A stretch of DNA of 64,000 nucleotides from an uncultured Oscillospiraceae bacterium (GTDB taxonomy: Bacteria > Bacillota > Clostridia > Oscillospirales > Oscillospiraceae): NCBI GenBank assembly GCA_944387035.1, contig CALXDJ010000004.1:1-64000 (forward strand), in the 5' to 3' direction. The position numbers were made by a program, and so were the translations under genes. Below, piece by piece: positions 1-64,000 of the stretch; position 1 is the first letter of the stretch; each line of letters opens with the position of its first letter. The notes under the pieces are model-generated. The model had not been told where the DNA came from. It saw only the letters and a program-made list of their open reading frames with translations, and searched no databases.

Positions 1-3644
<3,644 letters not shown>

Positions 3645-3648
<4 letters not shown>

Positions 3649-3689
3649 TCCAGAGCGCCAGTTAAGCTGTATGGAACATTCTGGATCAT
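3645..3689 (+). other. Hairpin between rpoB and rpoC
   Basis: ATGATCCAG (3645-3653) is the exact reverse complement of CTGGATCAT (3681-3689), so the short rpoB-rpoC spacer can fold into a 9-bp stem with a 27-nt loop. It includes the rpoB stop codon and has no T-tract, so it is unlikely to terminate transcription. An mRNA-processing or stability role is possible but is only inference. Confidence 0.35.
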
Positions 3690-3707
3690 GAAGGAGGAAA
3701 TCGCACT

Positions 3708-7493
<3,786 letters not shown>

Positions 7494-7520
7494 ACCGGTA
7501 TTGTAAACCGAAAAGAAAAA

Positions 7521-7556
7521 GCCGGGACTGCGGCAGGCGCCGCAGTCCCGGCTTTT
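7521..7556. terminator. Bidirectional terminator after rpoC
   Basis: A perfect 14-bp stem (7521-7534 with 7539-7552, loop AGGC) is followed by TTTT on the plus strand. An A-rich run (7511-7520) precedes it and serves as the T-tract for the minus strand. It lies between the convergent rpoC and lipoprotein genes and probably ends both transcripts. Confidence 0.9.
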
Positions 7557-7574
7557 GATATACCGGAGAACTGA

Positions 7575-8015
7575 TTAGGGAAGGGGAATCCGGAAAGACT
7601 GGGGACCGTTGGCCTCGTCCGTGACCGTTCCGGCAGGGAAAGTAAGGGTAATCGTACTCTCGTCGGAAAGTTCAAATTCCGTATGTTCGTCTAAAGTGAC
7701 GTAGTCACTTAGCGGGGCATCGTCCGCAACCGGGTAGTAGACGACTTCGGGATCTTTTCCCATACGGTTTTCCATCTGCATGAGAACGGTATCCCCAATA
7801 TATTGTGCATAATCTTCTCCGCAGAGATCTTCCAGTGTTTTTTCCGTGGATTCGGAAGCGTTATTGGAAGCATCCGAACCGCCTGACGGATCAAGTGGCT
7901 GTTCCTGCGCGGGAGGATTGGGATCGGATTCCTGGGCAGGACTGTCATTGGCACCGCAGCCGCTGAGCAGCACACAGGCGGCGAACAATACAGAGAGCAA
8001 ACAGCGTTTCATCAT
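7575..8015 (-). CDS. Small secreted lipoprotein of unknown function
   Basis: A 146-residue predicted lipoprotein. The N-terminus has a short basic stretch, a hydrophobic core and a lipobox LLSGC, so Cys20 would be lipidated after signal peptidase II cleavage and the protein anchored outside the cytoplasmic membrane. A low-complexity Ser/Pro/Gln/Asp-rich linker (about residues 22-58) leads to a small C-terminal domain of about 85 residues that I do not recognise. The start (8015) is preceded by AAAGGAG at the right distance; a second ATG follows directly. It sits alone on the minus strand between rpoC and the str operon, an unusual insertion into an otherwise conserved gene order. Function unknown. 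Confidence 0.8.
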   Translation of the reverse strand: MMKRCLLSVLFAACVLLSGCGANDSPAQESDPNPPAQEQPLDPSGGSDASNNASESTEKTLEDLCGEDYAQYIGDTVLMQMENRMGKDPEVVYYPVADDAPLSDYVTLDEHTEFELSDESTITLTFPAGTVTDEANGPQSFRIPLP

Positions 8016-8154
8016 GAATCACTCCTTTTGTTGTGGCTCTACTATATAGACGCAGCAAGAGAAAAAAGTTTGTTTTGTTGGAATCCCGCAGAAATATGCT
8101 CCGTATGAGATTTTTTGCAGAAGAAAAAAATAAAAATCCATTTCCCGGAAATGC

Positions 8155-8183
8155 TTGACGGTAAAGCAGATGCATGCTATAAT
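8155..8183 (+). promoter_or_regulatory. Sigma-A promoter of the str operon
   Basis: TTGACG (8155-8160) and TATAAT (8178-8183) are separated by 17 bases. This near-perfect promoter restarts transcription after the rpoC terminator and drives the L7Ae-like gene, rpsL, rpsG and fusA. Confidence 0.9.
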
Positions 8184-8241
8184 TTCAACTTGCGCGGATA
8201 TATTCTGCGAATTTTGGCATGCAAACCAGGAGGATTTTCCC

Positions 8242-8487
8242 GTGATCTTGGAACTTGCTTCCCAGGAGAAAGTCGTCGGCGTGAAGCAGTCCCGCAAAGC
8301 GATCCGGGAAGGACGCGTCAAGCGGGTGTATCTCGCCTGTGACGCGGACCCCGCTATTACGACTCCCGTGGCGGAGGCCTGCCAGGCCGCCGGAATCCCG
8401 GCGGAGGAATCTTACACAATGGCGCAGTTGGGCACTGCCTGCCGGATTACGGTGGGAGCATCGGTGGTTGCTGTGCTGTGTGAATAA
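8242..8487 (+). CDS. rplGB: L7Ae-family ribosomal/RNA-binding protein (YbxF-like)
   Basis: An 81-residue member of the L7Ae/YbxF family, which binds kink-turn RNA. The position between rpoC and rpsL is the same as that of ybxF in Bacillus. The start is taken as GTG at 8242, because CCAGGAGGA lies just upstream and the N-terminus ([20 protein letters not shown]) then aligns with the family. The longer frame beginning at 8155 starts inside the promoter and is not credible. The basic [18 protein letters not shown] segment is the RNA-binding part. It is transcribed with rpsL, about 98 bases downstream. Confidence 0.88.
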
Positions 8488-8585
8488 AAAATTGGTTTTT
8501 TCGGAATAACCGCAAGGAATTCCGCAAAAAATATAGGCTGACTGCTCAAGCAGCTGCCAGAAATATGAAAGAAAGGAGAAAAACA

Positions 8586-9002
8586 ATGCCTACTTTTAAC
8601 CAGCTGGTCCGTAAAGGAAGAGAACAGGCTTCCTACAAGTCCAATTCTCCCGCTCTGCAGTTTGGTCTCAACACCCTGAAGACCAAGACCACCAACCTGC
8701 CTTCTCCCCAGAAGAGAGGCGTGTGCACCGCCGTGAGAACCGCGACCCCCAAGAAGCCCAACTCCGCTCTGCGTAAGATCGCCCGTGTGCGTCTGACCAA
8801 TGGCTACGAGGTCACCGCTTATATCCCCGGCGTGGGTCACTCCCTGCAGGAGCACTCCGTCGTGATGATCCGCGGCGGCCGTGTCAAGGACCTCCCCGGC
8901 GTCCGTTATCACATTATCCGTGGTACTCTGGATACCCAGGGTGTCAATGGCCGTATGCAGGGCCGTTCCAAGTACGGTGCCAAGCGCCCCAAGTCCAAGT
9001 AA
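8586..9002 (+). CDS. rpsL: 30S ribosomal protein S12
   Basis: S12 sits at the decoding centre of the 30S subunit; 138 residues. The start is ATG 8586 ([13 protein letters not shown]), preceded by GAAAGGAG; an in-frame ATG at 8565 would place the ribosome binding site inside the gene. The streptomycin-site segments [11 protein letters not shown] and [10 protein letters not shown] are intact and wild-type in appearance. It lies in the str operon between the L7Ae-like gene and rpsG. The 141-nt gap to rpsG contains no clear promoter or terminator. Confidence 0.97.
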
Positions 9003-9143
9003 GGACTCTTCACTGAACGCTTTGCCGAATAGGTTTTCATATATATTTATGACATGACCTCTTTGGCAGGCATCCACGGAAGGCTGAAATACGCCTTTTG
9101 AGTACCTATGAGATCATAGAATATTATGAAGGAGGGAAGCATA

Positions 9144-9614
9144 GTGCCCAGAAGAGGTAATGTTCCCAAGAGAGAAGTTCTGCCCGATCCCGTATATGGT
9201 TCCATTCTGGTGACGAAGCTGGTCAACAGCGTCATGCTGGATGGCAAGAAGGGTGTGGCGCAGAAGGTGGTCTACGCGGCCTTTGATCAGATTAAGGAAA
9301 AGACCGAGAAGGACCCCGTTGAGGTGTTCACCCAGGCAATGGAGAACATCATGCCCAGCCTGGAAGTCAAGGCCCGTCGTGTGGGCGGTGCCAACTATCA
9401 GGTTCCTATGGAGGTTCGTCCCGCCCGTCGGCAGACCCTGGGTCTGCGTTGGTTGACGGCTTACTCCCGCAGCCGCAGCGAGCGGACCATGGCTGAGCGC
9501 CTGGCCGGCGAGATTATGGACGCCGCCAACAATACCGGCGCTGCCGTGAAAAAGCGCGAGGAAGTGCACAAGGCTGCCGAGGCCAACAAGGCCTTCGCCC
9601 ATTTCCGCTGGTAA
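9144..9614 (+). CDS. rpsG: 30S ribosomal protein S7
   Basis: S7 is the primary 16S rRNA-binding protein that nucleates assembly of the 30S head; 156 residues, the family length. GTG at 9144 is chosen as start, since it gives [18 protein letters not shown] and leaves AAGGAGGG (9129-9136) as the ribosome binding site. The ATG at 9126 would lie upstream of and include that site. The conserved [14 protein letters not shown] segment is present. fusA starts 15 bases after the stop. Confidence 0.96.
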
Positions 9615-9629
9615 GTTAGGAGTAACAGT

Positions 9630-11735
9630 ATGCCGAGAAAAACATCTCTTGAAAATACCAGAAATATCGGCATTATGGCTCACATCGATGCAGGCAAGAC
9701 TACGACGACCGAGCGTATCCTGTTCTATACCGGTGTGAACTATAAGATCGGTGAGACCCATGACGGTACCGCCACCATGGACTGGATGGCTCAGGAGCAG
9801 GAGCGTGGTATTACCATCACTTCCGCTGCTACCACCTGCTTCTGGTCCGGTTCCAAGAAGCAGTTCCCCAGCACCCGTATCAACATCATTGATACCCCGG
9901 GCCACGTGGACTTCACCGTTGAGGTGCAGCGGTCCCTGCGCGTGCTGGATGGTTCTGTGACCGTGCTGTGCGCCAAGGGCGGCGTGGAGCCCCAGTCTGA
10001 GACGGTGTGGCGTCAGGCGGATAACTACAAGGTCCCCCGCATGATCTACGTCAACAAGATGGATATCATGGGTGCCGATTTCTACAATGTGCTGCACATG
10101 ATCGAAGACCGTCTCAAGTGCAACGCTGTGCCCATTCAGCTGCCCATCGGTTCTGAGGAAACCTTCAAGGGTATCATCGACCTGGTGGAAATGGATGCTG
10201 ACATCTACTATGATGATCTGGGCAAGGACATGCGCGTGGAGCCGATCCCCGAAGATATGGTGGATCTGGCCAACGAGTATCATGAAAAGCTGATGGATGC
10301 GGTCTCTATGTTCGATGACGAGATCATGGAGATGTATCTGGGCGGCGAAGAGGTGCCCCAGGACAAGATCCGGGCTGCCATCCGGAAGGCTACCATTGCC
10401 AACGAGATGGTTCCCGTTACCTGCGGTACGTCTTATAAGAACAAGGGCGTGCAGAAGCTGCTCGACGCCATTGTGGACTATATGCCCTCTCCCGTGGATG
10501 TTCCCGCCATCAAGGGTGTGAACCCCAAGACGGACGAGGAAGAGGAGCGTCCCTCTGACGATAATGCACCGTTCTCCGCTCTGGCGTTCAAGATCATGAC
10601 GGACCCCTATGTGGGCCGCCTGAGCTTCTTCCGCGTATACTCCGGTCACATCACCACTGGTTCTACGGTGCTCAACTCCACCAAGAGCCAGAAGGAGCGT
10701 CTGGGCCGGATTCTGCAGATGCACGCCAATCATCGCGAGGATATCGAGGAGGTTTACTCCGGCGATATCGGCGCCGCTGTGGGTCTGAAGAACACCACCA
10801 CCGGCGATACCCTGTGCGATGAAAAGCATCCCATCATTCTGGAGTCCATGGAGTTCCCCGAGCCCGTTATCCGTGTGGCCATCGAGCCCAAGACCAAGGC
10901 TGGTCAGGAGAAGATGACCATGGGTCTGATCAAGCTGGCTGAGGAGGACCCCACCTTCAAGACCTACACCGATGAGGAAACCGGTCAGACCATCATCGCC
11001 GGCATGGGCGAGCTGCACCTGGAGATCATCGTGGACCGTCTGCTCCGCGAGTTCAAGGTGGAAGCCAACGTGGGCGCTCCTCAGGTTGCCTACAAGGAGA
11101 CCATCAAGAAGGCTGTGGATCAGGATACCAAGTACAAGCGTCAGAGCGGTGGCTCCGGCCAGTACGGTCACGTCAAGATCCACGTGGAGCCCAACGAGCC
11201 CGGCAAGGGTTACGAGTTTGTCAACGCGGTTGTGGGCGGCTCCATTCCCAAGGAGTTCATCCCCGCAGTCGACGCCGGTATTCGCGGCGCTCTGCAGTCC
11301 GGCGTTGTGGCTGGATTCCCCGTTGTGGACGTGAAGGTCACCCTGTATGATGGCTCTTATCACGAGGTGGACTCCTCCGAAATGGCGTTCAAGATCGCCG
11401 GCTCCATGGCCTTCAAGGAGGCCTGCCGCAAGGCCGATCCCACGCTGCTGGAGCCCATCATGAAGGTCAGCGTCATCGTGCCCGACGAGTATATGGGCGA
11501 CGTCATCGGCGACCTGAACAGCCGCCGCGGCCAGATCATCCAGCTGGAGGCCCGTCCCGGCGCCCAGCAGATCGACGCCCATGTGCCCCTGGCCGAGATG
11601 TTCGGCTACGCCACGGACCTGCGCTCCCGCACCCAGGGCCGCGGCCAGTACACCATGGAGCCCAGCCACTACGTGGAGATCCCGAAGAATATCCGGGATA
11701 AGATCGTGGAGACCCGCAACAAGCCCCAGGCGTAA
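9630..11735 (+). CDS. fusA: Translation elongation factor G
   Basis: GTPase that drives translocation on the ribosome; 701 residues, the full EF-G length. The G1 motif [15 protein letters not shown] is at about residues 14-28. The switch [14 protein letters not shown] and NKMD motifs follow, then domains II-V, ending in [16 protein letters not shown]. The start is preceded by TTAGGAG. It is the fourth gene of the str operon, and a separate promoter for tuf lies just downstream. Confidence 0.98.
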
Positions 11736-11746
11736 GGAAAAAGGGA

Positions 11747-11775
11747 TTGATTTTCCCTCCATTATACGGTAAAAT
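11747..11775 (+). promoter_or_regulatory. Predicted promoter of tuf
   Basis: TTGATT (11747-11752), 17 bases, TAAAAT (11770-11775). It lies in the fusA-tuf spacer and would give tuf an independent, higher transcript level. Read-through from fusA is not excluded, because there is no terminator in the spacer. Confidence 0.6.
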
Positions 11776-11841
11776 AAGCAATGCTGAGAAAAATGCATTG
11801 CACCCCCAACAGATTTTGAAAATTGACAGGAGGATTTTCAA

Positions 11842-13047
<1,206 letters not shown>

Positions 13048-13061
13048 GTTCTTCTGATTTG

Positions 13062-13097
13062 AAAAAGGACTGCTGCATGTGCAGCAGTCCTTTTTTT
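13062..13097. terminator. Bidirectional terminator after tuf
   Basis: GGACTGCTGC (13067-13076) pairs with GCAGCAGTCC (13081-13090), loop ATGT. AAAAA lies before it and TTTTTTT after it. It separates the convergent tuf and DUF4830 genes; the T-tract touches the stop codon of the latter. Confidence 0.93.
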
Positions 13098-13566
13098 AGT
13101 TTTCGGTTTCCGGGAAGGCCAGCGTTTCCTGGAAGCCATCCTCACCGGGACAGAGAATGTCACCTGCAACGGGACGATTTTCATAAAGGTACAGGTTTAC
13201 CTGCACCCCGTCTTGGCGATTGGGGTAGTTGGTAACGGTGTAGGTATAGCGAGAGAGCTGTTTCCCGCAGTATGGGGTCAAATCAAAGCCCTGGGTAAGC
13301 TGCAGCTCGTTATAGGCCAGATACGTACCTTCCAGCTGAGCAGGCAGCAGGAACTGCAGTGTTTCCACAGGCTCCGGTGCTACTTGCCAGCCTAGGGAAT
13401 CCAAGTAGGAAACCCGCTCTTCATTGGTAGTCAGCTCTGGCTGCTGAGCTGGCTCGGAATCTGGCATACGGCCGGTGAGAACGATTAAAAGTGCCATGAC
13501 AAGCCCTGCAATGATAACCGTGCAGACGGCCTTCTTTTTGGAAAACCGGGCAGTCCAAATCAGCAT
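13096..13566 (-). CDS. DUF4830 family membrane-anchored protein
   Basis: 156 residues. A single hydrophobic segment (about residues 12-32, AVCTVIIAGLVMALLIVLTG) anchors a C-terminal extracytoplasmic domain. That domain carries the block RVSYLDSLGWQVAPEPVETL and, further on, YTYTVTNYPNRQDGVQVNLY, which I recognise as DUF4830, a family of unknown function in Firmicutes. The start is taken at 13566: AGGAGGG then lies 6-7 bases upstream, whereas the in-frame ATG at 13572 directly abuts it. Its stop overlaps the tuf terminator, and its upstream region is shared with the divergent pseudouridine synthase gene. Confidence 0.8.
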   Translation of the reverse strand: MLIWTARFSKKKAVCTVIIAGLVMALLIVLTGRMPDSEPAQQPELTTNEERVSYLDSLGWQVAPEPVETLQFLLPAQLEGTYLAYNELQLTQGFDLTPYCGKQLSRYTYTVTNYPNRQDGVQVNLYLYENRPVAGDILCPGEDGFQETLAFPETEN

Positions 13567-13591
13567 ATCCATCCCTCCTGGTTGTTTTCTA

Positions 13592-13620
13592 TTCCAATGA
13601 GATGGAGAATATGATACAAT
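13592..13620 (+). promoter_or_regulatory. Predicted promoter of the pseudouridine synthase gene
   Basis: TTCCAA (13592-13597), 17 bases, TACAAT (13615-13620), within the divergent spacer upstream of 13652. The -35 box is weak. Confidence 0.45.
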
Positions 13621-13651
13621 ATTCCGAAAAGCAGAAAGGAAGGAATCTGTG

Positions 13652-14374
13652 ATGGCAGTACAGCGTCTGGATAAAGTTTTGGCCTCCACAGGAAAGTGGT
13701 CCCGCAGGGAGGTCAAGATGCTGGTCCGGCAAGGCCGGGTGTTGGTGGACGGGGTTCCTGCGGCTTCTCCGGAACAGAAGGTTGATCCTGATGCTGTGCA
13801 GCTGTGCGTCAATGGGGAGGAGATTGCCTATCGCCGCTATACCTGGCTGATGCTCAATAAGCCTGCCGGATATTTATCTGCCACGTCAGATGGCCGGGGA
13901 GCTACGGTGCTGGACCTATTGCCCCAGGAACTGCAGAGACTGGGGTTATTTCCGGTGGGAAGGCTGGACAAGGACACGGTAGGCCTGCTCCTGCTGACCA
14001 ATGAGGGAGGCCTTGCACACGATCTGCTCTCTCCGCGGCATCATGTGGATAAAGTTTACCGTGTTCGGGTGACGGGATGCCTGACGGAAGAGGACTGCCG
14101 TGCCTTTGCTGCGGGTATGGTGCTGGGAGATGGAACCGTCTGTCAGAGTGCCGGGCTGGAGATCCTGCAGGCAGGGGAGGAGAGCGAGGCACTGGTCACC
14201 CTGCGGGAGGGAAAATTTCACCAGGTCAAGCGGATGTTTGCACAGAGAGGAAAGCCGGTATCCTATTTGGAACGAATCCAGATGGGCAAATTGACATTGG
14301 ATCCAGCCTTGTCCAGAGGCACATTCCGCTTTTTGCGGGAAGAGGAAGTAGAGGCTTTGCGGAACAATTCATGA
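13652..14374 (+). CDS. RsuA/RluB-family rRNA pseudouridine synthase
   Basis: 240 residues. An N-terminal S4 RNA-binding domain (RLDKVLASTGKWSRREVKML..GRVLVDG) is followed by the catalytic domain with GRLDKDTVGLLLLTNEG, where the Asp of GRLDKDT is the catalytic residue. The closing motif KFHQVKRMFAQRG is typical of RsuA-type enzymes (16S rRNA U516). Other members of the family act on 23S rRNA, so the target is not certain. The start may be GTG 13649 or ATG 13652; both sit behind AAAGGAAGG. It appears monocistronic. Confidence 0.9.
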   Translation: MAVQRLDKVLASTGKWSRREVKMLVRQGRVLVDGVPAASPEQKVDPDAVQLCVNGEEIAYRRYTWLMLNKPAGYLSATSDGRGATVLDLLPQELQRLGLFPVGRLDKDTVGLLLLTNEGGLAHDLLSPRHHVDKVYRVRVTGCLTEEDCRAFAAGMVLGDGTVCQSAGLEILQAGEESEALVTLREGKFHQVKRMFAQRGKPVSYLERIQMGKLTLDPALSRGTFRFLREEEVEALRNNS

Positions 14375-14442
14375 AATCAAAAGAAAATTCAAATCTTCAC
14401 CAAAAAAAGAACAGTTTTTTTGTTGAAAAAAGAAGAAACATC

Positions 14443-14471
14443 TTGCATTTCGACAAAAATATCGATATAAT
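14443..14471 (+). promoter_or_regulatory. Promoter of the PucR/CdaR-type regulator
   Basis: TTGCAT (14443-14448), 17 bases, TATAAT (14466-14471), in an A/T-rich spacer. Confidence 0.8.
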
Positions 14472-14528
14472 GTAGACGTTGACAAATTGCACAAACAGAT
14501 TGTGTGGTTTTAGGTGAGGAGGACGACC

Positions 14529-15620
14529 ATGTCTGGAAGAATTTTTCAAAATGTGGTGCTGCAGCTAAAGGAGAACACGGACCGCACAGTCGGTGTGATT
14601 GATGGGGAAGGCATTGTCATTGCCTGCAGCGAACTGTCCATGATCGGACAGCGCTGGACGGAGTATGTGCAGGTGGTGAACAGTGCGTCCGGCAGCATGA
14701 TTTCTTCTGATGGAAAGACCTTTAAGGCGCTCAATGGCTGGAGCAATCAGTTTGATTATGCTGCGTTTGCATTTGGCGACAATGAGATCAGCAAGACGGT
14801 GTGCGCCATGGCTACGGTAGCCCTCAATGCGGCCAAGTCTTATTATGAGGAAAAGCATGACCGGGGATCGTTCATCAAGGATATCATTTCGGATAATATC
14901 ATGCTGGGCGATATTTATATGCGGGCCAAGGAGCTGCGGGTAACCGCCGATGTGCCCCGGGGCGTGTTTGTCATTCGCTCACTGAAAAAGGGAGAGTCCG
15001 TCCCCACGGATGTGATTCAGAATCTGTTCCCGGACCGGCAGAACGATTTTGTCCTGAGCATCGGCGAGGGAGATGTGGTTTTGATCCGGCAGATGCCGGA
15101 AGGCTCCAATGTCAAAGAACTCAATAAAATTGCTGCCTTCATTGAGGAAACGCTTCGTTCCGGTGGGGAGAGCACGGTGGTAGTTGGAATTGGTACCATT
15201 GCCATTCACCTGCGGGATCTGGCCAAGAGTTATAAGGAGGCCCAGATTGCCATCGAGGTCGGCAAGGTGTTCGACACGGAGAAGTATGTCATCAACTATG
15301 AAAATCTGGGAATTGGCCGTCTGATTTATCAGCTGCCGACGACCTTGTGCGAGATGTTCCTGCAGGAAGTTTTCAAGAAGAACCCCATTGACGCCTTGGA
15401 TAAGGAAACCCTCTTCACCATTCACAAGTTCTTCGAAAACAACCTGAATGTTTCGGAAACCGCACGGAAGCTGTTTGTCCACCGGAATACCTTGGTCTAC
15501 CGGCTGGAGAAAATCAAGAAGCTTACCGGGCTGGATCTGCGGGAGTTTGATGACGCCATCACCTTTAAGGTGGCACTGATGGTCAAAAAGTATCTCACTT
15601 CTCGGGGAATTGATTCCTGA
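14529..15620 (+). CDS. PucR/CdaR-family transcriptional regulator
   Basis: 363 residues. The last 60 residues form the PucR C-terminal helix-turn-helix (NVSETARKLFVHRNTLVYRL followed by EKIKKLTGLDLREFDDA). The N-terminal 140 residues resemble a small-molecule sensor domain (GVIDGEGIVIAC), and a central region of about 150 residues fits the CdaR GGDEF-like domain. Such proteins activate purine, sugar-diacid or amino-acid catabolic genes, but no target gene is adjacent, so the ligand is unknown. The start is ATG 14529 behind GAGGAGG; the frame extends 15 bases upstream from a GTG. It has its own consensus promoter and a strong terminator, so it is a single-gene unit. Confidence 0.85.
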   Translation: MSGRIFQNVVLQLKENTDRTVGVIDGEGIVIACSELSMIGQRWTEYVQVVNSASGSMISSDGKTFKALNGWSNQFDYAAFAFGDNEISKTVCAMATVALNAAKSYYEEKHDRGSFIKDIISDNIMLGDIYMRAKELRVTADVPRGVFVIRSLKKGESVPTDVIQNLFPDRQNDFVLSIGEGDVVLIRQMPEGSNVKELNKIAAFIEETLRSGGESTVVVGIGTIAIHLRDLAKSYKEAQIAIEVGKVFDTEKYVINYENLGIGRLIYQLPTTLCEMFLQEVFKKNPIDALDKETLFTIHKFFENNLNVSETARKLFVHRNTLVYRLEKIKKLTGLDLREFDDAITFKVALMVKKYLTSRGIDS

Positions 15621-15641
15621 GACTGCTGGGTTTAACGGATG

Positions 15642-15677
15642 CCTCCCTGGCTGCTTATGCAGCCGGGGAGGTTTTTT
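15642..15677 (+). terminator. Terminator of the PucR-type regulator
   Basis: A 13-bp stem (15642-15654 with 15659-15671, one G-T pair, loop TTAT) is followed by six T. Confidence 0.9.
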
Positions 15678-15747
15678 ATGCAGGAAAAGCGGAAAAGAGG
15701 AATTTGTTACTCTTGTTACATTTTTTCGAATTTCCGGTAAACGGAGG

Positions 15748-15776
15748 TTGCAAGTGCGGGAGAAACCGTATATAAT
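15748..15776 (+). promoter_or_regulatory. Promoter of the ftsEX-hydrolase operon
   Basis: TTGCAA (15748-15753), 17 bases, TATAAT (15771-15776). A leader of about 100 bases follows. Within it GACTCTTTC can pair with GAAAGAGTC; there is no T-tract. Confidence 0.8.
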
Positions 15777-15886
15777 GGAGGTCAATTAGGCATTATGTCG
15801 ACTCTTTCGGAATCTGAGAAGAAACGGGAAGGTTTTGACGGAAAGAGTCGCTGGGAATTTTAGAAAAACAGGCGTGAGGTGTCCCC

Positions 15887-16579
15887 ATGATTCGTTTGAA
15901 GGACGTACAGATGGAGTATGAAAACGGGACAAAGGCCATCAAAGGCATCACTCTGACCATTGAAGATGGGGAGTTTGTCTTTTTGGTGGGACCTTCCGGT
16001 TCCGGCAAATCGACCATTATCAAGCTGTTGACCGGTGAAGTGGAACCGTGTGCGGGCCGCATCATGATCAACGGCTTTTCTGTCAGTAATATTTCGGACA
16101 AACAGATTCCGCTGATGCGGAGAACCCTGGGGGTGATCTTCCAGGATTTCCGCTTGATTGAAAAAAAGACTGTCTACGACAATCTGGCCTTTGTTATGCG
16201 GGCAGTGGGAGCACCGCAAAAGGAGATCCGCAAACGGATTCCGTATGTGCTGCACCTGGTGGATCTGGAGAACAAAGCCAACAGTTATCCCACGGAGCTT
16301 TCCGGTGGTGAGCAGCAGCGGGTGGCGATTGCCCGGGCATTGGTAAACAATCCCAATACCATCATTGCCGACGAGCCCACCGGAAACCTGGACCCGGAGC
16401 GGTCTTTGGAACTGATGAGCCTGCTGGTGAAAATCAATGAGCTGGGGACGACGGTCGTAGTCGTGACCCATGAGAAAGACTTGGTGGACCGCTTTGGCAA
16501 ACGGGTGGTTACCATTGAATCCGGCCACGTCATCAACGACAGCGTGGGCGGCTATGTGGGAGGGCGCATCCATGGCTAA
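15887..16579 (+). CDS. ftsE: Cell division ATP-binding protein FtsE
   Basis: ATPase of the FtsEX complex, an ABC-type machine that transmits ATP hydrolysis across the membrane to activate peptidoglycan hydrolases at the septum; 230 residues. Walker A GPSGSGKSTIIK (about 36-47), signature LSGGEQQRVAIARA (about 139-152) and Walker B IIADEPTGNLD are intact. The start follows a GTGAGGTG ribosome binding site. The last 8 bases overlap ftsX, suggesting translational coupling. Confidence 0.96.
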   Translation: MIRLKDVQMEYENGTKAIKGITLTIEDGEFVFLVGPSGSGKSTIIKLLTGEVEPCAGRIMINGFSVSNISDKQIPLMRRTLGVIFQDFRLIEKKTVYDNLAFVMRAVGAPQKEIRKRIPYVLHLVDLENKANSYPTELSGGEQQRVAIARALVNNPNTIIADEPTGNLDPERSLELMSLLVKINELGTTVVVVTHEKDLVDRFGKRVVTIESGHVINDSVGGYVGGRIHG

Positions 16580-17462
16580 GCGGCACGATTTTCAATACTT
16601 TTTTCATGAAGGCCTGAGCAATATGTTCAGCCATGGATTCATGACCTTTGCTGCCATTGGCATTACCGTGGCCTGTCTGCTCATTATGGGAACGTTTACC
16701 CTGGTGGCAGTGAATGCGGATGCACAGCTGCGGGATCTGGAGCAGGAGAACGAAATCCTGGCGTATGTGGACGAGACATATACTTCCCAGCAGGCCCAGG
16801 CTCTGCAGAGTAAGCTGGAGCGCATTGAGGGCGTGACCACTGTGACGTACATCAGCCGGGAAGAAGCCATGGAGGACTTCAAGGCCGAGTACGCCGATGA
16901 CGAAATTTTTCAGGACCTGGATCCGCAGATCCTCCGGGACCGGTATGCCATTAAGATTGGGGATCTGGAGCAGATTCAGCAGATTAAGCGGGAAGTGGAA
17001 TCGGTAGAGGGCATTGCAGATGTCAGCGCCTATGAAGAACTGGCCAGCGGTTTCATTACTCTGCGCAATGTGGCAACGGTGATTTGCGTAGCCCTGATCG
17101 CCATCTTGTTTGTGGTGTCGGTTTTCATTACCTCCAATACCATCAAGCTGACCACCTTTGACCGGCGGGAAGAAATCGCCATCATGCGTATGGTGGGCGC
17201 AACCAATGGGTTTATCCGGTGGCCGTTTGTCTATGAAGGGTTCATGCTGGGCCTTTTAAGCGCCATTATCGCCTTTTTGCTCCAGTGGGGACTGTATGAG
17301 GCTGTGGCGCAGGGCGTAGCCAGCAATGATACGCTTCAGCTGATCCGGGTAGTTCCCTTCAGCCAGCTGTGGGCTGCGGTAGCGGGGACCTTTGCCGGTG
17401 CCGGTATTTTGATTGGTGTGGGCGGCAGCTTGTCTGCCATTCGGAAATTCTTGCAGGTGTGA
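16572..17462 (+). CDS. ftsX: Cell division protein FtsX
   Basis: Membrane partner of FtsE, 296 residues. Topology is the FtsX type: one N-terminal membrane segment (about 22-44), an extracytoplasmic loop (about 45-165) that would contact the hydrolase, and three further membrane segments (about 170-190, 224-243, 266-288). The conserved cytoplasmic block DRREEIAIMRMVGATNGFIR lies between segments two and three. The start is ATG 16572 (MAKRHDFQYFFHEG), overlapping the ftsE stop; the frame is open further upstream but only inside ftsE. The M23 hydrolase gene begins 10 bases after the stop. Confidence 0.95.
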   Translation: MAKRHDFQYFFHEGLSNMFSHGFMTFAAIGITVACLLIMGTFTLVAVNADAQLRDLEQENEILAYVDETYTSQQAQALQSKLERIEGVTTVTYISREEAMEDFKAEYADDEIFQDLDPQILRDRYAIKIGDLEQIQQIKREVESVEGIADVSAYEELASGFITLRNVATVICVALIAILFVVSVFITSNTIKLTTFDRREEIAIMRMVGATNGFIRWPFVYEGFMLGLLSAIIAFLLQWGLYEAVAQGVASNDTLQLIRVVPFSQLWAAVAGTFAGAGILIGVGGSLSAIRKFLQV

Positions 17463-17472
17463 GGACGTGCTT

Positions 17473-18681
17473 ATGAAAAGACCAGGAAGGAAGTATGTCG
17501 TTCGCGGTGCGGCGCTGGCGCTGGCACTGCTGTTGACGGCTCTGGATTTTACCGGAGCCCTGGCTGTAACGCAGGCGGATATCAATGCTTTGCAAAGTGA
17601 CGCCGACGAGCTGGACGCCAAGCGCAAAGAGTTGGAAAGTCAGCTGGACAGCCTGTCCGATGATAAGGCGCAGGCGCTCAAGCGCAAGGAACTGCTGGAC
17701 CAGCAGATCAGCAATACCTCCGCCCAGATCGCCAACGTCGAGGCGCAGATTTCTGAGTATGAAGAACTCATTACCCAGACGGAAGCAGAGCTGGCGGATG
17801 CCGAGGAGCGGGAAGAGGCGCAGTATGAACTGTTTTGCAGCCGGGTACGCTCCATGGAGGAGCAGGGAACCGTTTCCTATTGGTCGGTGCTGTTCAAGGC
17901 GGACAGCTTTACGGACCTGCTCAGCCGGTTGGATTTCGTCAATGAAATCATGGACTATGACCAGAGGGTGATCCAGGACCTGCAGGATCTGCAGCAGGAG
18001 ATCACGGAGAAAAAGGAGTCGTTGGAAGACAGCCGCAGTGAGTCTGAGGCGGCCAAGGCCAAGCTGGTCAGTGAGAAGTCCACCCTGGATAAGCAAAGAG
18101 CCGATGCGGTGGCTTTGGTCAACGAGATCAACGCCAACGAAGCCGAGTATCAGAGCACGCTGGACGCCATTGATGCGGAAGAGGAGGCCATCCAGGCCAG
18201 AATCGTGGAGCTGTCCCGTCAGCTGGCGGCCCAGCAGGCAGCGTCGGGGCAAACGACCTCCAATGCGGCGCTGGGCGGATACATCTGGCCGGTGTCCAGC
18301 CGGCGCATCACGTCCCCCTTCGGCAACCGCAACACCGGCATTGCCGGCGCGTCCACCAATCATAAGGGTGTGGATATCGGCGGTGTGTATTACTCTTCCG
18401 AGGTCCACGCGGCTAAGTCCGGTACCGTGATTGTCTCCCAGTACTCCAGTTCCTACGGCAACTATGTGGTGGTTTCCCATGGCAGCGGCAATACCACACT
18501 CTACGCGCATATGAGCAGCCGCTCCGTTTCTGTGGGACAGTGGGTGGATCAGGGGGATGTGTTGGGCATCACCGGTTCCACTGGAATTTCCAGCGGTCCC
18601 CATCTCCATTTTGAAATTACAGAAAACGGTGTGCGGGTCGATCCGCTGCAATATCTCACCGGTTACGTGCAGGCCTGGTAA
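17473..18681 (+). CDS. Secreted coiled-coil M23 peptidoglycan hydrolase (FtsEX partner)
   Basis: 402 residues. A signal peptide (about 1-31, ending TGALA) is followed by a long Gln/Glu/Leu-rich coiled coil (about 33-265) and a C-terminal LytM/M23 domain (about 280-400). The zinc ligands H297 and D301 (HKGVD) and H379 (HLHF) are present, with H346 (YAH) also conserved, so the enzyme looks catalytically competent. The architecture matches EnvC and related hydrolases recruited by FtsX through the coiled coil. Being the third gene after ftsE and ftsX supports that role; the activation mechanism is inferred from known FtsEX systems. The ribosome binding site GAGG is modest. A terminator follows at 18696. 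Confidence 0.92.
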   Translation: MKRPGRKYVVRGAALALALLLTALDFTGALAVTQADINALQSDADELDAKRKELESQLDSLSDDKAQALKRKELLDQQISNTSAQIANVEAQISEYEELITQTEAELADAEEREEAQYELFCSRVRSMEEQGTVSYWSVLFKADSFTDLLSRLDFVNEIMDYDQRVIQDLQDLQQEITEKKESLEDSRSESEAAKAKLVSEKSTLDKQRADAVALVNEINANEAEYQSTLDAIDAEEEAIQARIVELSRQLAAQQAASGQTTSNAALGGYIWPVSSRRITSPFGNRNTGIAGASTNHKGVDIGGVYYSSEVHAAKSGTVIVSQYSSSYGNYVVVSHGSGNTTLYAHMSSRSVSVGQWVDQGDVLGITGSTGISSGPHLHFEITENGVRVDPLQYLTGYVQAW

Positions 18682-18695
18682 GGCCATTGCATATC

Positions 18696-18737
18696 CCGCC
18701 CTTCCGCTCCATACCATGGAACGGGAGGGCGGTTTTT
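18696..18737 (+). terminator. Terminator overlapping the leader of the next gene
   Basis: An 11-bp stem (18696-18706 with 18722-18732) and a 15-nt loop are followed by five T (18733-18737). The T-run ends exactly where the predicted ATG of the next gene begins, and the 3' arm (CGGGAGGGCGG) is purine-rich enough to act as its ribosome binding site. Confidence 0.8.
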
Positions 18738-19478
18738 ATGATTGGTATGATTGTTTGGATTCCGGCGGAGCAGAGGAAACTGGGCGTAACGGAACGCCGG
18801 GTCATGCATATGTCGTTCCTTTGTGTACAGATCCCCAGAGGCCCCCGGACGCCGGAGTGGATGCTGCGGCGCAGGATCCGGTGGGCGGCGGCGAAACTGC
18901 ATCGATTGGGAATCAAACAGGTGGTGCTGCCGGAGGACTTTCCCTGGCTGGACTTGCTGGAAAAGAAGGGACTTCGGACGGTGGAGACCACCGGCTTGCG
19001 CCGCCGCCTGGCCGTAGAGTGGACCCGGGCAGCGTTGGAGGCCCGGGGAATGCCGGGGACGCAGGTGGCGGTATCCGCTCAAAAGATGACGCCGGAGGTG
19101 GTGCGCACCGTGACAGAGCTGGCGCTGCGGCACCGGTATGTGCTGGCAGATCTGCCGAGGGGCGGAGAGGAGCTGTGCCGCAGACTGCGCCGGGAATACG
19201 GCGTATCCGTGCAGCTGGGACCGGACCGGGAACAGCTGGAGCGTGCAGAAGCCCTGGTGCTGTTCGATCCCCGGGAGGACCTGCAGCCGCAGGGAGTGGT
19301 GGTGCTGGAACTTTACCGGGAGGATGTGCCGCTTCCGGAACTGGAGCTGCCTCCCGCACTGGAAGATCAGCTTCCCGCCGGAGTCAGCCGGGGAACGCTT
19401 CTGGCGGCCCTGGAGGAAGGCGGTGTCCTGCGATATGGGCAGATTACGGTCAAAGCACCTTCCTGCTTGACATTCTGA
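18738..19478 (+). CDS. Conserved-looking protein of unknown function
   Basis: 246 residues from ATG 18738; I recognise no domain. The first half is rich in Arg and Leu (RTPEWMLRRRIRWAAAKLHRL). There is no signal peptide and no clear membrane segment, so it is probably cytoplasmic. Codon use matches the neighbours. The start is uncertain: the ATG sits directly behind a terminator T-run with GGGAGG about 10 bases away, and MHMSFL 69 bases later (18807) is an alternative. Its 3' end contains the greA promoter. It could be expressed by read-through of the ftsEX operon terminator. Confidence 0.6.
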   Translation: MIGMIVWIPAEQRKLGVTERRVMHMSFLCVQIPRGPRTPEWMLRRRIRWAAAKLHRLGIKQVVLPEDFPWLDLLEKKGLRTVETTGLRRRLAVEWTRAALEARGMPGTQVAVSAQKMTPEVVRTVTELALRHRYVLADLPRGGEELCRRLRREYGVSVQLGPDREQLERAEALVLFDPREDLQPQGVVVLELYREDVPLPELELPPALEDQLPAGVSRGTLLAALEEGGVLRYGQITVKAPSCLTF

Positions 19479-19495
19479 AATCCGCACACTATAAT
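19467..19495 (+). promoter_or_regulatory. Promoter of greA-lysS
   Basis: Perfect consensus TTGACA (19467-19472), 17 bases, TATAAT (19490-19495). It overlaps the stop codon of the upstream unknown gene. A leader of about 80 bases follows. Confidence 0.93.
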
Positions 19496-19583
19496 ACCAA
19501 GTTATGATAATATAGAATAAGTATGCGCAGGGGAGGACAGAGGGGGATTCCCTGCGAAATGATGCAGAAAGGATACGGACGAT

Positions 19584-20057
19584 ATGGAAAAAGAATATAA
19601 GATGAGTGCCGCCCGGGCACAGGAGCTGCAGGAGGAACTCAACTACCTCAAGACCACCCGTTCCGATGAGGTGGCCGAGCAGATCAAGGTGGCCCGCGGC
19701 TTCGGCGACCTGAGCGAAAACAGCGAATATGACGAGGCGAAAAACGAGCAGGGCAAGCTCTACTCCCGCATTGCTGAGCTGGAGGAGATTCTGCAGCATG
19801 TGGTGATCGTGGACGAGAGCAATGCTCCCACCAATGTGGTGACCATTGGCTGCCGCGTGGTGGTGGCCGACGCGTCCGGCCGCGAGATGCCTGCTTATAA
19901 GATTGTGGGTTCTCAGGAAGCTGATCCCATGCACGGAATTATTTCGGAAGAGTCTCCCTTTGGCCGGGCCCTGCTGGGCTCCAAGGAAGGGGATACCGTC
20001 ACGGTGGAAGCGCCCCGGGGTGCCATCGTGTACACGGTGAAGAAGATTGAACGCTAA
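19584..20057 (+). CDS. greA: Transcription elongation factor GreA
   Basis: GreA rescues backtracked RNA polymerase by stimulating transcript cleavage; 157 residues, the family length. The N-terminal coiled coil carries the acidic tip GDLSENSEYDEAKNEQ (about 42-57), which reaches the polymerase active site, and a C-terminal FKBP-like domain follows. The ribosome binding site is GAAAGGA. lysS follows after 11 bases, so the two genes form one operon behind the consensus promoter at 19467. Confidence 0.96.
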   Translation: MEKEYKMSAARAQELQEELNYLKTTRSDEVAEQIKVARGFGDLSENSEYDEAKNEQGKLYSRIAELEEILQHVVIVDESNAPTNVVTIGCRVVVADASGREMPAYKIVGSQEADPMHGIISEESPFGRALLGSKEGDTVTVEAPRGAIVYTVKKIER

Positions 20058-20068
20058 GGAGAACCGAC

Positions 20069-22018
20069 ATGGCTGAAGAAAAGACAAACCAGCAGCCCGA
20101 GATGGACCTGAGCGAGCAGCGTAAGGTCCGGCGGGAAAAGCTTGCCGCCCTGCAGGCTGCCGGGCAGGATCCCTTCCAGCAGACGCACTTTGACTGCACC
20201 GCCACGTCCGCCCAGATCAAGGCGCACTTTGACGAGATGGAAGGCCAGAGCGTCCGGGTGGCCGGCCGCCTGATGAGCAAGCGCGGCATGGGCAAGGTCA
20301 GCTTCTGCGACCTGCAGGACCGGGACGGCCGTATCCAGCTCTATGCCCGTCAGGACGAGATGGATGAGGCGGTCTATAAGCAGTTTAAGAAGTACGATAT
20401 CGGCGACATCGTGGGTGTGGACGGCGAGGTGTTCCGCACCCAGAGAGGCGAGATGAGCGTCCGGGCCAAGAGCATTACTCTGCTCTCCAAGTCCCTGCTG
20501 CCTCTGCCGGAGAAGTTCCACGGCCTGCAGGACCGGGAGCTGCGCTACCGTCAGCGGTATGTGGACCTGATTGTTAATCCCGATGTGAAGCGGAACTTTG
20601 TGATCCGTTCCCAGTTTATCAAGCATGTTCGGGATTTCCTGGATGGCCGGGGCTATATGGAAGTGGAAACGCCGGTGCTCAACACCATCTCCGGCGGCGC
20701 CACGGCCCGTCCCTTCATCACCCATCACAACACCCTGGATATCGACATGTATATGCGCATCGCCACGGAGCTGCCCCTCAAGCGGCTGATCGTGGGCGGT
20801 CTGGACCGGGTGTATGAGATCGGCCGGATTTTCCGCAATGAGGGCATGGACCCCAAGCACAACCCCGAGTTTACCTCCGTGGAGCTGTACCAGGCCTATG
20901 CGGACTTTAACGACATGATGGACCTGTTTGAGGAGCTGCTCTCTTCCGCTGCCCAGAAGATTCTGGGGACCTATCAGGTGGAGTGGCAGGGCGAGCAGAT
21001 CGATCTGACGCCCGGCTGGCCCCGTATGACCATGGCGGAAGCCGTCCGCCAGCATGTGGGAATTGACTTCATGTCCATTGATTCCGATGAGGCCGCCTGG
21101 GCTGCCGCCCGCGCTGCCGGTGTGGAACTGCCTGAGGGCAAGGATGCCACCTGGGGCAATGCGCTGTACGAGTGCTTTGACCAAAAGGTGGAGGAGAAGC
21201 TGGTGCAGCCTACCTTCATCACCATGCATCCCGTGGATGTCAGCCCTCTGGCCAAGCGCAGCCCCAAGGATCCCCGCCTCACCGAGCGGTTTGAGCTGTT
21301 CATCTGCCGCAGCGAGATGGGCAATGCCTTCTCCGAGCTCAACGATCCCATTGACCAGCGTCAGCGCTTCCAGAAGGAAGTGGAGGCCCGGGCCAAGGGC
21401 GACAGCGAGGCCGGCATGATGGACGAGGACTATATCACCGCTCTGGAGTACGGTCTGCCTCCCACGGGCGGACTGGGCATCGGCATTGACCGCTGCGTCA
21501 TGCTGCTGACCAATTCCGATACCATCCGGGAAGTGATTCTGTTCCCCACCATGAAGCCCCTGGCTTCGGACAATGCCGCCAAGGCGGAGAAGCCGGCTCC
21601 GGCTTCCAGCCAGGCTGCTGCCTCCGCTCCGGCCGAGAAGATCGACTTTTCCAATGTGAAGATTGAGCCGCTCTTTGAGGAGATGGTGGACTTCGAGACC
21701 TTCTCCAAGTCCGACTTCCGCGCCGTGAAGATCAAGGAGTGCACAGCGGTGCCCAAGAGCAAGAAGCTGCTCAAGTTCGTTCTGGACGATGGCTCCGGAA
21801 CTGACCGCGTGATTCTCAGCGGCATTCATGAGTACTATGAGCCGGAGCAGCTGGTGGGCAAGACGGCCATTGCCATTGTGAACCTGCCGCCCCGCAAGAT
21901 GATGGGCATTGATTCCTGCGGCATGCTGATTTCCGCTGTACACGAGGAGGATGGCCATGAGGGCCTGAACCTGCTGATGGTGGATGACCGCATCCCGGCA
22001 GGCGCGAAGCTGTATTAA
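20069..22018 (+). CDS. lysS: Lysyl-tRNA synthetase (class II) with C-terminal tRNA-binding domain
   Basis: Charges tRNA-Lys; 649 residues, about 150 longer than a standard bacterial LysRS. The OB-fold anticodon domain is at about 57-170, and the class II core carries motif 2 (FRNEGMDPKHNPEF, about 255) and motif 3 (GLGIGIDRCVMLLT, about 468-482). After an Ala/Pro/Lys linker (about 500-525) comes an EMAP-II/Trbp111-like tRNA-binding domain (about 525-649, with FETFSKSDFRAVKIKECTAV and NLPPRKMMGIDSCGML), as found at the C-terminus of MetRS. The frame is continuous, so this is a genuine fusion. It is co-transcribed with greA and ends at a strong terminator. Confidence 0.95.
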   Translation: MAEEKTNQQPEMDLSEQRKVRREKLAALQAAGQDPFQQTHFDCTATSAQIKAHFDEMEGQSVRVAGRLMSKRGMGKVSFCDLQDRDGRIQLYARQDEMDEAVYKQFKKYDIGDIVGVDGEVFRTQRGEMSVRAKSITLLSKSLLPLPEKFHGLQDRELRYRQRYVDLIVNPDVKRNFVIRSQFIKHVRDFLDGRGYMEVETPVLNTISGGATARPFITHHNTLDIDMYMRIATELPLKRLIVGGLDRVYEIGRIFRNEGMDPKHNPEFTSVELYQAYADFNDMMDLFEELLSSAAQKILGTYQVEWQGEQIDLTPGWPRMTMAEAVRQHVGIDFMSIDSDEAAWAAARAAGVELPEGKDATWGNALYECFDQKVEEKLVQPTFITMHPVDVSPLAKRSPKDPRLTERFELFICRSEMGNAFSELNDPIDQRQRFQKEVEARAKGDSEAGMMDEDYITALEYGLPPTGGLGIGIDRCVMLLTNSDTIREVILFPTMKPLASDNAAKAEKPAPASSQAAASAPAEKIDFSNVKIEPLFEEMVDFETFSKSDFRAVKIKECTAVPKSKKLLKFVLDDGSGTDRVILSGIHEYYEPEQLVGKTAIAIVNLPPRKMMGIDSCGMLISAVHEEDGHEGLNLLMVDDRIPAGAKLY

Positions 22019-22085
22019 GCTGCTGCCGGGTCCGGCAGTAGAGTTCCAGTTGCATTTTGGGGCCGGACAGGCCCTGCGTGAAGAA

Positions 22086-22119
22086 AGCGCACACGGCTAT
22101 GCCGTGTGCGCTCCTTTTT
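22086..22119 (+). terminator. Terminator after lysS
   Basis: A 12-bp perfect stem (22086-22097 with 22101-22112, loop TAT) is followed by CC and five T. Confidence 0.88.
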
Positions 22120-22336
22120 CCGGGCATATCCCGGATCATGGCGGTCCGGAGGGAGGAAACCAGGATATACATCTGCGCAAATTCCAAAGGAAGGTCGGCG
22201 GGAGCGGATGGTGCAACCATACGGAGAAGGTGGCTGCGGCAAAGGTTTCAAGCAAGAAAAAGTCATTGCTCCCACAGCGGCAGGTATGATATAGTAAAGT
22301 TATCCAAAATTATCCCCAGGTGGAGGAGGAAGTATT
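22120..22336 (+). promoter_or_regulatory. Spacer with a probable promoter before the dehydrogenase gene
   Basis: The 318-base spacer after lysS holds the terminator and no convincing gene. A possible promoter is TTGCTC (22266-22271), 18 bases, TATAGT (22290-22295). The following gene has the ribosome binding site GGAGGAGG. I saw no riboswitch or T-box signature. Confidence 0.45.
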
Positions 22337-23260
22337 ATGGCAAAATGTCAGGTAGGTGTTGTGGGTACCGGTGTCATGTCTACCGGGACGGCTACCCTTT
22401 TGATCTGCAATCGGTATCCGACGGTGATGTATGGCCGTACCCAGGAGAGCTGTGAGCGGGGACTCCGGGCTGTGGGTGAGGCGCTGGATGATCTGATCTC
22501 GGCCGGTGCCATGCAGAAGGCGCAGAAAGAAACCGCTCTGTCTTACCTTACGACGACCACGTCTTATGCGGATTTGGCGGGTTGCGCCTACTGCATTGAG
22601 TCTGTGGCGGAGACCATTGAGGCCAAACGGGAGGTCATGGCACATCTGGAGGAGGTCTGCTCTCCGGAGACGGTCCTCAGCTCCACAACGTCCGCCATTT
22701 CTGCCCGGGAGATCGGCGCCGGTCTGCGTCATCCGGAACGGTTCCTGGTGGCCCACTCCTGGAATCCGCCCCACCTGGTGCCCTTGGTGGAGATCGTCCG
22801 GTGCGATGCCACCACGCAGGAGACGGTGGACCGGGAAGTGGCACTGATGAAGGATTTGGGCCGGGTACCCGTGGTGCTGAAAAAGGATGCGCCGGGCTTT
22901 ATCGGAAACCGCCTGCATCACGCCCTGTTCCGGGAAGCGGAGTATATCATTGAAGAGGGAATTGCCGACGCCGAGGATGTGGACAAGACCATTTTGTACT
23001 CCATTGGGCAGCGGTATAGCTCCATTGGTCTGATGGAATACTGGGACCATGTCCCGGTATCCCTGCAGCAGAATATCCAGACCTATCTGTTCCCGCATCT
23101 GTGCAACGCAGATCGGCCCAGCCACCTGCTGGAGGAGAAGATTGCCACCGGAGAGGATCTGTATCAATGGACGCCGGAGCGTACGGAGGATTATGAGCTG
23201 CGCAAGCGCAAGCCGTTTTACCGGTTCGCAACGGTGAACCTGGACGAGAAAGAGGAATGA
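22337..23260 (+). CDS. 3-hydroxyacyl-CoA dehydrogenase-family protein
   Basis: 307 residues with the two-domain fold of this family. The N-terminal Rossmann motif is GVVGTGVMSTG (about 7-17), and the C-terminal dimerisation domain carries KDAPGFIGNRLHHALFREAE. The segment around the catalytic His reads AHSWNPPHLVPLVEIV. This is closer to carnitine, L-gulonate or lambda-crystallin-type hydroxyacid dehydrogenases than to classical beta-oxidation enzymes, which have HFFNPV. The likely reaction is NAD-dependent oxidation of a 3-hydroxy acid or its CoA ester; the substrate is unknown. It is a single-gene unit with its own promoter and terminator. Confidence 0.85.
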   Translation: MAKCQVGVVGTGVMSTGTATLLICNRYPTVMYGRTQESCERGLRAVGEALDDLISAGAMQKAQKETALSYLTTTTSYADLAGCAYCIESVAETIEAKREVMAHLEEVCSPETVLSSTTSAISAREIGAGLRHPERFLVAHSWNPPHLVPLVEIVRCDATTQETVDREVALMKDLGRVPVVLKKDAPGFIGNRLHHALFREAEYIIEEGIADAEDVDKTILYSIGQRYSSIGLMEYWDHVPVSLQQNIQTYLFPHLCNADRPSHLLEEKIATGEDLYQWTPERTEDYELRKRKPFYRFATVNLDEKEE

Positions 23261-23268
23261 TTTTCCAG

Positions 23269-23305
23269 CCCATCTCCCTGCTGAAAACAGCGGGGAGATG
23301 GGTTT
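23269..23305 (+). terminator. Terminator after the dehydrogenase gene
   Basis: A 15-bp stem (23269-23283 with 23288-23302, loop AAAA, one T-G pair) is followed by a short T-run. Confidence 0.8.
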
Positions 23306-23331
23306 GCCGCGTGAAATTTCCAAAACACGGC

Positions 23332-23360
23332 TTGAAAAAGAAAAAGGACATTGCTATAAT
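23332..23360 (+). promoter_or_regulatory. Promoter of the trmH-like/dprA/topA/trmFO/plsX block
   Basis: TTGAAA (23332-23337), 17 bases, TATAAT (23355-23360). The genes downstream follow with short gaps and no terminator until 30.6 kb. Confidence 0.85.
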
Positions 23361-23441
23361 ACACTAAATATAATGGTTATTATGCCGTTTGGGCACATCA
23401 GAGTGTGTGGAAACGGAATGTGAAACGAGGGGAGAACTGCT

Positions 23442-24203
23442 GTGGAGACCATTACCAGCCGGACCAATCCGCTGTGCACCCATCTGCGCAAGCTGTCGTC
23501 CTCTGCCTCCTACCGCAGAGAGTGCGGGGAGTTTGTGTGCGACAGTCCCAAACTGCTGGAGGAAGCCCTCTTGTGGCAGGGCGCGGTGCATACCGTGATT
23601 TCCACAGACTCCATACCCCTGCCGACCCTCCCGGCGGGGGTCCGTCATGTCCGGGTTCCGGCGGATGTAATGCGGGCCGTCTCACCAGCGCAGACTCCGC
23701 AAGGAGCACTGGCGGTGTGCGGGATACCGGAGCGCACTCTTCCTGAAATTCTGGACGGGCGGCGGTATGTGGTGCTGGACGGCGTACAGGACCCCGGAAA
23801 TGTCGGGACCATTCTCCGCACGGCGGATGCCTTCCAGGCAGACGGCGTATTTCTTCTGCCGGGCTGTGCGGATCTCTATAATCCCAAGACCGTCCGGGCT
23901 ACCATGGGCGCGGTATTCCGCTTCCCGGTATGGTCCTGTACACCGGAACAGCTGCGGGAGCTGCTCAGTCGCAGCGGGCTGCCGCTGTACGGCACAGCAC
24001 TGCGGCAGGACACGGTGGATGTGCGGGCGGTGGATTACAGCCGGTGTGCTTTGGCCATCGGCAGCGAGGGAAAGGGCCTTTCCCAACAGATGCTGGAGTT
24101 TTGTGACCGGACGGTCCGAATCCCCATGAGTCCGCATTGTGAGTCGCTCAACGCGGCAGCGGCTGCCGCGGTGGTGTTGTGGGAAGCCGCCAGAACGGAC
24201 TGA
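23442..24203 (+). CDS. TrmH (SpoU)-family RNA 2'-O-methyltransferase
   Basis: 253 residues; SAM-dependent RNA ribose methyltransferase with the SPOUT knot. An N-terminal substrate-binding domain (about 1-90) precedes the catalytic domain, which has DGVQDPGNVGTILRTADAF (motif 1), IGSEGKGLS (motif 2) and SLNAAAAAAV (motif 3). The start is GTG 23442 behind GAGGGGAG. The RNA target (23S rRNA or tRNA) cannot be told from sequence. dprA begins 13 bases downstream. Confidence 0.9.
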   Translation: METITSRTNPLCTHLRKLSSSASYRRECGEFVCDSPKLLEEALLWQGAVHTVISTDSIPLPTLPAGVRHVRVPADVMRAVSPAQTPQGALAVCGIPERTLPEILDGRRYVVLDGVQDPGNVGTILRTADAFQADGVFLLPGCADLYNPKTVRATMGAVFRFPVWSCTPEQLRELLSRSGLPLYGTALRQDTVDVRAVDYSRCALAIGSEGKGLSQQMLEFCDRTVRIPMSPHCESLNAAAAAAVVLWEAARTD

Positions 24204-24216
24204 GGGGGAGAGGGCA

Positions 24217-25404
24217 ATGCTCAAATATTGGCTGTGGCTGACGGAACGGCCGGGCCTGACCAATCAGGTCCGGCTGGCTCTTCTGCGCCATTTCGGAACC
24301 CCGGAAGCGGTCTATTATGCCGATCCGGAGGAACTGCTGCTCACCGAAGGCATGACCGCGGCGCAGGTGCAGCATCTGGCGGAACGTGATCTGGGTGAAG
24401 CAGAGAACATTCTGGAGGCGTGCGACCGCCTTCATCAGCACATTCTCACCATTCAGGATGCAGCATATCCTGACCGTTTAAAGAATATTTATGATCCGCC
24501 CTGCCTGCTCTATTGGCAGGGCCATCTGCCCGCTTTTGATGAAGAGGCCGCCATTGCAGTGGTGGGGACGCGGTCCAACACGCCCTATGGCGTTGCCTGC
24601 GCGGAGAAGCTGGGCTATGGTTTGGCTGCCGGCGGTGCTCTGGTGGTCAGCGGTTTGGCCAGGGGCATTGACAGCGCGGCTTTGCGGGGCGCGCTTCGTG
24701 CCGGAAAACCGGCAGTGGGCGTGACCGGCGGCGGTCTGGATGTGTTCTATCCCCGGGAAAATCAATATCTTTATGAGGACATTGCCGCTGCCGGCGTATT
24801 GATTTCGGAGTATCCGCCGGGAACGGAGCCCAAGGGCGCCCATTTTCCGGTACGCAATCGAATTATCTCCGGATTGTGCGTTGGAACACTGGTGGTGGAG
24901 GCGCCGGAACGCAGCGGCGCGCTGATCACTGCCGAGACGGCATTGGAACAGGGCCGGGATGTCTTTGCGGTTCCCGGTCCCATCGACGCGCCCTGCAGTG
25001 CCGGGTGCAACCGGCTGATCCGGGAAGGCGCGGGCCTGACGGCTGACGCCTGGGATATTCTGCAGGAGTATGCCGAGGCATTCCCTGCCAAGCTGTCCGG
25101 AACTCCCCGGCGGGAGGAGCCGGCTGCGCTGGGGTATCAGGCCCGTCAGCAGCAGACCAAACCGGCCCGCAAGGTGCCGCCCGCTCTGGACCTGAAGAAA
25201 ACGGACCTGAAGCTTACGGATGATCAGATCATGCTGCTGGAGCTGCTGGGCGAGGAAGAGCCGCTTCTGGTAGATGATCTGGTGGATCGTACACAGCTGC
25301 CTGCCCGCCGGGTGCTTTCCGCCCTGACGGTATTGGAAATGGAACATTTGGTGACACAGCACAGCGGGAAACGCTATACCCGCGCTGTGACCCTTTACAA
25401 ATAA
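24217..25404 (+). CDS. dprA: DNA-processing protein DprA (Smf)
   Basis: 395 residues. DprA binds incoming single-stranded DNA and loads RecA during natural transformation. The Rossmann-like core shows VGTRSNTPYG, VSGLARGIDSAALRGAL, GGGLDVFYPREN and SEYPPGTEPKGAHFPVRNR (about 110-230). A C-terminal winged-helix domain (about 335-395) follows a Lys-rich linker. The start is ATG 24217 behind GAGGGGGAGAG. The order dprA-topA-trmFO is conserved in Firmicutes. Confidence 0.94.
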   Translation: MLKYWLWLTERPGLTNQVRLALLRHFGTPEAVYYADPEELLLTEGMTAAQVQHLAERDLGEAENILEACDRLHQHILTIQDAAYPDRLKNIYDPPCLLYWQGHLPAFDEEAAIAVVGTRSNTPYGVACAEKLGYGLAAGGALVVSGLARGIDSAALRGALRAGKPAVGVTGGGLDVFYPRENQYLYEDIAAAGVLISEYPPGTEPKGAHFPVRNRIISGLCVGTLVVEAPERSGALITAETALEQGRDVFAVPGPIDAPCSAGCNRLIREGAGLTADAWDILQEYAEAFPAKLSGTPRREEPAALGYQARQQQTKPARKVPPALDLKKTDLKLTDDQIMLLELLGEEEPLLVDDLVDRTQLPARRVLSALTVLEMEHLVTQHSGKRYTRAVTLYK

Positions 25405-25448
25405 ATGGGAAGAAATAACGCGCCCGCCGAGGGCGCCTGGAGGTAACT

Positions 25449-27845
25449 ATGGCAAAGCAGAGCCTGGTCATCGTGGAGTCTCCCGCGAAGGCCAAAACCA
25501 TCGGCAAATATCTGGGCAAGGACTTCACCGTCAAGGCCTGTATGGGCCATCTGCGGGACCTGCCGAAGAGCACTCTGGGCGTGGACCTGGAGCATGATTT
25601 TGAGCCGGTCTACAAGCCCATCAAGGGAAAAGAAGAGATTATCAGCGATTTGAAAAAAGCAGCCAAAAGTGCGGATACTGTGTATCTGGCAACCGACCCG
25701 GACCGGGAAGGCGAGGCCATTTCCTGGCATTTAAAGCAGCTTTTGAATCTGCCGGACGACAAAACCCGGCGGGTGACTTTTAACGAAATCACCAAGAAGG
25801 TAGTGCAGGAGAGCATTCAGGAGCCCCGGGACATCGACCAAAACCTGGTGGATGCCCAGCAGGCCCGCCGGATCCTGGACCGGATCGTGGGCTATGAGCT
25901 GAGCCCCCTGCTGTGGAAAAAGATCCGCCGGGGACTGTCCGCGGGCCGGGTGCAGTCCGTTGCCACCCGGATGGTGGACGACCGGGACCGGGAGATCGAG
26001 GCTTTCCAGCCGGAGGAGTACTGGACCCTGGACGCCAATCTTCTGGGCAACGACCTCAAGAAGATGGCCTTTGCCGCCCGGTACTACGGCAAAAACGGCA
26101 AAAAGGCCGAGCTCAAATCCGCCGCTGAGGTGGACGAGGTAGTGCGGGAGACGGAAAACGCTGTGTTTTCCGTCAAGAGTGTCAAGCGGGCGGATAAGCA
26201 GCGCAGCCCCTCTCCGCCGTTTACCACTTCCACCATGCAGCAGGAGGCTTCCCGGAAGCTGTCCATGACGCCCCGGCGCACCATGGCCATTGCCCAGCAG
26301 CTTTATGAGGGCGTGGACATTGAGGGCGAGGGGACCGTGGGTCTCATCACCTATATGCGTACGGACTCCCTGCGCCTTTCTGAGGAGGCGGTGGCAGCTG
26401 CCCAGGAGTTCATTGTAGGCCGCTACGGTCAGAACTATTATCCCGTCAAAGGCCCCAACCACTACAAGGCCAAGGCTACGGCTCAGGATGCCCATGAGGC
26501 CATCCGGCCCAGCAATGTCAACTGGACGCCGGAGATGCTCAAAAAAGACCTGACCGGTGAGCAGTACCGGCTTTACCGGCTGATCTGGAGCCGGTTTGTT
26601 GCCTGTCAGATGGCCAACGCCGTCTATGACAGCGTGGCTGTGGAGATCGAGGCGGCGGAGCACAGCTTCCGGGCCTCTGCTTCCAGCTTGAAGTTTGCCG
26701 GTTATACCGCTGTATATGAAGAGGGCCGGGACGAGGAAAAGGAAGAGAAGGAATCCCCCCTGCCTGCCCTGCAGGAAGGGGAGCGGCTGGCGCTGCGGGA
26801 CTTCTCCCGGGACCAGCACTTCACCCAGCCTCCCGCCCACTATACCGACGCCACCCTGATCCGCGCCATGGAGGAGCAGGGCATTGGCCGTCCCTCCACC
26901 TATGCGCCCACAGTGTCCACCATTCTGGACCGGGAGTATGTGGTCAAGGAAGGCAAATACCTGCATATCACCAACCTGGGCCGGGTGGTGACGGCGCTGA
27001 TGAAGGAACGGTTCAGCGACATTGCCGACTTGAAGTTTACGGCCAACATGGAGCAGCGCCTGGACTCTGTGGAAGAGGGTGCGACTCCCTGGAAGTCCGT
27101 TCTGCGGGACTTTTACGGGGAGTTTGACCACGACCTCAAGCAGGCCGAGCAGGAACTGGACGGCGTGCGTATCAAGGTTCCCGATGAGGTCAGTGAGGAG
27201 ATTTGTCCCGAGTGCGGACGGAATCTGGTGATCAAGTCCGGCCGGTTTGGGCGCTTTTTGGCCTGCCCGGGTTATCCGGAATGCAGCTTTACCATGCCGT
27301 TGGTGGTGGAGATGCCGGGCCGGTGTCCCAAGTGCGGCGGGCGGATCATGAAGCGGACCGGTACCAGCAAGAAAACGGGCAAGCAGTACACGTATTATTG
27401 CTGCGAGCACATGAACAGCCGGGATGAGTCCGCCAAATGTGACTTTATGACCTGGGATGTGCCGGTGAAGGACGATTGCCCGGTTTGCGGCCATACCATG
27501 TTTAAAAAGGCTGGCCGGGGCTTCAAGAAGCCGTTTTGCATCAATCCCGAATGCTCCAACTTCCTGCCGGAGGACCAGAGAGGTTATCCCAAGAAGCCTG
27601 CGGCGGAGAGCAAGAGCGAAGAGGCTGAAGCCGGAACGGAGGAAGCCAAGCCGGCGGCAAAGAAATCCGCAGCCAAGAAGGCTGCATCGGAAAAGACGAC
27701 CGCTAAGAAGCCTGCTGCCAAGAAAACCACGGCCAAAGCAGCAACCAAGAAGCCTGCTGCCAAAAAGACCACCGCAAAAAAGCCTGCGGCGAGTAAGGCA
27801 GCTGCCAAGAGCAAGAAACAGGACGCTGAAGAGGCGGAAAGCTGA
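25449..27845 (+). CDS. topA: DNA topoisomerase I
   Basis: Type IA topoisomerase that relaxes negative supercoils; 798 residues. The Toprim domain is at the N-terminus (LVIVESPAKAKTIGKYLG; DPDREGEAISWH), and the catalytic Tyr lies in GLITYMRTDSLRLS (about residue 302). Three C-terminal zinc-binding modules follow (CPECGRN; CPKCGGRIM; CPVCGH, about 585-710). The last 80 residues are a Lys/Ala-rich tail with repeated AAKK/PAAKKTT units, probably a nonspecific DNA-binding extension. The ribosome binding site is CTGGAGG. It belongs to the dprA-topA-trmFO-plsX transcription unit. Confidence 0.97.
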   Translation: MAKQSLVIVESPAKAKTIGKYLGKDFTVKACMGHLRDLPKSTLGVDLEHDFEPVYKPIKGKEEIISDLKKAAKSADTVYLATDPDREGEAISWHLKQLLNLPDDKTRRVTFNEITKKVVQESIQEPRDIDQNLVDAQQARRILDRIVGYELSPLLWKKIRRGLSAGRVQSVATRMVDDRDREIEAFQPEEYWTLDANLLGNDLKKMAFAARYYGKNGKKAELKSAAEVDEVVRETENAVFSVKSVKRADKQRSPSPPFTTSTMQQEASRKLSMTPRRTMAIAQQLYEGVDIEGEGTVGLITYMRTDSLRLSEEAVAAAQEFIVGRYGQNYYPVKGPNHYKAKATAQDAHEAIRPSNVNWTPEMLKKDLTGEQYRLYRLIWSRFVACQMANAVYDSVAVEIEAAEHSFRASASSLKFAGYTAVYEEGRDEEKEEKESPLPALQEGERLALRDFSRDQHFTQPPAHYTDATLIRAMEEQGIGRPSTYAPTVSTILDREYVVKEGKYLHITNLGRVVTALMKERFSDIADLKFTANMEQRLDSVEEGATPWKSVLRDFYGEFDHDLKQAEQELDGVRIKVPDEVSEEICPECGRNLVIKSGRFGRFLACPGYPECSFTMPLVVEMPGRCPKCGGRIMKRTGTSKKTGKQYTYYCCEHMNSRDESAKCDFMTWDVPVKDDCPVCGHTMFKKAGRGFKKPFCINPECSNFLPEDQRGYPKKPAAESKSEEAEAGTEEAKPAAKKSAAKKAASEKTTAKKPAAKKTTAKAATKKPAAKKTTAKKPAASKAAAKSKKQDAEEAES

Positions 27846-27907
27846 GCAGCGAGCGAGTGTCCGGGCGGGAAGCGCCGGATAGAATCCAACACACAGGGGG
27901 AGCGCCT

Positions 27908-29218
27908 ATGGAAGTAACAGTGATTGGAGCAGGCCTGGCGGGCAGCGAGTGTGCCTGGCAATTGGCCCAGCGTGGAATCGACGTCATCCTCCGGGAGATG
28001 AAGCCGGAGAAAAAGACCCCGGCTCACACAACGGATCAGTTTGCGGAGCTGTGCTGCTCCAATTCTCTGCGCAGCGACCAGCTGGAAAACGCGGTGGGCC
28101 TTTTGAAAGAGGAGCTGCGCCGGATGGGTTCCCTGATTCTCTCCTGTGCGGATGCAACCCGGGTGGAAGCCGGCGGGGCCCTGGCGGTGGACCGCCACGG
28201 CTTTGCAGCTCTGGTGACGGAACGGATCCGGAATCATCCCCGGATCCGGGTCGTTCCCGGTGAGGTGACTGCTCTGCCGGAGCAGGGGGAAGTCGTGGTG
28301 GCCTCCGGCCCGTTGACCTCCGATGCCCTGGCCCAGGAGCTTCAAAAACTGCTGGGAGCGGACAGCGACCTGCATTTCTACGATGCGGCCGCGCCGCTGG
28401 TATCTGCCGAGAGTGTGGATATGGACAAGGCGTGGTTTGGCTCCCGGTACGACCGGGGAACGGCGGACTATGTCAACTGCCCCATGACGGAAGAGGAGTA
28501 TGACGCCTTCTGGCAGGCGCTGACCACGGCGCAGGAGGCGGAGGTTCACGGTTTCGAGGACAAGATGGTTTTCGAGGGATGCATGCCGGTGGAGGTCATG
28601 GCCCGCCGGGGCCACGACACCCTCTGCTATGGTCCGCTCAAGCCCCGTGGCTTAAAAGATCCCCGGACGGGGAAGGAACCCTATGCCGTGGTGCAGCTGC
28701 GGCGGGACAATGCCGCCGGAACAGTCTACAACCTGGTGGGATTCCAGACCCATCTGCGGTTTCCGGAGCAGCGCCGGGTCTTTTCCATGATTCCGGCGCT
28801 CCACGATGCGGAGTTTTTGCGCTACGGCGTCATGCACCGCAATACCTTTTTGAATTCTCCCCGGCTGCTGGACCGGTATTACCGGCTCAAATCCCGGCCC
28901 GAGATCTCCTTTGCCGGACAGATGACCGGCGTGGAGGGCTATGTGGAGTCTGCTGCCAGCGGATTTTTGGTAGGCGTGGAGACTGCCCGGCGTTTGACGG
29001 GACGGCCTCCCATCAATTTCCCCCAGGAGACGGCGGTGGGTGCTTTGGCGCTGTATGTATCCAATCCCGCTGCCACCGCGTTCCAGCCCATGAATATCAA
29101 TTTCGGCATTATCCCGCCTCTGGATCATCGGGTGAAGGGGAAGCGGAATAAAAATGCCGAGCTGTCCCAGCGGTCACTGGCCATCATTGATGCGCTCAAA
29201 GAGGAGGTTCTCGCATGA
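27908..29218 (+). CDS. trmFO: Methylenetetrahydrofolate-tRNA-(uracil-5-)-methyltransferase TrmFO
   Basis: Folate- and FAD-dependent enzyme that makes ribothymidine-54 in tRNA; 436 residues. The FAD-binding motif GAGLAGSECAWQLA is at the N-terminus, the CCSNSLRSDQLENAVGLLK segment follows, and the C-terminal NFGIIPPL block is typical. The start is ATG 27908 behind AGGGGGAG. The stop overlaps the plsX start (ATGA), implying translational coupling. Confidence 0.95.
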   Translation: MEVTVIGAGLAGSECAWQLAQRGIDVILREMKPEKKTPAHTTDQFAELCCSNSLRSDQLENAVGLLKEELRRMGSLILSCADATRVEAGGALAVDRHGFAALVTERIRNHPRIRVVPGEVTALPEQGEVVVASGPLTSDALAQELQKLLGADSDLHFYDAAAPLVSAESVDMDKAWFGSRYDRGTADYVNCPMTEEEYDAFWQALTTAQEAEVHGFEDKMVFEGCMPVEVMARRGHDTLCYGPLKPRGLKDPRTGKEPYAVVQLRRDNAAGTVYNLVGFQTHLRFPEQRRVFSMIPALHDAEFLRYGVMHRNTFLNSPRLLDRYYRLKSRPEISFAGQMTGVEGYVESAASGFLVGVETARRLTGRPPINFPQETAVGALALYVSNPAATAFQPMNINFGIIPPLDHRVKGKRNKNAELSQRSLAIIDALKEEVLA

Positions 29219-30249
29219 AGATCATCGTAGACGCAATGGGCGGCGACAATGCCCCCCAGGCCATCGTACAGGGTGCTTTGGATGCTCATAAGGCCTATGG
29301 AGTGGAAATTCTGCTGGTAGGCCGGGCGGCGGAGGTGCTGCGGGCTGTGGAGGCCTGCGGGGAAAAGACTCTGCCTGCCGGCGTGGAGATCCGGGATGCC
29401 AGCGAGGTGGTGGAGATTGCCGACGATCCCGCTACCGCCTTCAAGATGAAGAAGGATTCCTCCCTGACGGTGGGACTGAACCTGCTCAAAGCCGGGGCGG
29501 GAGACGCCTTTGTCTCCGCTGGTTCCACCGGTGCTCTGCTGGCCGGGGCTACGCTGCTGGTCAAGCGGATTCGCGGCATCCGTCGGGCCGCCATGGGCCC
29601 GGTGATCCCCACCGCCACCGGTCGGGCAATTTTGTGCGATTGCGGTGCCAATGCCGAGTGCACAGCGGAGTATCTGCTTCAGTTCGCGTATTTGGGCAAT
29701 TACTATGCCAAGCGGGTGCTGGGAATTGAGTCTCCCCGGGTGGGACTTCTGAATATCGGCGCAGAGGAGGAAAAGGGCGATACTCTGCGCCATGAGGCCT
29801 ATGCCCTGCTGACCCAGGCATCCGAGGCCGGACGGATTCGGTTCATCGGCAATATCGAGGCCAATGATGTCATGATGGGCGGCGCCGATGTGGTGGTGGC
29901 TGACGGCTTTACCGGAAACGTGATGCTCAAGGGTCTGGAAGGAACCGCCAAGTTCCTGCTCAAGGAGCTCAAGAAGGTGTTTCTCTCCAGCACCAAGACG
30001 AAGTTGGCTGCCGCCATGGTCAAAGGAGAGCTGGGCGGCTTGAAAAAGGCGCTGGATCCCGGTGAAACCGGCGGTACGCCGTTCCTGGGAATCTCCCGGC
30101 CTGTGATCAAGGCCCACGGTTCTTCCGATGCCCGGGCGCTGTGCAATGCGGTGCTGCGGGCCAAGGAGTATGCCGAGAGCGGATTCATCTCGGATATCGA
30201 GGCCAACATCGATTTGATGCGTGTGGAGCGGCCGGCAGAAAAAGTGTAA
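29215..30249 (+). CDS. plsX: Phosphate acyltransferase PlsX
   Basis: Converts acyl-ACP to acyl-phosphate, the first step in phospholipid synthesis by the PlsX/PlsY route; 344 residues. The conserved N-terminus MKIIVDAMGGDNAPQAIV and the VVADGFTGNVMLKGLEG block are present. Its start overlaps the trmFO stop by four bases. acpP, its substrate carrier, follows 73 bases later behind a separate promoter. Confidence 0.96.
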   Translation: MKIIVDAMGGDNAPQAIVQGALDAHKAYGVEILLVGRAAEVLRAVEACGEKTLPAGVEIRDASEVVEIADDPATAFKMKKDSSLTVGLNLLKAGAGDAFVSAGSTGALLAGATLLVKRIRGIRRAAMGPVIPTATGRAILCDCGANAECTAEYLLQFAYLGNYYAKRVLGIESPRVGLLNIGAEEEKGDTLRHEAYALLTQASEAGRIRFIGNIEANDVMMGGADVVVADGFTGNVMLKGLEGTAKFLLKELKKVFLSSTKTKLAAAMVKGELGGLKKALDPGETGGTPFLGISRPVIKAHGSSDARALCNAVLRAKEYAESGFISDIEANIDLMRVERPAEKV

Positions 30250-30255
30250 ACCCTC

Positions 30256-30285
30256 TTGACAGAGGCGCGGCACTTGCCGTATGAT
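30256..30285 (+). promoter_or_regulatory. Promoter of acpP-rnc
   Basis: TTGACA (30256-30261), 18 bases, TATGAT (30280-30285). It gives the abundant acyl carrier protein its own promoter within the plsX-acpP-rnc cluster. Confidence 0.8.
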
Positions 30286-30322
30286 TACCCCAACAGAGCA
30301 TAATACATGAGGGGTGAACGTC

Positions 30323-30568
30323 ATGTCGATTGAAGAGATTTTCCAGACAATGCGGGAACTGGTGGCGGAGCAGTTTGCTTTGGAGCCGGAAGAGGTTACC
30401 ATGGACACCGCGTTCGAGGAGGACCTGGGCGCCGACTCTGTGGATTTGGTGGAGCTGGTCATGGCCATCGAAGAAGAGTTTGAGGTGGGCGAAATCCAGG
30501 AAGAGGATCTCAGCGGCCTCAAGACCGTCGGCGATACGGTCAACTACATTGCCAGCAAGGTGAAGTAA
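30323..30568 (+). CDS. acpP: Acyl carrier protein
   Basis: 81-residue carrier of fatty acyl chains. The phosphopantetheine attachment Ser is in GADSVDLVELVMAIEE (about residue 38), where DSV replaces the more common DSL. The protein is strongly acidic, as expected. The start is ATG 30323 (MSIEEIFQTM) behind GAGGGGTG; the frame extends to a GTG 9 bases upstream. It sits between plsX and rnc, the usual Firmicute neighbourhood. Confidence 0.94.
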   Translation: MSIEEIFQTMRELVAEQFALEPEEVTMDTAFEEDLGADSVDLVELVMAIEEEFEVGEIQEEDLSGLKTVGDTVNYIASKVK

Positions 30569-30579
30569 ACGTATGGAAC

Positions 30580-30608
30580 ACCCCGCCTGCGTGCGGGGTT
30601 TCCTTTTG
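30580..30608 (+). terminator. Weak hairpin between acpP and rnc
   Basis: CCCCGC (30581-30586) pairs with GCGGGG (30593-30598), followed by a T-rich stretch. The stem is only 6-7 bp, so it may lower rather than stop expression of rnc. Confidence 0.5.
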
Positions 30609-30620
30609 GAGAGGACCAAT

Positions 30621-31304
30621 ATGGTGGAACTGGAGAAAAAACTAAATTATACCTTCCGCAATCCGGCACTGCTGGAGGAGGCATTGAGCCACAGCTCTTA
30701 TGCCAATGAACACCGGGCGGGGCATTTGAACAGCAATGAGCGGCTGGAGTTCCTGGGGGATTCCGTGCTGGGATTTGTGACGGCGGAGTTTTTGTTCCTC
30801 CAGCACCCGGACCTGCCGGAGGGAGACCTGACCCGGATTCGGGCGGCGCTGGTGTGTGAACAGAGCCTGTATGAGGTGGCGCGGAAGCTGGACCTGGGCA
30901 GCTATCTGAAGCTGGGCCGGGGAGAAGAAGCCGGCGGCGGACGGGAGCGGACCTCGATCCTGGCCGATGCCATGGAAGCCGTGTTTGCGGCTGTCTATCT
31001 GGACGGCGGTATTACAGCGGCTTCTGCCCTGATTCATCAGTGCCTGCTGGATGCGGAGAAGGAAGAGGCGGTGGAAGAGCGCCGCCGGGATTACAAGACC
31101 GCGCTGCAGGAGCTGGTCCAGCGGCAGGCTGATCAGGTTTTGGTCTACCAGGTGGTAGGCGAGCAGGGACCGGATCATGCCAAGACGTTTGAGGCAGAGG
31201 TGCTGCTCAACGGTACGCCGCTTGGCACCGGCTGCGGACACAGCAAAAAAGAAGCCGAACAGGCTGCGGCGAAAAGCGCATTGGAAGCGTTGGAACATGA
31301 ATAA
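30621..31304 (+). CDS. rnc: Ribonuclease III
   Basis: Double-strand-specific endoribonuclease that processes rRNA precursors and some mRNAs; 227 residues. The signature NERLEFLGDSVLGFV (about 37-51) and the second metal-binding region ADAMEAVFAAVYLDGG are intact. A C-terminal dsRNA-binding domain (about 157-226) ends in KKEAEQAAAKSALEAL. The start is ATG 30621 (MVELEKKLNYTF) behind GGAGAGGA. In many relatives smc and ftsY follow; here uppP does. Confidence 0.96.
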   Translation: MVELEKKLNYTFRNPALLEEALSHSSYANEHRAGHLNSNERLEFLGDSVLGFVTAEFLFLQHPDLPEGDLTRIRAALVCEQSLYEVARKLDLGSYLKLGRGEEAGGGRERTSILADAMEAVFAAVYLDGGITAASALIHQCLLDAEKEEAVEERRRDYKTALQELVQRQADQVLVYQVVGEQGPDHAKTFEAEVLLNGTPLGTGCGHSKKEAEQAAAKSALEALEHE

Positions 31305-31309
31305 GCTTG

Positions 31310-31345
31310 CACCGGGGACTGCCCATGGGCGGTCCCCGGTGTGTT
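31310..31345 (+). terminator. Probable terminator after rnc
   Basis: CACCGGGGACTGCC (31310-31323) pairs with the arm ending at 31341 (one T-G pair, loop CATG). Only a short T-run follows. Confidence 0.65.
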
Positions 31346-31439
31346 TGGCTTTGCGGCGGAAATATGACTGGAATTTATGTCGCCTTCATGCTATACTATT
31401 TCCGTGTGAAAATTTTTTGATTTAAAGGAGCGTGTACCT

Positions 31440-32276
31440 ATGTCCCTGCTCTCATCCATTCTGTTGGGATTTATCCAGGGTCTGACGGAGTTTTTGCCCG
31501 TTTCCAGCTCCGGCCATCTGGCCATTGCGGAGCATTTGTTGGGAATGTCCGGCGCGTCGGACATTCCGGAGTTTTTTGATGTGCTGCTGCATCTGGGCAC
31601 CCTGGTAGCGGTGTTTGTAGCCTATTGGGCCGAGGTGCGGGATATGGTGCTGGAGTTTTTCCGTGGGGCAAAAGACTTAGCACATGGAACCACCCCTACA
31701 CCGATCCCCCCGGCGCGCCGGATGGTCTTGCTGATTATTGTGGGAACTCTGCCGCTGTTTGTGGTGCTCCCGATCAAGGATTTTGTGGAAGGTCTGGCGG
31801 ATAACATGTATTTTGTGGGCGGTGCCCTGCTGGTAACCGGCTGCCTGCTGTTTGCCAGTGACCGGGTTCGTAAGGGACATAAGAGTGAGCGCTCCGTCCG
31901 AATCCAGGATGTGCTGGTGGTGGGTCTGGCGCAGGCCATCGCGACCTGCCCCGGTATTTCCCGCTCTGGCACCACCATTACCGCCGGCTGCTTTGTGGGC
32001 TTTGACCGCAAATTTGCCGTGCGCTATTCCTTCCTCATGTCCATTCCCGCCATTCTGGGCGCCAACATCCTCAGCCTGAAGGATGCGGTTTCCGCTGGGA
32101 TCATCTGGGCGGATGTGCCGGTTTATCTGGTGGGGGTGGTCGTGGCTGCCGGTGTGGGATATGCCTGCATCCGGCTGCTGAAGATGATTGCCGAAAAGGG
32201 CAAGTTCGGATTCTTTGCCTATTATTGCTGGGCAGCCGGCGTGGTAACGCTGATTTTGACCCTGCTGCAGAACTAA
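31440..32276 (+). CDS. uppP: Undecaprenyl-diphosphate phosphatase UppP (BacA)
   Basis: Integral membrane enzyme that recycles undecaprenyl diphosphate for cell-wall synthesis and confers bacitracin tolerance; 278 residues with about eight membrane segments. Both signature blocks are present: QGLTEFLPVSSSGHLAIAEH near the N-terminus and ATCPGISRSGTTITAG (about 168-183). The ribosome binding site is AAAGGAG. A possible -10 box TATACT (31392-31397) lies upstream without a good -35. The FtsK-like translocase gene starts 18 bases after the stop, so both wall-related genes may share a transcript. Confidence 0.95.
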   Translation: MSLLSSILLGFIQGLTEFLPVSSSGHLAIAEHLLGMSGASDIPEFFDVLLHLGTLVAVFVAYWAEVRDMVLEFFRGAKDLAHGTTPTPIPPARRMVLLIIVGTLPLFVVLPIKDFVEGLADNMYFVGGALLVTGCLLFASDRVRKGHKSERSVRIQDVLVVGLAQAIATCPGISRSGTTITAGCFVGFDRKFAVRYSFLMSIPAILGANILSLKDAVSAGIIWADVPVYLVGVVVAAGVGYACIRLLKMIAEKGKFGFFAYYCWAAGVVTLILTLLQN

Positions 32277-32294
32277 GCATCGGAGGTACGTACT

Positions 32295-34907
32295 GTGGCT
32301 TCCTCATCACAAAAGAAATCCGCTTCGGGAAAAAAGCGCGGAAGTTCCAGCGCTTCCAGAAGTAAAAAAGCTGCGCCCCAGCCGCGCCCCATTCGCCGGG
32401 AGGTATGGGGCGTGGTGCTGCTGGTGCTGACTTTATGCACCCTGGTGAGTTATCTGGGGATCAGCGCGTTGTTTATCGATTGGCTGGCGGTGCTGCTCAA
32501 GGGCTTGTTCGGCTATGGGTACTGGCTGGCAGGACCGGCCATGCTGCTGGCAGCCGGCATTCTGCTGACCCATCACGGCCGGCCTGTTCGCCTGCGGGTA
32601 AGCTGCGCCCTGCTGCTGCCGATGCTCTTTGGTGTTTTGGGACATGTGCTGTTCTGCAAGGAGGTCTATCGCCCCTCCATTGCCATCTTGCGGGATCTGT
32701 GGATTTCCGGTGTGGGATTGATTTCCGGCGGTGCGGTCTCCGGCGTTCTGGCAGTGGGGTCGGTGGCGGTGTTCGCCAAGTTTGTCTCCGTGGTGATCTT
32801 CCTGATCCTGTTTGCCGTGATGCTGATGGTAGCGCTGCATATTACCCCGGGGATGCTGGTGGAAAAGTATCGTTCCCGTCCTCACTATGACTATGAGGAG
32901 GAGCCGGTTCGGGAAAAGCCGGCCCCCCGTCCGGCTCCGGTTGAGGCCCACAGAGTCCGCACACAGGAGCGGACGCAGATTGATTTCCCCTTGGACGATG
33001 TACCGCAGGAACCGCAGATGTCTTCCCGCGCTGTGCAGACGCCCGCCATTCCGGCTGGAAAGGAGCCGGGGCGGTTCACCAGCTTCTTCCGCCATAAGGC
33101 GGATGGGCAGAAGACGCCGGATCAGGTGCTCTCGGAGAGCGAGGCAGTGGAACAGCCCGCGCCCCGCAAGGCGGAGAAACCGGCCGCTCCGGTACCTGCG
33201 CCGATTCGGGCCGCCGAGCCGGCAGCTCCCGCGCCTGCTCCGGAATCCGCTCCCGCAGCACCGCTCCCCCAGGAGCCGGCATCTGCTCGGAAGGAGAAAA
33301 ACACCACGGCCCGGGAGGTGGCGGAGCAGACTGCCGCTGTCACCGAGGAGATTCAGGAGAAGCTGGCGGGAGAAGGGGACGACTACTGTTTCCCGCCCAT
33401 TACCCTGCTGCATCAGAGCCAGGGGGAAAACCATATCGAAGCCGGGGCCGAGCTGCGCAACAACTCCCGCCGCTTGGCGGAGACCCTCTCCAGCTTTGGC
33501 GTGGACGCTACAGCGGGAGATGTGGTGCACGGTCCCGCTGTCACCCGGTATGAGTTTGTCCTGGATCAGGGCGTCAAGCTCAGCAAGATCACCAATCTGG
33601 CGGATGATATCGCCCTGGCCCTGGGTGCTACCGGTGTGCGTATTGCACCCATTCCGGATAAGATCTCTGTGGTGGGCATCGAGGTGCCCAATAAGCAGGT
33701 GACCCCGGTTTTGATTCGGGATGTGCTGGAGTCCCGGGATTTTACGGAGCATCCCTCCAAGGTGGCGTTTGCTCTGGGCCGCGATATCGGCGGACGCAAC
33801 GTCATCGGCAATATTGAAAAGCTGCCTCACGTGCTCATTGCCGGTACCACCGGTTCCGGTAAGTCCGTATGTACCAACTCCCTGATTATCAGCCTGCTCT
33901 ATAAGTCCACGCCGGACGAGGTCCGCTTTATCATGGTGGACCCCAAGATGGTGGAATTGGCACCCTATAACGGTATTCCTCATCTGCTGATTCCGGTGGT
34001 GACGGATCCCAAGAAGGCTGCCGGTGCGCTGCAGTGGGCCGTGTTTGAGATGATGAAGCGGTACAAGACCTTCTCTGAGCACGGTGTCAAGAAGCTGGAG
34101 GAGTTCAACAAGCTGGCCCGGGCCACGGAGGGGATGGAGACCATGCCCGCAGTGGTGGTGGTCATCGACGAGCTGGCGGATTTGATGCTGGTGGCGGCCA
34201 AGGAAGTGGAAGAATCCATCTGCCGGGTCGCCCAGATGGGCCGTGCGGCTGGTGTGCATCTGGTGATCGCCACCCAACGTCCTTCTGCGGACGTCATCAC
34301 CGGCCTGATGAAGGCCAATATCCCCAGCCGGATTGCCTTTGCCGTGGCGTCCTCTCTGGAATCCCGCATCATTTTGGATACCACCGGCGCGGAAAAGCTG
34401 GTGGGTAAGGGCGATATGCTCTATGCCCCCCTGGGTGCCGGTAAGCCCACCCGTGTACAGGGCTGCTTTATCTCTCCGGAGGAGATCGAGGAAGTGGTGA
34501 CGTATGTCAAGCAGAGCGGCGAGGCCCAGTACTCCGACGAGGTGATTGCCAAGATCGAGGAGTCTGTCCAGGAGAAGGAGAAGGAGAAGGGCGGCAAGGG
34601 CGCTGCTTCCGCTGCCTCCGATGCTGGCGACGAAGAAGGGGATGAGCTGCTTCCCGCTGCCGTGGACGTGGTGCTGGAGACGGGACAAGCCTCTGTTTCC
34701 ATGCTGCAGCGGCGCTTGAAGCTGGGTTACTCCCGGGCAGCCCGTCTGGTGGACCAGATGGAAGAGCGGGGAATCGTAGGCCCCTTTGAGGGTTCCAAGC
34801 CCCGGCAGCTGCTCATCACCCGGGCCCAGTGGCAGGAGATGCAGATGGGCGGTCCGTCTGCTGCGGACGAATCAACACCTCCTGCGGACGAAGAGACCTC
34901 GCTGTGA
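32295..34907 (+). CDS. FtsK/SpoIIIE-family DNA translocase
   Basis: 870 residues. A basic Ser/Lys-rich N-terminus precedes about four to five membrane segments (about 36-190). A Pro/Ala/Glu-rich linker (about 195-345) leads to the motor domain, with Walker A GTTGSGKSV (about 515-523) and Walker B VVVVIDELADLM (about 620). A C-terminal gamma winged helix (about 785-850, SMLQRRLKLGYSRAARLVDQM) would read polar DNA motifs. It pumps chromosome ends across a closing septum during division or sporulation. Sequence alone does not separate FtsK from SpoIIIE. The start is GTG behind CGGAGG. A UUCG-loop terminator follows. Confidence 0.94.
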   Translation: MASSSQKKSASGKKRGSSSASRSKKAAPQPRPIRREVWGVVLLVLTLCTLVSYLGISALFIDWLAVLLKGLFGYGYWLAGPAMLLAAGILLTHHGRPVRLRVSCALLLPMLFGVLGHVLFCKEVYRPSIAILRDLWISGVGLISGGAVSGVLAVGSVAVFAKFVSVVIFLILFAVMLMVALHITPGMLVEKYRSRPHYDYEEEPVREKPAPRPAPVEAHRVRTQERTQIDFPLDDVPQEPQMSSRAVQTPAIPAGKEPGRFTSFFRHKADGQKTPDQVLSESEAVEQPAPRKAEKPAAPVPAPIRAAEPAAPAPAPESAPAAPLPQEPASARKEKNTTAREVAEQTAAVTEEIQEKLAGEGDDYCFPPITLLHQSQGENHIEAGAELRNNSRRLAETLSSFGVDATAGDVVHGPAVTRYEFVLDQGVKLSKITNLADDIALALGATGVRIAPIPDKISVVGIEVPNKQVTPVLIRDVLESRDFTEHPSKVAFALGRDIGGRNVIGNIEKLPHVLIAGTTGSGKSVCTNSLIISLLYKSTPDEVRFIMVDPKMVELAPYNGIPHLLIPVVTDPKKAAGALQWAVFEMMKRYKTFSEHGVKKLEEFNKLARATEGMETMPAVVVVIDELADLMLVAAKEVEESICRVAQMGRAAGVHLVIATQRPSADVITGLMKANIPSRIAFAVASSLESRIILDTTGAEKLVGKGDMLYAPLGAGKPTRVQGCFISPEEIEEVVTYVKQSGEAQYSDEVIAKIEESVQEKEKEKGGKGAASAASDAGDEEGDELLPAAVDVVLETGQASVSMLQRRLKLGYSRAARLVDQMEERGIVGPFEGSKPRQLLITRAQWQEMQMGGPSAADESTPPADEETSL

Positions 34908-34916
34908 GGAGTTTGG

Positions 34917-34944
34917 AAAAAGGAGTGGTTCGCCACTCCTTTTT
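34917..34944 (+). terminator. Terminator after the DNA translocase gene
   Basis: A perfect 12-bp stem (34917-34928 with 34933-34944) is closed by a TTCG tetraloop, with the T-run contained in the 3' arm. Confidence 0.92.
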
Positions 34945-34970
34945 CGCATATCCCCCCATGCGAAAAACTG

Positions 34971-34998
34971 TTGACATCATGAAAAAGAGTGTTACAAT
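34971..34998 (+). promoter_or_regulatory. Promoter of the aminotransferase-Dabb pair
   Basis: TTGACA (34971-34976), 16 bases, TACAAT (34993-34998). Confidence 0.82.
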
Positions 34999-35042
34999 AA
35001 GGGTACTTTGAACATTTCAACAATGGCAAGGAGGCCAATTCC

Positions 35043-36242
35043 ATGAAGTTTTCCCGTAAGGTCGAGGTGTGCGGACTGTCTCCCGTCCGGAAGTTTTACC
35101 CCTATGAGGTGGCGGCGGAGGCAAAGGGCCTGAAGATCCGGCACCTGAACATCGGTCAGCCTGACATCGAAACGCCGGACGTGTTCTTTGACGCCATCCG
35201 GAATTTTGAGGATAAGGTGATTGCATATGCACCCGCCCCCGGTACGCCGGAGTTCGTGGAGGCCGCACGGGAGTACTATCAGCGCTTTGGCTGCAATCTC
35301 AGCGGTGACGATATCCTGGCGACGTTCGGCGGCAGCGAGGCGCTGCAGATTGTTATGAGCTGTCTGCTGGACGACGGCGATGAAGTTCTGGTGCCGGAGC
35401 CCTATTATCCCAACTATGATACGTTCATCCGCATTACCGGCGCGTCCATCCGGCCCATTCCCACCACGGCGGAAGAGGGCTATCACTATGCTGACCGCAG
35501 CCGCATCGAGCCGCTGATCAACGAGCATACCCGGGCAATCCTCATCACCAATCCCGGCAACCCCACCGGCGTAGTGCTCAGCGAGGAAGAGCGCCGGACC
35601 ATGGTGGATATTGCCAAGGAGCATGATCTGTTCCTCATCAGCGACGAGGTCTACCGTGAGATCGTTTACGGCGGCCGGAAGGTGTCCACCATGCTGGAGT
35701 ATGCCGACGCGGCGGAAAACGTGGTGGTGATTGACTCCGTGTCCAAGCGGTTCTCCGCTACCGGTGCCCGGGTGGGTGCCCTGGTGACCCGGAACCAGCA
35801 GCTCATTCAGGAAGCGTCCAAGATCTGCCAGAGCCGGTTGTGCATTGCCACGCTGGAGCAGGCCGGTGCCGCCGCCATGTATACCCGTCTGACGCAGGGG
35901 TATTACGATGATGTGCTGGCCCAGTATGAGCAGCGTAAGGAAGCCTTGGTGGAGAGCCTTTCCAAGCTCCCCGGCGTGACCTTCAATTCTCCCGAAGGTG
36001 CGTTCTATGTTATGGCCACACTGCCTGTGGATGATGCGGAAAAGCTGCAGTACTTCCTGCTGGAGGAGTTTGAGGATCAGGGCGAGACGGTGATGTTCAC
36101 GCCGGCGGAGGGCTTCTACTCCAATCCGGATGACGGCCGCAACAAGGTCCGGATTGCCTATGTGACCAATCCTGCGGATATCACCCGGGCCATCGAGATT
36201 CTGGGCCGCGGAATTGAGGCGTACAACGCCAGAAAGGCGTAA
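35043..36242 (+). CDS. Class I/II pyridoxal-phosphate aminotransferase
   Basis: 399 residues, fold type I. The PLP-binding Lys lies in DSVSKRFSATGARVGALV (about residue 236), the NPGNPTGVVLSEEE motif (about 170-183) binds the cofactor, and the C-terminal Arg region NKVRIAYV contacts the substrate carboxylate. It resembles aspartate/aromatic/alanine aminotransferases annotated as AspC-like. The exact amino acid cannot be assigned. The ribosome binding site AAGGAGG is ideal. A Dabb-domain gene begins one base after the stop. Confidence 0.88.
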   Translation: MKFSRKVEVCGLSPVRKFYPYEVAAEAKGLKIRHLNIGQPDIETPDVFFDAIRNFEDKVIAYAPAPGTPEFVEAAREYYQRFGCNLSGDDILATFGGSEALQIVMSCLLDDGDEVLVPEPYYPNYDTFIRITGASIRPIPTTAEEGYHYADRSRIEPLINEHTRAILITNPGNPTGVVLSEEERRTMVDIAKEHDLFLISDEVYREIVYGGRKVSTMLEYADAAENVVVIDSVSKRFSATGARVGALVTRNQQLIQEASKICQSRLCIATLEQAGAAAMYTRLTQGYYDDVLAQYEQRKEALVESLSKLPGVTFNSPEGAFYVMATLPVDDAEKLQYFLLEEFEDQGETVMFTPAEGFYSNPDDGRNKVRIAYVTNPADITRAIEILGRGIEAYNARKA

Positions 36243-36243
36243 G

Positions 36244-36525
36244 ATGATCCGCCATATCGTGATGTGGAAATTTCGCCCCGGAACGGAAGCCGAGCAGGAG
36301 CGCTTTTTGGCAGGCCTGCAGGGCCTCCAGGGTGTGATTCCCCAGCTGCGCCGCAGTGAAGTAGCCCGGAGTGTGGGGGCGGATAATTATGATGCGGTGC
36401 TGGTCAGCGAGTTTGACACTCTGGCTGATCTGGAGCTCTACAAGAACGATCCCCGGCACAAGGCGGTTTCTGCGCTGTGCAAGTCCATCCGGGAAGACCG
36501 GGTAGCGGTGGATTACGAATTTTAA
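36244..36525 (+). CDS. Dabb (stress-responsive alpha/beta barrel) domain protein
   Basis: 93 residues making up one Dabb domain: IRHIVMWKFRPGTEAEQE at the start and HKAVSALCKSIREDRVAVDYEF at the end. Such small dimeric barrels occur in stress proteins and in some cyclases and decarboxylases; no catalytic role can be assigned. The start is ATG 36244, one base after the aminotransferase stop, with AAAGG upstream, so it is translated from the same mRNA. Confidence 0.85.
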   Translation: MIRHIVMWKFRPGTEAEQERFLAGLQGLQGVIPQLRRSEVARSVGADNYDAVLVSEFDTLADLELYKNDPRHKAVSALCKSIREDRVAVDYEF

Positions 36526-36530
36526 ATACG

Positions 36531-36564
36531 TGCGCGCCGGGAAGCGACAGCTTCCCGGCGCGCA
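36531..36564. terminator. Very strong hairpin between convergent genes
   Basis: A perfect 15-bp GC-rich stem (36531-36545 with 36550-36564, loop GACA). The downstream sequence has only short T-runs, but the position between the convergent Dabb and MGMT genes fits a bidirectional terminator. Confidence 0.75.
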
Positions 36565-36597
36565 TTGGTTTAGACTGATTTTATAAGAGAGCAGACA

Positions 36598-36969
36598 TCA
36601 TTCAAGGGGAGTGTCCCATCCGGACTGTGCCAGATCCACCGTGCCATCCGTGCGAAAAGAGACACCCTCTGCTTCCAGCAGCGCCCGCTGGGTGCCGGGG
36701 GCCAGGGTATCGAAGCAGGACTTGGTGCGTCCCAGCCGGTCCACCACCCGGTGGCAGGGAACCGTTTTATCCCGGCAGGCTGCCAGAGCATAGCCTACCG
36801 TTCGGGCACAGCGGGGCATGCCGGCCAGACGGGCGATCTGACCGTAGGTGGCGGCGCGTCCGGCAGGAATCTGCCGGACTACGGCGTAGATGCGGGCAAA
36901 GGTCCCGGACGGTTCTGCGGGCGGCACGGCCTCAGCGGCTGCGTCACTGCGGGAAGACCGGTGTTTCAT
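36598..36969 (-). CDS. MGMT-family DNA methyltransferase/alkyltransferase-like protein
   Basis: 123 residues corresponding only to the C-terminal DNA-binding domain of O6-alkylguanine-DNA alkyltransferases. The active-site motif PCHRVV keeps the acceptor Cys, whereas alkyltransferase-like (Atl) proteins have Trp there. The helix-turn-helix region (ATYGQIARLAGMPRCARTVG) is intact. The usual N-terminal domain is missing, so it may act directly on alkylated bases or flag them for repair; which one is open. Its ATG overlaps the stop of the amidase gene (ATGA). Confidence 0.85.
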   Translation of the reverse strand: MKHRSSRSDAAAEAVPPAEPSGTFARIYAVVRQIPAGRAATYGQIARLAGMPRCARTVGYALAACRDKTVPCHRVVDRLGRTKSCFDTLAPGTQRALLEAEGVSFRTDGTVDLAQSGWDTPLE

Positions 36970-37781
36970 CGCTCCCGCACCTCGTAGAGATCGGTCCGGC
37001 GGGCAGAGAGGATCGGCAGCTGACGGCGCACCGATTCCAGCCGGTTGAGATCCAGGTTGGCGTATAGAATAGCCGGTTCCGCCCCTGCCCGGCACAGGAT
37101 GGTTCCCCAGGGATCGCTGACCAGAGAATTTCCGTAGGCAACATAGGAGGCGTGTTCATTTCGTGCGGGGGAGACTCCCACGGTGAAGCACTGGTTGTCC
37201 ACGGCCCGCTGGCGCAGCAGCAGCTCCCAGTGAGCCGGGCCGGTGGTCATATTGAAGGCGGCGGGGACGAAGAGCACCTTGGCCCCGCGCAGACACATGC
37301 ACCGCGCCAACTCCTCAAAGCGCAGGTCAAAGCAGATGCAAAGGCCCATGGTGCCAAAGGCAGTTTCAAATGTGGTGATGGCATTTCCCGGGGAAAGCGT
37401 GTCGGACTCCCGGAAGGATTGCCCCCCGGCGACGTCGATGTCAAAGAGGTGGACCTTGCGGTGCTTGGCCAGCTGTGTGCCGTCAGGGCCGAAGACATAG
37501 CTGGTGTTGTACACCCGGTGCTCCTCCAGTTCCGGAAGGGAGCCTCCCACCACATAGATGCCCAGCTCTGCGGCAGCCTTGCGCAGAGCTTCCTGTGCAG
37601 GACCGCCCTCGGGTTCCCCATAGGTGCGGAAGCAGGCATTTTCATAGGGACAGCAGAACATCTCCGGCAGTACCGCCAGATCCACCTTTTGCGCGGCTGC
37701 CTCTTCCAGGCACCGGCGGGCGACGCGGAGATTTTCCTGTTTATCAGCCGTGACCGGCATTTGAATGAGTGCGATCTGCAC
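36966..37781 (-). CDS. Carbon-nitrogen hydrolase (omega-amidase/nitrilase family)
   Basis: 271 residues with the nitrilase-superfamily triad: E40 (LPE), K109 (HRKVHLFD) and C150 (GLCICFDLRFEE). The HLFDIDVAGG segment and the overall length are typical of NIT2/omega-amidases, which hydrolyse alpha-ketoglutaramate or alpha-ketosuccinamate formed as side products of glutamine or asparagine transamination. The adjacent aminotransferase makes that role plausible but not proven. The start is GTG behind AAAGGAGGG. It is the first gene of a two-gene minus-strand operon. Confidence 0.9.
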   Translation of the reverse strand: MQIALIQMPVTADKQENLRVARRCLEEAAAQKVDLAVLPEMFCCPYENACFRTYGEPEGGPAQEALRKAAAELGIYVVGGSLPELEEHRVYNTSYVFGPDGTQLAKHRKVHLFDIDVAGGQSFRESDTLSPGNAITTFETAFGTMGLCICFDLRFEELARCMCLRGAKVLFVPAAFNMTTGPAHWELLLRQRAVDNQCFTVGVSPARNEHASYVAYGNSLVSDPWGTILCRAGAEPAILYANLDLNRLESVRRQLPILSARRTDLYEVRER

Positions 37782-37804
37782 GACAATCCCTCCTTTTGCT
37801 GTTT

Positions 37805-37833
37805 ATTGTATCATGGGGGGACTGGTGGAACAA
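37805..37833 (-). promoter_or_regulatory. Promoter of the amidase-MGMT operon
   Basis: On the minus strand TTGTTC (37833-37828), 17 bases, TACAAT (37810-37805). It is divergent from the ATPase promoter, with about 30 bases between the two -35 boxes. Confidence 0.75.
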
Positions 37834-37864
37834 GAGAAACTATGGTGGGACAGGGAATAGCCTC

Positions 37865-37893
37865 TTGACAAATGGAAAAAATACGGGTATACT
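37865..37893 (+). promoter_or_regulatory. Promoter of the riboswitch-ATPase unit
   Basis: TTGACA (37865-37870), 17 bases, TATACT (37888-37893). Transcription should begin at about 37900, exactly at the riboswitch. Confidence 0.9.
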
Positions 37894-37898
37894 GCCCA

Positions 37899-38035
37899 GT
37901 AGAAAAGGGAGTAGCTGACACAGAAATGTGTATCCGCAGGCGTCAATACACGAGCGTTCCGCTCCGCTACGGGTTGAAACAGCGAGACTTTTGTATCAAT
38001 GCAGGGCATTGGCGCAAAAGTCTCGTTTTTTTGCG
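37899..38035 (+). ncRNA. yybP-ykoY (manganese) riboswitch with terminator platform
   Basis: The aptamer shows the family hallmarks: AAAAGGGAGTAGC at 37903-37915, the GGCGTCAATACACGAG loop at 37939-37954 and the closing GCGAGACTTTT at 37982-37992, which pairs with the 5' end (P1). The same CGAGACTTTTG (37983-37993) is perfectly complementary to CAAAAGTCTCG (38015-38025), which is followed by seven T (38026-38032), an intrinsic terminator. Ligand-stabilised P1 and the terminator are therefore mutually exclusive, which predicts an ON switch. From the known biology of this class the ligand should be Mn2+. The ATPase start lies 25 bases downstream. Confidence 0.9.
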
Positions 38036-38057
38036 CTCTGCCGAAAGGAGAACAGGT

Positions 38058-40640
38058 ATGAACGAGAAAAAGATCTGGCAAAAAAGCCGCATGGAATTAC
38101 TGCAGGATCTTTCCTGTGGTGATGGCGGACTGACTGCGGAAGAGGCGGCGGAGCGCCTGCGTAAGTATGGCCCCAATGAATTGCAGGCGGGGAAACAGAA
38201 AAGTGTTTTCCGGATTTTTCTGGAACAGTTTGCGGATTTTCTGGTAATCATTTTGATTCTGGCGGCGGCGGTGTCTGCGGTGCTGGGAGATGTGGAGAGC
38301 ACGATTGTCATTTTGGCGGTCATTACCATGAACGCGATTTTGGGAACGGTTCAGACCGTCAAGGCCACCGCTTCACTGGACAGTCTCAAGCAGATGTCCG
38401 CCCCCACTGCCAAGGTAGTTCGGGATGGCCGTGTGCTTCAGGTACCTGGCCGGGATGTGGTGCCTGGTGATGTGGTGGTGCTGGAGGCGGGAGATTCCGT
38501 ATGCGCCGACGGGCGCCTGCTGGAGTGTGCCAGCCTTAAGTGTGCGGAAAGCGCCCTGACAGGCGAGAGCCTGCCGGTGGAAAAGGAACTGGGAGAGATC
38601 CCGGGTGACGCTCCGTTGGGCGACCGGAAGAACATGGTGTTTTCCGGCAGCTTTGTCACCTATGGCCGTGCAAAGTTCCTGGTTACTGGTACCGGGATGG
38701 ATACGGAGATGGGCAAGATTGCCGCTCTGCTCAAGAGCACCGAGGAGAAGAAAACCCCTTTGCAGGTGAGCTTGGATCAATTCGGCCGGAAGTTGTCCAT
38801 TGGTATTTTGATCATCTGTGCAGTGCTGTTTGCCGTCAGCGTATTTTTGCGCCATGAAAACGTGATGAATGCGTTCCTCTTTGCCGTGGCGCTGGCGGTA
38901 GCGGCCATTCCGGAGGCACTTTCCTCCATTGTGACCATTGTGCTTTCCTTCGGCACACAGAAGATGGCCCAGGAAAACGCCATCATCCGCAAGCTCCAGG
39001 CAGTGGAAGGCCTGGGCAGCGTATCGGTGATTTGTTCCGATAAGACCGGCACACTGACGCAGAACAAGATGACGGTGAAGAAGCTCTATACCGGCGGGAA
39101 GATCATTTCCGCTGAAGAGGCTGACTTTCATGACCCTGTGCAGGAGCCGCTGCTGCGTACGGCACTGCTGTGCAGTGATGCGGTTGTCAGTGAAGAGGGC
39201 GAAGTGGGGGATCCCACGGAGACCGCTTTGGTCCGTCTGGGTGAGGCGAATGGCTTTGATGAAGGCGATACCCGTCAGCGCTGGCCCCGGCTGACGGAAA
39301 TCCCCTTTGATTCTGACCGCAAGCTGATGTCCACAGTTCATCAGCTCTCCGGCGGGCTGATGATGGTCACCAAGGGCGCCGTGGATGTGATGCTGGACCG
39401 GTGCATCATCTCGCCGCAGGAACGGGCGGATGTGGAGCGGGCCAACGAACAGTTTTCCAACGAGGGCCTGCGGGTACTGGCGTTTGGCTGCCGGACCGTG
39501 GAAAGTACAGCGGTTCGTTTGGAAGACGAAACCGGCCTGACGTTCCTGGGATTGATCGCCATGATGGATCCTCCCCGGGAAGAATCCAAGGCAGCTGTGG
39601 CGGAGTGTATTGCTGCCGGGATTCGTCCCATCATGATTACCGGAGATCATAAGATCACGGCTTCTGCCATTGCCCGGGAGATTGGAATTCTGACTCCCGG
39701 TACGGAAGCGGTGGAAGGTGCTGTCATTGACAGCATGAGTGATGAGGAACTGCGGCAGTTTGTACCCAAGGTTTCGGTATATGCCCGGGTTTCTCCGGAG
39801 CATAAGATCCGCATTGTGCGGGCCTGGCAGGATCGGGGCAACCTGGTCGCCATGACGGGTGACGGTGTCAATGATGCCCCCGCCCTGAAGCAGGCGGACA
39901 TCGGTGTGGCAATGGGAATTACCGGAACCGAGGTGGCCAAGGACGCAGCTGGTATGGTCCTGACCGATGATAACTTTGCCACCATCGTCCAGGCGGTAAA
40001 AAACGGCCGGAATGTCTATGCCAATATCAAACGGGCCATTCAGTTCCTGCTTTCCGGCAACACCGCCGGAATCCTGACGGTGCTCTATGCGTCTCTCATG
40101 GGATTGCCGGTTCCCTTTGCCGCAGTGCATCTGCTGTTCATCAATCTGCTGACGGATTCTCTGCCCGCCATCGCGCTGGGCTTGGAACCTCACACGGATG
40201 CTGTGATGCATCAAAAGCCCCGTCCCCGAAACGAGGGGATCCTTACCCGCTCCTTCCTGGCCAGTGTGGCCCTTGAGGGACTCGTGATTGCGGTGGCGAC
40301 GATCCTTGCATTTCATATGGGACTGCAAATCGGAGGCGCTGCCACAGGCAGCACCATGGCCTTTGCGACCCTGTGTCTGAGCCGGTTGTTCCATGGATTT
40401 AACTGCAAATCGGATGCACCGGTATTGCTGACGCGGCGGATGTTTAACAATCGTTTCCTGTTGGGTGCCTTTGGGATTGGCGCGGTCTTGCTGGGAGCGG
40501 TGCTGCTGGTGCCTGCTTTGGAGCCGCTGTTCCAGGTGGCACAGTTGTCCTGGAAATTGGTGGGGACGGTTGTGGGGCTGGCCTTTGGTTCTATGGTAGT
40601 GATCCAGCTGCTTAAAATGCTGCGGATGCGTTTCAAATAA
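38058..40640 (+). CDS. P-type cation-transporting ATPase (Ca2+/Mn2+ type)
   Basis: 860 residues, P2-type ATPase. The actuator motif TGES, phosphorylation site CSDKTGTLTQNKM (Asp about 326) and hinge MTGDGVNDAPALKQADIG are intact. About ten membrane segments are visible. M4 reads AVAAIPEALSSIVTIVLS (PEALS instead of the SERCA PEGLP) and M6 reads INLLTDSLPAIALG, consistent with a divalent-cation site. Such proteins are usually annotated as calcium pumps, but the yybP-ykoY riboswitch argues that this one exports Mn2+, as shown for riboswitch-controlled relatives in lactic acid bacteria. The start is ATG 38058 behind GAAAGGAG; earlier in-frame codons lie in the riboswitch. A strong terminator follows. 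Confidence 0.92.
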   Translation: MNEKKIWQKSRMELLQDLSCGDGGLTAEEAAERLRKYGPNELQAGKQKSVFRIFLEQFADFLVIILILAAAVSAVLGDVESTIVILAVITMNAILGTVQTVKATASLDSLKQMSAPTAKVVRDGRVLQVPGRDVVPGDVVVLEAGDSVCADGRLLECASLKCAESALTGESLPVEKELGEIPGDAPLGDRKNMVFSGSFVTYGRAKFLVTGTGMDTEMGKIAALLKSTEEKKTPLQVSLDQFGRKLSIGILIICAVLFAVSVFLRHENVMNAFLFAVALAVAAIPEALSSIVTIVLSFGTQKMAQENAIIRKLQAVEGLGSVSVICSDKTGTLTQNKMTVKKLYTGGKIISAEEADFHDPVQEPLLRTALLCSDAVVSEEGEVGDPTETALVRLGEANGFDEGDTRQRWPRLTEIPFDSDRKLMSTVHQLSGGLMMVTKGAVDVMLDRCIISPQERADVERANEQFSNEGLRVLAFGCRTVESTAVRLEDETGLTFLGLIAMMDPPREESKAAVAECIAAGIRPIMITGDHKITASAIAREIGILTPGTEAVEGAVIDSMSDEELRQFVPKVSVYARVSPEHKIRIVRAWQDRGNLVAMTGDGVNDAPALKQADIGVAMGITGTEVAKDAAGMVLTDDNFATIVQAVKNGRNVYANIKRAIQFLLSGNTAGILTVLYASLMGLPVPFAAVHLLFINLLTDSLPAIALGLEPHTDAVMHQKPRPRNEGILTRSFLASVALEGLVIAVATILAFHMGLQIGGAATGSTMAFATLCLSRLFHGFNCKSDAPVLLTRRMFNNRFLLGAFGIGAVLLGAVLLVPALEPLFQVAQLSWKLVGTVVGLAFGSMVVIQLLKMLRMRFK

Positions 40641-40660
40641 TGCTTCTGTGAATGAAAACA

Positions 40661-40704
40661 ATGCCCTGCGGGCGTCGGATTTTCCGGCGCCCGCAGGGCA
40701 TTTC
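40661..40704 (+). terminator. Terminator after the P-type ATPase
   Basis: An 18-bp stem (40661-40678 with 40684-40701; one T-G pair) is followed by TTT. Very stable. Confidence 0.9.
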
Positions 40705-41139
40705 TGCATTGGGGAGGAACGCACACATGCAAAAGTTACATTTTTCTGCCTCGCATTCAATTGCAAATTCAATGTGTTACAGAAATGAATAATAAATTCA
40801 ATATAAATAAAAAAATAGGAAAAATATTGAATAAAATAGGCGAATTTGTAACGAAAAACCGGAAAGTGCCTTGCGGATTCAAGGAGCAAATGGTAGAATG
40901 AGTAAGATCATGTATATTGGTTTTGCAGACCTGAGCAGGGGCAGGCAGTTCAATCTGCCGGAGAAAGTGGGACAGCGGTTCATCTGTGCAGGCCGGTGTG
41001 AAGAATGCAAAGTGGCTGATCGTTGAGATATTTGGTAAGAGACCGTAAGGTCTGGCGGAATACCCCACGCCATTTTGGGAGAAGATGCCGCGTGGACTGA
41101 AGGAGCGGTACGCTTTGCAGGATAGCGGAGGTGAAGAGT
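40705..41139 (+). promoter_or_regulatory. Long AT-rich leader of the c-di-GMP operon
   Basis: The 435-base spacer is much richer in A/T (especially 40730-40860) than the rest of the window. It has three copies of ATTCAAT (40755, 40767, 40796) and one inverted copy ATTGAAT (40826), spaced 12, 29 and 30 bases apart. It also has two GTTAC (40735, 40776) and one GTAAC (40848). A promoter TTGCGG (40871-40876), 17 bases, TAGAAT (40894-40899) follows, giving a leader of about 235 bases. I did not find the conserved core of either c-di-GMP riboswitch class. Regulator binding at the repeats is inference. Confidence 0.55.
40898..41026 (+). CDS. Possible 42-residue leader peptide
   Basis: A short open frame (begins MSKIMYIGFADLSRG, ends with a CAGRCEECK cysteine cluster) upstream of the c-di-GMP operon. 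AAGGAG lies 11 bases before the first ATG. However, the predicted -10 box overlaps that ATG, so if the promoter is real, translation would have to begin at the second ATG (40910), which lacks a good ribosome binding site. Three Cys within eight residues could bind a metal. Evidence is weak. Confidence 0.25.
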   Translation: MSKIMYIGFADLSRGRQFNLPEKVGQRFICAGRCEECKVADR

Positions 41140-44100
41140 ATGCATCGCAACAGCCAAAAACTTCACATTTTCACAAAGATCTTTTTTGCATTCCTTTTTT
41201 TGGTAGTGGTCACGGTTTCTGTGCTGCTATTCAGGAACTCCCTCCAGATTCATAGCTTTATTGAGTGGCGGACATCTGTATATTTGACGGATGTGACATA
41301 TCAGATTGTGGATAAGGTGAATGGCCGGATTGAACAGTCTGTGCAGACGCTCCGGATGCTTCGGGACAGTGCGATCCTTTTTGAATCGCCCCAGGTGGAG
41401 TCGTTCCTGGAGCGGAAAAAGAGCTTTGCCGGTTATGATGATCTGCGTCTGTTTTCCACGCCTGAGGAGGCAAAAGCCTGGCTGGAGGAGGCCTATCCCG
41501 GCGTTTATATGGATACCGAAATGGCGCTGAAGGGAGAAACGCAGCTGCTGTTTGCACCGGATCAGGATGCCATGATTTACTGTGTATCTGACACATCGGA
41601 CGAGGATTTAGCCGTTATCATCGGAATTAAGACCCAGGAGACTCTGAAAAAGCTGCTCAATAATGAGTGCTTCAATGGGCAGGGTACCTCGTTTGCCGTT
41701 ACCCGGGATGGACAAGCCATTACAACACCGGGACGTATTGATCTGTATCAGGAACTGCGGAAACTGCAGACCGGACACACCAGCGATGAGGATATTGCAT
41801 TGCTGGAGCAGATGGAAGCGGATGCGCATGCCGGCAAGTCCGGCACGATGCTGTTTGAAGATATTGGAGCAAAAGGGGTCATGATTCGCTATGAACCCTT
41901 GGACTATTCCGGGTGGTATATCATCACCATCATTCCTGCCAACATCATCAGCATGGAAACGGAGTCGCTTTCAAATTACAATCTGTTCTTGACGGCCATT
42001 GTCATTTTCCTGTTGTTTATAAGCATGCTGGGGTTGACGATTAGTCATCAGAAGAATCAGAAAAAACTCTCTCAACTTGCATTTTGTGATGAGCTAACCG
42101 GAGGAATGAACGATACCAGTTTTCGCATGACGGCCCAACGCTACATGAAAGAGCAGGAAGGGCAGTATGTACTGGTGTCGATGGACATTCAGGACTTCAA
42201 GATGATCAACCAGGTGTACGGAACGCAGGAAGGAAACCGGACACTTCGGTATGTTTATCGAACGCTCCTCTCTCAGCTGCGGAGCGATGAACCCATGGCC
42301 CGCAATTGCGGTGATGTCTTTTTCTTCCTGCTTAAAAATCGGGATAAGACAACGATTTGCACCCGTCTGCTGAAGATTTATGAGGCGGTTAACAAATTTA
42401 ATCAGGAGCTGAAGGAACCGTATTATCTGGAATTGTACTTTGGAATTTATCAGCCGGAGAGCGGGGATGAAGCGCTTGCGGATATGCAGGAAAAGGCCAA
42501 TATTGCCCGCAAGCATAAGAAGGGCGATGACCGGTATCGCTACAATTTCTACGACGAAGAGGTCCAGAAGAGAAACATCCGGGAAAAAGAGCTGATGGGC
42601 ATGGTGGACTACTCACTGCGCAACGGCGATTTCCTGATTTATCTTCAGCCCAAGGTACAGCTGGAAAATAACCGCATTGCCGGTGCAGAGGCACTGATTC
42701 GCTGGAAGCATCCGGAATTGGGGATGCTCTCTCCGGCAATGTTCATTCCTTCGGCGGAGCGTTACCGTCTGATCAGTCAGCTGGATTTGTTTGTTTTTGA
42801 GGAAGTCTGCCGGACCCTGGCCCGCTGGAAAGCGGAAGGCAGGGAATTGCTGCCCATTTCCGTGAATTTGTCCCGACAGAATATGGATACTCCCAATTTC
42901 CTGGACGACTATCGAAAACTGTGCAAAAAGTACGATGTGAATCCCAATCTGATTGAATTTGAGCTGACTGAGACGATCTTGTTTGAAGATCCTCAGGGAA
43001 TCAAATGCTTTATTGATGAGATGCATGCATCCGGTTTCCAGTGTTCGCTGGATGATTTTGGTACAGGATTCTCTGCGCTGGGTCTGCTCAATGATCTCGA
43101 TGTGGATGCGATCAAGCTGGACCAGAGCTTTTTCCGTGGGAAAAACGACACCCGGCGGGGGCGGTATATTGTAGAAAGTATCCTGCGTCTGGCGGCACAG
43201 CTGCATATTCGAACGGTGGCGGAGGGCATTGATGAACTGCGCCAGGTGGAATATCTGCGCCAAGCAGCCTGTGATATGATTCAAGGCTTTTACTTCTTCA
43301 AACCCATGCCGGTTGAGGAGTTTGAGGCGGCAGCATATGAAGATCAACACCTCAGAACGCTGGCACCGCCGCAGCAAAATGCAGGCAGTGGAGAGAGCCA
43401 GGAGCTTTCTGCGGCATGGAATCCTTCCACAGAAAAAAATATCATTCTGTTTTCGTATTTCCTGGATGAGGACAAAGTGGTGTTTTCTGTTCCGTTTTCT
43501 CCCGTTTTGAAGAATCAAACTACCATTCAGAATGCTACGGCATTGTTCCGCTCGTCGGATCTCATTCACAAGAATGACCGTACGGATTTTTTCCGGGCGG
43601 TGGAGCGGTGCCGCAGAGAACGTGTCTGGGTGGAAAGCACTCTGCGCTTTTACCTGACCGATGGCCGGTATGAATGGCTGGAGACGCATCTGCACCTCCA
43701 TAAGAATACATATGCGGCTATGGGCGGCGAGACGATTACAGGCATCTTGGTGGATATGGCGGGCTGGAAGAGTGAACTCAACCGCTGGAAAGAAAAGGCC
43801 AATCGGGACGCGCTGACCGGGCTGTATAATCGGGAATTTTTTGAGCACTATGTTCGGCTTAAACTGCGCAGTGAGGAGCTGAACACAGCGGCGCTGATTT
43901 TCATCGATGTGGATGATTTTAAGCAGGCAAATGATAGGCTTGGCCATGCCTTTGGAGATGACATTCTTTGCTGCATGGCGAAGCGGATTTTGGGCGTTTT
44001 CCGTCAGACTGATATTGCTGCCCGGTATGGCGGTGATGAGTTTGTGGTGTTTGTACCTTCAGTGGGGCGGGAAATACTGGAGACCCGCTTGCAGCAGCTG

Positions 44101-44313
44101 TGTGAAGCGTTCCAGCAGCCGTACCGCAATGGGTCCCTGATTTATCAGATTTCCGGAAGCGTGGGTGCAGCCCTGTTCCCGGATGACGGCAAAGACTACA
44201 AAACACTGCTGGAACATGCGGATGAGGCGCTTTATGAGGCAAAAAACCGCGGAAAAGGCCGGTATATGCTTTATGGGCAGTTCCCGTATCCGAAAGAGAA
44301 TGGAGAGCAGTAA
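41140..44313 (+). CDS. Membrane sensor GGDEF-EAL-PAS-GGDEF protein (c-di-GMP turnover)
   Basis: 1,057 residues. A membrane segment (about 10-31), an extracytoplasmic sensor (about 32-280, Cache-like by layout) and a second membrane segment (281-302) come first. A degenerate GGDEF domain follows (310-467, CGDVF in place of GGDEF), then a complete EAL phosphodiesterase domain (488-730; EALIRW, NLSRQN, ELTET, DDFGTG, IKLD, QGFYF). A PAS-like domain (about 767-880) and a canonical GGDEF cyclase domain (887-1047, YGGDEF) end the protein. RQTD five residues before GGDEF is an intact inhibitory I-site. Both synthesis and breakdown of c-di-GMP are thus possible in one protein. The start is ATG 41140 behind GGAGGTG. 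First gene of a four-gene operon; the next starts 11 bases on. Confidence 0.92.
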   Translation: MHRNSQKLHIFTKIFFAFLFLVVVTVSVLLFRNSLQIHSFIEWRTSVYLTDVTYQIVDKVNGRIEQSVQTLRMLRDSAILFESPQVESFLERKKSFAGYDDLRLFSTPEEAKAWLEEAYPGVYMDTEMALKGETQLLFAPDQDAMIYCVSDTSDEDLAVIIGIKTQETLKKLLNNECFNGQGTSFAVTRDGQAITTPGRIDLYQELRKLQTGHTSDEDIALLEQMEADAHAGKSGTMLFEDIGAKGVMIRYEPLDYSGWYIITIIPANIISMETESLSNYNLFLTAIVIFLLFISMLGLTISHQKNQKKLSQLAFCDELTGGMNDTSFRMTAQRYMKEQEGQYVLVSMDIQDFKMINQVYGTQEGNRTLRYVYRTLLSQLRSDEPMARNCGDVFFFLLKNRDKTTICTRLLKIYEAVNKFNQELKEPYYLELYFGIYQPESGDEALADMQEKANIARKHKKGDDRYRYNFYDEEVQKRNIREKELMGMVDYSLRNGDFLIYLQPKVQLENNRIAGAEALIRWKHPELGMLSPAMFIPSAERYRLISQLDLFVFEEVCRTLARWKAEGRELLPISVNLSRQNMDTPNFLDDYRKLCKKYDVNPNLIEFELTETILFEDPQGIKCFIDEMHASGFQCSLDDFGTGFSALGLLNDLDVDAIKLDQSFFRGKNDTRRGRYIVESILRLAAQLHIRTVAEGIDELRQVEYLRQAACDMIQGFYFFKPMPVEEFEAAAYEDQHLRTLAPPQQNAGSGESQELSAAWNPSTEKNIILFSYFLDEDKVVFSVPFSPVLKNQTTIQNATALFRSSDLIHKNDRTDFFRAVERCRRERVWVESTLRFYLTDGRYEWLETHLHLHKNTYAAMGGETITGILVDMAGWKSELNRWKEKANRDALTGLYNREFFEHYVRLKLRSEELNTAALIFIDVDDFKQANDRLGHAFGDDILCCMAKRILGVFRQTDIAARYGGDEFVVFVPSVGREILETRLQQLCEAFQQPYRNGSLIYQISGSVGAALFPDDGKDYKTLLEHADEALYEAKNRGKGRYMLYGQFPYPKENGEQ

Positions 44314-44324
44314 GAGGAGAGAGT

Positions 44325-44915
44325 ATGTATTCTTTATTATTGGGGATGCTGGGCTTTTTGCTGTTTTTCTTATATGATGTCAACAGCTTTACTTGGCGTT
44401 CCCGGCTGCTTCACAAATCGTTTGCCCTTGGAGTGACGCTTCTGGCGGCGGCAACAGTGCTGGATCTGGCAGCAGCTTTGCGGATGGGGGCGTTTTCTGG
44501 ATTGAAAGATTTGATTCTGCTGGTCGCAGGGGCTCTTTGCTTGGCGGCTCTGGTATATTGCCTGTTTTTTGCGCTGCCCTTTGCAGAAACGTATCAAGAT
44601 ACAGACGGACCGCCTGCGGTATGTGACCGCGGTGTTTATGCGCTTTGCCGCCATCCTGGTGTACTGTGTATGCTTGGGATGTATCTGTTTTGGGGGTTGG
44701 GAGCACTGCCCGCAACCATGCTGCGCAATGGCCTGATTTTTTCGGGATTCAACACCGTGTATGTCTGCTTCCAGGACCGCATGACCTTTCCCAGGACCTT
44801 TCCGGACTATCCGGATTATCAAAAGAATGTTCCGTTCTTAATCCCGACCGGTGCAAGTATTCGGGCAGCATGGCGGACCAGACGCAGGTCTGCAGAAGAG
44901 GAGGGGAGCCCGTGA
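44325..44915 (+). CDS. ICMT/PEMT-like integral membrane protein
   Basis: 196 residues with four to five hydrophobic segments. The C-terminal half has the layout of isoprenylcysteine-carboxyl/phospholipid methyltransferases: GVYALCRHPGVLCMLGMYLF (compare the RHP motif) and then FPDYPDYQKNVPFLIP. The Arg-Glu-Glu that normally precedes the last motif is replaced by FQDRM, so methyltransferase activity is uncertain. It has a good ribosome binding site (GAGGAGAG) and overlaps the next gene by four bases (GTGA), so it is translated with the GH3 gene. Substrate unknown. Confidence 0.65.
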   Translation: MYSLLLGMLGFLLFFLYDVNSFTWRSRLLHKSFALGVTLLAAATVLDLAAALRMGAFSGLKDLILLVAGALCLAALVYCLFFALPFAETYQDTDGPPAVCDRGVYALCRHPGVLCMLGMYLFWGLGALPATMLRNGLIFSGFNTVYVCFQDRMTFPRTFPDYPDYQKNVPFLIPTGASIRAAWRTRRRSAEEEGSP

Positions 44916-46555
44916 GATTTCAGGAAAAACTTCGGAAGTATTCCAAAAAGGAACTTTGGGACGAGTATTGCGGTTTTCTGACACTCAAACCGGAAGAATT
45001 TATGCGCATTCAGCGCAGACTCCTGCAGGAGCAGATGGAGTTGTGGTCTTCCAGCGCGCTGGGGCAAAGCATCCTGAAGGGAAAGTATCCTCGTACCATT
45101 GAGGAGTTTCGTCAGATTGTGCCCTTGACGACCTATGATGACTATGCGCCGCTCCTGCTCTCCCGGCAATCCAAGTCCCTGCCGGCAGACCCCGTACTCT
45201 GGATCCAGACGACTTGGGAGGGCGGTGTGCATCCCCTGAAAGTGGCGCCTTATACCAAGGGAATGCTGGATACGTTCAAGCATAATGTGATTACCTGCTT
45301 GATGCTGGCGACCAGCCGGCAGAAAGAGGATTTTGACATCAATGTCACAGACCACATGCTCTATGCCCTGGCCCCGCTGCCCTATGCCACAGGCCTTTTG
45401 CCTCTGTTGTTTGCAGATGAGATCGATATTGAATTTTTGCCCCCGGTGAAAGAAGCCATGGACATGTCCTTTAAGGAGCGGAATATCCAGGGATTCAAGC
45501 TTGGAATGAAGAAGGGAATCGAGTACTTCTTTGGCTTGGGGAGTGTGCTCTACTATGTCAGTCAGGGGCTGACCTCCATGCAGGAGGGGGAGAGAAAGGG
45601 ACTGCTGGGAAAGCTGCGCAGTGTTTCTCCCACTACCATGGGACGGTATCTGGTGGCCAAACGCAAATGCCGGAAAGAACACCGGCCGCTGCTGCCCAAG
45701 GATCTGTTCCAACTGAAGTGCTTTATGTGCGCGGGGACGGATAACCGCTGCTATAAGGATGATTTGGAAAAGCTTTGGGGCATCCGTCCCATGGAGATTT
45801 TTGCCGGTACGGAACCGACCTGCATCGGATGTGAGACCTGGAGCCGGGAGGGTGTGTACTTTTTCCCCGACGCCTGTTTCTATGAGTTCATCCCGGAACG
45901 GGAGATGGAGAAGAACATGGCGGATCCGACGTATCAACCTTCTACGGTACTTTGGGACGAAGTGGTGGCCGGCGGTGTATACGAGATTGTGCTGACCGTT
46001 TTCAAAGGCGGCGCTTTTGCCCGTTACCGGGTGGGGGATGTATTCCGCTGCATCGGGATTGGCAGCAAGACCGAGGGAAACGAGATTCCGCGCTTCCAGT
46101 ACATCGATCGGGTGCCGCAGGTGATCGATATCGCCGGATTTACCCGCATTACAGAAAATTCCATCAATCAGGCCATCAAACTTTCCAGGCTACCCATCGA
46201 GAACTGGACAGCCAAAAAGGAGTTTACGCCGCAGAACCGGCCGTACATGCATCTGTACGTGGAAATGGAGCGCACCATGCTGACCACCAGCGCGGTCAGT
46301 CTGCAGGTTTTGCAGGAGCAGCTGGGTGTGTATTTCAAGTACATGGATCAGGATTATCAGGATCTCAAAAAGATCCTGGGAATTGATCCGCTGAAAATTA
46401 CACTGGTCAAATGTGGAACGTTTGCAGCTTACCGCAAAAAATTTGGCGCGGATATCCGAAAGATGAATCCGGAGAGCTGCGAGATCAACGATCTTCTGGA
46501 ATGCCATAGCCACGAGGGCATAGGAAGGAGGGGACAGATTTATGAGTGGGTATAG
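44912..46555 (+). CDS. GH3-family (acyl-adenylate-forming) protein
   Basis: 547 residues resembling GH3 acyl-acid amido synthetases, adenylating enzymes that couple carboxylic acids to amines or amino acids. The C-terminal nucleotide motif FARYRVGDVFRC and the FAGTEPT segment (compare the family's G-x-S/T-E) are clear. The N-terminal Ser/Thr-Gly-rich ATP loop is divergent: QTTWEGGVHPLKVAPYT keeps the Lys but not the usual SSGTT. Activity may therefore be altered. There are no membrane segments. The start is GTG 44912 behind AGGAGGGG, overlapping the upstream stop; its end overlaps the next gene by 14 bases. It is tightly coupled with two c-di-GMP enzymes. The product is unknown. Confidence 0.78.
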   Translation: MRFQEKLRKYSKKELWDEYCGFLTLKPEEFMRIQRRLLQEQMELWSSSALGQSILKGKYPRTIEEFRQIVPLTTYDDYAPLLLSRQSKSLPADPVLWIQTTWEGGVHPLKVAPYTKGMLDTFKHNVITCLMLATSRQKEDFDINVTDHMLYALAPLPYATGLLPLLFADEIDIEFLPPVKEAMDMSFKERNIQGFKLGMKKGIEYFFGLGSVLYYVSQGLTSMQEGERKGLLGKLRSVSPTTMGRYLVAKRKCRKEHRPLLPKDLFQLKCFMCAGTDNRCYKDDLEKLWGIRPMEIFAGTEPTCIGCETWSREGVYFFPDACFYEFIPEREMEKNMADPTYQPSTVLWDEVVAGGVYEIVLTVFKGGAFARYRVGDVFRCIGIGSKTEGNEIPRFQYIDRVPQVIDIAGFTRITENSINQAIKLSRLPIENWTAKKEFTPQNRPYMHLYVEMERTMLTTSAVSLQVLQEQLGVYFKYMDQDYQDLKKILGIDPLKITLVKCGTFAAYRKKFGADIRKMNPESCEINDLLECHSHEGIGRRGQIYEWV

Positions 46556-49097
46556 CTGGATTTCTGTTATTTCGCTCTTTTGCTATCTGTTCCTGTTTAT
46601 GACGTTCCTGGCGGTGAAAAAAGAACAAAAGGTCATCTATACCTTCATGGCACTGCTGGTGGTGCTGATCCTTTGGAGCGGCGGTTCTTTCGCCATGCGG
46701 ACACAGCTCTGGCCATCGGTGAACTTTTGGCACTATGTTTCGGTGTGCGGCATCATGCTGCTGCCGGTGATGTTTTATCATTTTACACTGGATTTCCTGG
46801 AGGAGAAGCGAGGCCACGGCCGTGTAATCTGGCTGTTGGTGTTTGTGGGAATGCTGGTGTTCAACCAGTTTACCAATTTGCTGATCCCGACGCCCCAGGT
46901 CGTGGCACAAAATGGACATCTGGAGTTCATTTACGAATACGGGTGGCAGGTTTACATCGTCTTCGCCATGGCCATTTTGTGCATGGGGCAGATGATCTTC
47001 CTGATTTACCGGCACAGCAAGGGGGATCCGGTGGTATTTCATCAGCTCCTGCCGATTATCCTGGGCGTTGTGGCGCTGATTGCCGGTCACGCATTGGCCA
47101 CGCTCCCGGTCTTTTTGGGATTCCCGTTGGATATCCTGTCCGGTGTGATCAATGCCTGCCTGCTGTTTTACGCGCTGTATCAAAAACGGCTGTTCCAGAT
47201 GACCATGCTGATCTCCCGGCCCAACTGCTTCATTATGGCGCTGATTGCCGGCGTGGTGATATCGTACCGCTTTGTATTGCCGCTGCAGGCATTTTTGACT
47301 CAGAAGGTCGGCTTGCAGCATACGCACGCCATGATCCTCATGGCTATGGCGCTGATGATGGTGATTGGGCTGCTGTATCTGCTGATTGCGTCGTTTTTCA
47401 ACACACTCTTTGTGCGCAGCGGACAGCAGCAAAGCGAACTGATGGCTGCATTCAGCCAGGAGATTACCCGCCTTCTGCTGGTGGGTGACATTTTGCAAAA
47501 GCTTTCCGATGTCATTCAGGAGGCGGTGGGCTCCCAGAGAATTTTTGTGCTGATCCGCAGCGGTGAAATGTATAAAATCGTCTATACTGCCAGCCCGCTG
47601 GAGGAGAAAAATTTTACGTTCTCTCAGGACCATCCGCTGGTTACTTATTTTAAGGAGCATACTGGCTGCATCTTATATCGGGAATTTGCCAGAACAACGG
47701 TCTACCGGGGAATGTGGGAGAGCGAAAAGCAGCTGTTCGCCGCATTGGAGCTGGAGTGCTTCTGTCCTCTGGTGTGTGAAAATGAACTGCTGGGCCTGAT
47801 GCTGTTGTCAAAAAAGAAAAATCATGTGGCGTATCACGTTGGTGATTTGAATTTTTTGCAGTCCATTTCCACGATTTGTGCCATTGCCCTGAAAAATTCG
47901 TGCTTGTATGAAAAGGCATTGGATGAGGCCCGGCGGGATGAGTTGACGGGGCTGATCAGCCGAAAATACTTCTATGAGCTGCTGGATCAGGAGTTTGACA
48001 AAGCGGGGAACTCCGCCCTATCCTTGTGTGTGCTCAATATTGATGACTTTAAGCTTTATAACCAGTTGTATGGAACGAACGAGGGAGATCTGGCTCTCAA
48101 GCGGGTGGGCGAAATCCTGGCTGCCAGTGTTGGGGAAAATGGGTATGCTTCCCGGATTAACGGCAAGGAGTTTGCACTGATTTTGCCGGGATATGACACC
48201 TATTCCGCCAAAATGCTCTCGGAGAATATTGCCCGGCAGATCGGGGACATCAACAGCCGGGAAAATCGGATCGGCAGCCGGCTGACCGTGAGCATCGGCA
48301 TTTGTGCTGCACCATATATGGCATCCAATGCCCGGGAATTGCTCAAAAATGCAGATGCAGCCGTATATAGTGTGAAACGCTCGGGGAAAAACGGCATTCT
48401 GATGTACTCGGAAGAAAGTTATGGACAGGCCATGGAGCGGACACGGCACCAGAGCGGGTACAATGAGCATGCCAGCACGATTTATGCCCTGACGGCCGCC
48501 ATTGATACCAAAGATCATTATACCTTCCAGCACTCACAGAATGTGGCGTACTACGCCGTTGAACTGGCCAAGGCAGCCGGATTGGATGCGTCTCTGGTGG
48601 AGATTGCCAAAGAGGCGGCTTTGCTCCACGATATTGGCAAGATTGGCGTTCGGGAGGATATCCTCAACAAAACCGGCAGCCTGACGCCGGAGGAGTATGA
48701 AATCATGAAATCCCATGTGGATAACGCAGCCAATATCATCCGCTATCTGCCGTCACTGGATTATGTGATTCCAGGGGTCCTTTCTCATCATGAGCGGTAT
48801 GACGGACGGGGCTACCCCAGAAAGTTGGCTGGGGAGGAGATCCCGGTAATCGGCCGGATTTTGTGCGTGGCGGATGCGTTTGATGCGATGACATCTTTCC
48901 GCGCCTATAAAAAGCCGGTTCCCGTGGAACGGGCGGTAGAGATCTTAAAAGAGGAGTCTGGGCAACAATTTGATCCCAATTTGGCGGGGATTTTCATTCA
49001 GCTGGTAGAAGACGGAAAAATCGAACTGCAGGCTAAGACAGCCGCCGAAATTTTTTCCAATAACCAGACAAATTCTGAGGGAGTTTATACTGCTTGA
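46542..49097 (+). CDS. 7TM-GAF-GGDEF-HD-GYP membrane phosphodiesterase
   Basis: 851 residues. Seven to eight hydrophobic segments (about 5-285) form an N-terminal 7TM receptor-like module of the histidine-kinase type. A GAF-like domain follows (about 310-440), then a GGDEF domain whose signature is degenerate (INGKEF, about 538-543). The C-terminal HD-GYP domain (about 640-830) has HDIGKIGV and HHERYDGRGYP, the catalytic marks of a c-di-GMP (or cGAMP) phosphodiesterase. The degenerate GGDEF probably serves as a GTP or c-di-GMP sensor. The ribosome binding site is GGAAGGAGGGG. Last gene of the operon; a palindromic terminator follows. Confidence 0.9.
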   Translation: MSGYSWISVISLFCYLFLFMTFLAVKKEQKVIYTFMALLVVLILWSGGSFAMRTQLWPSVNFWHYVSVCGIMLLPVMFYHFTLDFLEEKRGHGRVIWLLVFVGMLVFNQFTNLLIPTPQVVAQNGHLEFIYEYGWQVYIVFAMAILCMGQMIFLIYRHSKGDPVVFHQLLPIILGVVALIAGHALATLPVFLGFPLDILSGVINACLLFYALYQKRLFQMTMLISRPNCFIMALIAGVVISYRFVLPLQAFLTQKVGLQHTHAMILMAMALMMVIGLLYLLIASFFNTLFVRSGQQQSELMAAFSQEITRLLLVGDILQKLSDVIQEAVGSQRIFVLIRSGEMYKIVYTASPLEEKNFTFSQDHPLVTYFKEHTGCILYREFARTTVYRGMWESEKQLFAALELECFCPLVCENELLGLMLLSKKKNHVAYHVGDLNFLQSISTICAIALKNSCLYEKALDEARRDELTGLISRKYFYELLDQEFDKAGNSALSLCVLNIDDFKLYNQLYGTNEGDLALKRVGEILAASVGENGYASRINGKEFALILPGYDTYSAKMLSENIARQIGDINSRENRIGSRLTVSIGICAAPYMASNARELLKNADAAVYSVKRSGKNGILMYSEESYGQAMERTRHQSGYNEHASTIYALTAAIDTKDHYTFQHSQNVAYYAVELAKAAGLDASLVEIAKEAALLHDIGKIGVREDILNKTGSLTPEEYEIMKSHVDNAANIIRYLPSLDYVIPGVLSHHERYDGRGYPRKLAGEEIPVIGRILCVADAFDAMTSFRAYKKPVPVERAVEILKEESGQQFDPNLAGIFIQLVEDGKIELQAKTAAEIFSNNQTNSEGVYTA

Positions 49098-49116
49098 GTT
49101 CCATATCATGTGGACG

Positions 49117-49146
49117 AAAATCCGCCGGCAGCTGCCGGCGGATTTT
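49117..49146 (+). terminator. Terminator of the c-di-GMP operon
   Basis: A perfect 30-base inverted repeat: 49117-49131 is the reverse complement of 49132-49146, beginning AAAATCCGCCGG and ending in TTTT; the loop forms within CAGCTG. Confidence 0.9.
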
Positions 49147-49235
49147 TCTGTAATGAGCAAAAAAAGGTAGCATTCGCCGGAAAATGAGGGTATCATAGTT
49201 TCATTGCTGTGAGTCTGTGGAAAGTGAGGGCAACG

Positions 49236-49901
49236 ATGGATGGAGAATTTTTGACCAAGACGGTCCTTTTCCAGGGAACGACTCCGCAGGAGGCTGAGCA
49301 GATGCTCTCATGCCTGGGAGCCCAGCGGCGTGTGTTTCCAAAAGGTGCATATGTCTACCACGCCGGGGAGCCTGTCCGGGCGCTGGGGGTGGTGCTTTCA
49401 GGCAGCGTTTCCATAGAAAGTGATGACTTCTGGGGAAATAAGAGTATCCTGGATCGGGTGGAAGCCGGCGAAGTGTTTGCCGAGACCTATGCCTGTATTC
49501 CGGAAGAGCCGCTGATGGTCAGCGTAGTGGCCGCCGAGCCGGCACAGATTCTGTTTTTGGAAGTTGAGCGGGTACTGCATACCTGTCCGGATGCTTGCCG
49601 GTATCATACGCGTCTGATCGAAAACCTGCTGCGGATTTCCGCCCGGAAGAACCTGAACCTGTCCCGGCGGATCTTTCATACGTCTGCCAAGACGATCCGG
49701 GGACGATTGCTGTCCTTTTTGTCCTATCGGGCAGCCCAGAGCCAGGAGGCATGGTTCACGATTCCGTTTAACCGCCAGCAGTTGGCGGATTATCTGGGAG
49801 TAGACCGCAGTGCCCTGTCCAATGAGCTCAGCAAAATGCAGCGGGAGGGGCTTTTGCAAGTAGAGAAGAACCGGTTTCGCCTGTTGGCTGGGCCCCTGTA
49901 G
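49236..49901 (+). CDS. Crp/Fnr-family transcriptional regulator
   Basis: 221 residues. An N-terminal cyclic-nucleotide-like beta-roll (about 10-115, with KGAYVYHAGEPVRALGVVLS) and a C-terminal Crp-type helix-turn-helix (about 160-221, RQQLADYLGVDRSALSNELS). No Fnr-type Cys cluster is seen, and the Arg/Glu pair that binds cAMP is not obvious, so the ligand is unknown. The start is ATG 49236 behind GTGAGGG; the open frame extends 27 bases further up to a GTG. It follows directly after the c-di-GMP operon terminator and precedes a DUF4317 gene without a terminator between them. Confidence 0.88.
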   Translation: MDGEFLTKTVLFQGTTPQEAEQMLSCLGAQRRVFPKGAYVYHAGEPVRALGVVLSGSVSIESDDFWGNKSILDRVEAGEVFAETYACIPEEPLMVSVVAAEPAQILFLEVERVLHTCPDACRYHTRLIENLLRISARKNLNLSRRIFHTSAKTIRGRLLSFLSYRAAQSQEAWFTIPFNRQQLADYLGVDRSALSNELSKMQREGLLQVEKNRFRLLAGPL

Positions 49902-50005
49902 CCAGGGCGGCTGGGAAGGAGCAGGATCCTGCATGGTGCAGGATGGAACGTGAAATCAATACGGAACCACGCCGGGCACTCCGGCCAAACAAATAGGAGG
50001 AACGC
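49902..50005 (+). other. Short spacer with GCAGGAT repeats
   Basis: The spacer contains ATCCTGCA (49926-49933) facing TGCAGGAT (49937-49944), an 8-bp hairpin with a TGG loop, plus an extra GCAGGAT at 49921. No T-tract follows. It could be a regulator site or a weak RNA structure. Confidence 0.3.
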
Positions 50006-51145
50006 ATGAACGAAAAGGAAATCTCGGAACTGCGGCGGCGCTTTCGGGCAGATAAAAGCAACATTGCCCGGGTGTGCGGATGCTGTGTGAATGAAAAACG
50101 GGAGATCATCTCCCGCTTCGACCAGTCTCTGGCTCTCATGGGGCAGGAGGATGCCGGGCGGGTGCAGGGACTTTTGCGCAAGTCCCTCAGCGGTACCCTG
50201 GACCGGAATTTGGTGGATATCCCGTTTGAGACGTCACAAGTGGCTGGCGGAGAGGAGCACGGGCTGCTCATGACACTGCGCAGTTCCCAGCTGCGGGACG
50301 AGCAGGCGCTGGATACTTTTTTTCAGAGAGCAGCCCAGAGTTTGGAACTGGAGGGAAACTATCTGATCCTCCTGGCCTTTGATGCATATGATGTGCCGTA
50401 TCGCTCCCGGGATGGGCTGAAACAGGAGGATGCCTCCGAGGAGGTGTTTTCCTACATCGTATGCAGTGTCTGTCCGGTGAAGCTGACCCGGGAAACCCTG
50501 GGATTTTCCGCAGATGAAAACCGCCTGTGTACGTTGGCGGCCGATTGGGCGGTTGCAGCACCGGAAACGGGATTCCTGTTTCCGGCTTTTGACGGACGGA
50601 GCACCAATTTGTACAATGCCTTGCTTTACACCAAGGATACTGCCCGCAGCCAGGAGGGATTTGTCAAAGCGGTATTTGGGACACCGGCACCGATGCCTGC
50701 CCAGGAGCAGATGGAGACCTTCCACACCATTTTGGCAGATACGCTTTCCGATGCGTGCAGTTATGAGGTGGTCCATGCCGTCCACGACCAGCTCCGGGGA
50801 TTGATGGAGGAACACAAGGCGGCCCATGTGGAGGAGCCGCTGACCGTAACGGGACAGTCGGTGGGCCAGGTGCTCTCGGCCTGCGGCGTGGAGCCCCAGC
50901 AAGTGGAGGCCTTTGAGCGCCAGTGTGATGCGGCTTACGGCACCGGTGCGGATCTGAGTCCCCGGAATCTGGTGGACCCCAAGCAGCTGGAGCTGCGGAC
51001 GCCGGATGTGACCATCCGGGTCAGTCCGGACCGGGGAGATCTGGTGGAGACCCGGATCATCAATGGCGCGCGGTACATCCTGATCCGGGCGGAAGAAGGC
51101 GTGGAAGTCAACGGCGTCCAGGTCCGCATCCGGGACGAGCAGTGA
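50006..51145 (+). CDS. DUF4317 family protein
   Basis: 379 residues. I recognise the family from the N-terminal block MNEKEISELRRRF..RVCGCCV, the LEGNYLILLAFDAYDVPYRS segment and ETGFLFPAFDGRSTN. Function is unknown; it is a soluble protein without signal peptide or membrane segments, widespread in Clostridia. The ribosome binding site AGGAGG is ideal. The glycosyltransferase-MarR fusion gene begins 16 bases downstream, so the two are probably co-transcribed, possibly with the upstream Crp-family gene. Confidence 0.85.
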   Translation: MNEKEISELRRRFRADKSNIARVCGCCVNEKREIISRFDQSLALMGQEDAGRVQGLLRKSLSGTLDRNLVDIPFETSQVAGGEEHGLLMTLRSSQLRDEQALDTFFQRAAQSLELEGNYLILLAFDAYDVPYRSRDGLKQEDASEEVFSYIVCSVCPVKLTRETLGFSADENRLCTLAADWAVAAPETGFLFPAFDGRSTNLYNALLYTKDTARSQEGFVKAVFGTPAPMPAQEQMETFHTILADTLSDACSYEVVHAVHDQLRGLMEEHKAAHVEEPLTVTGQSVGQVLSACGVEPQQVEAFERQCDAAYGTGADLSPRNLVDPKQLELRTPDVTIRVSPDRGDLVETRIINGARYILIRAEEGVEVNGVQVRIRDEQ

Positions 51146-51161
51146 TCAAAGGAGGACGGAT

Positions 51162-52487
51162 ATGAGCGGTCCGATCGTCAGTATCATTGTTCCTGTTTAC
51201 AATGCAGAAAAAACCATTCAGAGATGTGTGGAGAGTATCCTGGGGCAGGATTTTCAAGATTTTGAGCTGCTGCTCATTGACGACGGCAGTCAGGATACCT
51301 CCGGCGAGTTGTGCGACGCCTTTGCCCGGCAGGATGCACGGGTGCGGGTATTTCATAAGGAAAACGGCGGCGTTTCTGCTGCCCGGAATCTGGGATTATC
51401 TCAGGCGCAGGGTGTCTATCTGCAGTTTCTGGACAGTGATGACTGGATTACTGCGGATGCCACCACCATGCTGGTGCGCACGGCCCGGGAATACCGCTGT
51501 GATCTGGTGATTTCTGATTTTTACCGGGTGGTGGGAGACCGGGTGTCCCACAAAGGGGATATTCAGGAGGATGCCGTTCTCAGCCGGGAGGAATATGCGG
51601 CCCACATGATGGAACGGCCCGCGGATTTTTACTACGGTGTGCTCTGGAACAAGCTCTATCGCCGTGAGATTGTAGAGCGGCATCACCTGCGGATGAACCC
51701 GGAGATCAGCTGGTGCGAGGACTTCATGTTCAACCTGGAATATATTCGGTATGCCGAGCGGTTCTATGCCCTGCAGGTACCCATTTACTACTATGTCAAG
51801 ACCAAGGGGTCCCTGGCCAGCCAATACCTGAGCATTCCCAAGACGATCCGCATGAAGCTGATGGTGTTTGAATATTACAACCGCTTTTTCAAAACTGTGC
51901 TGGATGAGGAGGAGTATGAGCGCAGCCGCCTGAAGGTATACAAATTCCTGGTGGATGCCGCCGGAGACGGCGCTGTGCCGCCTGCCATTCTGCCCGGCTC
52001 CCAGAAGCTGGGAGATGAGCGGGTCAGCGTTCCGGCTCAGGCCATGGAAGGGGAAGGACTGCTGCTGGATCTGTTCCGGGAACGCAAGCTGCTGGAGGCC
52101 TACGTGGAGACGGTGGCATTGAAATATGACCTGTCCATGCAGGAAATCCGGCTGCTGCTGTATCTCAGCCAGTCTCCCTGGGAGGGGACGCGCAAGGATC
52201 TGGCGGAGATTCTGGACATCTCCCGGGCAGCTTTGACCATGGCTGTGCAGAAACTCAGTTCCCGGTCCCTGGTATGGGCGGACGGCGGACAGACCGATGA
52301 AAAGAAGGACGGCCGGTCCTGGAGATTGACCTGCATGGATGAGGCGCGGCCGGTCCTGGCGGATCTGGCCATTGCCCGGGGAGACTTTGAGCAGGCCTGT
52401 ACCGCCGGAATTGACCCGGAAGAATTGGCGCGGTATTATGCCACGGAGGAGAAGATCCGGAATAATATCCGGCGTGCACTGCAGTGA
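51162..52487 (+). CDS. Glycosyltransferase family 2 fused to a MarR-like DNA-binding domain
   Basis: 441 residues. Residues 1-230 are a GT-A glycosyltransferase: VSIIVPVYNAEKTIQRCVES, LLLIDDGSQDTSGELC, ENGGVSAARNLGLSQA and FLDSDDW (the DxD-type motif). Residues about 305-441 form a winged helix of MarR type: QEIRLLLYLSQSPWEGTRKD, then LAEILDISRAALTMAVQKLS, a wing with RSWRLT and a C-terminal helix pair. The frame is continuous, and the ribosome binding site AAAGGAGG precedes the single start. Either the enzyme is tethered to DNA or the glycosyltransferase domain has become a sensor; both are speculation. The stop overlaps the frame of the DUF1653 gene. Confidence 0.85.
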   Translation: MSGPIVSIIVPVYNAEKTIQRCVESILGQDFQDFELLLIDDGSQDTSGELCDAFARQDARVRVFHKENGGVSAARNLGLSQAQGVYLQFLDSDDWITADATTMLVRTAREYRCDLVISDFYRVVGDRVSHKGDIQEDAVLSREEYAAHMMERPADFYYGVLWNKLYRREIVERHHLRMNPEISWCEDFMFNLEYIRYAERFYALQVPIYYYVKTKGSLASQYLSIPKTIRMKLMVFEYYNRFFKTVLDEEEYERSRLKVYKFLVDAAGDGAVPPAILPGSQKLGDERVSVPAQAMEGEGLLLDLFRERKLLEAYVETVALKYDLSMQEIRLLLYLSQSPWEGTRKDLAEILDISRAALTMAVQKLSSRSLVWADGGQTDEKKDGRSWRLTCMDEARPVLADLAIARGDFEQACTAGIDPEELARYYATEEKIRNNIRRALQ

Positions 52488-52729
52488 GAGGAGGGAGCTT
52501 TCTGGAAAATCCGAATATTCAGCCGGGACGATACCGGCATTTCAAAGGCCGGGAATATGAGGTGCTGTATGTGGCCACCCATTCGGAAACCATGGAGCCC
52601 ATGGTAGTCTACCGGGCCCTTTACGGAGAGCGGGGGATCTGGGTGCGGCCAGCCTCCATGTGGAATGAGATGGTGACCCGGGACGGTGTCAGTGCGCCGC
52701 GGTTTGCCTATGTGGGGCCAATGCCTTGA
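52484..52729 (+). CDS. DUF1653 family protein
   Basis: Up to 81 residues; the DUF1653 core GRYRHFKGREYEVLYVATHS and VVYRALYGERGIWVRPASM is complete. The start is unusual. No ATG exists in frame. GTG 52484 overlaps the previous stop (GTGA) but has no ribosome binding site, while AGAGGAGGGAG (52487-52497) lies just ahead of CTG 52502, which would give a 75-residue protein aligning with the family. Function unknown. It is translated from the same mRNA as the glycosyltransferase fusion gene. Confidence 0.82.
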   Translation: MRGGSFLENPNIQPGRYRHFKGREYEVLYVATHSETMEPMVVYRALYGERGIWVRPASMWNEMVTRDGVSAPRFAYVGPMP

Positions 52730-52754
52730 CTTTCCACGGCTGGTGTGTTAAAAT
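52726..52754 (+). promoter_or_regulatory. Promoter of the SCIFF locus
   Basis: TTGACT (52726-52731), 17 bases, TAAAAT (52749-52754), overlapping the DUF1653 stop codon. Confidence 0.75.
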
Positions 52755-52838
52755 CTTCCCGATAATCGAGGCATTGTCTGCCTTGTCCGGCAATCTGCCG
52801 GAGGTGAATGAAATTCTTTGAGAATGGAGATATGCGTT

Positions 52839-52985
52839 ATGGAAAGAATCAAGACCCTTGAGACCCGCAACCTGTGCGAGAGCGCCAAGAACGGCGGCTG
52901 CGGCGAGTGCCAGACCTCCTGCCAGTCTGCTTGCAAGACCAGCTGCGGCGTGGCCAACCAGAAGTGCGAGAGCGCCGAGAAGTAA
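52839..52985 (+). CDS. scfA: SCIFF ranthipeptide precursor (seven cysteines)
   Basis: 48-residue precursor of a ribosomally made, thioether-bridged peptide. The core GECQTSCQSACKTSC is the hallmark of the 'six cysteines in forty-five residues' family, and the maturase gene lies just downstream. Cys are at 13, 21, 24, 28, 32, 36 and 43; that is seven, with Cys13 the extra one in the N-terminal part. The ribosome binding site GGAG is 9 bases before the ATG. No dedicated exporter or protease is adjacent. The biological role of SCIFF is not established; quorum-sensing-like and metabolic roles have been suggested for ranthipeptides. Confidence 0.93.
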   Translation: MERIKTLETRNLCESAKNGGCGECQTSCQSACKTSCGVANQKCESAEK

Positions 52986-52999
52986 GAAACTGGAATCAC

Positions 53000-53030
53000 A
53001 AAGGTGCCGCCGGAACCGGCGGCACCTTTT
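53000..53030 (+). terminator. Attenuating terminator between SCIFF precursor and maturase
   Basis: AAAGGTGCCGCCGG (53000-53013) pairs with CCGGCGGCACCTTT (53016-53029), with a T-run included. Partial termination here would yield more precursor than maturase, a common arrangement in peptide-modification loci. Confidence 0.85.
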
Positions 53031-53054
53031 GTATGTAAGGAGAGAATACCATCT

Positions 53055-54440
53055 ATGGTACATCAGTATCAGCTCAATGGCTACAACATCGTGCTGGACA
53101 CCTGCTCGGGTGCCATCCATGTGGTGGATGAGGTAGCCTATGACATCATTGCCCGCTATCCGGACAAGACGGCCGATCAGATCGTGGAGGAGTTGTTGGC
53201 CAAGTACGCCGACCGTCCCGATGTGACGGAGGAGGAGCTGCGGACATGCATTGAGGACGTGGAGAGCCTGGTGAAGGCCGGGAAGCTCTATACGCCCGAT
53301 ACCTTTGCCGATATGGCCGGTACCTTCAAGGAGCGTTCCGGCAATGTGGTCAAGGCTCTGTGCCTCCACGTGGCCCACACCTGCAACCTCAACTGTGCCT
53401 ACTGCTTTGCCAGCCAGGGCAAGTACCACGGTGAGCGGGCCCTCATGAGTTTTGAAGTGGGCAAGCAGGCACTGGATTTCCTGATTCAAAATTCCGGCAC
53501 CCGGACCAATCTGGAGGTGGACTTCTTCGGCGGCGAGCCGCTGATGAACTGGGATGTGGTCAAGGAGCTGGTGGCCTATGCCCGCACCCAGGAGGAACCC
53601 CACCACAAGAAGTTCCGGTTTACCCTGACCACCAACGGCATGCTCATTGACGATGATGTGATCGACTTTGCCAACCGGGAGATGAGCAACGTGGTGCTCT
53701 CTCTGGACGGCCGCAAGGAGATTCACGACCGTCTGCGGGTAGATTACGCCGGAAACGGCAGCTATGACCGCATTGTGCCCAAGTTTCAGAAGCTGGTGGC
53801 GGCCCGGGGCGGGAAGAACTATTACATGCGGGGCACCTTCACCCACGCCAATCCGGATTTCCTCAAGGACATCCAGTGTATGCTGGATCTGGGCTTTACG
53901 GAACTGAGCATGGAGCCGGTGGTCTGCGCCCCCGGTGATCCGGCGGAGCTGACCGCGGAGGATCGCAAGATCGTTATGGAGCAGTATGAAGAGCTGGCCA
54001 AGCTCATGCTGGAGCGGGAGAAGGAGGGACGGCCCTTTACCTTCTACCACTACATGCTGGACCTGACGGGCGGCCCGTGCATCTACAAGCGCATCTCCGG
54101 ATGCGGTTCCGGCACGGAGTACATGGCTGTGACCCCCTGGGGTGATTTGTATCCGTGCCACCAGTTTGTGGGCGAGGAACGCTGCAAGCTGGGCGATGTG
54201 TGGCACGGCGTCACCAACGATGCCCTGCGGGAAGAGTTCCGTTCCTGCAATGCGTATGCCCGGCCGGAGTGCGCCGACTGCTGGGCACGGCTGTATTGCT
54301 CCGGCGGCTGTGCCGCCAACGCCTATCACGCCACCGGTTCCATCCGGGGCGTGTATGAGCCCGGATGCGAGCTCTTCCGCAAGCGGATGGAGTGCGCCAT
54401 TATGATCCAGGCCGCCCGGGCCCAGGAAGGGCAGGCATAA
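53055..54440 (+). CDS. scfB: Radical SAM SCIFF maturase (thioether-forming)
   Basis: 461 residues. An N-terminal peptide-recognition region (about 1-95, PqqD-like) is followed by the radical SAM domain with the cluster motif CNLNCAYC (about 116-123). A C-terminal SPASM region rich in Cys (GPCIYKRISGCGSG, YPCHQF, CADCW, YCSGGC) carries the auxiliary iron-sulfur clusters. It installs Cys-to-alpha/beta-carbon thioether bonds in the SCIFF peptide. The start is ATG 53055 behind AAGGAGAG. The last base of its stop codon is the first base of the decarboxylase start (TAATG). Confidence 0.95.
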   Translation: MVHQYQLNGYNIVLDTCSGAIHVVDEVAYDIIARYPDKTADQIVEELLAKYADRPDVTEEELRTCIEDVESLVKAGKLYTPDTFADMAGTFKERSGNVVKALCLHVAHTCNLNCAYCFASQGKYHGERALMSFEVGKQALDFLIQNSGTRTNLEVDFFGGEPLMNWDVVKELVAYARTQEEPHHKKFRFTLTTNGMLIDDDVIDFANREMSNVVLSLDGRKEIHDRLRVDYAGNGSYDRIVPKFQKLVAARGGKNYYMRGTFTHANPDFLKDIQCMLDLGFTELSMEPVVCAPGDPAELTAEDRKIVMEQYEELAKLMLEREKEGRPFTFYHYMLDLTGGPCIYKRISGCGSGTEYMAVTPWGDLYPCHQFVGEERCKLGDVWHGVTNDALREEFRSCNAYARPECADCWARLYCSGGCAANAYHATGSIRGVYEPGCELFRKRMECAIMIQAARAQEGQA

Positions 54441-55771
54441 TGGATACGCCCATCGCGGAGTTCGTGGAGCGCTACGCCGCCCAGGGCACCGCCCGGTTCC
54501 ATATGCCCGGTCATAAGGGAATGCCGGTGCTGGGCTGTGAGCGTCTGGACATTACGGAGATTACCGGTGCCGATGCGCTCTATGAGGCCGATGGCATCAT
54601 CGCCCAAAGCGAGGCCAACGCCGCGTCTCTTTTTGGCTCCCAACGGACCTTTTATTCTACAGAGGGATCCAGCCAGTGCCTTAAGGCCATGCTGTATCTG
54701 GCCCTGACCGGCCGCCCGGCGGGCACGCCGCCTGTGATTGTGGCAGCCCGGAATGTGCACCGGGCCTTTGTCCATGCCGCGGCATTGCTGGATTTTGAGA
54801 CGGTATGGCTCTGGCCCGAGGAGCGCAATTCCCTGTGTGCCTGCCCGGTATCACCCCGGCAGCTGGAGGAGACTCTGATTGCGCTTCCGACGCCTCCGGC
54901 GGCGGTCTATATCACCAGTCCGGATTATCTGGGCGGTATGGCGGACATTGCGGCCCTGGCTCAAGTGTGCCACCGCCGGGGAACGGTTTTGCTGGTGGAT
55001 AACGCCCATGGGGCATACCTGCACTTTCTCAAGCCCGCGATGCACCCCCTGGATCTGGGGGCGGATCTGTGCTGTGACTCCGCGCACAAAACGCTGCCGG
55101 TTCTCACCGGCGGCGCGTATCTCCATGTAGGAAAGCGTGCACCCCAGGCCTTTGCGGAAAACGGGAAGGCGGCCCTGGCGCTTTTCGGCTCCACCAGTCC
55201 ATCCTATCTCACGCTGACCTCGCTGGATCTGTGCAACCGCTACCTGGCCGGTGGCTATGGCGACCGTCTGGCCGATACGGCTGCCCGGATGGAGGCGCTG
55301 CGAGGGACTCTGCGGGCGGCTGGGTGGCAGACGGAGCGTTCAGACCCCCTGCGGCTGACTCTGCGGGCTCCTGCGGGGATTACCGGCATGGAACTGGCTC
55401 AGCGGCTGCGTCAGGGCGGCGTGGAGTGTGAATTTGCCGATCCGGAGTTTCTGGTACTGATGGCAACACCAGAAAACAGCCTCAAGGAGTTCAGTCGGGT
55501 GGCTGCGGTACTGGGCGAAAACCGTGCCCCGGCCGAGACAGCGCCCCCACTGCCCCTTGCCAGGGGAGAGCGGGTGATGTCCATTCGCCAGGCGCTCTTT
55601 GCGCCCCACAAGCGGATTCCTGCCGGGGAGAGTTTGGGGAAGGTCTGCGGAGTTCCCACGGTAGCCTGTCCGCCCGCCATTCCCATTGCGGTCTCCGGTG
55701 AGCGGATTGGTCCGGAAGCCGTGGTCCTCTTTGCGCACTATGGAGTACAGGAAGTGGATGTACTGATCTGA
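54440..55771 (+). CDS. Orn/Lys/Arg decarboxylase-like PLP enzyme
   Basis: 443 residues, fold type I PLP enzyme. FHMPGHKG at the N-terminus, STEGSSQCLKAML, the VDNAHGAYLHF segment and the PLP Lys in CDSAHKTLPVLTGGA are diagnostic of the SpeA/YaaO-type Orn/Lys/Arg decarboxylases. It is about 40 residues shorter than B. subtilis SpeA. The expected role is polyamine or cadaverine formation; the amino acid is not certain. The start overlaps the maturase stop (TAATG), so translation is coupled even though the functions look unrelated. A strong bidirectional terminator follows. Confidence 0.86.
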   Translation: MDTPIAEFVERYAAQGTARFHMPGHKGMPVLGCERLDITEITGADALYEADGIIAQSEANAASLFGSQRTFYSTEGSSQCLKAMLYLALTGRPAGTPPVIVAARNVHRAFVHAAALLDFETVWLWPEERNSLCACPVSPRQLEETLIALPTPPAAVYITSPDYLGGMADIAALAQVCHRRGTVLLVDNAHGAYLHFLKPAMHPLDLGADLCCDSAHKTLPVLTGGAYLHVGKRAPQAFAENGKAALALFGSTSPSYLTLTSLDLCNRYLAGGYGDRLADTAARMEALRGTLRAAGWQTERSDPLRLTLRAPAGITGMELAQRLRQGGVECEFADPEFLVLMATPENSLKEFSRVAAVLGENRAPAETAPPLPLARGERVMSIRQALFAPHKRIPAGESLGKVCGVPTVACPPAIPIAVSGERIGPEAVVLFAHYGVQEVDVLI

Positions 55772-55797
55772 CTTCCTCGTTGATATCCAATATAGCA

Positions 55798-55840
55798 ACA
55801 GCACGCACCTTCGGATAGATCCGAAGGTGCGTGCTGTTTT
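55798..55840. terminator. Bidirectional terminator between the decarboxylase and ABC genes
   Basis: A perfect 18-bp stem (55798-55815 with 55820-55837, loop TAGA) is followed by TTTT-type runs, between convergent genes. Confidence 0.93.
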
Positions 55841-55852
55841 GGCTTGGAAGGA

Positions 55853-57739
55853 TTATGCCGGCTCCTCGGCAAAGTTGCCGGTGTAGAGCTGATAGTATTT
55901 TCCCTTCTTGGCGATCAGATCATCGTGGGTACCCCGCTCAATGATCCGGCCCTGATCCATGACCATGATGCAGTCGGCGTTGCGGACCGTGGAGAGACGG
56001 TGGGCGATGACAAAGGTGGTCCGGCCTGTCATCAAAGCATCCATGCCGTCCTGAACCAGTTTTTCGGTACGGGTATCGATGGAACTGGTGGCCTCATCCA
56101 GAATCAGCACCGGAGGATCGGCCACGGCCGCCCGGGCAATGGCCAAAAGCTGCCGCTGTCCCTGACTGAGGTTGGAGCCGTCGCCGGTAAGCATGGTCTG
56201 ATAGCCGTCGGGCAGGCGCCGGATAAAGCCATCGGCATTGGCCAGTTCGGCGGCGGCCATGCATTCTTCGTCACTGGCGTCCAGGTTGCCGTAGCGGATG
56301 TTCTCCATCACCGTGCCGGTGAACAGGTGCGTGTCCTGCAGAACAATGCCCATGGAGCGGCGCAGATCCGGCTTTTTAATTTTATTGATGTTGATGCCGT
56401 CGTATCGGATTTTGCCGTCGGCAATGTCATAGAAACGGTTGATGAGGTTGGTAATGGTGGTTTTTCCGGCACCGGTGGCGCCGACAAAGGCAATTTTCTG
56501 TCCCGGCTTTGCCCACAGGCTGATGTCGTGGAGGACCAGTTTGTTTTCGTCGTAGCCGAAGTCCACGCCGTCCAGAACCACGCCGCCTTCCAGACGGGTG
56601 TAGGTGACAGTGCCGTCAGCCTTGTGGGGATGCTTCCAGGCCCATACGCCGGTGCGTTCAGCGGTTTCCGTCAGCTGGCCGTCAAGGCCTTCCTTGGCGT
56701 TGACCAGTTCTACATATCCAGCGTCTTCCTCCGGCGTCTGATCCATCAGGTCAAAGACACGCTGCGCGCCGGCAGCGGCGTTGACCACGAAGTTCACCTG
56801 CATGCTCACCTGAGTAATGGGCTGAGTAAAGTTCTTGTTCAGGCCCACAAAGGTGATGACCGTACCCAGGGTAACCCCGGCCATGCCGTTGATTCCCAGC
56901 ACAGCGCCGACGATGGCCACCAGGGCATAGCTCAGCCAGCCAATGTTGGCGTTGACCGGCATCAGGAGGTTGGCATAGCGGTTAGCCATGTCTGCGCTTT
57001 CCCGCAGAGCTTCGTTGACCCGGTGGAAATCCTCCTTGGCGGCTTCCTCATGGCAGAAGACTTTGACGACTTTCTGACCATCCAGCATTTCCTCGATGAA
57101 GCCGTCCACAATGCCCAGATTCTTTTGCTGCTGCATGTAGTACTTGGCGGAGAGCTTGGAAAATTTGGAGGTGACCAGCAGCATCACGCAGGCGGTCAGA
57201 ATGGAGATGATGGTCAGGTAGGGATTGAGCATCAGCATGCTGACCAGAGTGGCTGCCATGGTAATGAGAGAGTTGATAATCTGCGGAATACTTTGGCTCA
57301 GAAGCTGCCGGAGGGTGTCCACATCGTTGGTGTAAACAGACATGATGTCTCCGTGCGCGTGGGTGTCAAAGTACTTGATGGGCAGGGCCTCCATTTTGCG
57401 GAACAATTCGTTGCGCAGGCGGCGCATGGTACCTTGGCTGACGGAGACCATGATGCGGTTGTAGGCATATGCAGCGACCACGCCGACGGCCAACAGGCCG
57501 GCCAGGTGCAGCAGAGCGACACCCAGCGCGCTGAAATCGGTGGAATTGCCCTCCAGCATGGGAACGATGTAGTCGTCCACCAAGGTCTGAGGGAATGTGG
57601 CCGCTGCCACACTGGCCACAGCAGAGACCAGGATGCAGCAGATTACCAGAAAAAACGGGCCTTTATAGTAATGGAGCATATAGCGCAGCACCCGGTTGAG
57701 CACAACCGTGGGATTTGCCTTGCGTGTTTTTGGATTCAT
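55853..57739 (-). CDS. ABC exporter subunit (TMD-NBD, consensus Walker B)
   Basis: 628 residues: six membrane segments (about 15-310), then an NBD with Walker A GATGAGKTT (about 418), signature LSQGQRQLLAIARA and Walker B PVLILDEATSSID with the catalytic Glu. A segment of about 40 residues between TMD and NBD (containing RTGVWAWKHPHKADGTVTY) is an insert often seen in clostridial members. The signature carries Gln instead of the first Gly (LSQGQ). With the upstream half-transporter it should form a heterodimer of the BmrCD/TM287-288 type that exports drugs or lipids. The start is ATG 57739 behind GAAAGGAGG; ATG 57760 overlaps the partner's stop and is less likely. Confidence 0.92.
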   Translation of the reverse strand: MNPKTRKANPTVVLNRVLRYMLHYYKGPFFLVICCILVSAVASVAAATFPQTLVDDYIVPMLEGNSTDFSALGVALLHLAGLLAVGVVAAYAYNRIMVSVSQGTMRRLRNELFRKMEALPIKYFDTHAHGDIMSVYTNDVDTLRQLLSQSIPQIINSLITMAATLVSMLMLNPYLTIISILTACVMLLVTSKFSKLSAKYYMQQQKNLGIVDGFIEEMLDGQKVVKVFCHEEAAKEDFHRVNEALRESADMANRYANLLMPVNANIGWLSYALVAIVGAVLGINGMAGVTLGTVITFVGLNKNFTQPITQVSMQVNFVVNAAAGAQRVFDLMDQTPEEDAGYVELVNAKEGLDGQLTETAERTGVWAWKHPHKADGTVTYTRLEGGVVLDGVDFGYDENKLVLHDISLWAKPGQKIAFVGATGAGKTTITNLINRFYDIADGKIRYDGININKIKKPDLRRSMGIVLQDTHLFTGTVMENIRYGNLDASDEECMAAAELANADGFIRRLPDGYQTMLTGDGSNLSQGQRQLLAIARAAVADPPVLILDEATSSIDTRTEKLVQDGMDALMTGRTTFVIAHRLSTVRNADCIMVMDQGRIIERGTHDDLIAKKGKYYQLYTGNFAEEPA

Positions 57740-57756
57740 GATGAAAGAGCCTCCTT

Positions 57757-59496
57757 TCATGCGGGCTGATCGAAGTCACCGCCGCCTTGCATCTGGGATT
57801 CGTAGATCTCACGGTAGATGGCATTGGACTTGAGCAGATTTTCATGGGTATCGAAGCCGTTGATATGGCCATCGTCCAGCACCAGAATGCGGTCGGCGTC
57901 CTGGACGCTGGAGATGCGCTGTGCAATGATGATTTTGGTCGTGCCGGGAATTTCCCGGGCAAAAGCCGCACGGATTCTGGAATCGGTAGCGGTATCCACG
58001 GCGGAAGTGGAGTCATCCAGAATCAGCACCTTGGGATGCTTGAGCAGAGCCCGGGCGATGCACAGCCGCTGCTTCTGACCGCCGGAGACATTGGCACCGC
58101 CCCGCTCGATACGGGTATGATAGCCGTCGGGCAGCCGATCAATGAATTCATCGGCACAGGCGGCCTGACAGGCCTGGATACATGCCTCATCCGTGGCGTT
58201 GGGATCACCCCAGCGCAGGTTATCCAGGATGGTGCCGGAGAAGAGGGTGTTCTTTTGCAGTACGACAGAAACCTGGTTGCGCAGGGCCTCCATATCGTAT
58301 TCCCGCACGTCCCGGCCGCCGACCCGTACACTTCCTTGGTCCACGTCGTACAGGCGGCAGATCAAATTCACCAGGGAGCTCTTGCCTGAGCCGGTGCCGC
58401 CGATGACGCCGATGGTCTCACCGGAACGGATATGCAGGTCAATGTCGGACAGGGCGTTTTTCCCGCTGCCGTGCTTATAGGAGAAGTTTACATGGTCGAA
58501 GTCGATGCTGCCGTCGGTCACTTCCGTAACCGGGTGCTCCGGATTGTGCAGATCGGGGGTTTCTTCCAGTACTTCCTGGATTCGGCGGATGCTGGCCATG
58601 GACATGGAGATCATGACGATTACCATGGAGAGCATCATCAGGCTCATCAGCAGGGCCATGACATAGCTGAACAAACTGGTGAGATCTCCGGAGGACATGC
58701 TGCCTCCCACGATGAACTGCGCGCCCAGCCAGGAGACCATGATGATGCAAAAATAGATTGCGGTCATCATAGCGGGGTTATTGAAGGCCAGCAGTCCTTC
58801 CGCTTTGACGAACAGGCGGTAAAGGTTGGCGGAGGCCGTCTCAAACTTTTCGTTTTCATGCTGTTCCCGCACGAAGGCCTTGACGACCCGGATGGCGGAG
58901 ATGTTTTCCTGCACACTGGCGTTGAGGTCGTCATAGCGGCGGAAGACTTCGTTGAAAATCTTCATGGTGACGACCATGATGCAGCCGAGGACTGCGATGA
59001 GGAAGATAACAGCGATCAGGAACATCAGGCTCAGCTTGGGACTGATGATCAGGCACATGATGTAGCTGAAGATAAAAGTCAAAGGGGCACGGACTGCTAC
59101 CCGAATGACCATCATGAAGGCATTTTGCACATTGGTGATATCTGTGGTCATCCGGGTCACCAGACCGGGGACGCTGAACTTATCAATGTTGGAAAAGGAG
59201 AAGGTCTGAATATTGCGATAGATGGCCTCCCGCAGGTTGGCTGCCAGTCCGGAGGAAGCTCTGGCTGCGGCTTTACCGGCCAGAGCGGCGAATACCAATC
59301 CCAAGAAAGCCATTACTACCATCAAAGCGCCATAACGGTAAACCGTTGGCAGATTGGCCTGCTCCAGACCACGGTCAATGATGATGGCCGTGATAAAGGG
59401 AAGCAGAATATCCATCGCCACTTCCAGGGTAGTCATTCCGATGCACAGCAGGGCGTCCTTCTTGAAGCGGCCCAGCTGGCGCAAGATCATGTTCAT
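57757..59496 (-). CDS. ABC exporter subunit (TMD-NBD, degenerate Walker B)
   Basis: 579 residues: six membrane segments (about 17-300), an NBD with Walker A GGTGSGKSS, canonical signature VSGGQKQRLCIARA and Walker B KVLILDDSTSAVD. Asp replaces the catalytic Glu, so the ATP site built from this Walker A/B and the partner's LSQGQ signature is degenerate, and the other site is canonical. This is the expected pattern for heterodimeric exporters. The ribosome binding site is AAAGGAGG. The start overlaps the MarR stop (ATGA). Confidence 0.93.
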   Translation of the reverse strand: MNMILRQLGRFKKDALLCIGMTTLEVAMDILLPFITAIIIDRGLEQANLPTVYRYGALMVVMAFLGLVFAALAGKAAARASSGLAANLREAIYRNIQTFSFSNIDKFSVPGLVTRMTTDITNVQNAFMMVIRVAVRAPLTFIFSYIMCLIISPKLSLMFLIAVIFLIAVLGCIMVVTMKIFNEVFRRYDDLNASVQENISAIRVVKAFVREQHENEKFETASANLYRLFVKAEGLLAFNNPAMMTAIYFCIIMVSWLGAQFIVGGSMSSGDLTSLFSYVMALLMSLMMLSMVIVMISMSMASIRRIQEVLEETPDLHNPEHPVTEVTDGSIDFDHVNFSYKHGSGKNALSDIDLHIRSGETIGVIGGTGSGKSSLVNLICRLYDVDQGSVRVGGRDVREYDMEALRNQVSVVLQKNTLFSGTILDNLRWGDPNATDEACIQACQAACADEFIDRLPDGYHTRIERGGANVSGGQKQRLCIARALLKHPKVLILDDSTSAVDTATDSRIRAAFAREIPGTTKIIIAQRISSVQDADRILVLDDGHINGFDTHENLLKSNAIYREIYESQMQGGGDFDQPA

Positions 59497-59966
59497 GTTT
59501 TGATTGCCTCCTTTTGTCGTTGTTGAATGAGGTCGGCCAAGTGGTGCAGCATTTTCTTTTGCAGGCAGTCCAGTGTGGCCAGCTCCTCCGGGGAAAAACA
59601 GCTGTACATTTCACCTTCAATGGCACGAATGGTATCATCCAGGAATTCCTGGACCTGCACCCCTTTTTCCGTGGGATAAAGAAGCTTGCGGCGGTCATCG
59701 ACGGCACAGGTTTCCGTTCGGATGTAGCCTTTTTCCCGCAGGCGTTTGAGCATACCGGACAGCGTGGCCATGGAATAGCCGAAGTCGCGGTGGATTGCCG
59801 TCAGGGAGGTTCCGTGCTCACGGTGACGGAGAATGTACTGCAGAATATGAGCCTGCACAGCGGTCAACGCGGCCGGAGACATGGATTGATTGGCCAAGAG
59901 TTCCATTTGGATGCAGATCAGCCGATTGTCCCGAATGATTTGCCCGCAGTTGCATGGTTCCTTCAT
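59493..59966 (-). CDS. MarR-family transcriptional regulator
   Basis: 157 residues with a winged helix (about 45-115; GTSLTAIHRDFGYSMATLSG followed by MLKRLREKGYIRTETCAVDD). The N-terminus has CNCGQ, a Cys pair that could be redox- or metal-sensitive. It is the first gene of a minus-strand operon with the two ABC half-transporters, so it probably represses them and responds to an exported compound. The start is ATG 59966 behind AGGGGGG. The upstream region is shared with the divergent lysR gene and contains an inverted repeat. Confidence 0.9.
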   Translation of the reverse strand: MKEPCNCGQIIRDNRLICIQMELLANQSMSPAALTAVQAHILQYILRHREHGTSLTAIHRDFGYSMATLSGMLKRLREKGYIRTETCAVDDRRKLLYPTEKGVQVQEFLDDTIRAIEGEMYSCFSPEELATLDCLQKKMLHHLADLIQQRQKEAIKT

Positions 59967-60020
59967 GAGAATGCCCCCCTTTCTAAAATACTTAGGATGA
60001 AAATGATTTGCCTGCTTGTT

Positions 60021-60049
60021 TTTATAACACAAACTTACTTGCATGTGAA
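60021..60049 (-). promoter_or_regulatory. Promoter of the marR-ABC operon
   Basis: On the minus strand TTCACA (60049-60044), 17 bases, TATAAA (60026-60021). Its -35 box shares base 60044 with the -35 box of the divergent lysR promoter. Confidence 0.75.
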
Positions 60050-60058
60050 ATTCAAGTA
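60036..60058. promoter_or_regulatory. Inverted repeat over both divergent -35 boxes (candidate operator)
   Basis: TACTTG (60036-60041) and CAAGTA (60053-60058) are exact inverted half-sites with 11 bases between them. The repeat covers the -35 boxes of the marR and lysR promoters. A MarR dimer bound here could block both; this is inference from position. Confidence 0.5.
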
Positions 60059-60067
60059 TGCTATATT
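60039..60067 (+). promoter_or_regulatory. Promoter of the lysR-family gene
   Basis: TTGCAT (60039-60044), 17 bases, TATATT (60062-60067). Confidence 0.72.
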
Positions 60068-60132
60068 CTATAAAAAACATTTATTGTTTCTTGAGATTGC
60101 ACAAATCCGTGCTGGAGAAGGAGGGGGATTTT

Positions 60133-61029
60133 TTGAATACCACACAATTGGAATGCTTTACAGCGGTAGCCAATTTCCTCAATTTTTCCCGGGCGGCAGA
60201 GCACCTGCGCATCACGCAGCCTGCCGTGAGCCATCAGATCAATGCCCTGGAAGATGAGCTGGGGGTGAAGCTGTTTCTTCGAACCAGCAAGAGTGTGCGG
60301 CTGACCCAGGAGGGATACCAGTTTCTGCAGTATGCAGGAGAGATCCTGAAGCTGACCCAGTTGTCCAAGGCGCGCATGAAGGAATCCTGTCAGGCAGCTC
60401 CGCTGCGGCTGGTGATTGGGTGCCGGAATGCCGCGGAACTGCGGTTCCTGCGTCCGGCGCTGGAGCGGCTGCGCCAGGAGAGGCCGGAGGTGCTGCCGGT
60501 GCTGCGGCTGATTCCCTTTGACTCTGTGGAAAACCTTTTGGCGGAAGGAGATGTGCATTTAATTTTCTCGTTCCGGGAATCCACCCTGCCCAAGGCGCGG
60601 TACCGGGAGCTGGTGCGGTGTCCGGTGGTATGTGTGTGCAGCAATACCCATCCGCTGGCGGTGCGTTCCTCGGTCAGCGCGGAAGATCTGCAGCAGGCCG
60701 GACGGATTGCCACCTGTCGTCCCCCGGCCTATCCGGCGCCGTTGTTTGCGGTACAGAGTCAGGTGATCGGAAACCGGGAGACCCGAGAGATTTTGTTTTG
60801 TGATCATCAGGAGGTGCTGTTTTCCCTGGTGGAGACAGGATATGCCTTTGCGGTGACATCAGATATTCCCAATACCCGGATTCCCGGGTTGACCTACATC
60901 CCGATGCCGGAATATCCGCCGCTGTCCTTTGGAGCGGTCTATTTATCAGGGGGAAACAACCGGCTGCTGCGGGACTTTCTCACGATGCTGGAAGAAAGCT
61001 TGCAGCCGATGGCTGAGCAGGGTAAATGA
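60133..61029 (+). CDS. LysR-family transcriptional regulator
   Basis: 298 residues, the typical LysR length. N-terminal helix-turn-helix: QLECFTAVANFLNFSRAAEH, then LRITQPAVSHQINALEDELG. The C-terminal substrate-binding domain (about 90-295) is of the periplasmic-binding type. The start is TTG 60133 (then Asn-Thr-Thr-Gln) behind a strong AAGGAGGGGG; the frame upstream of it covers promoter DNA. Inducer and targets are unknown. It is divergent from the marR-ABC operon, which may be its target or share its control. Confidence 0.9.
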   Translation: MNTTQLECFTAVANFLNFSRAAEHLRITQPAVSHQINALEDELGVKLFLRTSKSVRLTQEGYQFLQYAGEILKLTQLSKARMKESCQAAPLRLVIGCRNAAELRFLRPALERLRQERPEVLPVLRLIPFDSVENLLAEGDVHLIFSFRESTLPKARYRELVRCPVVCVCSNTHPLAVRSSVSAEDLQQAGRIATCRPPAYPAPLFAVQSQVIGNRETREILFCDHQEVLFSLVETGYAFAVTSDIPNTRIPGLTYIPMPEYPPLSFGAVYLSGGNNRLLRDFLTMLEESLQPMAEQGK

Positions 61030-61031
61030 AA

Positions 61032-61076
61032 AAATCCGCAGGCGCACGGAGTGATTCTCCATGTGCCTGCGGATTT
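61032..61076 (+). terminator. Probable terminator after the lysR-family gene
   Basis: AAATCCGCAGGC (61032-61043) pairs with GCCTGCGGATTT (61065-61076), an extended stem with a few mismatches towards the loop. Only TTT follows. Confidence 0.65.
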
Positions 61077-61360
61077 ATCGAATGAAATTGTTGAAAAAAT
61101 CGGGCTGAAAAGAGAGAACAAACGGGGGTGTTTGGGTGAACCAGGTCCTTCAGACTTACCCAAGCGGTATTGGGGATGCGGTTTCTGCGGTATATTGAGC
61201 GCTTCGCCCTGCACGGCTGTACGGGGATCTCCGGGTGCTGTAGGAAATGAATACGATATATTACCATGAATTGCTGTCCGGGGCAATGGCATCTGCGGGT
61301 TGAAATTTTGGACGGAATCCGGTATGATGAAAAAAATGACGAATAGAAAGGAATCTGACC
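61077..61360 (+). promoter_or_regulatory. Spacer with the carbonic anhydrase promoter
   Basis: A 284-base spacer. TTGAAA (61300-61305), 17 bases, TATGAT (61323-61328) is a good promoter for the next gene. The part 61077-61295 is moderately GC-rich. It contains a short open frame, which has no ribosome binding site and resembles no protein I know, and no recognised RNA motif. Confidence 0.6.
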
Positions 61361-61912
61361 ATGATTGAGCAGATGCTGGCATATAACCGGGAGTTTGTAA
61401 AGAGTGAAGCCTATAAGCAGTTTCAGACCAGCAAATATCCCGACAAGAAAATCGCGATTCTCACCTGCATGGATACCCGGCTGGTGGAACTGCTGCCTGC
61501 GGCATTGGGCATCCGAAACGGAGACGTGAAGATGATCAAAAATGCCGGCGGCATGATTACCGGACCGTTTGACAGTGCCGTGCGCAGTCTGCTGGTTGGA
61601 ATTGTGGAGTTGGGCGTGGAAGAGGTTATGGTGATTGGCCATACCGATTGCGGCGTTTCCCACATCAATGCGGATATGATGATTCATCATCTGATCCAGC
61701 GGGGCGTTTCCCAGGATCATATTGATATGATGCGCTACTGCGGAATTGACTTTGAAGCCTGGCTGCGTGGCTTTGACTGTGTGGAATCCTCTGTGGAGGA
61801 GACGGTAGACCTGCTGCGCAACCACCCCCTGATGCCCAAGGATGTTGTCATCAAAGGATACGTCATCAATACGGAGACCGGCGAACTGATTCCCCAGGAG
61901 CATCTGCGCTGA
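61361..61912 (+). CDS. Beta-class carbonic anhydrase
   Basis: 183 residues; interconverts CO2 and bicarbonate in the cytoplasm. The zinc ligands and the Asp-Arg dyad are present: C36, D38, R40 (CMDTRL) and H94, C97 (HTDCGV). NAGG at about 61-64 also fits. The length matches the short YtiB-like beta subclass of Firmicutes. The ribosome binding site is GAAAGGA. Single-gene unit with its own promoter and terminator. Confidence 0.93.
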   Translation: MIEQMLAYNREFVKSEAYKQFQTSKYPDKKIAILTCMDTRLVELLPAALGIRNGDVKMIKNAGGMITGPFDSAVRSLLVGIVELGVEEVMVIGHTDCGVSHINADMMIHHLIQRGVSQDHIDMMRYCGIDFEAWLRGFDCVESSVEETVDLLRNHPLMPKDVVIKGYVINTETGELIPQEHLR

Positions 61913-61933
61913 ATTCCATTGCTACATCCAAGA

Positions 61934-61970
61934 CCGCCCGGATGGCAGGTTAGTCATCCGGGCGGCGTTT
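61934..61970 (+). terminator. Terminator after the carbonic anhydrase gene
   Basis: An 11-bp stem (61934-61944 with 61955-61965, 10-nt loop) is followed by CG and a T-run. Confidence 0.8.
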
Positions 61971-61984
61971 TATGGCATTACCAG

Positions 61985-62025
61985 AAAAATCCGCCGGACC
62001 GATTCTTACGGTCCGGCGGATTTTT
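61985..62025 (-). terminator. Terminator of the ribokinase gene
   Basis: A 17-bp stem (61985-62001 with 62009-62025, loop ATTCTTA) starts with AAAAAT and ends with TTTTTT, so it can work on both strands. On the minus strand it follows the ribokinase stop closely. Confidence 0.9.
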
Positions 62026-62035
62026 TATTCTGCAA

Positions 62036-63037
62036 TCAGGTGCGCAGGACATCCAGCGCGGACAGTGCAAAGCCCTGGAAGCCGCGCTCTTTGAGCAAGG
62101 CCTCGACTTCCTCCAAAGAAGGAAGAGACGGCATGGCGCCCATCCGGGAGACGGTAATGGCAGCGGTATGGCTGGCAAAAGCCAGAGCATTTTCCAGACT
62201 CAAACCGATGGTCAAACCCACGGAGAGGGCACCCACAAAAGAATCCCCCGCGGCGGTGGGATCTGCCACATGGCTCATCTTGACGCAGGGAATGCGGCGA
62301 ATTCCGTCTGCTTCCACCACTGCGGAGCCATTGGAGCCCAGAGTAATAATGACATGCTCCACGCCCTTGTCCCGCAGGGCGGCGGCAATGCGGGCGAGAT
62401 CCTCCGGGCAGATAACGCCGTTTTCCATGTTCAGGGGGAGACCGGTCTCCATAGCGGCTTCCTGCTCGTTGGGTGTCAGATAGGTAACCAGGCTCAGCAA
62501 TTCATCATCCAGATCGGTGGCAGGGGCGGGATTGAGCATTACGGGAACTCCCGCATCCCGGGCCCACCGTGCTACGGCGCGGTTCACCTCCAGGGGGATT
62601 TCCAGCTGAAGCAGGACCATATCGTAAGTAGCGATCTCCTGCTGAATCCAGGAAACCTCCTCCACAGTCAGGGTGCGGTTGGCTCCCGGAATGACGACAA
62701 TTCGATTTTGCGCGGTGTGTTCGGTCACTTCCAGGGTAACATGGCCCACGCCGGAGGTTACATCCCGACGTACCAATACACGGCTGACGTCCACACCGTC
62801 GGCCTGGGGCGTTTTCAACAGAGCTTTGCCGAAAAGATCATCCCCCACACAACCCATCATGGTAACATCGGCTCCCAACCGGGCGCACTGCAGAGCTTGA
62901 TTGGCGCCTTTTCCGCCGGGAGCCATATGGAAGGACTTGCCATATACGGTTTGACCGGAGCGGGGGACCTGCTCCGTGGTGGCAATCACGTCCATTACAA
63001 AACTGCCTACAACAAGAATCCGAGGTTTTCTATGCAT
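62036..63037 (-). CDS. rbsK: Ribokinase (PfkB family)
   Basis: 333 residues; ATP-dependent phosphorylation of ribose or a related sugar. The N-terminal VVGSFVMDVIATTEQVPRSG and MAPGGKGANQALQCARLG are the PfkB signature 1. DPTAAGDSFVGAL (about 260-272) holds the catalytic Asp and the anion hole; ribokinases usually have DTTAAGDTF. No ribose transporter is adjacent, so another sugar or nucleoside is possible. The start is ATG 63037 behind CAGGAG at a somewhat long distance. Confidence 0.88.
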   Translation of the reverse strand: MHRKPRILVVGSFVMDVIATTEQVPRSGQTVYGKSFHMAPGGKGANQALQCARLGADVTMMGCVGDDLFGKALLKTPQADGVDVSRVLVRRDVTSGVGHVTLEVTEHTAQNRIVVIPGANRTLTVEEVSWIQQEIATYDMVLLQLEIPLEVNRAVARWARDAGVPVMLNPAPATDLDDELLSLVTYLTPNEQEAAMETGLPLNMENGVICPEDLARIAAALRDKGVEHVIITLGSNGSAVVEADGIRRIPCVKMSHVADPTAAGDSFVGALSVGLTIGLSLENALAFASHTAAITVSRMGAMPSLPSLEEVEALLKERGFQGFALSALDVLRT

Positions 63038-63075
63038 GGTGCTGATTACTCCTGTTAGCCAAGTGTACTGACACC

Positions 63076-63103
63076 ATTATAGAACTTTGTGCAAAAAATA
63101 CAA
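63076..63103 (-). promoter_or_regulatory. Promoter of the ribokinase gene
   Basis: On the minus strand TTGTAT (63103-63098), 16 bases, TATAAT (63081-63076), in an AT-rich spacer (63060-63170). Confidence 0.75.
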
Positions 63104-63170
63104 GCCTTTTTGGGAAAGTTAAAAGATAAACGATTAAATTTGATGAAAAACAACGTATTTTTAACATAAC

Positions 63171-64000
63171 TTAACCAATTGCACCAGTGCCTTCGGTGTG
63201 CACTCCCACATATCCTGTCTGTTCTACCAGAGATTGTCCCTGGGGAGAGCAAATCCATGTAAGGAAGGCGCGCAGGGTCGCATCCGTTTCCTGAGGCGGC
63301 GGCTGACCAATGGGAGCGGCAGTCACGGCGTAAAAATAGGAGGAGAGGGGATAGGTTCCATCCCGAATGGTTTCCTGCGTGGGGTAGATACCATCCAGGG
63401 CCAGGAGACGGATTTCCTCGCTGGTGACCAGCTCCGTGGCATAGAAGCGGAAGGAGAAGCCAATGGCGTTGGAAAAATTGCGGTAATCGGCAACGCTTCG
63501 AATGATGCCGTCCATAGCGGAGATTCGGTTCTCCTGTTCCGGTTCCATCAGGGGCTGGTCTGCCATCAGGGCTTGCAGGGCGGTCTGGCTTCCGCTGTTT
63601 TCCGCCCGCTGATAGGCCCGGATGGATTGATTCCGCCCGCCTACCTGACTCCAGTTGGTGATCTTGCCGGAGTAAATGCCCTGGATTTCCTCTACGCTCA
63701 GTCCTGTGACCGGGTTGCGGCTGTTGACGAAAAAGACGAAGGCTTCCCGGCCGATGGGGGTCAGGTGGAGGGTCATACCCAGCGCTTCCGCCTGCGCCAG
63801 CTGATCGGCGGAGGGCGCAGCGGCAAAGATCAGGTCGGTTTCCCGGCGCATCAGGCGCTCATAGGCGTTGACCGTATTGGTGCAGGCAATGAGACCGGCA
63901 TAGGGACTGTCGCTGCCACCGGCATAGAGGGGATACTCTCCCTCCGGCCAGACCGCCTGGACAAAGGCGGCATAGACCGGATAAAGTGCCGTGGCACCGT
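63171..64000 (-). CDS. PstS-like phosphate-binding protein (N-terminus outside window)
   Basis: 276 codons are visible. The frame stays open to the right edge, so signal peptide and start are missing. The edge-proximal part translates as DGATALYPVYAAFVQ, the ligand-loop pattern of PstS-family proteins (compare DGSTSVXP). Further on PVTGLSVEEIQGIYSGKITN and RAENSGSQTALQAL match the family's phosphate-binding loop (R-x-SGS/T-x). The C-terminus ends in a domain-closing TWICSPQGQSLVEQTGYVGV. It would capture phosphate for an ABC transporter or act as a sensor; pst permease genes are not in the window. Confidence 0.85.
   Translation of the reverse strand, partial: GATALYPVYAAFVQAVWPEGEYPLYAGGSDSPYAGLIACTNTVNAYERLMRRETDLIFAAAPSADQLAQAEALGMTLHLTPIGREAFVFFVNSRNPVTGLSVEEIQGIYSGKITNWSQVGGRNQSIRAYQRAENSGSQTALQALMADQPLMEPEQENRISAMDGIIRSVADYRNFSNAIGFSFRFYATELVTSEEIRLLALDGIYPTQETIRDGTYPLSSYFYAVTAAPIGQPPPQETDATLRAFLTWICSPQGQSLVEQTGYVGVHTEGTGAIG

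Follow-up and report, generated by a model that had tools for sequence, protein, structure and literature searches.

A conserved gene trio of GH3-like, ICMT-like and 7TM-GAF-HD-GYP proteins in an uncultured Oscillospiraceae bacterium and its relatives: a candidate chemical signalling cassette

Introduction

The window studied here, a stretch of 64,000 nucleotides from an uncultured Oscillospiraceae bacterium (assembly GCA_944387035.1, contig CALXDJ010000004.1; source genome about 2.26 Mb in 67 contigs), carries a GH3-like gene and an ICMT-like gene placed between two genes for c-di-GMP enzymes. This raises the question of what such enzymes have to do with c-di-GMP, and whether the four genes belong together at all. 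An earlier note, made from the sequence alone, had proposed a four-gene unit that makes or modifies a small or lipid-like molecule with c-di-GMP as its input or output signal. A literature search of open-licence papers, covering GH3, ICMT and HisKA_7TM with HD-GYP, N-acyl amino acid signalling in Clostridia, and Oscillibacter c-di-GMP, found no description of such a cassette.

Results

Layout of the unit

The four open reading frames and their three junctions were confirmed on the sequence (Table 1), as were the long leader and the strong palindromic terminator that the earlier note described; the terminator-like hairpin has a 14-bp stem and a 4-base loop, and none of 200 shuffled sequences was equally stable. 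Purine-rich sites resembling ribosome-binding sites precede all four genes, and the leader holds a terminator-like inverted repeat near its start, 3' of the ATPase gene. The leader shows no match to the sigma-70 consensus (0.8 expected by chance). A c-di-GMP riboswitch or other known RNA was also sought there, Rfam returning only three sub-threshold matches to microRNA models.

Table 1. Positions of the unit and its flanking features in the window.
Feature	Position	Strand	Remarks
Leader	40641..41139	+	499 bases, beginning after the stop codon of the P-type ATPase gene
Gene 1 (GGDEF-EAL-PAS-GGDEF)	41140..44313	+	ATG at 41140 behind GGAGGTG; mechanical ORF starts at GTG 41131
Gene 2, core gene 1 (ICMT-like)	44325..44915	+	11-base gap after gene 1 (+11)
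Gene 3, core gene 2 (GH3-like)	44912..46555	+	starts with GTG; overlaps gene 2 by 4 bases (-4)
Gene 4, core gene 3 (7TM-GAF-GGDEF-HD-GYP)	46542..49097	+	14-base overlap with the GH3 gene (-14)
Palindromic terminator-like hairpin at the unit's end	49116..49147	+	fold z = -4.9

Judging from the sequence, the four genes likely share one transcript, although terminator-like sites between 44200 and 49260 slightly exceed chance (9, versus 5.3 with sd 2.3 in shuffles); promoter-like sites in the same interval number 6, versus 4.6 (sd 2.0). PADLOC, run to look for defence systems, gave nothing beyond weak matches of Cas3-HD to the HD domain.

The domain make-up given in the earlier note is supported by Pfam for the EAL, GGDEF, GH3, 7TM and HD domains, but two of the GGDEF motifs are degenerate in the window, namely the first in gene 1, which reads CGDVF, and the one in gene 4, which reads NGKEF, so that this part of the description needed amending.

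Conservation of the trio

A search for the GH3 gene in 60 genomes, the source genome included, gave matches in five, equal to 5 of the 37 genomes of the genus and 0 of the 23 others of the order. The contig scan, which spans the whole contig collection and detects close relatives only, yielded 20 loci, among them ones from Oscillospiraceae, Clostridia, Eubacteriaceae and others; Oscillibacter valericigenes An860 and, for the trio, Neglectibacter timonensis SN17 are named carriers. Profile searches were made within one phylum, presumably Bacillota to judge by the records of these loci (1,847 genome visits, some genomes being visited more than once), and placed the GH3 subfamily in 8/394 genomes at the level of the order, 7/391 of the class and 13/398 of the phylum, own genome included each time. 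In each of these genomes the best piece scored at least 287 bits, while the remaining matches were to ordinary GH3 proteins and scored at most 62 bits.

Neighbourhoods were inspected at 46 loci, 20 from the contig scan and 26 further ones. A homologue of the 7TM-HD-GYP gene follows the GH3 gene on the same strand at all 46 (cut by the contig end at L015 and split at L103), and an ICMT-like homologue precedes it at all 43 loci whose contig reaches that far, the contigs of L022, L120 and L121 beginning inside the GH3 gene. Counted by genome, all 29 with the GH3 subfamily showed the HD-GYP neighbour and 28 showed the ICMT-like one (the count leaves out a second contig of G259); in G1081, the source of one of these three loci, the ICMT-like gene lies on another contig, beside the missing GH3 end. 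Gaps and overlaps are mostly short, often -4 or -14, and no other neighbour recurs at a set position at more than three loci. With a flank of about 1.5 kb, both partners were found at 26/26 loci of the subfamily, against homologues of any partner (ICMT-like, HD-GYP or gene 1) at 0/28 loci of ordinary GH3 genes at E 1e-3. The association on which the earlier note had staked its proposal, that GH3 and ICMT-like genes stay beside a c-di-GMP gene in related genomes, therefore holds well beyond the source genome.

The same picture is obtained from the partner genes. A profile of the 7TM-GAF sensor (residues 1-455) gave full-length matches of at least 180 bits in 14 of the 398 phylum genomes, these being the 13 GH3 genomes and G1158, which carries the gene alone; the next matches were G925 (156 bits), then G847, G1154 and G845 (91-98 bits), and all others were at most 52 bits. 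The ICMT-like profile, run on 80 genomes chosen from the 398, gave at least 132 bits in exactly the 13 cassette genomes and at most 38 bits elsewhere. Both profiles had been built with sequences taken from several of those 13 genomes, so the agreement is partly by construction, although the empty result elsewhere is not. Pairwise distances between loci were correlated among the three genes (r 0.93 for GH3 with HD-GYP, and 0.87 and 0.83 for the other pairs; maximum of 200 label shuffles 0.29), as is expected for genes inherited together, and the correlation shows the cassette to travel as a unit.

No clean empty insertion site was found in the genus: among the genomes compared, homologues of the ATPase and crp genes were seen to adjoin each other in the source genome only. 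In G032 the crp homologue lies next to that of DUF4317, with the ATPase gene on a different contig.

Gene 1 as a lineage-specific addition

In gene 1 Pfam recognises an EAL and two GGDEF domains, with a PAS domain (E 0.001) and a dCache-like sensor (E 0.006) both below the cut-off. In the window the EAL and second GGDEF motifs are kept. Across its homologues the first GGDEF varies and the DDFG of the EAL domain is kept in only 4/12, and the last GGDEF, together with an RxxD site, is preserved in 14/14 sequences. The long N-terminal part of the protein is found in the window, L007, L011 and L026; eight relatives lacking it are 770-812 residues long, and two more are cut by the contig.

The gene lies upstream of the trio in 13 of the 14 close loci having upstream sequence (it is absent in L013) and directly upstream in none of the 29 more distant loci with such sequence. 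The quartet is therefore a lineage-specific extension of the trio: of the four-gene unit in the earlier note, the ICMT-GH3-HD-GYP part proved to be conserved, but gene 1 belongs to one lineage. At one distant locus, L100, a weaker GGDEF/EAL homologue was seen about 2.9 kb upstream.

The GH3-like ligase

Pfam places the N and M parts of GH3 over the cut-off in gene 3 and the C part just below it, and a profile comparison of the subfamily with ordinary GH3 proteins gave 99.9% (E 1.3e-33). The AlphaFold model (pLDDT 78, pTM 0.80; low confidence at residues 101-108 and 154-160) matched the putative acyl-CoA ligase BT_0428, plant GH3 enzymes and PaaK in Foldseek. In a 47-sequence alignment, motif 2 (GTE; T300-E301) and motif 3 (YRxGD; R371-Y372-R373-G375-D376) are invariant where present. 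The fold and these two motifs support a probable adenylating ligase.

Motif 1, the phosphate loop, is where the subfamily departs from its relatives. The ordinary form is SSGTS or TSGTT (SSGTSxGxxK), whereas the subfamily version is rewritten with T100 and K110 invariant: among 21 printed sequences it reads TTWEGG in 14, TTWESG or TTWKGG in three, and TSGK or TSGR in four, the last confined to the deep branch L112-L115. In OlsH, a GH3-like enzyme of planctomycetes, changing Ser115 of motif 1 to alanine abolishes activity (PMC12493201); this serine aligns with T101 of the present protein, a position that is itself serine in the deep branch. Given the rewritten motif, adenylation may be altered or lost, and we expect an active but altered adenylating enzyme. 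The protein thus resembles plant GH3 acyl acid amido synthetases in profile, fold and motifs 2 and 3, but differs from them in motif 1 and shares only 15-17% identity with them in structural alignments.

The ICMT-like membrane protein

Pfam recognises nothing relevant in the ICMT-like protein of the window. Of its 20 aligned members, with matches taken at E up to 1, five match PEMT (best 1.5e-5) and six match ICMT (best 0.007). The predicted model (pLDDT 86) is all helical, with Ma-ICMT (4a2n) as its best fold match (probability 0.94, E 0.22, TM 0.49), followed by a steroid reductase of the same superfamily (probability 0.60, weak E). A search of solved structures with the ICMT-like profile was set aside, as it gave one chance match only. 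Conserved in the subfamily are an RHPG motif and a C-terminal Y..Y....P...P.

By these weak profile and fold matches, the protein is placed as probably ICMT/PEMT superfamily-like. It resembles Ma-ICMT and the ICMT/PEMT methyltransferases in its predicted helical fold, the RHP motif and the C-terminal Y..Y....P, but unlike them shows no significant sequence match, and the unit offers no CaaX-like substrate. Given the RHP motif, and relatives that match PEMT and ICMT, methyl transfer appears a more likely activity than reduction. Bacterial ICMT-type lipid methyltransferases include BpsB and SrsB.

The 7TM-GAF-GGDEF-HD-GYP protein

Pfam finds HisKA_7TM, GGDEF and HD (HD_5) over the cut-off in gene 4, and GAF_3 below it; the HD-GYP motifs are kept in the window. 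Of 13 printed sequences, window included, 11 keep both HDxGK and HHExxDGxGYP, L115 being altered and L114 lacking the HD-GYP domain. The GGDEF motif is degenerate in eight of the 13 and reads GGDEF or GGEEF in five (L104, L112-L115). L114, having lost HD-GYP and kept an intact GGDEF, seems to join the same sensor to a cyclase; the sensor, and not one c-di-GMP activity, is therefore the constant part. A constant 7TM-GAF part joined to some c-di-GMP enzyme fits a receptor that acts by raising or lowering c-di-GMP. On this sequence evidence, c-di-GMP as a probable output of the sensor is favoured over c-di-GMP as its input, a role it could also have.

Sensors outside the cassette and c-di-GMP output

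Seven sensor-like loci outside the cassette were fetched, among them the solo copy without enzymes in G1158. The strongest non-cassette match apart from that solo copy, in G925, is a broken kinase-like ORF with a stop inside, and by eye no synthase or methyltransferase was recognised beside it or beside G941. In four genomes (G845, G1154, G1093 and G847), histidine kinases with HisKA_7TM, GAF and PAS stand behind a beta-ketoacyl synthase gene (4/4), accompanied by a UbiE-like methyltransferase in three; a second kinase follows (three checked with Pfam), then an HD-GYP response regulator (three checked). At L124, the start of that regulator is visible before the contig ends. This cluster shares with the cassette a distantly related 7TM-GAF sensor, an acyl-chain enzyme, a methyltransferase (3/4) and HD-GYP output, but its enzymes differ and it uses a two-component phosphorelay. 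Two sets of unlike parts thus bring together acyl chemistry, methylation, a 7TM-GAF sensor and HD-GYP, which lends circumstantial support to a synthase-receptor reading.

For the reception of c-di-GMP, no PilZ match was found in the source genome, which has one c-di-GMP-I riboswitch (70.5 bits, gathering score 35) lying 32 bases before the start of a gene for a signal-peptide-bearing, proline-rich protein that runs off the contig. This riboswitch before a surface-protein-like gene is a possible output of the cassette in its own genome. A PilT-like ATPase gene was also seen near the riboswitch, named, as was the surface-protein-like gene, by reading.

Discussion

We consider it quite possible, if not quite probable, that the cassette both makes and senses a signal, its enzymes producing a lipophilic molecule from an acid and the 7TM sensor detecting it, with a resulting change in c-di-GMP. 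The GH3-like enzyme would activate a carboxylic acid, probably fatty or aryl, with ATP and join it to an amine or amino acid, and the ICMT-like enzyme would methylate this product, making it lipophilic. Sensing of the methylated molecule would fall to the HisKA_7TM-GAF part of the gene 4 protein, whose HD-GYP domain would hydrolyse c-di-GMP in response. To this the Oscillospiraceae lineage of the window has added an upstream protein with an intact diguanylate cyclase domain, and the unit may therefore both make and break c-di-GMP.

The closest known arrangement in logic is RpfF/RpfR (and RpfF/RpfC/RpfG), in which an enzyme gene is likewise paired with a receptor that changes c-di-GMP. BDSF is made by RpfF and its binding to RpfR stimulates c-di-GMP hydrolysis, whilst RpfG uses an HD-GYP domain (PMC4698668). 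Linked genes for enzymes and a proposed receptor of c-di-GMP turnover are present in the cassette, with the enzymes as putative synthases, and by analogy the cassette may work like the RpfF/RpfR pair. It is not a member of that system, however, because the parts are unrelated: the synthase RpfF is an enoyl-CoA hydratase and a PAS domain does the sensing in RpfR, whereas the cassette has GH3-like, ICMT-like and 7TM-GAF-HD-GYP proteins, and Pfam found neither an RpfF-type enoyl-CoA hydratase nor a PAS-GGDEF-EAL receptor in the trio.

A second comparison is with the OlsH/OlsG/OlsI operon, where a bacterial GH3-like enzyme also shares an operon with a methyltransferase gene. OlsH forms N-acyl-ornithine and has a methyltransferase gene for a neighbour, OlsG N-methylates ornithine lipid, OlsI is an acyltransferase, and almost 90% of the reported OlsH homologues are from Bacteroidota (PMC12493201). 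Motif 1 of OlsH is TSGTTQGATK, as opposed to TTWEGG in the cassette, and the sections consulted mention no c-di-GMP gene for the Ols operon (PMC12493201). Pfam showed no OlsI-type alpha/beta-hydrolase acyltransferase in the four genes, nor does one recur among the neighbour clusters listed.

This likeness bears on the first alternative, which we hold to be somewhat unlikely, namely that the enzymes make a structural aminolipid or methylated lipid of the envelope and the GGDEF-HD-GYP protein tunes c-di-GMP to time its synthesis. OlsH makes the precursor of a membrane aminolipid (PMC12493201), and the all-helical model of the ICMT-like protein is as in membrane proteins. Against this, no acyltransferase recurs beside the cassette among the neighbour clusters listed; neither enzyme matched a c-di-GMP receptor domain, and no PilZ protein was found in the genome; and it is the sensor that is the constant piece, the type of c-di-GMP enzyme changing in L114.

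Detoxification or salvage, with the 7TM-GAF sensor detecting a dietary or host acid that the enzymes then conjugate and methylate, seems to us distinctly unlikely. Plant GH3 enzymes do conjugate hormone acids (PMC12493201), and 7 of the 20 records of the contig-scan loci name cecum, rectum or omasum. No transporter or catabolic gene keeps a fixed place nearby, however, the ABC-transporter-like genes of seven loci standing at varying places, and a solo sensor without enzymes exists. Routing such a function via c-di-GMP would also be unusual.

Eukaryotic ICMT methylates protein C-termini. On that precedent, and with the tight one-to-one linkage to the 7TM protein, the enzymes might modify the HD-GYP protein or another membrane-located protein. 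Methylation of this kind was considered for the products of the unit itself, but the C-termini of the four proteins show no conserved CaaX-like end and a solo HD-GYP protein occurs without the enzymes, leaving protein modification very improbable. Less probable again is that the GH3-like protein has lost catalysis and serves for regulation or binding, in a cassette that operates with no new acid chemistry. The rewriting of motif 1 and the low model confidence at residues 101-108 and 154-160 would agree with a dead enzyme, but motifs 2 (TE) and 3 (RYRxGD) remain invariant where present in the 47 sequences, and the strict company of a methyltransferase-like protein suggests chemistry. That the genes are neighbours without any shared function, for which only the slight excess of internal terminator-like sites could speak, is in practice refuted by conservation, the linkage being strict across many families with changing flanks and found at 0/28 control loci.

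Whatever its chemistry, the trio, with its three subfamilies kept together across many families of the phylum, points to an unstudied c-di-GMP module. With the signal-making and signal-sensing reading set out above, the cassette looks like a seemingly undescribed chemical signalling system in some anaerobes, several of them from animal guts. More tentatively, it might represent a new class of bacterial communication, in which a GH3-type ligase and an ICMT-type methyltransferase make a methylated acyl conjugate as autoinducer, read by a 7TM receptor fused to c-di-GMP enzymes, the whole spreading as a cassette among Bacillota of the gut and elsewhere. If so, gut anaerobes would gain an intercellular signal from an enzyme family best known for plant hormone conjugation, and the cassette, which is compact, would supply a matched enzyme set with which to find the ligand of the HisKA_7TM sensor. 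The product itself could be a lipid amide that acts on the host.

Genomic context of the unit

The long, GC-rich inverted repeat that lies 3' of the upstream P-type ATPase gene is probably the terminator of that gene. On the other side of the unit is a gene for a DUF4317 protein, which was matched in 30 of 41 genomes of the genus (E 1e-60). Elsewhere in the organism's own genome there is a c-di-GMP-I riboswitch, and the gene that begins 32 bases beyond it, incomplete as it extends past the contig end, encodes a proline-rich protein with a signal peptide; a gene for a PilT-like ATPase is located nearby (both proteins named by reading).

Features of the window, the organism's own genome (G000) and loci from other genomes
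Feature	Position	Strand	Genome	Detail
GC-rich inverted repeat, long	window 40662-40703			3' of P-type ATPase gene
DUF4317 protein	window 50006-51145			430 bits
c-di-GMP-I riboswitch	G000:C1:605-688	minus	G000	70.5 bits; loci L129, L130
Second cluster	L124, L125, L126, L127		G847, G1154, G845, G1093	
HD-GYP gene broken into two ORFs	L103:9578-12114		G518	
Receptor homologue without HD-GYP domain	L114:9588-11567		G823	GGDEF intact
Solo 7TM-GAF-GGDEF-HD-GYP protein	L122:6741-9284		G1158	982 bits vs family profile

Related clusters and homologues of the proposed receptor

The sensor in the window is a distant relative of the sensor found in a second cluster, which encodes a HisKA_7TM-GAF-PAS kinase, a second GAF-PAS kinase and an HD-GYP response regulator, with a beta-ketoacyl synthase in all four copies and a UbiE-like methyltransferase in three.

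The two-ORF state of the HD-GYP gene at L103 reflects either genuine damage to the gene or a mistake in assembly. The homologue of the proposed receptor at L114 has lost HD-GYP and kept GGDEF, and its predicted sign is therefore reversed. The solo copy at L122, next to which the ICMT-like and GH3 genes are absent, resembles a receptor tuned to the signals of others.
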